Assembly: GCA_903952205.1 (NCBI GenBank)
Contig: CAJBEZ010000092.1
Location: 1-35,395, forward strand
Direction: 5' to 3'
DNA from: an uncultured Desulfomonile sp.
GTDB lineage: Bacteria; Desulfobacterota; Desulfomonilia; Desulfomonilales; Desulfomonilaceae
DNA length: 35,395 nucleotides
Of the stretch, positions 1 through 35,395 are shown piece by piece. Position 1 is the first letter of the stretch; each line of letters opens with the position of its first letter. The notes beneath the pieces were generated by a model. That model ran no database searches and was not told where the DNA came from. It worked only from the letters and a program-made list of their open reading frames with translations. The position numbers were made by a program, and so were the translations under genes.

Positions 1-345
1 TGCGTCGTCAGCAAAATCAGCCTTTCCTCCTGCCGCCCTTACCTTTTCTTTCAGTTTATCCCTGTAGTCGACAGCTTTCCTGATGAGAAGCAAGAATCTA
101 TCATCATCAAAATCTACATTTGTTAGAGTTGAAAAAAGAGCCTCATTGATGAACACGCCGATTTCCCTGTCAACAACGCCAACTTTTGCGGCTTCCACTG
201 TAAATAGGGCCAGTCCTTTAATCGCATGCATCAGAAGATCCTGAAGAGCAGCGGTTTCCGGCTGTTTTCCACATACGCCGACTCTAGTGCATCCTGTTCC
301 GCCGGCGGCTTGTTCACACTGATAACAAAACATTTTCTCAGCCAT
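1..345 (-). CDS. hcp: Hybrid-cluster protein / hydroxylamine reductase (N-terminal part, cut by window edge)
   Basis: Only the first 115 codons are present; the gene runs out of the window at base 1. The translation begins MAEKMFCYQCEQAAGG and carries C7, C10, C19 and C25. This Cys-X2-Cys-X8-Cys-X5-Cys spacing matches the N-terminal [4Fe-4S] site of class I Hcp from strict anaerobes. Hcp is a cytoplasmic protein with a hybrid Fe-S-O cluster, active as hydroxylamine reductase in vitro and linked to nitric oxide detoxification and protein S-nitrosylation. The ATG at 345 is preceded by AGGAGG (351-356) with a 5-base spacer, which fixes the start. A 16-bp palindrome and a candidate promoter lie upstream, and an HcpR-like regulator gene is nearby. 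No stop codon or frameshift is seen in the visible part. The hybrid-cluster ligands lie outside the window and cannot be checked. Confidence 0.95.
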   Translation of the reverse strand, partial: MAEKMFCYQCEQAAGGTGCTRVGVCGKQPETAALQDLLMHAIKGLALFTVEAAKVGVVDREIGVFINEALFSTLTNVDFDDDRFLLLIRKAVDYRDKLKEKVRAAGGKADFADDA

Positions 346-414
346 TTCATCCTCCTGGTTTTTTGAGTTCCCACTTACCTGGGTGACATAGGTTTCGGCA
401 GCTTGGTTCTTATG

Positions 415-443
415 AATACAATATGGGGCTTAAAAGGGATCAA
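415..443 (-). promoter_or_regulatory. Candidate sigma70 promoter of hcp
   Basis: On the minus strand TTGATC (443-438) is followed after 17 bases by TGTATT (420-415). This would place transcription start near 408, about 60 bases before the hcp start codon. The -35 element lies four bases from the 447-462 palindrome, which would be centred near -46, compatible with activation by a Crp/Fnr protein. The -10 element is only moderately good. Confidence 0.45.
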
Positions 444-446
444 GAC

Positions 447-462
447 CTTGACTTAAGTCAAG
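447..462. promoter_or_regulatory. Perfect 16-bp palindrome, probable Crp/Fnr-family (HcpR-type) operator
   Basis: CTTGACTTAAGTCAAG reads the same on both strands. Its core TTGAC-N4-GTCAA has the half-site TTGA recognised by Fnr-family proteins that carry E-x-x-S-R in the recognition helix. The regulator encoded at 1587-2273 has exactly that motif. The site is just upstream of the hcp -35 element. An 8-base direct repeat, TCAAGACC, occurs at 440-447 and 458-465 and partly overlaps it. The rest of the 346-659 gap holds no gene that I can support. Confidence 0.7.
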
Positions 463-659
463 ACCAACAGGTTTTTTTCGACAGTGGAAATTTTCTGTCA
501 TGGATTACATGGAAATAAAAAGTTGACAGAACTGATTAGAAGCATGCCATGGGCCGTTCCTGAGTTCTTTAAGACACCAAAACCCCGGAGAGTTTAATCC
601 GCCTAAAGTTCATCCGAAAAAGCGCGCTCTATTTAAAGGCAATATTAAAGCTAATGAAT

Positions 660-1469
660 TTAGGAATTAACGTGAAGAATTATCTGCTCAAGTTCTCCGA
701 TACCTACTCTTTCCAGGATTTCACCAAAGCGCTCACCCTTTAAACTTTCTTTCATGTAAAAATCGAGAAACTTGTCGACAACATCAAGTATATTCTGTTC
801 AGATAATACACCACCAACTTCAGTGGCCAGTCGTGGGTGTCTCCCCAACTTTCCACCAATCATGATTCGATATCCTTCCAAGGCGCGTTTGAGCGAATCG
901 GTGGGACAAACTTTTACGCAATTGCCGCAGTACAAGCACTTATCCATGTTAAGTTCCGGTCTGATCATATCATCGGTCAGCGTGATGGCGTTTTCCATGC
1001 AGATTTCAGAACAAACTCCACAATGGCTGCATTCGGAGTCGCTAAAACTTGGAACAACCGCCGCAATTATGCCGAGATCACATACCTGAGGCCTAGAACA
1101 GGCGTTGGGACAGTCCGAGATTGAAACCCTGAATTCGTGATGAAATTTAAGAGGGCCTTTGACAACTGCTTTAAGGAATGTTTTTATATCTTTTTTCTTC
1201 AATATCTGCTCTACCATATCAGGAAAACCATTGCTGGAGGGGATACGGTTGGGGCAACCGCTAGAGCCGAAACAGTTTTCGAGTTGATAACCCTTGATCT
1301 CATCTTCCATGTTTTTGAGGAAATTCTGCCGGCATGTTCTCACAAGATCTAACGAGACTTCAGTTGCCATTTGTCTCGCGGCTTCTTCTTCGACCTTTCT
1401 GCGGACTCTTCCCCTCACAAAGAACGGTACCTTCGAAAGCGCTTCTTCGGCCTTCTTACTCCAACGCAT
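660..1469 (-). CDS. Siroheme/[4Fe-4S] sulfite/nitrite reductase-like protein with PCP_red-like N-terminus and two ferredoxin clusters
   Basis: A 269-residue cytoplasmic redox protein. Residues 1-55 (MRWSKKAEEALSKVPFFVR...) resemble the PCP_red domain of light-independent protochlorophyllide reductase. C66-X5-C72 and C120-X3-C124 form the paired motif that ligates the coupled [4Fe-4S]-siroheme centre of sulfite and nitrite reductases. Residues 147-157 (C147, C150, C153, C157) and 178-188 (C178, C181, C184, C188) are two CxxCxxCxxxC ferredoxin sites. It is far smaller than DsrA, DsrB or assimilatory sulfite reductase, so it is a minimal member of the superfamily. Its substrate is unknown: nitrite, sulfite, hydroxylamine or NO chemistry are all possible, as is pure electron transfer. 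It lies between hcp and the divergent HcpR-like regulator, which suggests nitrogen-oxide stress. Domain calls are confident; function is inference. Confidence 0.8.
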   Translation of the reverse strand: MRWSKKAEEALSKVPFFVRGRVRRKVEEEAARQMATEVSLDLVRTCRQNFLKNMEDEIKGYQLENCFGSSGCPNRIPSSNGFPDMVEQILKKKDIKTFLKAVVKGPLKFHHEFRVSISDCPNACSRPQVCDLGIIAAVVPSFSDSECSHCGVCSEICMENAITLTDDMIRPELNMDKCLYCGNCVKVCPTDSLKRALEGYRIMIGGKLGRHPRLATEVGGVLSEQNILDVVDKFLDFYMKESLKGERFGEILERVGIGELEQIILHVNS

Positions 1470-1586
1470 GGGAAAAACTCCAAATCAGATAAGAGTGTCT
1501 TGCATCCACTACTATTTTAGTTTTACTTAATATCATTGTCCAGTTTAGACCACTTTAGGCTGCAAAAAGCCGAAACCGAGGAAAAC

Positions 1587-2273
1587 ATGTTGGATCCTGT
1601 CAAGGCCTTTCAAAAGATCCCTCTCTTCGAAGGTCTTCCAGACACCCAGTTATTGGATCTGGCCTCAATAGCCGTGGAAAAGTCCTACAAGAAAGGCTCT
1701 ACAATCTTTTCTGAAGGAGACGTCGGCAATGGATTTTATGTAGTGAAAGATGGGAGAGTGAAAATCTTCAAGATTTCTAGCGAGGGCAAAGAACAGATTC
1801 TACATGTGTTTGATTCAGGGGAACCTTTTGGGGAAGCGCCAGTGTTCGAAGGCCGAAAATTTCCGGCTCACGCTGAAGCCCTCGTTGAGAGTGTCTGCAT
1901 ATTCTTTCCGAGAAATGCGTTTTTTGAGTTGATCAGTAAGAATCCCTCTCTTGCAATGAATATGCTTGGTGTTCTATCCAGGCGTCTCAGGAGATTTACG
2001 GCATTAGTTGATGATCTATCGCTCAAAGAGGTTCCGGGCAGGTTAGCCGCCTACCTTATTTACTTAAGCGAAACTGGACATCATCCCACAGAACTTTCTC
2101 TTGATGTTGGAAAAGCTCAATTAGCAGGAATGCTGGGAACAATTCCCGAAACGTTGTCCAGAATTCTTGGAAGACTTGTAAAACTGGGATACATAAAAGT
2201 ACTGGGCCCAAAAATCAGGATCATCAATCGAGAAGGACTGCAGGAATTGGCTGATGGTTCGAGGCGTCTTTGA
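1587..2273 (+). CDS. Crp/Fnr-family transcriptional regulator, probable HcpR
   Basis: From the ATG at 1587 the product is 228 residues. That ATG has GAGGA (1578-1582) at good distance; a TTG at 1536 is an alternative without a ribosome site. An N-terminal cyclic-nucleotide-binding-like beta roll (about 5-120, beginning KAFQKIPLFEGL) is followed by the dimerisation helix and a C-terminal winged helix. The recognition helix contains E188-T-L-S191-R192, the E-x-x-S-R signature that reads TTGA half-sites in Fnr. No N-terminal Cys cluster for an iron-sulfur sensor is present, so it is not a classical Fnr. In sulfate reducers the Crp/Fnr protein next to hcp is HcpR, a heme/NO-responsive regulator. 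The palindrome at 447-462 fits its expected site. Family is certain; the HcpR assignment rests on context. Confidence 0.85.
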   Translation: MLDPVKAFQKIPLFEGLPDTQLLDLASIAVEKSYKKGSTIFSEGDVGNGFYVVKDGRVKIFKISSEGKEQILHVFDSGEPFGEAPVFEGRKFPAHAEALVESVCIFFPRNAFFELISKNPSLAMNMLGVLSRRLRRFTALVDDLSLKEVPGRLAAYLIYLSETGHHPTELSLDVGKAQLAGMLGTIPETLSRILGRLVKLGYIKVLGPKIRIINREGLQELADGSRRL

Positions 2274-2359
2274 AATTTTGTTTGGTATGAACAGAGATAT
2301 CGGACATCAACCAATACACCGCAATAAGCGGCCTACCGTTCACAATAAGGAGAACTGAC

Positions 2360-3169
2360 CTGAGAGCTATTTCCTCGTATGAAACCAATCTGTGTGATTT
2401 ATACAACAGTTACAATAAAAGAGAGTTTGTGCATCCTGATCCATTGGAATTTCTATATAACTACGACGATCCTCAGGACCGAGAACTGGTAGGTTTGATA
2501 GCTTCATGTTTTGCGTATGGAAGTGTATGGCAAATAATAAAGACTGTTCACAAAATTCTCGAACAGATCGGTTCTCCACGTCGATTTATTGCGCAAGTGT
2601 CGCCCCATGTTCTCCAAAATATCTTCAGGGATTTCAAGTATCGTTTCACTACTGGCGACGAGCTTGGTAAGCTGATCCTGGGAATGAAAAGGGTGATTTC
2701 AGATTACGGGTCACTCCAGGCTTGTTTTCTCGAGGGATATTCCCCGATGGACGACAACGTGATTGGCGGGCTTTCATTTCTGGTTCATGAATTGTCATCT
2801 GTTTTTGACGGCCGCCCGCGAAGTCTGTTGCCTAGTCCCAATGCTGGAAGCGCCTGTAAGAGATTAAACCTTTTTCTACGATGGATGGTTCGCAAGGACG
2901 ATGTTGATCCTGGGGGATGGGACAATGTGCTTCCATCCAAGCTGATTATTCCGATGGATGTGCACATGGGGAGAATATGCAGGAGCCTGAAGCTAACATC
3001 GCGAAATCAGTCTGATCTGAAGGCGGCCCTGGAGGTCACTGACGCTTTCAGAAGAATCGAGCCGGAAGACCCTGTTCGTTATGATTTTTGTCTAACTAGG
3101 TTGGGTATAAGGGATGATTTGTCTCCTGATGTTTTCCTGCAAGGTTGTGGTGTCAAAACGCCCGGATGA
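2360..3169 (+). CDS. TIGR02757/DUF2400-family protein, probable CTG start
   Basis: The conserved body (DPLEFLYNYDDPQDRELVGL, then SCFAYGS) matches the TIGR02757 family of unknown function. Homologues have about 20-25 more N-terminal residues, ending in a Y-x-x-Y-N-[RK]-x-E-F stretch. Here the matching stretch (LYNSYNKREF) is encoded in frame upstream of the first conventional start, GTG 2429. No ATG, GTG or TTG occurs in frame between the stop at 2288 and 2429. A strong AAGGAGA (2347-2353) sits six bases before CTG 2360, which I take as the start, giving 269 residues. Around D200 and H202 the sequence PMDVHMGRICRSLKL resembles the V-D-T-H-x-x-R-x-x-x-R-L motif of HhH-GPD DNA glycosylases, including their catalytic Asp. 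This is a resemblance only. It follows the regulator gene by 86 bases. Confidence 0.8.
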   Translation: MRAISSYETNLCDLYNSYNKREFVHPDPLEFLYNYDDPQDRELVGLIASCFAYGSVWQIIKTVHKILEQIGSPRRFIAQVSPHVLQNIFRDFKYRFTTGDELGKLILGMKRVISDYGSLQACFLEGYSPMDDNVIGGLSFLVHELSSVFDGRPRSLLPSPNAGSACKRLNLFLRWMVRKDDVDPGGWDNVLPSKLIIPMDVHMGRICRSLKLTSRNQSDLKAALEVTDAFRRIEPEDPVRYDFCLTRLGIRDDLSPDVFLQGCGVKTPG

Positions 3170-3220
3170 AAGACTCCATGACGGTGTTTGCAAAGTCACC
3201 TGTTCAAACGTCAATAAGTA

Positions 3221-3715
3221 TCAGTTCCCAAGAACTACCTTCTGCCCTTCTTTGATTCCATGTTTCTTGCAAAAACCCGCGTGGACCTCCAGGCAATATC
3301 TTACTGGAAGCATCGATGGATATATTGAACCGGAGTCAGGTTGAATATCCTCATAGATCAATTTGATCACGCTGTTTGAATCGATCCACAATGCGTCAAT
3401 CGGAAATTTCATTCCTTGCATATGTATGGCGAATAACCCTGGCCTTATGAAATCAAGCAACATTCCCTGATCATAGCCAATTTGCCCCCAACCGAGCAAC
3501 CCTTGAATCCTGGTTGAATCCTTGTTGGCAACGGTCGCCAAGATTGTCTTTAGGCCAAGAGTCACGCTAATCTGGTCACTGGAAATGGCCAAGGTTTTGT
3601 ATTTTCCATTCCCTTGATTTTGTTCGGCTCGCACAACGGAGATGTTTGACAAGGTTGACAACAATACCACTAACAGAATGAAACAAGGAATCGCCCCAAG
3701 AAAACTTTTGATCAT
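3221..3715 (-). CDS. Secreted DUF192 (COG1430) family protein
   Basis: From the ATG at 3715 the product has 164 residues; AGAGG (3722-3726) lies six bases upstream, better than the TTG at 3721. Residues 1-31 form a signal peptide or anchor with a long hydrophobic core (IPCFILLVVLLSTLSNISVV). The rest is one DUF192 domain with the typical order QGLLGW, GMLLDF, IHMQGMKFPIDALWID, a proline-containing turn, then a C-terminal LEVHAGFCKKHGIKEGQKV segment. The family is widespread, small and functionally uncharacterised. The protein probably acts in the periplasm. It is convergent with the TIGR02757 gene and divergent from the Trm112-like gene, so it seems to be a single-gene unit. Confidence 0.85.
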   Translation of the reverse strand: MIKSFLGAIPCFILLVVLLSTLSNISVVRAEQNQGNGKYKTLAISSDQISVTLGLKTILATVANKDSTRIQGLLGWGQIGYDQGMLLDFIRPGLFAIHMQGMKFPIDALWIDSNSVIKLIYEDIQPDSGSIYPSMLPVRYCLEVHAGFCKKHGIKEGQKVVLGN

Positions 3716-3909
3716 GATCAACCTCTATGGGTTGCAAGATTCTCAAGAAATTGGTCAGGAAATCTTGCGCTTCTGTCATCCTCGTTATATAGAAGAAAAC
3801 ATCATTGGACAACATTATAGAAGGTGTCAAATTGCTTAGTGCGCCGACCGGCGTTGAGACTTGTGTCAACTGTTGAAGCTCAAAGTTTCTAGATTGGACG
3901 AGGTGATGC

Positions 3910-4089
3910 ATGGCTGTAAATCCGAAGCTTCTTGAGATACTTGTTTGTCCTAAGTGCAAGGGTGACTTGCTCTTGACGGAAAACTCCGATGGTCTTATCT
4001 GTGAAGCCTGCCGATTGAAATATGAGATTAAGGACGACATACCGATCATGTTAATTGACGAGGCCATACCTTTGGATTCCAGAGATTAA
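3910..4089 (+). CDS. Trm112-like zinc-ribbon protein (YcaR family)
   Basis: A 59-residue protein, [20 protein letters not shown]..., with two CxxC-type pairs (C-P-K-C near residue 13 and C-E-A-C near residue 38) and the closing [11 protein letters not shown] motif. This is the compact Trm112/YcaR fold (PF03966). GAGG (3900-3903) lies six bases before the ATG. In enterobacteria ycaR sits between lpxK and kdsB. Its place here at the head of an LPS glycosyltransferase operon is the same kind of linkage. Eukaryotic and archaeal Trm112 activates methyltransferases; the role of the bacterial short form is not settled. It is likely co-transcribed with the heptosyltransferase gene, 95 bases downstream. 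Confidence 0.88.
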
Positions 4090-4184
4090 CGATTATATCG
4101 GCTCGCTCAGACGGTAAATCTGATTTTACTATGTTGGGAAAGGCGCCCGCATGCGCTTATGTATGACATTTATGGAAACACATC

Positions 4185-5276
4185 ATGAGGGGAGCTAGGA
4201 ATGTTCAATCAACTCCTGCCAGGATAGTTGTCCGGGGAGTCAACTGGGTTGGCGACACGATTATGGCTCTTCCGGCCACACGAGCGTTGAGGAGGATATT
4301 TCCATCCGCTCACATCGCTTTCTGGGTCCCCTCAGGTCTTGAATCATTGCTCCGGATAACGGGTATGCCCGATGAAATAATATCGTTTGGTAAAGATCAG
4401 GGTGGGGCGTTTAAGAGATCACTTCTCATGAAGGATCGCCTAAAGCAAGGTCACTTTGATTTGGCTATTTTGTTTCAAAATGCATTTGAGTCGGCATTCA
4501 CGGCGTGGATTGCCGGAATAAAACTTAGGGCGGGTTTTTCTACGGACTTGCGAGGGCCTTTTCTCAATATCAAGGTCCCTTTGCATTCCTCTGTTCTCAA
4601 GCGCCACCAGGTGTATTATTACCTTGAAATAGCGCAGCATCTCGACAATTTGTTTAAATTGGGCCGCTACAATAGTCTAATTAAACCGGATTGCTTGCTC
4701 AGGCCAAGTCCACGCGAACTTGTGGTGGCTAGAAGACTTCTTGTGAAGGAAGGAATCAATTCGGAAGTGTCTATGATATGCCTGTGTCCTGGATCGGTGA
4801 ATTCCGAAGCCAAGAGGTGGCCCGCCGAATATTTTGCCGACCTTGCCGATCTTCTTGTTGACGAAACTGGATCACAGATTATTTTCCTGGGCGCTATTCA
4901 GGAAGAAGACTTGATTGACGGCATAATTGGCCGGATGAAGAAAAGCAACGCGTTCAACTTTGCCGCAAAGTCCGACCTTGTGTCATCTCTCGGGATCATG
5001 AATCTTAGCGACATGGTTATTTCCAATGACACAGGAAGCGCACATCTGGCGGCTGCCGCCGGAACAAAAGTACTGACAATTTTTGGGCCTACTGTAGCGG
5101 GAGAGACAGCGCCTTTCGGTAACAACACGTTTATCATTCAAGGCAAGGCCTCTTGCGCTCCATGCAGGGAGCATCAGTGCCGGACACCAGGTCACCCGTG
5201 CATGAGGAAGCTCACTCCACTGATGGTGGCCGGAAAAGCTCTGGAAATCATGGCTTTACCCTATGAAAAAAAATGA
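4185..5276 (+). CDS. waaF: ADP-heptose:LPS heptosyltransferase II (GT9)
   Basis: A 363-residue GT-B glycosyltransferase of family 9. The N-terminal half opens with IVVRGVNWVGDTIMALPA, the typical WaaF acceptor-side loop. The C-terminal half carries the nucleotide-sugar signatures CLCPGSVNSEAKRWP and SNDTGSAHLAAA, followed by the Cys-rich segment CAPCREHQCRTPGHPC seen in heptosyltransferase II. It adds L-glycero-D-manno-heptose to the inner core of lipopolysaccharide on the cytoplasmic face of the inner membrane. The length is normal for the family. The ribosome site before the ATG is weak (GGAAA). The end overlaps the next gene by 14 bases, so the genes are translationally linked. Confidence 0.92.
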   Translation: MRGARNVQSTPARIVVRGVNWVGDTIMALPATRALRRIFPSAHIAFWVPSGLESLLRITGMPDEIISFGKDQGGAFKRSLLMKDRLKQGHFDLAILFQNAFESAFTAWIAGIKLRAGFSTDLRGPFLNIKVPLHSSVLKRHQVYYYLEIAQHLDNLFKLGRYNSLIKPDCLLRPSPRELVVARRLLVKEGINSEVSMICLCPGSVNSEAKRWPAEYFADLADLLVDETGSQIIFLGAIQEEDLIDGIIGRMKKSNAFNFAAKSDLVSSLGIMNLSDMVISNDTGSAHLAAAAGTKVLTIFGPTVAGETAPFGNNTFIIQGKASCAPCREHQCRTPGHPCMRKLTPLMVAGKALEIMALPYEKK

Positions 5277-6162
5277 TCCGTTTGTAAGCGTCATCATACC
5301 TACCTATAATCGAGTCGAGTTGCTCAAACAAACGGTGGAATCTGTTAGATGTCAAACCTGCAGCGACTATGAAATCATTGTTGTGAATGACGGTTCAACC
5401 GATGGCACTGCAGAGTGGCTTCAAGAACAGGTGGACATCATCAAAGTCAATCAGCCTAACTCGGGCATTGCCGCCTCGCGCAATAAAGGAGTGTCTGTCG
5501 GTCGGGGGGAGTGGATGGCTTTTTTGGATCATGACGACATTTGGGATCATGACAAGCTTCGGATCCAAACCGATTTCATCAGGTCAAATCCTGAAATAGC
5601 AATGGTTGCAGCTAGGCACGTTCGTATTGGCTCACGTGTGGAGAGAAGCGAGTCAAACAAATGGATAAAAGGTGATCTTTTTTCGAAGGTCTACTCAGAA
5701 AGTTTCATTCACACGTCGTCTGTTATGATCAGAAGGGATGCCCTTGAAAAGATCGGGGGTTTCCCAACCAAGTACAGATTTGCGGATGAATTTGACGTGT
5801 GGCTCAAAATTTCAAGTGATTTCCCAATAGCTTTTGTTAATAGTCCACTCGTGTTTATAAGATTTTATGATTCCAACACCAGCCACAACCGTATAGGGGT
5901 CAGGTCGGACACCTATGATATATTATTGAATAATTACGATTCAGGCCGGATTCCGAGAGACATGTATCTGAGAACACTGTCTGATCATGATATTTCGTTT
6001 GGACGGGCGTATATAGGCCTCGGAGATTTGGATAATGCCTTGAAATGGTTTCACAGCGCTGTCGAAAGGACTCCCTTAAGACCGAGAGCATGGCGTTATT
6101 ACGTCCGTTACAGATTGTTGGATGTTATGAAAAAAATGTGGTCCACATCTGGAAATGCTTAA
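5263..6162 (+). CDS. Family 2 glycosyltransferase with helical C-terminal tail
   Basis: A 299-residue GT-A fold enzyme. It begins with FVSVIIPTYNRVELL and VNDGSTDGT, the nucleotide-binding start of GT2. D89-H-D91-D92 in FLDHDDIWD is the metal/diphosphate DxD-type motif, and FADEFDVWLK near residue 190 supplies the acidic region. The last 60 residues (RAYIGLGDLDNALKWFHSAV) look like a tetratricopeptide unit, seen in some envelope glycosyltransferases. It overlaps waaF by 14 bases and the downstream kinase gene by 8, so all three are co-expressed. It probably extends the LPS core or another surface glycan; donor and linkage cannot be read from sequence. No membrane segment is apparent. Confidence 0.88.
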   Translation: MKKNDPFVSVIIPTYNRVELLKQTVESVRCQTCSDYEIIVVNDGSTDGTAEWLQEQVDIIKVNQPNSGIAASRNKGVSVGRGEWMAFLDHDDIWDHDKLRIQTDFIRSNPEIAMVAARHVRIGSRVERSESNKWIKGDLFSKVYSESFIHTSSVMIRRDALEKIGGFPTKYRFADEFDVWLKISSDFPIAFVNSPLVFIRFYDSNTSHNRIGVRSDTYDILLNNYDSGRIPRDMYLRTLSDHDISFGRAYIGLGDLDNALKWFHSAVERTPLRPRAWRYYVRYRLLDVMKKMWSTSGNA

Positions 6163-7144
6163 TAGTGGTTCCCTAAATGAGTATTCATGCCGGCGTCGCA
6201 AAGATGGTTTCGATATACAAATTGGTCGACATTCGCAATCCATCATTGATTTGCCTGTCCATGAGATCGAATCCATAGCGTTCAAAGCTATAGAAGAGCA
6301 CAGACGCCACATTGAACTGGGTTCGAAAAGAGTCAAAAAAAATTCTCCGGAGACAGCCGTTTCAATTATTTCGATATCTGGTTTTGCTCCATTATGCGTA
6401 AAACATTTCAAGAACCGCGGATATGGATACTCATTCAAGGGAGCCTTTCGACCGACTCATGGAGCGAGAGCCATCCACTGTGGGACACGTCTTTTTGACG
6501 CCGGTCTTACGTCCGCTGTTCCAATTGCCCTGGTTCAGAAGTCCAAATGGGGATTTGTTACCGAAGAATGGCTTGTTATGGCCGCTGTGCAGGATGCAAT
6601 CGAGTTGGACAGATACCTTGTGGGACGGGTCAGGTCAAAATGGCCGGATGACGAAAAGCATGTATTTGTCAAATTATTTGCGAATTTTTTGGGAAAGCTT
6701 CACCAGTGTGGAGCGTTCCATACAGATCTCAAGACCTGTAACATTTTTGTAACCAGTGTGAATTTGTCCGACCGGTCAGCGTCACAAAACGGTAATAATG
6801 CCAATCCACTGAGCTTTTCTCTGATTGACTATGATGACGTGCGCTATTACAGGTACGGGGTGAGTTTAAAGAATAGAGCGAAAAACTTTGCTCAGCTTTT
6901 TCTGTCGACCCCGTCAGATATAAATTTGAACGATAGATCAACATTCCTAAAAATCTATCTGAATGCTTCTGATAAGAGTGAAGATTACGGTGTGAAGTTG
7001 GTGAAAGCCGCCCGGAAAAGAATAGAAGGGAAATCTCTACTATATGTGGGGCCGGAAGGCGACATCAGCGAAAACTGGCATAAGGGAAGACTGGGAGATT
7101 GTTACCATAATGGTTTAGAAAAAAGTAGAGACGAGGGAGATTAA
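6155..7144 (+). CDS. WaaP/Kdo-kinase-like lipopolysaccharide core kinase
   Basis: A 329-residue protein with a eukaryotic-type kinase fold of the InaA/WaaP/KdkA group. The likely ATP lysine is K83 (PLCVKHF). The catalytic loop is H189-T-D191-L-K193-T-C-N196, and the metal-binding segment is D225-Y-D227-D228 in place of DFG. A glutamate-rich hinge (GFVTEEWL) near residue 135 fits the group. Such enzymes phosphorylate heptose or Kdo in the LPS inner core at the cytoplasmic membrane. The start ATG lies inside the end of the glycosyltransferase gene (8-base overlap). The context of waaF and GT2 supports LPS as substrate. Which sugar is phosphorylated is not known. Confidence 0.82.
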   Translation: MLNSGSLNEYSCRRRKDGFDIQIGRHSQSIIDLPVHEIESIAFKAIEEHRRHIELGSKRVKKNSPETAVSIISISGFAPLCVKHFKNRGYGYSFKGAFRPTHGARAIHCGTRLFDAGLTSAVPIALVQKSKWGFVTEEWLVMAAVQDAIELDRYLVGRVRSKWPDDEKHVFVKLFANFLGKLHQCGAFHTDLKTCNIFVTSVNLSDRSASQNGNNANPLSFSLIDYDDVRYYRYGVSLKNRAKNFAQLFLSTPSDINLNDRSTFLKIYLNASDKSEDYGVKLVKAARKRIEGKSLLYVGPEGDISENWHKGRLGDCYHNGLEKSRDEGD

Positions 7145-7800
7145 TGATGGTTAAGAAAATCATAATGGTCTTTCTGGTGTTATTTGCGATCTATGGAACA
7201 GGAAATCACGAGTTAGTCAATGGCCAAGAGCCTGAAGAGCGGCCTGGATCTGGTGCGTCCGTCGGGCAAACGCCTGTGAACCCAGACCAATCAAAGGACT
7301 CCAAGTCCGCCAAACCGGAGGTTCGTCCCGGTGATGAGGTCCTTGCTCTCAAGGAAAAGATCCTGGAATTCCAAAACAATTCGGATCTTGGTTTTGTAAA
7401 GGTAGTCGCATGCAATTCAGCGGAAGGGTATGGGATCTATTCACCACTTGAACCCAATCACCCCGGCACGAAGGTCATTTTCTACGTTGAACCGGCGAAT
7501 TACGGGGTCCTCAGAAGTGAGGGAAGGTTCATAATAGATTGCGCTGTAGATTTGTTTATACTTGACACGTCAGGGAAATTGCTGGCTCGAAATGAGAACG
7601 TAAGAAAAATCAACAAGGTCTCGAGATCTCCTGTGCTGGATCTTTATTTTACCCTGGAATTAAATATCCCCAAAACAGTGAAGCAAAAATCATTTATAGT
7701 TAAAATAGTATTTAACGATCGTATCAAGAATAGATCCGTATCAACTTCGCAGCGAGTTCAGCTTAATTCGACTTCAAAAAAAGGAGAAGAAAACATTTAG
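7144..7800 (+). CDS. Secreted protein of unknown function, last gene of the LPS operon
   Basis: A 218-residue protein I do not recognise. The ATG at 7144 (or 7147) shares one base with the stop codon of the kinase gene, so it belongs to the same operon. Residues 1-27 are a signal peptide (MVKKIIMVFLVLFAIYGTG). Residues 28-65 are a low-complexity stretch rich in Pro, Ser, Gly and charged residues. From about 66 to 205 follows a probable beta-rich domain, with patches such as GYGIYSPLEPNHPGTKVIFYV and LYFTLELNIP. The tail is basic and polar. No lipobox, metal motif or catalytic motif is seen. It is probably periplasmic or surface-associated and linked to envelope assembly by position only. Confidence 0.75.
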   Translation: MMVKKIIMVFLVLFAIYGTGNHELVNGQEPEERPGSGASVGQTPVNPDQSKDSKSAKPEVRPGDEVLALKEKILEFQNNSDLGFVKVVACNSAEGYGIYSPLEPNHPGTKVIFYVEPANYGVLRSEGRFIIDCAVDLFILDTSGKLLARNENVRKINKVSRSPVLDLYFTLELNIPKTVKQKSFIVKIVFNDRIKNRSVSTSQRVQLNSTSKKGEENI

Positions 7801-7860
7801 GGATGGCTGTTCGCTACCTTCCGAAAAAGAACCGCCCATCATTTTGAGCCGATTAAGATC

Positions 7861-7890
7861 TTGACCCTTTTTTCATTTGTCTCCTACCTT
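7861..7890 (+). promoter_or_regulatory. Weak candidate sigma70 promoter before the VIT-vWA gene
   Basis: TTGACC (7861-7866) and TACCTT (7885-7890) are separated by 18 bases in the 172-base gap after the LPS operon. The -35 element is good and the -10 poor, so this is only a suggestion. Confidence 0.25.
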
Positions 7891-7972
7891 GGTGATTGGT
7901 CCGCGTTAGTTTGTCACATTCTCTTCTTTTTTTCGAATTGTTTAAGAAAAAGACAGAAAGGGGCAGACACCC

Positions 7973-10396
7973 ATGACCTGCTTAAAGGCTTGGAAGCCAA
8001 GATTACTGTATGCGCTTATTATAGGCTGTTTGCTGACGCTGGTCGCTTCAACATGTATCGCCGCCACTACGGGGCAGGGACATTTGACGATAATTGAACC
8101 GGACGGTAAGTCCGGTGAACAGTGCCCGCTTGAACACACGTCAGTCAAAGTTGCTATTTCCGGCTTTATCGCAAGAGTCGAAGTTAAGCAGATCTTCCAG
8201 AACGCTCGCCAGGAAAAAATTGAAGCTATTTATACTTTCCCCCTCTCCTCCAACGGCGCTGTGGACCAAATGCTAATGAAAGTTGGGGACAAGGAGATTC
8301 GAGGAGAAATAAAGAGAAGGGAAGAAGCGCGTCAAATCTATCAGGCCGCCAGAGATCAGGGACGCTTAGCATCCATGTTGGACCAGGAAAGACCGAACAT
8401 ATTCACCCAGTCCGTGGCCAATATCATGCCAGGGCAAAAAGTGGAGATAACCATCGGCTACATCGAAACGCTGAATTACGAAGAAGGCGCTTTCCAATTT
8501 GTTTTTCCAATGGTCGTAGCGCCGAGATTTATTCCAGGTCTAGGGACAGGGAGTCAGGGAACGGGATGGGCTCAGGATACATCACAGGTTCCCGACGCCG
8601 GTCGAATAACTCCCCCGGTGGCCGGAGAAGGAACACGGGCAGGGCATGACATAGATCTTTCGGTTTCAATAGACGCAGGCGTGCCGATAGAAAATATAAA
8701 GTCCTCTCTACATGAGGTTGACATAGATAGAAAAAATGACAATGAGTCAACTGTAACACTCAGAAATAAAAAGGAAATCCCCAACAGGGATTTTGTTCTC
8801 AAATACACAGTGGCAGCGGACAAGATCAAGTCAGGTTACGTTTGTCACAAGGATGGGGAAAACGGCTATGTGATGGTGGTGATGATTCCTCCAAAGCGAA
8901 TCACGCCTGAACAGGTTGCGCCCAGAGAATTAATTTTCATCATTGATATTTCCGGTTCCCAACAGGGCCCTCCCCTTGAAAAGTCTAAAGAGACGGTAAA
9001 ATACATGATCAAAAGGATGAATCCAAACGACACCTTTAACATAATCGATTTCAACGACACTACCCGGGCTCTTTTCTCGGTTCCAAAGAAAAACACTCCT
9101 GAGACAACTGAAAGGGCGCTTCAATATGTTCAATCTCTGAGGGCCTCCGGCGGTACACGCATGACATCGGCAATATGGGAGGCGCTTAGTAGCAGGCCTG
9201 CTGAGAATCGGCTTCGAGTCGTAACTTTCATGACTGATGGCCTAGTTGGAAATGATTTTGAAGTCATACAAATGGTCAAAAAACTCCACGACAAAAGCAG
9301 GTGGTTTTCATTTGGCGCCGGAAACTCGGTCAACAGATTCCTGCTGGACAACGTCGCGAGGGCAGGCGGTGGAGAGGTGGATTACATTCTCCTTAATAGT
9401 TCATCAGAAGATGTGGCCCGGAAGTTTAATCAAAGAATGGACTCACCCATCCTGACAGATATTTCAATAAAATCTGAGGGAGTAACACTGGAAGAAATAT
9501 TTCCGTCAACAGTCAGCGATTTGTGGTCACACAAACCTTTGATTTTTAAAGCCCGGTATACCAAACCCGGCAGCGGTACGATAAAGATTGAGGGATTTCA
9601 AGCGGGCCAGACTTACGAGCAGGAGTTGAAAGTGAATCTGCCCGACGCCGAATCTGCGAACAGCGCGGTTTCAACTCTTTGGGCGCGTTCAAAAGTAGAT
9701 GAACTGGTTGATCAGGACCTTATGGGTATCCAAAGAGGGAATCCAGACGAACAGGTTAAGGAAGAAATAGTCAAAGTGGCCCTGGATCACAGAATTATGA
9801 CACAGTTCACCAGTTTTGTCGCTGTTGAAGACACCATAGTGACCATGGACGGTAAGCCCGTAAAGGTTACAATTCCCGTGGAACTGGCTGAAGGAGTAAG
9901 CAGGGAAGGCGTTTTCGGACCAGGTTCAACTCATTTGTTGAGAAAGTCTAGACCAACAGGAGGAGTTCCGACAGCAACCAGCCGTGGAGTCGCCGGCTAT
10001 ACAGGAGGTTCGACCGGTTTTGGAATGGCGGCTTCACCGGCGCCAAGGACAGGACACAAGAGGCAAATAACTTCTGTAAACGAGGAAAGACAGGTCCAGG
10101 ATTCTGAAGTCAGCAAATTTTCTAAAGAACTCAAGGAATTACTGGCCACGCAAGATACGCCGTTAAATTACACCAAGGGAAAAGTTGTGGTTAAAGACGG
10201 TCAATTAACCGTTCAGGTCTGGTTGAACCGTTCCACTGACGAAATCATAAAGAACCTCGAAGAAAAGGGATTCAAAATAAAGTTCAGGGCTTCAACAGGG
10301 AAGATGATAGTGGGCGTCATCTCCCTCAGCCAACTGGCCGACCTCGAAAAGATCCCGGATGTTATCTTTGTGGAACCTTTCTCAACGGAGGGATAA
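7973..10396 (+). CDS. Secreted VIT and vWA domain protein with protease-prodomain-like C-terminus
   Basis: An 807-residue exported protein with a signal peptide (about 1-31, LLYALIIGCLLTLVASTCIA). Residues 35-185 form a VIT domain (IEAIYTFPLSSNGAVDQM, then REEARQIYQAARDQG). Residues 318-490 form a vWA domain with a complete MIDAS start D325-x-S327-x-S329 and the later T-D-G of MTDGLVG. Around 600-640 comes the segment typical of this family (WARSKVDELVDQDLMGIQRG, later DHRIMTQFTSFVAVED). The final 77 residues (731-807) are separate; they resemble inhibitor/prodomain modules of subtilisin-like proteases, ending LADLEKIPDVIFVEP. Marine-proteobacterial relatives often end in a sorting signal; none is seen here. 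It is probably periplasmic or outer-surface, binding metal and protein partners. Confidence 0.87.
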   Translation: MTCLKAWKPRLLYALIIGCLLTLVASTCIAATTGQGHLTIIEPDGKSGEQCPLEHTSVKVAISGFIARVEVKQIFQNARQEKIEAIYTFPLSSNGAVDQMLMKVGDKEIRGEIKRREEARQIYQAARDQGRLASMLDQERPNIFTQSVANIMPGQKVEITIGYIETLNYEEGAFQFVFPMVVAPRFIPGLGTGSQGTGWAQDTSQVPDAGRITPPVAGEGTRAGHDIDLSVSIDAGVPIENIKSSLHEVDIDRKNDNESTVTLRNKKEIPNRDFVLKYTVAADKIKSGYVCHKDGENGYVMVVMIPPKRITPEQVAPRELIFIIDISGSQQGPPLEKSKETVKYMIKRMNPNDTFNIIDFNDTTRALFSVPKKNTPETTERALQYVQSLRASGGTRMTSAIWEALSSRPAENRLRVVTFMTDGLVGNDFEVIQMVKKLHDKSRWFSFGAGNSVNRFLLDNVARAGGGEVDYILLNSSSEDVARKFNQRMDSPILTDISIKSEGVTLEEIFPSTVSDLWSHKPLIFKARYTKPGSGTIKIEGFQAGQTYEQELKVNLPDAESANSAVSTLWARSKVDELVDQDLMGIQRGNPDEQVKEEIVKVALDHRIMTQFTSFVAVEDTIVTMDGKPVKVTIPVELAEGVSREGVFGPGSTHLLRKSRPTGGVPTATSRGVAGYTGGSTGFGMAASPAPRTGHKRQITSVNEERQVQDSEVSKFSKELKELLATQDTPLNYTKGKVVVKDGQLTVQVWLNRSTDEIIKNLEEKGFKIKFRASTGKMIVGVISLSQLADLEKIPDVIFVEPFSTEG

Positions 10397-10475
10397 TCGA
10401 CTATTTACAAGTTACCTGTTCATAGGCAAACTGTTATTATAGGACGCCGGAGTAAGGTAGGGGCCAATCAGTTGA

Positions 10476-11558
10476 ATGGAACGTGAAATGATGAGTTCAA
10501 TATTAGAATATTCACTCGCTAGTTTGTTTCTTTTTATCTTCTTGGGCGCAATCGCAAACGCTTCGCCGAATTATAACAAGGCAACCTTTGCCGGTGGCTG
10601 TTTCTGGTGCATGCAGCCACCGTTTGAAAAACTTGACGGAGTTCTCAGCGTGCTTTGCGGCTATACAGGGGGTACAGAACAAGACCCAACTTATGAAGAT
10701 TACGGTGAAAAGGGGCACATAGAATCAATAGAAATAATTTATGATCCTGCCAGGATCTCCTATTCACAACTGCTCGACGTTTTCTGGAGACAGGTAGACC
10801 CAACCGATCAGGGAGGTCAGTTTGTGGATAGGGGACACCATTACAGATCAGCAATATTCTACCACGACGAAAACCAGAAGCAGGCGGCGGAAGATTCAAA
10901 AAGAGAACTTGAGAAGTCCGGTCGATATCAAAAACCAATAGTGACTGACATAATCGAAGCTACAGAGTTCTACAAGGCTGAAGACTATCATCAGGATTAC
11001 CATACAACCAATCCTCTCAGGTACACCTTGTATAGGACACACGCGGGAAGAGACCAATACCTGAAAAAGGTATGGGGACAGACCGGGGAATCCCGCAACG
11101 AAGCGCCAAAGGATGAAAAGACTACAAAACCGATTGTGTCTGAACTCAAAGAAAAGTTGACTCCATTGCAGTTCAATGTCACTCAGGAGGACGGAACCGA
11201 ACCCGCTTTTCAGAATGAATATTGGGACAACAAGAAAGAAGGAATATACGTTGATGTCATTTCCGGTGAACCTTTATTCAGTTCTCTTGACAAGTTCGAT
11301 TCAGGGACTGGTTGGCCGAGCTTTACGAAGCCGATAGATCCCGGAAGTATTCGTGAAAAGACTGACAAAAACTTTTTTATGACACGCGTCGAAGTAAGAA
11401 GCAAAGAAACTGATTCACACTTGGGGCACGTCTTCAATGATGGCCCCGGACCGACAGGAATGCGCTACTGCATAAACTCTGCGGCCCTACGTTTCATTCC
11501 CAAAAATGATCTTGAAAAAGAAGGCTACGGTCAATACATGAAGCTCTTTGAAAAATGA
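10476..11558 (+). CDS. msrAB: Periplasmic methionine sulfoxide reductase MsrA-MsrB fusion
   Basis: A 360-residue bifunctional repair enzyme. A hydrophobic N-terminus ([16 protein letters not shown]) predicts export. The MsrA domain (about 33-205) has the catalytic G-C42-F-W-C45 motif and reduces S-methionine sulfoxide. The MsrB domain (about 225-350) has [18 protein letters not shown] and R-Y-C332-I-N-S with the catalytic Cys, and reduces the R epimer. The two CxxC pairs that bind zinc in many MsrB proteins are absent; the first is replaced by VISGEPLF. Start choice is uncertain among ATG 10476, 10488 and 10491 because none has a strong ribosome site. It lies 79 bases after the VIT-vWA gene on the same strand. 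Both encode exported proteins and may respond to envelope oxidative stress. Confidence 0.93.
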
Positions 11559-11633
11559 CGGATGCCTCGACTCAGCAACGCGAATTCCTTCACTTGTTTA
11601 GATATTGAATTCCCAGACCGTTTTTTCTTGCCT

Positions 11634-12506
11634 TTATCCATTTTTTTCAATGATTAAGCGGCGTTTGCTCCATATTGAGTAAGCCACGCCCAAAAGAGCG
11701 CCCCAAATCAGGTAAGTCAACAACGTAGGAATGATGTTTTGCCCATTATCCCACCGCCCGGCGATGAACAGGGCGAGGCCGACATTCCGAGCGACGCTGG
11801 CTATGGCGAGGACCGAACGCTGCTCCCGTGATGGGCCGCCCAAGATGTGACCGATGGCCAAGGAGATCGTCACCATTATGATGATAGCCCCTGTGGCGAG
11901 TCCACATAGATTCAGCATCATCCGCAAGTCAGGCGCCAGGGCAATGAGAAAGATCAGCGTTACAGAGAGCATGATGAACAGAAAATTGGCAAGCATTCTC
12001 ACAGTGTTGCCTATCGCTTCGGCGAGGTGAGGAGCCAAACGCTGGATGAGCAGCCCGATGATTACGGGCAGGAATGTAACCTCTGCCACTTGCCGGGCAA
12101 CATGAAAGGGTGTGATTGGATCGGATACAAGTCTAAACAAAGCGTTAAATATTGCAAGGATGAGCGGCGTAACCACAACAGCCAACAGAGCCAGCGTCAA
12201 TTGCAGGCTGGCAGAGTAGGTAAGATCTCCACCGGCCATTTCTGTTCGTTTATACGTGAGCGGGGCGCCCGGCGCGGCGGCCAACACGGCAAGACCGGCG
12301 GCGATTGCTGACGGCAATTCCAACAGCCACAACAACAGGCCCACAACCACGGGGACCAATACGATTACAGCGAGAAGGGATCGGAGCAATAACTGAGGCC
12401 GACGCAACAGGGATGTAAGTTCTTGAAAAGAGTGATTGACCCCAAGGGAGAGCATGAGTATGAAAATGGTCACAGTGACGAGCATGACTAAGATAGGGTG
12501 ATCCAT
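11634..12506 (-). CDS. Bile acid:sodium symporter (BASS/SBF) family transporter
   Basis: A 290-residue, very hydrophobic inner-membrane protein with eight to ten predicted transmembrane segments. The pattern fits the BASS/SBF fold: MLSLGVNHSFQELTSLLRRP near the N-terminus, the conserved AAAPGAPLTYKR loop (about 77-88), TFLPVIIGLLIQRLAP near 150, and SVARNVGLALFIA near 245. Family members move bile acids, organic or sulfated anions, or pantoate, usually with sodium. The substrate here is unknown. The next gene upstream on the same strand is a sulfatase, so a sulfated organic anion is a reasonable guess. AGGAG precedes the ATG by nine bases. The gap to the sulfatase gene is about 200 bases and contains a hairpin, so co-transcription is uncertain. 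Confidence 0.82.
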   Translation of the reverse strand: MDHPILVMLVTVTIFILMLSLGVNHSFQELTSLLRRPQLLLRSLLAVIVLVPVVVGLLLWLLELPSAIAAGLAVLAAAPGAPLTYKRTEMAGGDLTYSASLQLTLALLAVVVTPLILAIFNALFRLVSDPITPFHVARQVAEVTFLPVIIGLLIQRLAPHLAEAIGNTVRMLANFLFIMLSVTLIFLIALAPDLRMMLNLCGLATGAIIIMVTISLAIGHILGGPSREQRSVLAIASVARNVGLALFIAGRWDNGQNIIPTLLTYLIWGALLGVAYSIWSKRRLIIEKNG

Positions 12507-12654
12507 AGTTCCGATCTCCTGTATTGTCGGAAGAACATGATTATTTGTTTCTCCACACTTTATGAGCCACTCTCAATTGAGAAACGGGTAATTGAGCCAC
12601 GTCCTCATTCGGATCATAGTCTTTCTCGCCATATTGCAATTGATGATTCAATAA

Positions 12655-12691
12655 ATCCGGGCCGGAGGCCATAGCGGCCCGAGGCCCGGAT
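12655..12691 (-). terminator. GC-rich hairpin after the sulfatase gene
   Basis: ATCCGGGCC (12655-12663) pairs with GGCCCGGAT (12683-12691) around a 19-base loop that can itself pair. It begins 19 bases past the sulfatase stop in minus-strand sense. The tract following on the minus strand (TTTATTG) is only weakly T-rich, so it may be a terminator or an RNA-stabilising structure. Confidence 0.5.
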
Positions 12692-12710
12692 AGCTTTTGT
12701 CATTCCCCTT

Positions 12711-14201
12711 TCAGTCGCCGAGGCCGGTCAGGAGTTTTTCCATCACCTGATCAATGGTGAAGCTGGCCGCTTTCTGGCGCGGCGGGAACTCCTTGAATGT
12801 CACCAGAAAATCACCCACGATTTTTTGAGCCGGTATCAACATGAACGCGTGATCGATCATCCAATCCCAGTAGGTGTTTGATGTTATATCGGCGCGTTCA
12901 AACGGGTCTGTGCGTAGGTTGAAGACCTTTGGTATCCGCAACGTCACGAAGGGCTCAGCCCAGATCTGGCATGTGCCGGCCATACGCTGTTCCTTGAAGA
13001 TGAGCTTCCAGTTGTCGTAGCGCAACCCTGTCAGATCACCATCGTCCGAAAAGTAGAAAAACCCATCCCTCGGACCCTTTTCTTCGGCCCCCGTCAGGTA
13101 GGGCAGAAAATTGTGACCGTCAATGTGGACCTTGAAGGTCTTTTCACCCGCCTTATGGCCAGCTTTGAGTTTTTCTATGATCTTCGGTTCACCGGCTGCC
13201 GCCAATAGCGTAGGCAACCAGTCCATGTGACTCATTATTTCGTTGGAGACCATGCCCGCCGGAAACTTTCCAGGCCAGCGGGCCAGGGAAGGCACACGGT
13301 AAGCCCCCTCCCAGTTGGAATTCTTCTCATTGCGGAATGGTGTCATACCACCGTCCGGCCAGGTGTTCATGTGTACGCCGTTGTCTGTGCTGTACAAAAC
13401 GATGGTGTCTTCGGCAATGCCAAGTTCGTCCAACTTGTTCAGCAGCGTTCCAACCTGCTTGTCGTGTTCGATCATTACGTCGTGATATTCCGACTGCCAT
13501 CGCCCCGACTGACCAAGTATTTCCTTCGGCGGGCGCACCCTAAAGTGCATCCATGTGGTGTTGAACCAGACGAAAAACGGCTTTTCGGCATTGTGTTGAC
13601 GATCAATGAAGTCAATCGCTGTCGATAGAAACTCCGCGTCGACCGTTTCCATGCGCTTCTTGGTCAACGGACCGGTGTCCTCAATCCGCCCATCGGCATA
13701 GCTGCGGATTACTCCCCGTGGGCCGAAATTCTTACGAAAATTCGGAAAGTCCTTTTCAGATGGATAGTCGCGATGTTCCGGCTCCTCTTCAGCGTTGAGA
13801 TGATAGAGATTGCCGAAGAACTCGTCGAAGCCGTGATTGGTTGGCAGGAACTCATCTTTGTCTCCGAAGTGATTTTTACCGAATTGGCCTGTAGCATAGC
13901 CCAACGGCTTAAGTAGTTCGGCGATAGTGGGATCCTCTCCACGCAATCCTAAGTCAGCGCCGGGAAACCCAACTTTGGTCAACCCGGTTCTAAATGGGCT
14001 TTGGCCGGTAATGAATGACGCTCGTCCGGCTGTGCAACTCTGCTCCCCATAATAATCGGTGAACCGGACGCCTTCATTGGCGATACGATCTATGTTGGGT
14101 GTCCGGTACCCCATCAATCCGTCGGAGTAGCAACTGAGGTTGGTTATGCCTATGTCGTCGCCCCAGATGACAAGAATATTTGGCTTTTTTGGTTTAGCCA
14201 T
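12711..14201 (-). CDS. Formylglycine-dependent sulfatase (arylsulfatase family), no signal peptide
   Basis: A 496-residue alkaline-phosphatase-superfamily enzyme that hydrolyses sulfate esters. The metal site begins with D15-D16 (NILVIWGDDIG). C56-T-A-G-R60 is the C-x-[AP]-x-R sulfatase motif whose Cys is converted to formylglycine. K109 and H111 (FGKNHFG) and the later STDNG supply further active-site residues. The length is normal. It starts MAKPKKPNIL at the catalytic beta strand with no signal peptide, so it is predicted cytoplasmic. AGGAGG is six bases before the ATG. A maturation enzyme (FGE or anSME) is not in the window. The neighbouring transporter could import the sulfate ester. Substrate unknown; phosphonate or phosphodiester activity cannot be excluded. 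Confidence 0.92.
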   Translation of the reverse strand: MAKPKKPNILVIWGDDIGITNLSCYSDGLMGYRTPNIDRIANEGVRFTDYYGEQSCTAGRASFITGQSPFRTGLTKVGFPGADLGLRGEDPTIAELLKPLGYATGQFGKNHFGDKDEFLPTNHGFDEFFGNLYHLNAEEEPEHRDYPSEKDFPNFRKNFGPRGVIRSYADGRIEDTGPLTKKRMETVDAEFLSTAIDFIDRQHNAEKPFFVWFNTTWMHFRVRPPKEILGQSGRWQSEYHDVMIEHDKQVGTLLNKLDELGIAEDTIVLYSTDNGVHMNTWPDGGMTPFRNEKNSNWEGAYRVPSLARWPGKFPAGMVSNEIMSHMDWLPTLLAAAGEPKIIEKLKAGHKAGEKTFKVHIDGHNFLPYLTGAEEKGPRDGFFYFSDDGDLTGLRYDNWKLIFKEQRMAGTCQIWAEPFVTLRIPKVFNLRTDPFERADITSNTYWDWMIDHAFMLIPAQKIVGDFLVTFKEFPPRQKAASFTIDQVMEKLLTGLGD

Positions 14202-14283
14202 AGATTACCTCCTATGTTGATGGAATTAACATCAATCAAGAATTCAGAATACTTTGGCGGGCATCGGTTTACAGATTGACTGA

Positions 14284-14324
14284 CAAGCTATTAGAGCTAA
14301 AGGAATGTTCGCTCTAATAGCTTG
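14284..14324 (-). repeat. Perfect 14-bp inverted repeat between the DUF1269 and sulfatase genes
   Basis: CAAGCTATTAGAGC (14284-14297) and GCTCTAATAGCTTG (14311-14324) are exact reverse complements around a 13-base loop. The structure starts three bases after the DUF1269 stop codon in minus-strand sense. No T-run follows, so it is not a standard intrinsic terminator. It may be an RNA processing or stabilising stem that sets the ratio of the two gene products. Confidence 0.7.
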
Positions 14325-14327
14325 GGA

Positions 14328-14822
14328 CTATGATGGTTTTGCAGCGTTCAAAGCAGTCTGAAGTTTTGTCTCATCCTCATGGGAAAGGGATGTCTTGAGA
14401 ATAGTTCCTCCTGTGCCTGCCAGTTCCTCGAGCACCTTGTCAGGTGTAGCCTTTCTGACGAGAACAAAAAGCACAGAGCTACCATTCTTCAAGGTTGCGG
14501 CCAGGTCCTTCATAAACTTGTCGTTGATGCCTACATCAGTCAGGGCCCCTGACACGGCGCCGGCGGTTGCGCCAACAGCCAAACCGAGTAGAGGGTTCAG
14601 GAAAAGCAACCCTATAAGGCTGCCCCAGAAGCCGCCGCTCAGCGCTCCTGCCGCTGTGAGGCTGACCATTTGGTCAAGCTTGATTTTGCCTTTTTCATCT
14701 TTTATAGCGATGACAGCGTCTTCAATGTCGATAAGATAATCCTTCTGCATTTTCATAAGCGTCAGACGTACTTCTTCTGCCTTGAATTTGTCTTCATAGC
14801 CAATGACAACCAGAGTGCTCAT
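14328..14822 (-). CDS. DUF1269 family membrane-associated protein
   Basis: A 164-residue protein with the DUF1269 layout: a short alpha/beta N-terminal part (MSTLVVIGYEDKFKAEEV), a central glycine- and alanine-rich hydrophobic hairpin (about 56-95, including GGFWGSLIGLLFLNPLLGLA), and a C-terminal part with VLFVLVRKATPDKVLEEL. Members are small, frequent in bacteria, often stress-linked, and of unknown function. The hairpin suggests membrane insertion or tight oligomer packing. AAGGA lies seven bases before the ATG. It is the first gene of a minus-strand group with the sulfatase and the BASS transporter. Confidence 0.88.
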   Translation of the reverse strand: MSTLVVIGYEDKFKAEEVRLTLMKMQKDYLIDIEDAVIAIKDEKGKIKLDQMVSLTAAGALSGGFWGSLIGLLFLNPLLGLAVGATAGAVSGALTDVGINDKFMKDLAATLKNGSSVLFVLVRKATPDKVLEELAGTGGTILKTSLSHEDETKLQTALNAAKPS

Positions 14823-15013
14823 TAAATTTTCCTTTCTTCTATTAATTCGGAAGCATACCTAAAGCATTTGGAACCCAAAGTAACACCAAGCCGGTTTTCA
14901 TTACAAGGGAGAAAAAATGCCTCTTATAACGATTCACGTTTAAACGGGTAATTTTGCAGACACCCGCGTGACGGAGGCCGTTCAACCTCGAGTAATCCGA
15001 GGATCGTCCATGA

Positions 15014-16678
15014 TCACACGCCGGAATCAGACGAAACCGCCGGCTCATCCGACCACGCTATTTGAAATAAGTCCCGAGTTCCTGCGAGGCCTTTAAGCTC
15101 AACCTGGAGTTTGCGAACTACCTGCACGCGATTGCCAAGGACCGAAAGGGTTTTGTCGGAAATAAGTATCACGCCCGCCTCAGCCATTGATTCTATCCTT
15201 TTCGTTGTGTTGACGGCTGACCCAACCACGCCATATTTACCCCGCTTTTCAGATCCTATGTTACCAACAACCACCTGACCGGTGTGGATCCCTATGCCCA
15301 TGCCTAATTCCGGAAGCCCTTCGGCGACCATCTCTTGCGAAACTTCCACTAGCGCTTTTTGCATCCTTATAGCCGAATCGACGGCATCCATCGCGCACTC
15401 GGTCACATCACAATCAGCCCGGTCAAAAAAAGCCAATATCCCGTCCCCATAAAAGTCTATTACTACACCCCTGTTAGCCTCTATAGCCTCTGTCATTCTC
15501 GACAAATATTTATTGAGAATTTTAACTACTTCAGTTGGTTTGAGCTTTTCAGCCATGGGCGTAAAACCCCGGAGGTCAGACATCAGTATGGTAACGGTTT
15601 TTTCTTGGCCCCCCAGATTTAGGTTTTCGGAGTTTTTCAGGAGTTCTTCGGCTATAGAACCTCCGACATATCGACCGAACAGGCGCTGTATCAAGTCACG
15701 TTGCCTCAATCCTTCAATCATCCTGCTGACGCGTCTCTGCAACTGACCGATTTCATCGTATCTGTCGGCAATGAGGTTAATGGAGTAATTTCCTTCTTCG
15801 ATCTGTTTTGCCGACTCGGACAATTCCTTGATGGATCGCACAATCGGTCGGGTTACCAGCACGATCAGCAATAGCACAATTGCCAGCGACGCGATGTTGG
15901 ACATCAGGAAGATTGAGCGAAAATGGATCATCGGCTGACAAATCTGACAGCCATCTTCACGCAAGACCAGATACCAGTCGGCATAGGGAATTCGCCGAAA
16001 CCCTACAATCAGATCCGGTGGCCGTCCTTCACCGAATATGGTTCGTCCCGGTCCACCTGCTTTCATTTCATCAAGCATTTTTGAGATCAGTGGGTTATCA
16101 AGATTACTGAGATTTTGGCGCACCCATTTTGGTTTGGATGATGCGAGACAAAGACCATCAGGAGTCACCAGAAACAATGTTCCCGAGCCCCATAAACTCA
16201 GTTCACGTATCTCAGCGAGAATAGGGGCAAATTGAATTGCAACATCTATCTCAACGCAATCGGAAAGATCGGGAGTTGAGTGCCTGCTGACTAATTCAAG
16301 AAAATTCCTTTCGGTGTTGATCTTGAAATCCAGGCTGCCTTTTTCCTTTTCATTAACGGATCCACAATCAACATTACGAATGTCTAGAAATCTAACCCCT
16401 GGCGTAGATTCGAGTAACTGGAAAAGAAAAGTTTGCAGGACCGCTCGATGTGGGGCTGTCTCAGCCTGCCGAATAGCTCTGAGTATGGCGACCTGTTGTT
16501 CCAGTCCCTGACCAACACGATTGGCAGCGTAATCCAGCTTTGTGTTTGCCCCTTGAATCCACTGCGCTATAAGTGTTTCTCGACTGTAGACAAAAGCCCA
16601 CAGAAAAGTTGACAGGTTTATCAACGCCGCTGGAATCAGCAAAAATACCAACAGCCTGTTCTGAAGATTCAGTCTCAT
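15014..16678 (-). CDS. Membrane class III adenylate/guanylate cyclase with extracytoplasmic sensor and HAMP
   Basis: A 554-residue receptor cyclase. TM1 (about 8-30) and TM2 (about 255-277) flank a Cache-like periplasmic sensor (about 31-254), followed by a HAMP linker (278-330) and a class III cyclase domain (about 355-540). Metal-binding D368 (MSDLRGF) and D412 (FYGDGILAFF) and transition-state residues N490 and R494 (SAVNTTKR) are present. The two purine-selecting positions are unusual: the usual Lys is D408, and the usual Asp or Thr is G483 (KYGVVGSAVN). Nucleotide specificity therefore cannot be read as ATP or GTP. It turns an extracellular ligand signal into cyclic nucleotide. The ribosome site is weak. 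No cyclic-nucleotide effector other than the Crp-like protein at 1587 is in the window, and that one has Fnr features. Confidence 0.9.
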   Translation of the reverse strand: MRLNLQNRLLVFLLIPAALINLSTFLWAFVYSRETLIAQWIQGANTKLDYAANRVGQGLEQQVAILRAIRQAETAPHRAVLQTFLFQLLESTPGVRFLDIRNVDCGSVNEKEKGSLDFKINTERNFLELVSRHSTPDLSDCVEIDVAIQFAPILAEIRELSLWGSGTLFLVTPDGLCLASSKPKWVRQNLSNLDNPLISKMLDEMKAGGPGRTIFGEGRPPDLIVGFRRIPYADWYLVLREDGCQICQPMIHFRSIFLMSNIASLAIVLLLIVLVTRPIVRSIKELSESAKQIEEGNYSINLIADRYDEIGQLQRRVSRMIEGLRQRDLIQRLFGRYVGGSIAEELLKNSENLNLGGQEKTVTILMSDLRGFTPMAEKLKPTEVVKILNKYLSRMTEAIEANRGVVIDFYGDGILAFFDRADCDVTECAMDAVDSAIRMQKALVEVSQEMVAEGLPELGMGIGIHTGQVVVGNIGSEKRGKYGVVGSAVNTTKRIESMAEAGVILISDKTLSVLGNRVQVVRKLQVELKGLAGTRDLFQIAWSDEPAVSSDSGV

Positions 16679-16771
16679 ACAACTCTCGCGTGACCAATGA
16701 CAAAACCGTCTCTTATCATAAGAGATGAAGACATTCGTAGAGTGGCCATGAGCCTAAGATACGCTTTTCTC

Positions 16772-18139
16772 CTAAGATTTGACATTTATGTTGAACCTCT
16801 TGATCCACTTCCACAAGGTTATCCTGGACACTCCAAGCGATCTGGCGGCTTTGGTTTGGTTGCCGCCGGAGGCCGAAATAGCTTCAATGATCCGTTGCTG
16901 GGTGATTGAAGAATTGCAATTTCCTGGCTGAATGCCCGATGTTGAGTTTGAAGCTCTTAGAATTGCAGGCGGTAAGTGCTTGGGTTCAACTACCACGTCT
17001 TTGCATATTACAAAAAAATATTCGACAGTACCCTTGAGTTCTCTCACATTCCCGGGCCATGAATAATTCATCATGAGCCGCATGGTTTGATCGCTTACGC
17101 TTGCTATTTGTTTTCCAGTGCTGATTCGTCCCCATTCCAGGAAATGTTGCGTCAGCGCAGGTATATCTTCCTGTCGTTCCCTGAGAGGAGGCAGGCTTAT
17201 GGGGATGGTGTTGATCCTGTAAAAAAGGTCTTTCCTGAAAGTCCCGGCGTCGACGAGGCCTTCGATGTTTCTGTTTGTGGCTGAAAACAGTCTGAAATCA
17301 ACGGAAATGTCCTTGTTGCTTCCTACCCTCTGGACTATCTTCTCCTCTAGTATTCTCAGCAACTTGACCTGAAAAGAGAGTGGAATGTCGCCAATCTCGT
17401 CGAGAAAGATTTCTCCGCCGCTCGCTTCTTCAAATCTTCCTTCCCGACCAGTGTGCGCCCCAGTGTACGCGCCCTTGACATGTCCGAAAAGTTCGCTTTC
17501 CAGAAGGGATTCGTTTAACGCGGAACAGTTGACCTTGACCAGCGGTTTGTTGGTTCTCGGGCCCAGATCGTGGATAGCGTGGGCTACCAATTCCTTCCCG
17601 GTCCCTGTCTCTCCAAGGATAATTACGGGGGAATCTGAATCCGCAGCCTGCAGAAGCAGGTCAAATACTTTTCTAATCCCCGGCGAAGATCCAATTATGC
17701 CCTTAAAGCCTTTGGCTGAACTCTGGGCGGTCCTTAACACCGATAGCTCCCGATCTTTATCGCAGAGTTCGCTTATATCTGTGACAGTTTCAATAGCTCC
17801 GGCCAAGCCGTTGTTTTGATCCCGCAGCAGGGAGGCGTTTTTTAAAACAGGTATCCGGGCGCCATCCTTTCTCTGAAGGAACCCTCTTTTTCGTTCCAAC
17901 TTGCCGTCGCGAAAAAGTGCGCACCATCCATCCCCGCAATTCGCCAGTTCGATCCCGCACATTTCCCAGGCGAGCATGGAGCAGGGCTGGCCGATTAATT
18001 CCTCACTGGAGTACCCACTCATCTGTTCAATTGACCTGTTAACCCAGAGGATTTTTCCTGATTCGTCAATGAAGATGACCCCGTCATTGAGAACTTCCAG
18101 CATCGATTTCCACCATTTCATGTCGCTCAGGTCAAACAT
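16772..18139 (-). CDS. PAS domain sigma54-dependent transcriptional activator
   Basis: A 455-residue enhancer-binding protein. An N-terminal PAS domain (about 10-125) carries four Cys (C53, C61, C68, C73) in the pattern CSMLAWEMCG then WCALF. The AAA+ domain (about 146-380) has Walker A GETGTGKE (176-183), the sigma54-contact loop GAYTGA (223-228, the Tyr variant of GAFTGA) and Walker B EIFLDEIG (243-250). A Fis-type helix-turn-helix ends the protein (GGNQTKAARSLGVSRITLW). GGAG is six bases before the ATG. It is divergent from the porin gene, whose upstream region has a -24/-12 promoter and clustered TTAACA motifs, so the porin is the most likely target. The PAS input signal is unknown; the Cys cluster suggests redox or metal sensing. 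Confidence 0.93.
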   Translation of the reverse strand: MFDLSDMKWWKSMLEVLNDGVIFIDESGKILWVNRSIEQMSGYSSEELIGQPCSMLAWEMCGIELANCGDGWCALFRDGKLERKRGFLQRKDGARIPVLKNASLLRDQNNGLAGAIETVTDISELCDKDRELSVLRTAQSSAKGFKGIIGSSPGIRKVFDLLLQAADSDSPVIILGETGTGKELVAHAIHDLGPRTNKPLVKVNCSALNESLLESELFGHVKGAYTGAHTGREGRFEEASGGEIFLDEIGDIPLSFQVKLLRILEEKIVQRVGSNKDISVDFRLFSATNRNIEGLVDAGTFRKDLFYRINTIPISLPPLRERQEDIPALTQHFLEWGRISTGKQIASVSDQTMRLMMNYSWPGNVRELKGTVEYFFVICKDVVVEPKHLPPAILRASNSTSGIQPGNCNSSITQQRIIEAISASGGNQTKAARSLGVSRITLWKWIKRFNINVKS

Positions 18140-18155
18140 TTAGGTCTCCGTGTAT

Positions 18156-18184
18156 TGTTAACAAGCGCTATTAACACATTAACA
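18156..18184. promoter_or_regulatory. Clustered TTAACA motifs, candidate upstream activator site
   Basis: TGTTAA (18156-18161) and TTAACA (18171-18176) form an inverted pair with a 9-base spacer, and a second TTAACA follows at 18179-18184. A further copy lies at 18212-18217. The cluster is about 113-141 bases before the predicted porin transcription start, the normal distance for a sigma54 enhancer, and it is next to the activator gene. Confidence 0.5.
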
Positions 18185-18269
18185 AAACCGAGCTAAAAAG
18201 AGAACGGAAAATTAACATTCCCTACCACAAATTCCCCACGTTAGGCCGAATCCGGATGTATTAAGTAGT

Positions 18270-18286
18270 TTGGCTCGCTTTTTGCT
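18270..18286 (+). promoter_or_regulatory. Sigma54 (-24/-12) promoter of the porin gene
   Basis: TTGGCTCGCTTTTTGCT matches the consensus TTGGCACG-N4-TTGCT except one base. The GG (18272-18273) and GC (18284-18285) dinucleotides are 12 bases apart as required. Start of transcription is expected near 18297. An inverted repeat TGCTAA-N4-TTAGCA (18283-18298) overlaps the -12 element and start point. Confidence 0.8.
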
Positions 18287-18443
18287 AAGTTTTTAGCAGA
18301 CAATTTTTTCATATCAAAATTGGCCGGGATGTTTCGTTGGGGTTCGTTTAAGCCGTGACGCTTTGGGGGGTGTTTACGAGCCGCAACACTACGTCTCCGT
18401 GTTTGGCCTGTCTGGCCGATTGCATTCGATTAAGGAGGAAGGG

Positions 18444-20204
18444 ATGAAACGGTTTTGTTTACTGTTGTTAACCGGAGTGTTAACTCTGGTGGTATTCGCT
18501 CCTGTTTACGCCTGGGAATTTTCCATGGCAGGCGAATTCGAATGGAGATATCGCTACTGGGGCCGTCTAAATGGTTCCAGGGACCTTTTTGGCGACATGA
18601 GTCTTCAGAATGGCCCGGGCACAAATCTGGTCGGTTTTGCAGGGCCCAACTATTACCGGGGGTTTAATTCCGGAAATAACGACATGAACAGTGAAGATAA
18701 CGGGGCGGCGGTTCGCGTAGTGCGGCAAGGTTTTTCAGCCACTGAGTCGGACGCCTTTCTGAACGATCAAAGGATAACCTTTTTCCCAAAAATAACCGTC
18801 AACAAGGCCCTGGAGTTTTTCGCCGCTGTAGACTTTGCCGGATATCGGCATAAGTATAACCATCGCGACATTCAAAGCAACGGCCCACTGGAGAGATGGT
18901 ATGAGGATCGTCTTAGCACAAACGCTTATGACACCGCACTGATACCAAGCATATCCCAGTTCAGGCTGGCTGCGCATCTTCCATGGGGAACACTTTCCCT
19001 TGGGACTCTCAAACCGTATCCTTTCGGCACAGGCGCTCTTTTTGCCAACAACACCAGAGCGTCAGCGTTTGTCCTGGTCATTCCGTATGGCCCGTTCAGG
19101 ATTGTACCGGCATTTTGGGTAGCCCGGAGTTTCACGAAGGACGGTTATGCCGGTTATGACCCTGCGAACGCAACAGCGTCCAGTCATTTGCCCACTTGGA
19201 CAACCAATCCTGATAGCGCCACCAAGAACCAGTACTATGTTGGCCCCTTTATAACTTACTCTAATGGCCCCTTGGATTTTGGCTGGACTATTATTCACCA
19301 GTTGTTTCACGTCAACGCGTGGGAAACACAGCAATTAGCCATTGCAAACCGGACTGATTCCCAGAACAATGTTTGGACTCCTCGAGGATCCGACTTTTCT
19401 CGGCTGATCAACGTGTTTTACGCGAAATACAACAACGGCCGTTTCTTTGTGAACGCCGAATACGGTTTTTCAAGCGACGAAGTTTATTATTTACACGCGT
19501 ATCCAGGTTACACCGAGAGATCATACGCCTTTGCCGAAGGGGGCGTACTGTCCGGCCCGGCCAAGCTTTCGTTGATGTTCGGATGGTCTGGCGGCAACGC
19601 CCTCAATGACAACAACGTCACCAAAACGACGGGCGGATGGGCTATCAACTACCAGGCAATGTTGCCCTACCAATATTTGATGTTCTACACATACGGTGGT
19701 GGAAACAATACCCCGTGGGCCTCTTCTGCCGCACCTTTCACTGCGGCCCCTGGTTTCACCGTCGATGAAAACGGTCAGATGGGTGACGCTTACGCCCTTG
19801 CTGCACGCCTCGATTACGCAGTCGCGTCGAACCTGAACATCTGGGGGAGCTATCTATGGGCCCACAGGGTTGAACAGAATGGTTTTTACGCCGGTGGAAC
19901 GGCTTCCACAGGTGCGGCTGGATACACTAACGCAGTTGACGCCCGGAACTGGAAGGTCAACCACGGCCTTGGAACAAACCCCTATGTTGATGACGGTTAC
20001 ATCGGCTGGGAAATGGGGTTTGGCGTTGACTGGAAGTTGCTTGAGGGCCTGAACTTAAAGTCACGTTGGGCCTACTGGCAGCCTGGCCCCTGGTTTGACC
20101 AGGCTTATCAGGCCGTCACTCCAAACAATGCTGATCCCACGGGATATTTGCCGGGGAAAGATCCTATCAACGCCTTTGAAGCCACTGTTGAGGTTACCTT
20201 CTAA
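18444..20204 (+). CDS. Outer-membrane porin (homotrimeric porin-like)
   Basis: From the ATG at 18444, with AAGGAGG five bases upstream, the product has 586 residues. A clear signal peptide (1-23, MKRFCLLLLTGVLTLVVFAP then VYA) is followed by WEFSMAGEFEWRYRYWG and a mature chain dominated by alternating aromatic beta strands with Asn/Gly-rich loops. It ends EATVEVTF with a C-terminal Phe, the signature used for beta-barrel assembly. Composition and layout are like the large porins of Desulfovibrio-type sulfate reducers. It would allow diffusion of small solutes across the outer membrane. The gene has a sigma54 promoter, a divergent sigma54 activator and a strong terminator, so it is a regulated single-gene unit. 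Solute preference is unknown. Confidence 0.88.
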   Translation: MKRFCLLLLTGVLTLVVFAPVYAWEFSMAGEFEWRYRYWGRLNGSRDLFGDMSLQNGPGTNLVGFAGPNYYRGFNSGNNDMNSEDNGAAVRVVRQGFSATESDAFLNDQRITFFPKITVNKALEFFAAVDFAGYRHKYNHRDIQSNGPLERWYEDRLSTNAYDTALIPSISQFRLAAHLPWGTLSLGTLKPYPFGTGALFANNTRASAFVLVIPYGPFRIVPAFWVARSFTKDGYAGYDPANATASSHLPTWTTNPDSATKNQYYVGPFITYSNGPLDFGWTIIHQLFHVNAWETQQLAIANRTDSQNNVWTPRGSDFSRLINVFYAKYNNGRFFVNAEYGFSSDEVYYLHAYPGYTERSYAFAEGGVLSGPAKLSLMFGWSGGNALNDNNVTKTTGGWAINYQAMLPYQYLMFYTYGGGNNTPWASSAAPFTAAPGFTVDENGQMGDAYALAARLDYAVASNLNIWGSYLWAHRVEQNGFYAGGTASTGAAGYTNAVDARNWKVNHGLGTNPYVDDGYIGWEMGFGVDWKLLEGLNLKSRWAYWQPGPWFDQAYQAVTPNNADPTGYLPGKDPINAFEATVEVTF

Positions 20205-20245
20205 CAATTCATTTTCTTCTTCTTTGGCACGTTTTCCCATTCTTG

Positions 20246-20274
20246 GCCCTGAATCAATTTCAGGGCTTTTTTTT
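20246..20274 (+). terminator. Rho-independent terminator of the porin gene
   Basis: GCCCTGAA (20246-20253) pairs with TTCAGGGC (20259-20266) around a short loop and is followed by eight T (20267-20274). It lies about 40 bases past the porin stop codon. Confidence 0.93.
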
Positions 20275-20575
20275 GTTCTACCCGTCTTGACGGATTCATG
20301 GCGTTATCGTGACGCTCCTCTCAATAAATGGCTGACGACCTTAAGGCGCATGCCATTTGAACTATGGGATAGCGTGTGAACATTAAGCTTGACATAAATG
20401 CCGATCGCAAGCTTGAATAGACTGTTAACGGAAAATATGGGCCCGGTCCACATCATTATGCGCCAAGTAACAGGGAATCATGGGGAAGCCCAACTTGCGC
20501 AACCACATTGTTTGATCCTGGGCCAAGACCCATGCCTGATCGTACGCGTCTACTATCTGTGGGCGGGAGGATCTT
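20275..20575 (+). promoter_or_regulatory. Gene-free leader of the hybrid kinase with weak promoter
   Basis: No gene is supported between the porin terminator and the kinase. TTGACA (20389-20394) with TTGAAT (20413-20418) 18 bases on is the best promoter-like pair. An AAGCTTGA direct repeat (at about 20385 and 20409) brackets it. Small ORFs here lack ribosome sites. The kinase ribosome site is GGGAGG (20565-20570). Confidence 0.35.
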
Positions 20576-23308
20576 ATGGCGCTCAATCGCGTCAAACAGG
20601 ACGAAGAGGTTTATTCTGAGCCATTATCCGATCAGGAAAGGCTTCGCTCCGCACAGATAACCCAAATTTACAATCAATCTTCGCTTGGTGGTCTTGCCGC
20701 TTCAATAGGGGCAGTAATTCTTGCCGGGGCGCTTTGGAACGCCGAGCCACATTTGAGTTTAATTTTGTGGACACTGTGTTATCTGGCCCACTTTGTTTTC
20801 CATCGCTATCTGGCAATCAGCTTCAGAAAAATACAGCCGGCGGGACGCTCCATTTTCAAATGGGGCCGTATGCACCAGGGGGCAACTCTATGGGGCGGGA
20901 TGTTATGGGGTTTCGCCGCGATTTTTCTCTTCCCCGAGAATTTTCTCCATCTTCAGATTTTTATGATCATTTTTGTAGGAGGCATAGTAGCGGGAGCCGT
21001 GGCAATTTATTCCCCGACTAATGAATATTTGCAAAATATAATTGTCGCTCTCTTACCCCTGGCAGGTCAATTCTTTTACCATGCCGACGTTTATAATATT
21101 ACGGTCGGCTCCTTGCTACTAATGTACGGGGCCATAATGGCCCTTTCCGGATGGAACATTCATAAGACATACGCCGAACTCCTCACCCTGCGTTTTGAAA
21201 GACAAGACCTTATTGAAGATCTTGAAAGGGAGATAAACTGGAGAAAACAGGTAGAGCTGGACCTTGTCAGGAGCCGTGATGAACTTGAGGTTCGTGTAGA
21301 ACAGCGCACGGCTGAAATAGCTAAAGTTAACGAGAACCTTCTTGCTGAAATAGTTGAGAGAGAAAGAATTGAAAGCGCTTTACGTCTTAGTCAGGAAGCT
21401 TATCGCTCCCTGTCCGAAAATATCCCGGGCATTGTTTACAGATTCTGGCCATCCACTAACCAAATAAGGTTTTTCAACTCACGTTTGGAACAGATGACTG
21501 GATTCACGGACGATAACTCAAGTCTATCGGCGCATAATCCACTTCAGTCTTTGGTTGTGGAGGAAGATAAGAGTTTTGTAGCCGGTGTTATCTCAAATGC
21601 GATGACTGATAACAAACCTTTTGAAATAAATTACCGAATCAGAACCGTGTCGGGTGAGACAAGATGGTGTACGAATTACGGCAGCGCCGGAGGCGAAAAC
21701 GACCTTAAATCAAGGTATATAGACGGGGTAATTTTTGACATTGCAGATCGTCAAATTGCTGCTGAGCTTATCAGAGAATCTGAAGAAAAGTACCGCTTAC
21801 TGGTAGAGAACGCTCAGGAGGCTATCTTTGTAGTCCAGGACGGTTTTTTGAGGTTTTTTAACTTGAGGACATCTGAACTGCTTGGGTATTCACCCGACGA
21901 ACTGAGCGTTGCGCCTTTCAAAAACATGGCGCATCAGGATGACAGGAAAGAAGCGACCGTTATTTACGCTCTGGAGCCTGCAGGGCAATCCCACTCATGT
22001 GTCTTGAGTTTCAGGATGGTTCAAAAAAACGGCGGCATACTGTGGGCGCTGGTAAACTCTGTGCCCATAACATGGTCGGACAGGCCTGCTACACTGAATT
22101 TCCTGACTGATATCACCGACATAAAAAGGGCTGAGGACAAGAACGCCCGAACCGAGCGGCTGAGGGTTATAGGTGAACTGGCTTCCGGCGTTGCCCACAA
22201 TTTTAACAATCTTCTGCAGGTAATCATGGGAAGCGCTGAATTGGCGCTCACTGACCTGAAAACCGGCGATCTTGTAAAGGCTAATGATTCAATAGAGCGT
22301 CTTCGTGATTCGGCAAAATTCGGGTCAGAAACGGTTAAACGGCTCCAGAGTTTTGCTCGAATCAGAACGAATGACAACGATTCCGGGATGACAATTTTCG
22401 ACCTATCAGAAGTGGTTAAACGCTCATCAGAAATGAGCAGGTCCCTGTGGAGCACGCATCCTGAACGGGCGGGGATCCATATAGACATGGATCTCAATCT
22501 GTGCGAGGGATGTTTGATTTCGGGTAAAGATAGCGAGGTATTTGAAGTATTGTTAAACCTGATAAAAAATTCGGTGGAGTCCATGCCCGACGGAGGCAGG
22601 ATAGCAATTTCAACCGGTATTACCGATGACAACGTAATTCTAAAGGTCCAGGACAACGGAATTGGGATTGCCCGGAGCGATTTTGATCGATTGTTTGACC
22701 CTTTCTGGAGCACAAAAGGGCTCGCAGGCACAGGACTTGGTCTGGCGGTTACTCATAGCATCGTCAAACGTCATGGTGGTTCAGTATCAGTGGAGAGTGA
22801 AGTTGGGAAAGGCACGACTTTTTCGATTCAAATTCCCATGGCTAAACAAATCTTAAGTGACGCTCCTTATCCCTTAAATGAAAAATTGCACGAAAAACAT
22901 AGAATACTGCTGATAGATGACACAGAAACCATACTGTTGATTCTGAATGACCTTTTGACATCACACGATCAAACTGTTTTTACCGCCAATTCGGGTAAAA
23001 AGGGGATCGATATATATCTCAACGAACACATCGATCTAATTATATCAGATCTGAGTATGCCGGGAATGACCGGTTGGGAAGTCGGGAGTGTCATCAGGTC
23101 GACATGTGTCAAAAAAGGTATTCCCAAAACACCATTCATTTTGTTGACAGGATGGGGCGGCCAATCGCTGGAACCTGAGAAAATCTCATCTTGTGGAATT
23201 GATGTGGTGTTGGAAAAACCGATAGAGTTTCGCTCCCTGCTGGAAATGATAAATAAACTGACTGAACAGAGTAAATCCGCAAAGGCTTCACGGAGGGAAA
23301 CCGTATAA
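20576..23308 (+). CDS. Membrane-bound hybrid histidine kinase (7TM-like, PAS-PAS-HisKA-HATPase-REC)
   Basis: A 910-residue sensor. Residues about 35-210 hold six or seven transmembrane segments with short loops, so the signal is probably sensed in or near the membrane. A coiled coil (about 215-265) leads to two PAS domains (about 275-395 and 400-525, each followed by a PAC-like part). The kinase core has phospho-acceptor H541 in GVAHNFNNLLQV, an N-box near KNSVESMPDGG, and G boxes DNGIGI and GTGLGLAV. A C-terminal receiver (about 775-895) has acceptor D825 (IISDLSMPG) and the usual Lys near the end. No response regulator with an output domain is adjacent, so the partner is elsewhere. Its stop codon is six bases from the stop of the convergent discoidin gene. 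Confidence 0.93.
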   Translation: MALNRVKQDEEVYSEPLSDQERLRSAQITQIYNQSSLGGLAASIGAVILAGALWNAEPHLSLILWTLCYLAHFVFHRYLAISFRKIQPAGRSIFKWGRMHQGATLWGGMLWGFAAIFLFPENFLHLQIFMIIFVGGIVAGAVAIYSPTNEYLQNIIVALLPLAGQFFYHADVYNITVGSLLLMYGAIMALSGWNIHKTYAELLTLRFERQDLIEDLEREINWRKQVELDLVRSRDELEVRVEQRTAEIAKVNENLLAEIVERERIESALRLSQEAYRSLSENIPGIVYRFWPSTNQIRFFNSRLEQMTGFTDDNSSLSAHNPLQSLVVEEDKSFVAGVISNAMTDNKPFEINYRIRTVSGETRWCTNYGSAGGENDLKSRYIDGVIFDIADRQIAAELIRESEEKYRLLVENAQEAIFVVQDGFLRFFNLRTSELLGYSPDELSVAPFKNMAHQDDRKEATVIYALEPAGQSHSCVLSFRMVQKNGGILWALVNSVPITWSDRPATLNFLTDITDIKRAEDKNARTERLRVIGELASGVAHNFNNLLQVIMGSAELALTDLKTGDLVKANDSIERLRDSAKFGSETVKRLQSFARIRTNDNDSGMTIFDLSEVVKRSSEMSRSLWSTHPERAGIHIDMDLNLCEGCLISGKDSEVFEVLLNLIKNSVESMPDGGRIAISTGITDDNVILKVQDNGIGIARSDFDRLFDPFWSTKGLAGTGLGLAVTHSIVKRHGGSVSVESEVGKGTTFSIQIPMAKQILSDAPYPLNEKLHEKHRILLIDDTETILLILNDLLTSHDQTVFTANSGKKGIDIYLNEHIDLIISDLSMPGMTGWEVGSVIRSTCVKKGIPKTPFILLTGWGGQSLEPEKISSCGIDVVLEKPIEFRSLLEMINKLTEQSKSAKASRRETV

Positions 23309-23314
23309 ATTATC

Positions 23315-24949
23315 CTATCTCGACCAATTGAAAGCCCATCCGTGAATCTCCGTAAGGCCTGCAGGGGAGGTCACCCGAACCCTGACGGGTGCGGACGACG
23401 CTTTGAGGTCGGTCACACATGCTGAATAGACATCTACCTCATAAGGAAGACTGGCTGTCCTGGTGAGCCCTGAAAGTTCTATCCAGTCAGACGGGCCGTT
23501 CCCTAGTCCAATATAGAGTTTTACCCCGTTGTTCATATTCTTAACGAGCAATGAACCACTAACCCTGTTGACGCCGAAACTCACCTCGTGGGGCAGGCTG
23601 GTCAGCTCAAGGTCAACCCCTTTGATATCGTAAGTTATGGAAAATCCGCTCAAGACAGGGACATCCTGATTTTCTCCGGCCACCATTCCAATAGCTATGG
23701 CCATTTCTCCGGCAAGGGATGCTCCCGGCCATGCAGCGCCTATCGCCGCAAGGACCTGGCTATCCATTCGATTCAAGTCTATCTCAAATGCCTGCTTAAT
23801 GGCTGCCAGTCTCGAGTTCAGGTTGGCGTCAATCCATATTCCGGTTGCGTTTATAAATTGCCAATTTCCAGAGTTGATTCGAGCTATGTTTTTCCAATCC
23901 GAACCATTCCAAATTTGCCAGTTCTCCGAATCGTCATTCCTGTTGAAAGATAACGCGTAGAGGATCTTTGTAGTTCCCGGCGCTGAGAAACTTGGCGACA
24001 TATTGGCGATTGCAGACCATTCGGATGTAACTATCCCCGAAAGAGAAGCAACCTCAACTGTCGCTGAAACATCATGCGAGGCTTCGACCAGTTTCAACTG
24101 GCTCAGGCTCGTGAGACCCTCCCCCCAAGACTTCTTTATGGTAAACCTGTAGTGACGATAACCTGCGCCATTGGTAAATGTGAGATAGTCACTCCAGGTG
24201 TTGGACGGAAGTTGGGCCAAATCCACACGGGAATCCATTAAAACCCAATTTAAGCTGTCATTGGATCCGGATAGTTCAAAATCCCTTGGCGCGGACACAT
24301 AGGCGGGGTCAGATGAGTTACGGGACAGTAGCCGATACTTGTTGATGACTACAACCGCGCCAACTCCAAAATCGATTTGTACCCACTGAGGATTGGTTTC
24401 GCTCGCCGACGCCGATGCAATCCAGAATTCCTGAGGGTCCGTAGAGTGGCTTTCGTTCTGATCAAAAATGCGCCACGCCGGACAATCTGGAGAACTGTGC
24501 TCACTCGACGCTGAAATGATCAAAGGCGAAGGCGACGAATTGGATGTCATTGCGCTCGTGGTGTAATCAGTCCGCTCATTCGACGACCCATCCGCCACCA
24601 CTGTTTTTGTGAGCGAAAGCCCTTCATTTGTAATTGAAAGACCGTTCGACTCGCATAATTCAATGGCTGCTGCCTCGTCGATTTGAATCGTTTCCGTTAA
24701 GCCGGATGTGCCGGAAACAGGCGTATAACAGCATTGAGAATCGCTGTAAGAGCCGGCGGTCACGGTTAAGTCCAACCCGGTTTGGTCGCTGAAAGTGTCT
24801 ACAAAGCCATTGACTGTTTCCCCGGCGGCAAGCCTGTGGATACGTGAATGATTCATGAGGATCAACTGGATATTGTTCATAATAGTCCTAGCTTGATCCT
24901 GCAGACTATTCCCAGTGACTTGAGAAGAGTTCCCAACGACAAAAGTCAT
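23315..24949 (-). CDS. Discoidin (F5/8 type C) domain protein, phage-tail-like
   Basis: From the ATG at 24949, with GGGAGG four bases upstream, the product has 544 residues and no signal peptide. The first 130 residues are Ser/Thr/Gly-rich with a DSQCCYTP segment. Residues about 145-290 form a discoidin fold (WRIFDQNESHS, WVQIDFG, RDFELSGSNDSLNW, YRHYRFTI), usually a carbohydrate- or lipid-binding module. The C-terminal part contains a stretch with WQIWNGSDWKNI and a final beta-rich domain ending IHGWAFNWS, which recalls C-terminal parts of phage or tailocin fibre proteins. No phage gene is adjacent, so it may be an orphan adhesin or a remnant. The discoidin call is good; the role is not known. 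It is tail to tail with the histidine kinase gene. Confidence 0.75.
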   Translation of the reverse strand: MTFVVGNSSQVTGNSLQDQARTIMNNIQLILMNHSRIHRLAAGETVNGFVDTFSDQTGLDLTVTAGSYSDSQCCYTPVSGTSGLTETIQIDEAAAIELCESNGLSITNEGLSLTKTVVADGSSNERTDYTTSAMTSNSSPSPLIISASSEHSSPDCPAWRIFDQNESHSTDPQEFWIASASASETNPQWVQIDFGVGAVVVINKYRLLSRNSSDPAYVSAPRDFELSGSNDSLNWVLMDSRVDLAQLPSNTWSDYLTFTNGAGYRHYRFTIKKSWGEGLTSLSQLKLVEASHDVSATVEVASLSGIVTSEWSAIANMSPSFSAPGTTKILYALSFNRNDDSENWQIWNGSDWKNIARINSGNWQFINATGIWIDANLNSRLAAIKQAFEIDLNRMDSQVLAAIGAAWPGASLAGEMAIAIGMVAGENQDVPVLSGFSITYDIKGVDLELTSLPHEVSFGVNRVSGSLLVKNMNNGVKLYIGLGNGPSDWIELSGLTRTASLPYEVDVYSACVTDLKASSAPVRVRVTSPAGLTEIHGWAFNWSR

Positions 24950-25080
24950 ATTCCCTCCCTGGACGACTTTTTTTAGAAGGTGATTCACAATTACGGACGC
25001 AAGGTCGATCTGCCTTTAAGTTAAATTGTATCGTTGGAGGGAATGTCGTCAATCGATAGATGGAAAACCACGCGCTGCAA

Positions 25081-25115
25081 AATAAAAGGAGGTAGCCTAA
25101 TCATGGCCGCCTCCT
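25081..25115 (-). terminator. Rho-independent terminator after the M18 aminopeptidase gene
   Basis: In minus-strand sense AGGAGG then GCC pairs with GGC then CCTCCT around ATGATTA, with a two-base internal mismatch, and is followed by TTTATTTT. The arms lie at 25110-25115 and 25087-25092, with inner pairs at 25105-25107 and 25095-25097. It starts 28 bases after the aminopeptidase stop codon. Confidence 0.85.
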
Positions 25116-25142
25116 GTAATTTCGTGTTGTGTTTAGGATGAG

Positions 25143-26561
25143 CTAACTTTCCAGAAAAACCTTGAAAGCCCTGTGTGTCATCCAAATGTCATCCTTGGCG
25201 CATAACTCCAGGGGAGAATGCATTCCCAGAATAGGGGGGCCGCAATCAATTATGTCCATGCCGGCGTTCGCGACGTACTTTGCGACGGTCCCACCACCGC
25301 CTTCGTCGACTTTGCCGAGACCTGCCGGTTGCCACATAATATTGTTCTCATTGAATAGTCTTCTAACCCATGATGCATACTCGGCGTTTGCGTCTGAACC
25401 CATGTACTTTCCGCCCGCCCCTGTATACTTGGTTATGCCTATGCCGTGGCCAATTTTGGAGTTGTTTCTCTTTTCGTAGGCGTCCCCGTATGTCGGGTCT
25501 ATAGCGGCGGTAACGTCTCCAGAAAGCCCCTTTCCGTTCAAGAAAACCTTGCGAAGATTCATTGCGGATGGCTCCAAACCCGACTTTTCCATCAGTTCCA
25601 TCAGGAACAAATCCAGGGCCGCTGACTTTGCGCTTGTGTTGCCCTCGCTTCCGATTTCTTCCTTGTCGTAGAAGATCGCAACGTTGGTATGGGCCGGTTT
25701 AGCTAGACCCATGATGGCTGTGGCGCTTGTAAAGGCGCACACACGGTCGTCCTGGCCGTAAGCGGCCACGAGGCTGCGATCAAGCCCGGCTTCGCGAGCC
25801 GGTTCCGCTGGGATCATTTCAATTTCAGCGCCTATGAAATCTTCCTCAGTAATACCATATTTGGTAAAAAGTAAATCCAGGATCGCCAATTTTACTCTAT
25901 CTGAGGCTTCCTGATCTTCATAGGGCAGGGAACCGATAATTACATTAAGGTTCTCGGCCGGTATGAATTCGCCGGCTTTCTGCTCCATCTGTTTTCTTGA
26001 CAGGTGGGGTAACAGGTCTGGAATGGTCAGCACCGGATCATCGGGCTTCAACCCAATTTCCACTTCCACTGTTTTGCCCTGACGCGTGAACATTGTTCCT
26101 ATCATGGCGAGGGACCTGGCTACCCAGTGATATTTCTTGACTCCTCCGTAATAATGCGTTTTCAGGAGGGCCAAACCGGTTTCTTCGTATAATGGGTTTG
26201 GCTTGATGTCGAGTCTGGGGCTGTCAACATGAGAAGTGACGAGCCGAATGCCTTCAATCATGGGTTCTTGGCCCAGAACAGCCAATACTAGCAGTTTGCC
26301 CCGGGAAACCTTGTATACCCGGTCAGTTTTTCCGTCCGCCTGTGAGATTTCGATAAAGCCGGCCTCCGAGGCCATCTCCATAAGTCGGTTAATGGCCCTG
26401 CGCTCCGTCCGGCCTTTATTAAGGAAATCCATGTAGTCTACGGAGTAATTGGAGACATCTTTTTTGTCCTTGGCCGAGAGGCTGTCCCAGACTCTGGGCT
26501 TATCCATTACAAGTTTCTTTTTTAAATCGCTGGTTTTCTTTGATTCTTTCTTTTCCGGCAT
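25143..26561 (-). CDS. M18 family metallo-aminopeptidase
   Basis: A 472-residue dinuclear zinc exopeptidase of the M18 (aminopeptidase I / aspartyl aminopeptidase) family. H111 and D113 in TSHVDSPRLD form the first metal motif. The bridging Asp lies in YGQDDRVCAF, the catalytic and metal Glu in FYDKEEIGSEG, and the last His in LGMHSPLEL. The length fits the bacterial AP1-type M18 group. It probably removes N-terminal residues from peptides in the cytoplasm and forms large tetrahedral dodecamers like other M18 enzymes. AGGTG is close to the ATG. The upstream protease gene ends 22 bases before the start, so the two are likely one operon ended by the terminator at 25081-25115. Confidence 0.93.
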   Translation of the reverse strand: MPEKKESKKTSDLKKKLVMDKPRVWDSLSAKDKKDVSNYSVDYMDFLNKGRTERRAINRLMEMASEAGFIEISQADGKTDRVYKVSRGKLLVLAVLGQEPMIEGIRLVTSHVDSPRLDIKPNPLYEETGLALLKTHYYGGVKKYHWVARSLAMIGTMFTRQGKTVEVEIGLKPDDPVLTIPDLLPHLSRKQMEQKAGEFIPAENLNVIIGSLPYEDQEASDRVKLAILDLLFTKYGITEEDFIGAEIEMIPAEPAREAGLDRSLVAAYGQDDRVCAFTSATAIMGLAKPAHTNVAIFYDKEEIGSEGNTSAKSAALDLFLMELMEKSGLEPSAMNLRKVFLNGKGLSGDVTAAIDPTYGDAYEKRNNSKIGHGIGITKYTGAGGKYMGSDANAEYASWVRRLFNENNIMWQPAGLGKVDEGGGGTVAKYVANAGMDIIDCGPPILGMHSPLELCAKDDIWMTHRAFKVFLES

Positions 26562-26583
26562 AGTATCACCTGGGATTGCTTCT

Positions 26584-27606
26584 TTATTGGCCCTGTTTCC
26601 ACAATGGATCTAACGGGTTGAATTTCTCCGGCAGCGATCTGGGATGGTCTGATTCCGGCCCCAATGGTCCTGTTGGTGGAGCCGCCGCAGCTTTCAGAGG
26701 GGGGTAATTCTTTCGTTCCAGAAAATCCCGCGCCATATTGATCGGGGTTGCAAATCCAATACCCTGGCTTTTCCACAAAAGTATCGTATTTATTCCTATG
26801 ACCTCTCCGTTAAGATTGAACAACGGGCCCCCGGAATTGCCAAGGTTCATTGCGGCGTCAATCTGGATTAATGGCGGATATCCTGAACCCGGAATCATTC
26901 TCTTCTGGGCGCTGACGATGCCGATCATGATGGATTGGCCAATACCATAAGGATTCCCAATGCCGACGACCCATTCACCAAGCTCAACCCCGTCGGAGTT
27001 TCCCATCTTTACGGGCTCAAGATTGTTGGCTTCGATTTTTATGAGGGCTATATCATTTTTGCTGTCTTTGAAAAGCGTTTTGGCCAATCTTTTCGATCCA
27101 TCGAGCAGTTCGACTTCTATTTGTGTCCCATGTCTCAATACATGCTCGTTGGTCAGTATATGTCCTGAGTTTGAGATGATGAAGCCGGCGCCATACCCGG
27201 TGGCTTTGCTGTTGGCGTCACCCGAAAAACTCAGGTTGGTGAGGGACCAGGTCCCCCCTGAATCGAGCATACGAATAGCGACAACAGATCGATTGACTTT
27301 TCTGATCAATTCACGAATATCCGGATATCCGGCCCCCATTGGAGGCGTCATCTGCGAATAATTCTGAGTTGGTTCAGTTCTGACCTGAACCGGTTCCGGT
27401 TTGTAGGGAACAGGAGTGATACCGATGCGCCCTTTCTGGAGAGTATCCCTGGTGTTTTCAGCCTTGTGATTCTCAGGACGCTTGTTGACGGACGCTGGAC
27501 CAGGGATGCGGTCAGTACTGTTTTCAGCGTACGAAAAGTTAATTAGAAACAAGCAAGATAATGCAAAGTATGCTATGTTTATCAGGAATCCACGGAAAGG
27601 CCTCAT
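26584..27606 (-). CDS. Exported trypsin-like serine protease without PDZ domain (DegP/HtrA-like)
   Basis: A 340-residue S1C protease with signal peptide (about 1-27, ending NFSYA). A Pro-rich linker (about 30-95) precedes the chymotrypsin-like domain (about 96-300). The triad is H155 (TNEHVL), D185 (KNDIALIKI) and S258 (GNSGGPLF). DegP, DegQ and DegS have one or two PDZ domains after the protease; here the tail (about 305-340) is a short Pro-rich segment with no PDZ. It may act as a constitutive periplasmic protease or use its Pro-rich arms for binding. GAGGAGG lies seven bases before the ATG. It is upstream of the M18 aminopeptidase gene and divergent from queD. Confidence 0.9.
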   Translation of the reverse strand: MRPFRGFLINIAYFALSCLFLINFSYAENSTDRIPGPASVNKRPENHKAENTRDTLQKGRIGITPVPYKPEPVQVRTEPTQNYSQMTPPMGAGYPDIRELIRKVNRSVVAIRMLDSGGTWSLTNLSFSGDANSKATGYGAGFIISNSGHILTNEHVLRHGTQIEVELLDGSKRLAKTLFKDSKNDIALIKIEANNLEPVKMGNSDGVELGEWVVGIGNPYGIGQSIMIGIVSAQKRMIPGSGYPPLIQIDAAMNLGNSGGPLFNLNGEVIGINTILLWKSQGIGFATPINMARDFLERKNYPPLKAAAAPPTGPLGPESDHPRSLPEKFNPLDPLWKQGQ

Positions 27607-27803
27607 TCAAGCGCCTCCTCATTACGGTTTCCCGAAAAGGACCGTGGGAATTTGTCGGTCTCTCCGGAGGGGTGGAACCGATATAGGCTTAACCTTGGTT
27701 TATTGTCAATTAAATTATCCATATTTAGCGTAGCACACTATAACCTTTGATGTTTATAGAATTATTTATCTTAATGCTTTGCATTGTATTTGGAGCATAA
27801 AAT

Positions 27804-28172
27804 ATGTTTGAGGTAGAGATAATCTCAAGTTTTTCCGCGGCCCATCGTCTACGGCAGTATAAAGGAAAATGTGAACGACTTCACGGGCATAATTATAGAG
27901 TTCATGTCACGGCAAGGGCGTCTAATCCCAAAGCGGATGGTATGGTTATAGATTTCGGAGAATTGAAAAGAATTACAAATGACCTCCTGGAGCGGCTTGA
28001 CCATCATCTTCTAAATGAGATTAAACCATTCGATGAAATAGAGCCATCGGCTGAGAACATAGCTGAGTTCATATTTCATGAAGTTGAGCAGGGTCTAGGC
28101 GAAAAGTGCGATTTACTTTATAGCGTAGGAGTATGGGAATCGGACACATCGGTTGCCCGTTACTTCAGATGA
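27804..28172 (+). CDS. queD: 6-carboxytetrahydropterin synthase QueD
   Basis: A 122-residue T-fold enzyme. H14, H27 and H29 (SAAHRL, LHGHNY) form the zinc site and C23 the catalytic Cys in the C-x-x-x-H-G-H motif, which separates QueD from PTPS-III, where Cys is replaced by Glu. The later D-H-H (LDHHLLNE) and the C-terminal Glu in VWESDTS complete the active site. It converts dihydroneopterin triphosphate to 6-carboxytetrahydropterin in the queuosine / 7-deazaguanine pathway. GGAG is eight bases before the ATG. folE2, which supplies its substrate, starts 52 bases downstream, so the two form an operon for the first two steps. queE, queC and queF are not in the window. Confidence 0.93.
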   Translation: MFEVEIISSFSAAHRLRQYKGKCERLHGHNYRVHVTARASNPKADGMVIDFGELKRITNDLLERLDHHLLNEIKPFDEIEPSAENIAEFIFHEVEQGLGEKCDLLYSVGVWESDTSVARYFR

Positions 28173-28224
28173 TTGGAAAATTGATGAATGATTCACCGAT
28201 TTGATTGCCGGAGAGGTATTCCAG

Positions 28225-29064
28225 GTGAAAGTTTGCGCTATTCCAGACGTTCAAAACATGCCGGATGAGCGAAACATACCGATTGACAAGGTTGGTGTGA
28301 GAGGCCTCAGGTACCCGATATCAGTAAAAGACCGAAAAAAATGTCTTCAACATACGGTCGGACTGTTTGACCTTTTCGTTAACCTGCCCAAGGAATTCAA
28401 GGGGACCCACATGAGCCGGTTCATTGAAGTCCTCAATGAGTACCGGGGCGAAATATCCATGCAGAAATTCCAGGAAGTTCTGCAAAAGATAAAAGACAAG
28501 CTCCACGCTAAAAGCGCTCACATGAATGTTGAATTCCCATATTTCGTTGAGAAAAACGCGCCTGTCACCAATACACCCGGGATTATGTCATACACATGTT
28601 TTATGAGAGGGTCTCTTGCTGAACGCTCAGACCTGATCATCGGGCTTGAAGTGCCGGTGACGACCGTTTGCCCATGCTCCAAGGAAATTTCGGATTATGG
28701 GGCTCACAACCAGCGGGGAATAGTGAGGGTTCAACTCAGGTTCAGGAAGTTTTTCTGGATAGAGGAAATTATCGAGATTGTTGAATCATCGGCAAGTTCT
28801 GAAATATATTCAATGTTAAAACGGCCTGATGAAAAGTACGTCACTGAAAAAGCCTTTGAAAACCCAATGTTTGTCGAAGATGTTGTGAGGGCGGCTGTGT
28901 CGCGCCTAAGGGAAAAGGACAACTTTCCATGGTACAGGATTGAAGCTGAAACCTTTGAATCGATACACAATCACAGCGCGTACGCATTAATTGAAAAGGA
29001 CTTTTCCCCTACACCGGAATGTTTTCAGGGCCCATGCTTCATGAGGTCTAATGGATCTTTCTAG
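28225..29064 (+). CDS. folE2: GTP cyclohydrolase FolE2 (type IB)
   Basis: From the GTG at 28225, with GGAGAGGT seven bases upstream, the product has 279 residues; the TTG at 28201 is less likely. Family motifs are VQNMPDERNIPIDKVGVRG at the N-terminus and the active-site segment TTVCPCSKEISDYGAHNQRG. C149 of this numbering is the likely catalytic/metal Cys, with the conserved His a few residues on. Type IB enzymes work with metals other than zinc and convert GTP to dihydroneopterin triphosphate, feeding folate or queuosine. Coupling to queD makes the deazaguanine branch likely. No Zur-type operator was recognised upstream, so zinc control is not shown by the sequence. Confidence 0.93.
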   Translation: MKVCAIPDVQNMPDERNIPIDKVGVRGLRYPISVKDRKKCLQHTVGLFDLFVNLPKEFKGTHMSRFIEVLNEYRGEISMQKFQEVLQKIKDKLHAKSAHMNVEFPYFVEKNAPVTNTPGIMSYTCFMRGSLAERSDLIIGLEVPVTTVCPCSKEISDYGAHNQRGIVRVQLRFRKFFWIEEIIEIVESSASSEIYSMLKRPDEKYVTEKAFENPMFVEDVVRAAVSRLREKDNFPWYRIEAETFESIHNHSAYALIEKDFSPTPECFQGPCFMRSNGSF

Positions 29065-29116
29065 TTAAAGTGACGGCGTTAGGGTCAAGGAAAACAGTCG
29101 ATAATGTCGGTTTGTC

Positions 29117-29145
29117 TTGACACCATAGATTGAACTAAATATTAT
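29117..29145 (+). promoter_or_regulatory. Near-consensus sigma70 promoter before the carboxypeptidase gene
   Basis: TTGACA (29117-29122) and TATTAT (29140-29145) are separated by exactly 17 bases. Transcription should start near 29152, leaving an untranslated leader of about 100 bases before the TTG start codon. Confidence 0.75.
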
Positions 29146-29254
29146 TTGTTATGTGACAAACTGAAATCAGTTTAAGAAGTAAGTCTCTTAGTAATAGTTA
29201 ATCACGATATTTTTTAGCTAATTTCAAACCCCAGGGTCATCGGAGACCATCATA

Positions 29255-30313
29255 TTGACCTTCAAAATTATCATCCTGATCTTAGTGAGTGTTTGGGTCG
29301 CGCCTTTTAACGCTCCAGCGTTTCAACCCCAAACAGCTCCAAATTATATCGATAGCATGGTCTCAAGTGTTCGCAACGGTAACGGAGCGCCCCGGGCATC
29401 TTCAGGACTTACGCGTCCTCAGGCAGCTACTCCCAGCAAGTTTGGCCTTTCCGGAAAACCGTCTCCGGATCAGAAGGCTCCTGCCGCTAAGACAAAGTCA
29501 GCTTCGCTTCAGGTTGAAAAGCCGGCGTCGCAGCCCCGTGTGAAGGCCAAGGCCATGTTCTGTTTGGACAGGTCCTCGAATAAGGTGGTTTTCGCGGAAA
29601 ACGAATCATCTCCGTTGCCCATAGCCAGTATCACCAAACTCCTGACTGCCATGGTAGTGATTGACCAGATGGACCTGAACGAAGTCGTCGAAACTCCGGC
29701 GGACATACTGGAAGTTCCGAAACACACGGTGGGTATTCGTCCCGGTGACCTGTTTAAGGTAAAAGACCTATTGCACGGCATGCTGATTGAATCCGGCAAC
29801 GATTGCGCTGAATCTCTGGCAAGAGCCTATCCCAAGGGCGGCAGACCAGCGTTTATAGAATCAATGAACCGGAAGGCTCAGGAACTGGGATTGAATCAGG
29901 TCAAAGTTTATACTCCAAGCGGTCTTGATCACAAATTTACTTTGGGAAGAAAAGACGGTAGGGAGATTTTGGCGAAAAAACCCAACATTGCTACAGCGGA
30001 AGATGTCGCCATGCTTGCCGGCCACGCTTTCAAGTATCCTCTGATAGCTGAAATATCGAGTTCCAAGACTTACGTTATGAAATCCGTGAATCCAAAACCT
30101 CACGAATACAACCTGGTCAATAATGATAAGTTGCTCAGGACGGATCTGCCTGTCGCAGGGGCCAAGACCGGCTTCACCAACATGGCGGGCAAATGCATAG
30201 TCGCCTTGTTTAAGAAAAACAACAAGGAACACCTTGTCGTCGTCCTAAACACCCCCCACCATTTCAAAGCGGCGGAAAAGATTTACCGCTGGGCTTCTGA
30301 TAAAAAACTCTAA
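29255..30313 (+). CDS. D-alanyl-D-alanine carboxypeptidase (peptidase S11)
   Basis: A 352-residue penicillin-binding protein of the DacA/PBP5 type. The start is TTG at 29255 with GGAGA eight bases upstream; no ATG is suitably placed. Residues 1-22 are a signal peptide. Residues about 25-95 form a long Pro/Ala/Ser-rich linker not usual in DacA. The catalytic domain has S125-I-T-K128 (nucleophile motif), S180-G-N182 and K304-T-G306. It trims the terminal D-Ala of peptidoglycan stem peptides in the periplasm. The C-terminus ends soon after the domain, without the extra beta domain and amphipathic anchor of E. coli PBP5. Retention, if any, would have to come from an uncleaved N-terminus. It has its own strong promoter. 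Confidence 0.92.
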   Translation: MTFKIIILILVSVWVAPFNAPAFQPQTAPNYIDSMVSSVRNGNGAPRASSGLTRPQAATPSKFGLSGKPSPDQKAPAAKTKSASLQVEKPASQPRVKAKAMFCLDRSSNKVVFAENESSPLPIASITKLLTAMVVIDQMDLNEVVETPADILEVPKHTVGIRPGDLFKVKDLLHGMLIESGNDCAESLARAYPKGGRPAFIESMNRKAQELGLNQVKVYTPSGLDHKFTLGRKDGREILAKKPNIATAEDVAMLAGHAFKYPLIAEISSSKTYVMKSVNPKPHEYNLVNNDKLLRTDLPVAGAKTGFTNMAGKCIVALFKKNNKEHLVVVLNTPHHFKAAEKIYRWASDKKL

Positions 30314-30580
30314 AGCTTTTCTCTCGTCTTATTGGCATTATGCCAGCATAGCTTCACTAAGATTTCCCCCCGATTGTGGTAGTCTAGACATCAAATTTGC
30401 GTCCCATTTGCTTCAGTGTTTTATAGGTTTTGGCTTAGTTTTCGCCTAATTTGGGGGCATTCCGGTAAGTGAGCTTTGATGGCGATTTTGATTGAGATGA
30501 AATTTCTTTTCAGATATCGTAACTGAAAATTGTGTAAAAAGATTTTCCACGCGGGAAATATTCTTGAGGGGTTATGCGTA

Positions 30581-31606
30581 ATGAACCGGTTTTTGCTTGT
30601 TGCGGGTCTTATAATTCTACTCATCCCGGGATACCTGTTCGGCCAAGGTTTAAATCCAGGTTCATTTATCACGGGTATGCCATCCCCTCAAACGATAGGT
30701 CAGGCGACTCCCATTGAGGGAAGTTTTCCTGGGTTACAGGGATTAACGGGTTTCAAAGTCGGAAAGGTGTTATTGAATCCATTCGTTCAGTTGGGTTACC
30801 AGTGGAATGGCGTGAACCTCGACGTCCCGATCAATACGGAATTCGATCCTCTTCCCGGAAACGACGCCCACCTAGTGCTGGGCACGCAAAACGTGGTCCT
30901 CAAAGATTACAATTTCTGGATGGGAACCGTAGGTCTCAACGCCATAATTTCTCCAGCAATAACGGTGTTTGGATCCGCAAGCGGCTTCCTTCCACGTCAA
31001 TTCACGGAAACAGGGGTACTGCCGATAGCTCTCAATGATCTGGGCGTACAGTTTGAATCTACGATGACCGGCTCAAATTTCGAGTGTTGGACCATGCAAT
31101 GCGGCGCGTCAGTCGGAATAGGCGGAGGATATTCTGTCTTGGCCGGCAGTCTGTGGCAATATACCACAATGGTTTACGGGGACGCCCGAAGTGGATCCAG
31201 GCAGCTCAATCCGACAATTAGACAGGATTTTCTCTTAAAGAACTGGGCGCCATATATTGGGTTCCAATTTTTGGAAACTGGGTATTATCGAGCCGCAGCT
31301 ATATATAGTCCAATCCTAACGTCCTCGGGCGCCATCAGCAGCAGAACCACCACTCCAGTTCAATCTGACTTGACTTACAACCTTAATCAACCAGGGTACC
31401 TCTTGTCGGTAACCGGCGAATACTATTTACCTCTACCCCCCCCAGCTACGTTCAGCCTTTGGTTTAGTGGGGCCATGTCGTCGATAAAAGGTAGTTCCGA
31501 CGTGAGTTTTGTGGCCGGGCCGGTTTCCAGAAGCGGCGTCAAATCTGATCTTGTTCTGAACCAGTATTCTCTAAGTGGAGGAATCAGCGCGGGCTTAATC
31601 TTCTAG
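30581..31606 (+). CDS. Probable outer-membrane beta-barrel protein of unknown function
   Basis: A 341-residue protein from the ATG at 30581, preceded by GAGGGG at about ten bases. A signal peptide (MNRFLLVAGLIILLIPGYL) is cleaved near GQ at residue 22. The mature part is rich in Gly, Ser and aromatic residues in short amphipathic strands (LNPFVQLGYQWNGVNLDV, YLLSVTGEYYLPLPPPATF) and ends GGISAGLIF with a C-terminal Phe. That is the layout of an outer-membrane barrel of about 12-14 strands. Two close Cys (ECWTMQC, near residue 155-160) could form a disulfide. I do not recognise the family. It follows the carboxypeptidase gene by about 270 bases without a clear terminator. Confidence 0.75.
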   Translation: MNRFLLVAGLIILLIPGYLFGQGLNPGSFITGMPSPQTIGQATPIEGSFPGLQGLTGFKVGKVLLNPFVQLGYQWNGVNLDVPINTEFDPLPGNDAHLVLGTQNVVLKDYNFWMGTVGLNAIISPAITVFGSASGFLPRQFTETGVLPIALNDLGVQFESTMTGSNFECWTMQCGASVGIGGGYSVLAGSLWQYTTMVYGDARSGSRQLNPTIRQDFLLKNWAPYIGFQFLETGYYRAAAIYSPILTSSGAISSRTTTPVQSDLTYNLNQPGYLLSVTGEYYLPLPPPATFSLWFSGAMSSIKGSSDVSFVAGPVSRSGVKSDLVLNQYSLSGGISAGLIF

Positions 31607-31720
31607 GATTCTGGAATATTTTGGCGTGACAGACACCAAGAAATAGATTCTTAATTTAAGTCTCGCCAACCGCTGCCTCCCACAGGCTTTTCACATCCTC
31701 GGTTGTCTTTGACATTATGA

Positions 31721-32830
31721 TTACGAATCCATTATCATTTTTCTGAAACGTTCGAACAGATATCTCGAATCGTGAGGTCCTGGAGAAGCCTCAGGGTGAT
31801 ACTGTATCGAGAAGAGAGGATATTTCTTGTGAACCAGACCCTCGTTTGTGTCATCGTTGAGATTGACATGACTGACAGAGCATTCAGAATCAACTGTTGC
31901 CGGGTCAACGGCAAAATTATGGTTCTGTGATGTTATCTCGACTTGTCCTGTGTCCAGCCTTCTTACAGGGTGGTTTGCCCCGTGATGTCCGAATGCGAGC
32001 TTGTATGTTTGTCCTCCAAGAGCCAGCCCGAGTATTTGATGACCAAGACAAATACCAAAAATAGGCTTTCGGCCAATCAGGTTCTTCACCGTTTCGACAA
32101 CGTACGGAACACCTTCAGGGTCTCCCGGTCCGTTTGACAGGAATATACCATCCGGATTGTAACTCAAGATTTCTTCGGCAGTCGTGAAAGCGGGGAAGAC
32201 TCGGACATGAGCGCCCGAATCAACCAGAAGCCTCAAAATGTTCTGCTTGATCCCGAAATCCAGCGCGGCCACCTTAAACCTCTCTTGAGAAACAACATTA
32301 CGAGCATTCCATCTCCAGGTCCCTTCAACCCAATCGTAATGTCTATCGCATGTGACTTCCTTTACAAGGTCCAGCCCTTCTATGTCGGGATAATCTTTTA
32401 CCTTACCGAGAAGACTGCCGACGTCATGATCCTCTGTTGATATGATACCTTTTTTGGCGCCGGTTTCTCGCAAGTTTCTGGTCAGCCTTCTGGTGTCAAT
32501 GCCCTGGATGCCGATTACTCCAGAACGTTTAAGGAAATCACCGAGATTCTCTCTCTGACGCCAGTTGCTGGGACTAGAGCAATGCTCCTTGACTATGAAA
32601 CCGGACAGAAAAGCCTTTACTGATTCGTTATCCTCAAAATTTACACCGGTGTTGCCTATATGAGGATACGTCATAGTAACAATTTGGCCTCGATACGATG
32701 GATCAGTGAGGATCTCCTGATATCCTGTTATGGCCGTGTTAAAAACGACCTCACCCACTATTTCACCCGCCGCTCCGACGGCGGTTCCCAGAAAAGACTC
32801 GCCATCGGCTAGAACGAGACTGGCTTTCAT
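31721..32830 (-). CDS. carA: Carbamoyl-phosphate synthase small (glutaminase) subunit
   Basis: A 369-residue class I glutamine amidotransferase subunit. The N-terminal domain ([33 protein letters not shown]) is CarA-specific. The amidotransferase domain has the triad C261 (GICLGHQ), H345 and E347 ([10 protein letters not shown]). It supplies ammonia from glutamine to CarB for arginine and pyrimidine synthesis. The length is normal. Its ATG shares one base with the dapL stop codon, so the two are translationally coupled. carB is not found within the 3' sequence available; the next gene downstream is convergent, so carB is elsewhere. Confidence 0.97.
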
Positions 32831-34008
32831 TATAATCCCTTTACAAATTTTGTTAGTCGATCCATACCCTGTCTAATCTTGTTGTCTTCCGCAGTCATTG
32901 AGATACGGAAGTAAGCTTCTCCGCTTGGGCCGTAACCGACGCCGGGCGTTACAATAAGACCCTGCTGTTCCAAAAGATCCGCGCAGAAAGCAACTGAGGA
33001 TGAATAATTTTCCGGAATGTGGACCCAGAAATAATAGCTTGCCCTTGGCAATTTAAACCTAAATCCGATCTCCTCCAACGCCGAAGCAATTATATCGCGT
33101 CTTACCTTAAAAAGTTGGGTCCTGCGCTCGTTGAACAGCGGAGCGTCAGGGTGTCCTAGAGCCCTGGCCGCTGCCCTCTGAATCGCCATGAAGACGCCTG
33201 AATCAAAGTTGGACTTTAATGTCAACACGGCGTCAATCAAGGACTTTGATCCTACAATGAAACCAATTCGCCAACCGGTCATGTTAAATGTCTTGGAAAA
33301 CGAATGTATCTCTATCGAAATATCCTTGGCGTTAGGAATCTGCATTATACTTATTGGTCTGTCTTTCGGTTCAAAGTACACTTCAGAATAAGCGTTGTCC
33401 GCAAGTATGACAAGATTATGCTTCCCGGCGAACGCGACAAGGTCCAAAAAGAATGATTCATCCGCTACAGCGGCGGTAGGATTGTTCGGATAATTTACAA
33501 ATATGAACTTGGCCGCAGATGCGACGTCATCTGGAATGGAGGAAAGGTCGGGAAGAAAATCCCGTTCCTCATCGAGAGGAATTCTAATCGGAGCGCCGCC
33601 CGCAAAACCGATTGCAGCCTCATAAACGGGGTATCCTGGGTCTGTAACCAGGGCAGTGTCCCCTGGATCAATAAACACAAAAGGCAGATGTGAAACAGCG
33701 TCTTTAGCCCCGATGGTAGCCATGATCTCATGTTGCGGGTCCAATTGCGCCCCGAACCTTGTTTCAAACCATTTCGCCACATTCTCGCAAAAGTCGAATT
33801 CTCCCTTATAACTGGGATACTGGTGATTGGATGGTTTCCTCATTTCCTCATTCATGAGATCCAAAACAAAATCCGGCGTTGGCATGTCGGGGTCGCCAAT
33901 CCCGAGTGAGATTACGTCCATTCCACGTTCCAGCGCGGCTTTACGTTTTTCGTCAATTAGATGAAACAGGTAAGGAGGAGTATCCGTTACCCGTCTGGAA
34001 AATTTCAT
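32830..34008 (-). CDS. dapL: LL-diaminopimelate aminotransferase
   Basis: A 392-residue fold-type I PLP aminotransferase. The ATG at 34008 has GGAGG five bases upstream and is preferred to an in-frame start four codons earlier. Motifs are [14 protein letters not shown], the [10 protein letters not shown] loop, and [14 protein letters not shown] with the PLP lysine K239. The end, [13 protein letters not shown], carries the substrate-carboxylate Arg. Overall it matches the bacterial DapL group, which converts tetrahydrodipicolinate directly to LL-diaminopimelate for lysine and peptidoglycan, and is frequent in deltaproteobacteria. A generic aspartate/alanine aminotransferase is the alternative. 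It is the first gene of the dapL-carA pair; a candidate -10 (TATACT, 34038-34033) lies upstream. Confidence 0.88.
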
Positions 34009-34057
34009 TACGTCCTCCAAAGGGCTATTCTCAGTATAAAAGCGATTGCGGGCAAAT

Positions 34058-34086
34058 CTTCAATCGTCAATAACGATGCTTATAAT
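34058..34086 (+). promoter_or_regulatory. Candidate promoter before the ECF sigma gene
   Basis: TATAAT (34081-34086) is a consensus -10, with TTCAAT or CTTCAA 16-17 bases upstream as a poor -35. The gap 34009-34340 between dapL and the sigma gene holds no other gene I can support; a start point near 34093 would leave a long leader. Confidence 0.4.
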
Positions 34087-34340
34087 CAATCTATTTATCT
34101 GATTAAGCTAATATATTCAAGCAATAAACATGAAACACAATGCTTTTGGCCCGGTTCAACTCTGAATCAACAATGAATTTGCGTCTGTGACGGCCAAGAT
34201 AAGTTTTATGTCCATATTCCTTGACTCAGCGTCTAAATTACCATAATTTGCACCGACATATTGAATGGAGACAAAAAAATCTTCTCGTGACACTAGACCT
34301 TGAAACAATTCTGAAAATAGTTTGTCTGACAGTAGCAAGT

Positions 34341-34946
34341 GTGGTGTTAGGCGGCGCTTCAGTTTCGGGTAGCGACGAAGACGAAGAACTGATTAAGCGT
34401 TGCGCTAAGGGTGAACGGGAGGCTTTTAACAGACTAGTCTTAAAGTATCAGAAGAAGGTTTTCAGTGTCGCCTATCGTTTTGTTGGAGACGCGGAAGAGG
34501 CCAATGACCTTGCCCAGGAAATTTTTATGGCGGCGTATCAGAATCTAAAGAATTTTAGAGGTGATTCCAAGTTTTCTACGTGGCTATTTCAGATAGCGAC
34601 GAATCGAGGCAAGAACAGATTCAAGTATTTAAAGCGTAGAGGATTTTTCACAAACAAGGGATCAACCGAGACCGACGAAGAAGGAGACTACTCCCAAAGA
34701 GCTTTTGCCGACCACAGCGCCGGGCCTGAAGAGCTTTTGTCAAGCAATCAGGTTCGAAAGGCGGTCCGGGAGGCCATAGACGAATTGGAGCCGGATCACA
34801 AGGAGATCGTTATACTGAGAGACGTAGAGGGTTTTTCATACGAAGAGATAGCACGTATGCTGAATCTACCTGAAGGAACTACCAAATCCCGTCTGCATAG
34901 AGCGCGGATGGTTGTAAAAGAAAAACTTAAGAAGGTCCTTTCATGA
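34341..34946 (+). CDS. ECF sigma factor (RpoE-like)
   Basis: The conserved part is about 190 residues. Region sigma2 (EREAFNRLVLKYQKKVFSVA, then DAEEANDLAQEIFMAAY) and region sigma4 (LEPDHKEIVILRDVEGFSYE with EEIARMLNLPEGTTKSRLHRAR) are complete. The reading frame is open from 34221. I place the start at GTG 34341 because homologues begin shortly before SDEDEELIKR, but no good ribosome site marks it; GTG 34287 is an alternative. Its stop overlaps the ATG of the next gene by four bases (ATGA), and that gene encodes a zinc-finger anti-sigma factor. The pair is typical for control of envelope or oxidative stress genes. Confidence 0.9.
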   Translation: MVLGGASVSGSDEDEELIKRCAKGEREAFNRLVLKYQKKVFSVAYRFVGDAEEANDLAQEIFMAAYQNLKNFRGDSKFSTWLFQIATNRGKNRFKYLKRRGFFTNKGSTETDEEGDYSQRAFADHSAGPEELLSSNQVRKAVREAIDELEPDHKEIVILRDVEGFSYEEIARMLNLPEGTTKSRLHRARMVVKEKLKKVLS

Positions 34947-35395
34947 TGGATTGTGAGCCGATTACCGAGTATTTTGGGTTAGTTTATGATGGAGAAGCTG
35001 ATGCGCTGGTCGAAAAATTGGTTAAGGATCATCTCCGATCCTGCTCCGCGTGTCGGGAAGATTACAAGTGGTATGGAGCAACCATCCAGGGCATGGCGAA
35101 TCTGGAACAGATTGCTCCTCCCAATGACTTCCTGATCCAACTAAACGCCAGGATCGACAAAAACTCCTCACCTCTAAAATCAATCATATCCCAAATCAAA
35201 AATCTGCTGAACTCGATCCCGACCGCTCCGGTACCGGTTGGAGCTGCGTCCCTGGCTTTTGTGACCATCATGGCAATCTACGTCTACAATTATACTCCGG
35301 TGGAAACAGCCAATCAGTCTCTACAGACGGCCGCGGTTTCCAAGAGTGCGCCCTCGGCCCCTCCCGTACAATCACAGATGGTGGCCTCAGCTCCA
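34943..35395 (+). CDS. Zinc-finger anti-sigma factor (partial, runs off the window)
   Basis: The first 151 codons are visible. C4, H30, C34 and C37 form the anti-sigma zinc-binding pattern (C-X25-H-X3-C-X2-C, DHLRSCSACRED). A transmembrane helix follows at about 98-115 (VGAASLAFVTIMAIYVY), then a periplasmic Pro/Ser/Ala-rich part. It would hold the adjacent ECF sigma factor at the inner membrane until a signal releases it. The ATG overlaps the sigma stop codon by four bases, so translation is coupled. The C-terminal sensor part is missing from the window. Confidence 0.87.
   Translation, partial: MMDCEPITEYFGLVYDGEADALVEKLVKDHLRSCSACREDYKWYGATIQGMANLEQIAPPNDFLIQLNARIDKNSSPLKSIISQIKNLLNSIPTAPVPVGAASLAFVTIMAIYVYNYTPVETANQSLQTAAVSKSAPSAPPVQSQMVASAP

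Follow-up and report, generated by a model that had tools for sequence, protein, structure and literature searches.

The gene described here lies near the left end of a contig of an uncultured Desulfomonile sp., and the stretch of DNA analysed (the window, 35,395 nucleotides) is this entire contig. The genes and features at the locus are collected in Table 1. The open reading frame of the 269-residue protein begins with ATG and has GGAG ahead of the start, a homolog of 80% identity occurs in a congeneric genome, and 424 candidate stretches in GTDB contigs encode relatives; therefore, it is a real gene. In the Pfam search, PCP_red matched with E 1.2e-13 (51.3 bits versus a curated cut-off of 32.5), NIR_SIR with E 1.5e-18, and a Fer4 pair at about residues 144-193, which bears out the domain composition that an earlier note on this DNA had read from the letters, namely a PCP_red-like domain, a siroheme-cluster motif and two [4Fe-4S] ferredoxin sites. 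Neither a flavin or NADH domain nor a nitrogenase component 1-like body was among the Pfam matches of the protein, and the BchB models TIGR01278 and NF002789 scored far below their cut-offs and covered residues 1-49 only. The PCP_red match is the sole one in its own genome.

Table 1. Genes and sequence features at the left end of the window.
Feature	Position	Strand	Evidence or remark
hcp, first 115 aa, cut by the contig end; N-terminal CX2C-X8-C-X5-C	1..345	-	TIGR01703
HcpR-type box without mismatch, TTGACTTAAGTCAA, in the gap that separates hcp from the gene, some 100 bp ahead of the hcp start	448..461	.	
PCP_red + half sulfite reductase (NIR_SIR) protein with inserted 2x[4Fe-4S] ferredoxin, 269 aa	660..1469	-	
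NIR_SIR 4Fe-4S half-domain, residues 58-262, split by the ferredoxin insert	684..1298	-	Pfam (aligned 110-262) and structure
2x[4Fe-4S] ferredoxin insert with 8 cysteines, approximately residues 143-196	882..1043	-	Pfam and alignment
C120-X3-C124, second half of the cluster motif	1098..1112	-	Invariant in 78/78
C66-X5-C72, first half of the cluster motif	1254..1274	-	Invariant in 78/78
PCP_red domain (residues 3-46) with the same fold as the C-terminal domain of BchB (2kru)	1332..1463	-	Pfam and structure
CRP/FNR-family regulator, HcpR-like, divergent from the gene	1587..2273	+	Pfam; ATG at 1587, TTG at 1536 also open

The left neighbour is the start of hcp (TIGR01703, E 2.8e-32), and its N-terminal cysteines follow the CX2C-X7/8-C-X5-C pattern of class I Hcp proteins, to which it putatively belongs. 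Class I Hcp proteins are about 540-560 aa in full length, and the hcp of a near relative (L055) encodes 545 aa. A search for hcp in the remaining genome gave no match at 1e-50, with three of five candidates scored, so the remainder of the gene was probably lost in the assembly gap. The divergent regulator on the right has CRP/FNR domains and the recognition helix TIPETLSRIL, which, set by eye against E. coli CRP, presumably places Pro-Glu at CRP positions 180-181. According to PMC1274295, Ser or Pro replaces CRP Arg180 in HcpR while E181 is kept. In keeping with the earlier note, the gene lies between hcp and a CRP/FNR-family regulator that is putatively HcpR-like.

The best 80 of the 424 relative-encoding stretches (L055-L134, 45-80% identity) were fetched, which together with the window gives a set of 81 loci, wherein gene calling recovered 80 of the 81 targets (L117 missed). 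They come mostly from MAGs named Deltaproteobacteria, Desulfobacteraceae, Desulfobacterales and similar, with Desulfacinum hydrothermale and D. infernum as cultured hosts, and full-length members at 37-38% identity are present in the same class. The alignment comprises 78 members, i.e. the window and 77 of the fetched loci, leaving out L074 and L130, whose match begins at residue 3, and the truncated L124. All 78 carry both PCP_red and NIR_SIR by Pfam and keep the CX5C-Xn-CX3C siroheme-cluster motif, the window protein included, and all 12 cysteines (C66, C72, C120, C124 and the eight of the ferredoxin) are invariant.

Sulfite reductase units consist of two parts, NIR_SIR_ferr and NIR_SIR. At a Pfam threshold of E 0.01, NIR_SIR_ferr was found in 0/78 family members and in none of six scanned out of 12 PCP_red-less half proteins, whereas it was present in 25/25 two-part controls, of which 5 came from the survey of relatives and 20 were hand-picked from the phylum genome survey, and three (L025, L027 and L028) have identical Pfam scores and may be near-identical. 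The siroheme sulfite and nitrite reductases are described as having three or four sulfite-binding Arg or Lys residues (PMC3448663); for Fsr, PMC10229431 names Arg355, Arg423, Lys460 and Lys462, with Arg388 as an assimilatory trait and Cys472 as the bridge between cluster and siroheme. Arg355 and Arg388 precede Fsr residue 418 and hence fall within the missing half. In an alignment anchored on the cysteines, the position of Arg423 is occupied by Tyr, Phe, His or Trp in 78/78 members and that of Lys460 by Glu in 77/78, while that of Lys462 holds Arg (Arg114) in 76/78, so that the family keeps at most one, Lys462 to Arg114, of the four sulfite ligands of Fsr. By comparison, alignment blocks of the two-part controls, read by eye, retain Arg, Lys and Lys in 25/25, and in the DsrB-like controls the Arg sits in RVPTAC or RVPIAC. 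Around the cluster, C124 (the equivalent of Fsr Cys472) and N122 are invariant and Q128 occurs in 77/78 members. The Arg is likewise found in 0/12 of the PCP_red-less half proteins (199-232 aa), some of which keep one or both Lys, and in 0/10 of more distant relatives (8 divergent PCP_red or similar forms and 2 f41 forms).

In the AlphaFold model of the window protein (pLDDT 89.5, pTM 0.78), residues 58-269 correspond to Fsr 418-617 (7np8; Z 16.7, rmsd 3.3, 193 residues), and 2kru, a structure of PCP_red, is matched by residues 1-57 (Z 9.3, rmsd 4.6). Foldseek alignments to Fsr were longer than those of VIA (234-265 columns), but with rmsd 4.6-6.4. The closest known systems are group III Dsr-LP, AsrC and the C-terminal unit of Fsr, with which the family has in common the 4Fe-4S half-domain, the position of the ferredoxin insert and the CX5C...CX3C motif, but from which it differs in lacking the NIR_SIR_ferr half and in the added PCP_red. 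The fold of the 4Fe-4S half-domain is also shared with IspG (GcpE; 3noy versus the model: Z 9.8, 93 aligned residues, rmsd 2.1). IspG, which includes a TIM barrel, is not known to bind siroheme or to carry an inserted ferredoxin. The PCP_red part resembles the C-terminal domain of BchB (2kru, 3aek) in sequence (residues 1-47) and in fold (residues 1-57); however, the family has no nitrogenase-like body, its PCP_red is N-terminal rather than C-terminal, and, unlike for BchB, no photosynthetic context was seen around family members.

In a FastTree phylogeny of 59 proteins rooted on DsrB-like proteins, the half proteins form one clade (support 0.91 without the f41 pair, 0.82 with it) that joins the two-part proteins L187-L189 at a support of 0.999. 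The joining of the half clade to two-part proteins in the DsrB-rooted tree suggests that the half form arose from a two-part protein and is not primitive. A single monophyletic group of PCP_red forms is unsupported, as the proteins with PCP_red do not fall together in one clade.

Over the 81 loci, hcp was found in 34, a zinc-ribbon-like protein in 32, an FrdX-like 2x[4Fe-4S] protein in 29, a CRP/FNR regulator in 21, a DUF2400 gene in 12, a cupin in 9 and a flavodiiron protein (FDP) in 9, all of these counts being lower bounds, as many loci end near the gene. FeoA and LysR accompany it in 8 loci (FeoB in 7 of them) and a heavy-metal P-type ATPase in 5, one member of each setting having been scanned. 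hcp is the commonest redox-enzyme neighbour among those looked for, and in 24/81 loci it follows the family gene in the same orientation at a distance of at most 350 bp. The Pfam matches of the zinc-ribbon-like neighbour were below cut-off, with a weak HD-domain match in one member. At the level of the phylum, 395 Desulfobacterota genomes were surveyed and 72 full-length members were taken from the matches listed, leaving out short or broken ones; the position of hcp could be taken from the matches listed for 50 of the 72, and hcp lay within 5 kb of the family gene in 25 of these 50 genomes and elsewhere in the other 25. The chance expectation for such proximity is well under 1%, because the genomes measure 2-6 Mb and mostly have a single hcp. 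One member with only 37% identity (G019) is 60 bp from hcp. Genome-wide, hcp occurs in 64/72 genomes with a member versus 211/323 without (Fisher p 5.5e-5), which is weak evidence, because the genomes are related and hcp is common. The phylum survey and the GTDB loci overlap (e.g. G005:C121 and L057), hence the two are not independent.

Several other settings were seen. In L086, L095, L104 and others, some of them named Desulfobulbaceae, the gene follows LysR and in most also feoA-feoB. Beyond these, some of the group have genes for cytochrome bd-like or multihaem cytochromes upstream; in several, an HcpR-type box with one mismatch precedes the gene by about 70 bp. PCP_red-less half sulfite reductases of 207-220 aa adjoin uvrA, identified by eye, in L166, L167 and L168, and in L167 an FrdX-like gene stands between the two. 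Beside another half sulfite reductase, L172:4979-5869 encodes a membrane protein of 296 aa that matches DUF1858 above cut-off and, weakly and below cut-off, COX1 and ScdA_N. It is adjoined by a zinc-ribbon gene and is a possible further nitrosative-stress neighbour.

For non-Desulfovibrio delta-proteobacteria, PMC1274295 gives the HcpR consensus wyTTGACnnnnGTCAArw, and the delta-proteobacterial HcpR-type box sought here was TTGACnnnnGTCAA, to which FNR/DNR-type boxes are similar. Among loci with at least 150 bp upstream, the 300 bp ahead of the gene contain a candidate box with at most one mismatch in 50/78, 26 of them exact, although the loci are related and the counts are not independent; by 60%-identity clusters, 7/10 groups have one. 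With our own gene calls, it precedes 48/77 family genes (same minimum upstream length) versus 29/382 other genes with a gap of at least 60 bp (Fisher p 5.5e-25). The boxes occur in 17/31 loci with hcp and in 33/47 without it. Of the neighbours, hcp itself is preceded by a candidate box in 30/31 cases, the divergent CRP gene in 10/19 and the DUF2400 gene in 6/12 (the latter two share a gap), the zinc-ribbon gene in 8/32 and the FrdX-like gene in 1/26, and none was found before the cupin, FDP, FeoA, FeoB or LysR genes. In a scan that required at least 120 bp upstream and included 60 bp past the first start codon, two-part relatives had 0/25, PCP_red-less half proteins 0/12, divergent forms 0/8 and f41 forms 0/2; in L167, a box with one mismatch stands some 60 bp ahead of the FrdX-like gene that the PCP_red-less half gene follows. 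Upstream of the window gene and of its near relatives L055-L057 there is nothing better than two mismatches (L055 offers 219 bp; L058, with only 50 bp, too little to judge), and the exact box there precedes hcp only. The motif thus lends support to a predicted co-regulation of most of the family, not of the window's own copy.

In 25 of 26 target-hcp gaps, hcp is preceded by a separate box (20 exact, 5 with one mismatch). The gene and hcp therefore appear to be co-regulated neighbours and not clearly one operon, and a single operon of the two is doubtful. The link to nitrogen-oxide handling suggested in the earlier note is favoured by the hcp adjacency together with the HcpR-type boxes. Its expectation that family members elsewhere would be linked to hcp or HcpR had a mixed outcome: 47/81 loci show no hcp in the locus DNA, of which 33 do carry a candidate box with at most one mismatch, whereas 14 carry neither.

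Based on these observations, we propose that the family protein could be a three-cluster electron-transfer protein of the HcpR nitrosative-stress module, most plausibly feeding class I Hcp, a reading to which we give about an even chance and which agrees with the second of the two roles offered in the earlier note, electron donor to Hcp. First, a group III Dsr-like protein would have lost its NIR_SIR_ferr half, including two active-site arginines, and the derived half protein would have retained the [4Fe-4S] half-domain with the inserted two-cluster ferredoxin, carrying the PCP_red helical domain instead. Electrons could then be taken up by the ferredoxin clusters, move on to the cluster that once faced siroheme and be handed over to another protein, most plausibly class I Hcp, which would turn NO into N2O. 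Since NIR_SIR_ferr and the sulfite ligands are gone while the cluster cysteines are kept, a chain of three [4Fe-4S] clusters is the simplest model, in which we infer the clusters to be filled and siroheme to be absent; the placement in NO defence follows from the candidate boxes and the neighbours. Hcp would be the protein served, with electrons flowing towards it. According to PMC10210160, the electron donor of class I Hcp is unknown, and in PMC12915319 knockdown of frdX, the hcp neighbour in Clostridioides difficile, is reported to cause NO sensitivity; from this gap and this phenotype a carrier towards Hcp is proposed.

Two known proteins frame this proposal. Hcr is an NADH-dependent Hcp reductase and resembles the proposed role in that electrons go to Hcp; however, it is described as serving class II Hcp by NADH oxidation (PMC10210160), for which the family has no flavin or NADH domain. 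FrdX of the HcpR regulon is, like the family, an Fe-S protein tied to hcp and HcpR (as reported in PMC1274295 and PMC12915319), but the FrdX-like genes, a name assigned here from domains and position, have 2x Fer4 and neither NIR_SIR nor PCP_red. The family is not a stand-in for FrdX, since an FrdX-like gene accompanies it in 29/81 loci, 22 of them also with hcp, and for the same reason it is not the sole candidate donor. A more specific form of the proposal, that a half sulfite reductase with no catalysis of its own is the dedicated class I Hcp reductase in Desulfobacterota, or, bolder, that PCP_red and the half domain form a new tetrapyrrole-[4Fe-4S] site turning over a nitrogen oxide, is put forward tentatively and is on the whole rather doubtful.

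One alternative is catalytic. As a tetrapyrrole-[4Fe-4S] enzyme, the protein would use PCP_red in place of the missing half, as a lid over a siroheme or heme precursor held in a dimer and reduce NO, nitrite or hydroxylamine. The conservation of C124, N122 and Q128 around the bridging position is consistent with such a site; Fsr is described as having composite sites across two protomers (PMC13381448), and several VIA rows align residues from 17, inside PCP_red, with E. coli SiRHP from 114. PCP_red also recurs on tetrapyrrole-handling proteins: it is carried by 62 of 198 genomes of the window's phylum, where outside the family it occurs at the C-terminus of radical SAM proteins, on universal stress proteins and in short frames, and besides BchB the radical SAM proteins are of this kind, their best NCBIfam models being AhbD (heme b synthase) or NirJ2 in 5/5 scanned, although below the curated cut-off. 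This distribution suggests, at the level of sequence, a tetrapyrrole connection, but the fusions to universal stress proteins and the short frames weaken PCP_red as proof of tetrapyrrole chemistry. In addition, the half with Arg355 and Arg388 is gone and Arg423 and Lys460 are lost, and PCP_red-less forms persist beside hcp or FrdX-like genes (L167, L171), so a PCP_red lid is not required. Therefore, we regard a tetrapyrrole enzyme as unlikely.

Among the PCP_red proteins outside the family, an ORF ending in PCP_red adjoins a radical SAM-type protein also ending in PCP_red in L140, L141, L142, L143 and L163; in L140 and L142, the former encodes a universal stress protein, and the radical SAM partners are nearest AhbD or NirJ2 where scanned. 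At G209:C71:49589-50299, three consecutive PCP_red matches lie in one open frame of 525 aa.

The neighbourhoods also admit two non-catalytic roles other than the proposed transfer of electrons to Hcp. The protein may serve as a sensor, scaffold or repair protein for NO-damaged Fe-S clusters, acting through exposed sacrificial or transferable clusters, with which the candidate HcpR-type boxes and the FeoAB iron uptake and metal ATPase genes among the neighbours beyond hcp are in keeping; yet no repair or scaffold family was among its Pfam matches or the best 25 of 90 further family matches, and twelve invariant cysteines in ferredoxin and sulfite reductase-type motifs resemble electron wiring, which makes this role quite unlikely. 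It may instead be an electron carrier of a wider redox stress, flavodiiron, metal or oxygen, with hcp as one client among several. The genomes in which hcp lies elsewhere (25/50) and the FDP (9/81 loci), FeoA-LysR (8) and metal ATPase (5) settings point that way, but the frequency of the box (50/78) and the rank of hcp as commonest neighbour (34/81) put nitrosative stress first, and we hold the wider role to be just as improbable as that in repair. Finally, the protein could be a minimal siroheme reductase of the canonical kind, acting on sulfite or nitrite, which the earlier note had offered in calling it a siroheme-type enzyme. This reading accounts for the retained CX5C/CX3C motif, but is discarded as extremely improbable, since the NIR_SIR_ferr half is absent from all 78 members, the sulfite Arg is replaced by an aromatic residue or His in all of them and the first Lys by Glu in 77, while both the half and the Arg are present in 25/25 two-part controls.

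With the electron-transfer reading in the foreground, the family provides, in bacteria of the sulfate-reducing type, a conserved and often apparently co-regulated neighbour of hcp, and thus a concrete, testable candidate. It exemplifies how a sulfite reductase unit could be halved and put to new use with its sulfite site gone. The family also ties PCP_red, a domain that is poorly understood, to nitrosative stress, in bacteria that show no sign of photosynthesis here. The parts of the protein were already known; their combination, a half sulfite reductase with PCP_red under HcpR-type control, was not found in the literature searched, from whose coverage most subscription papers fall out, and is new to that extent.

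Elsewhere in the window, positions 10476-11558 encode a protein of 360 aa in which methionine sulfoxide reductases A and B are fused, with PMSR and SelR domains.
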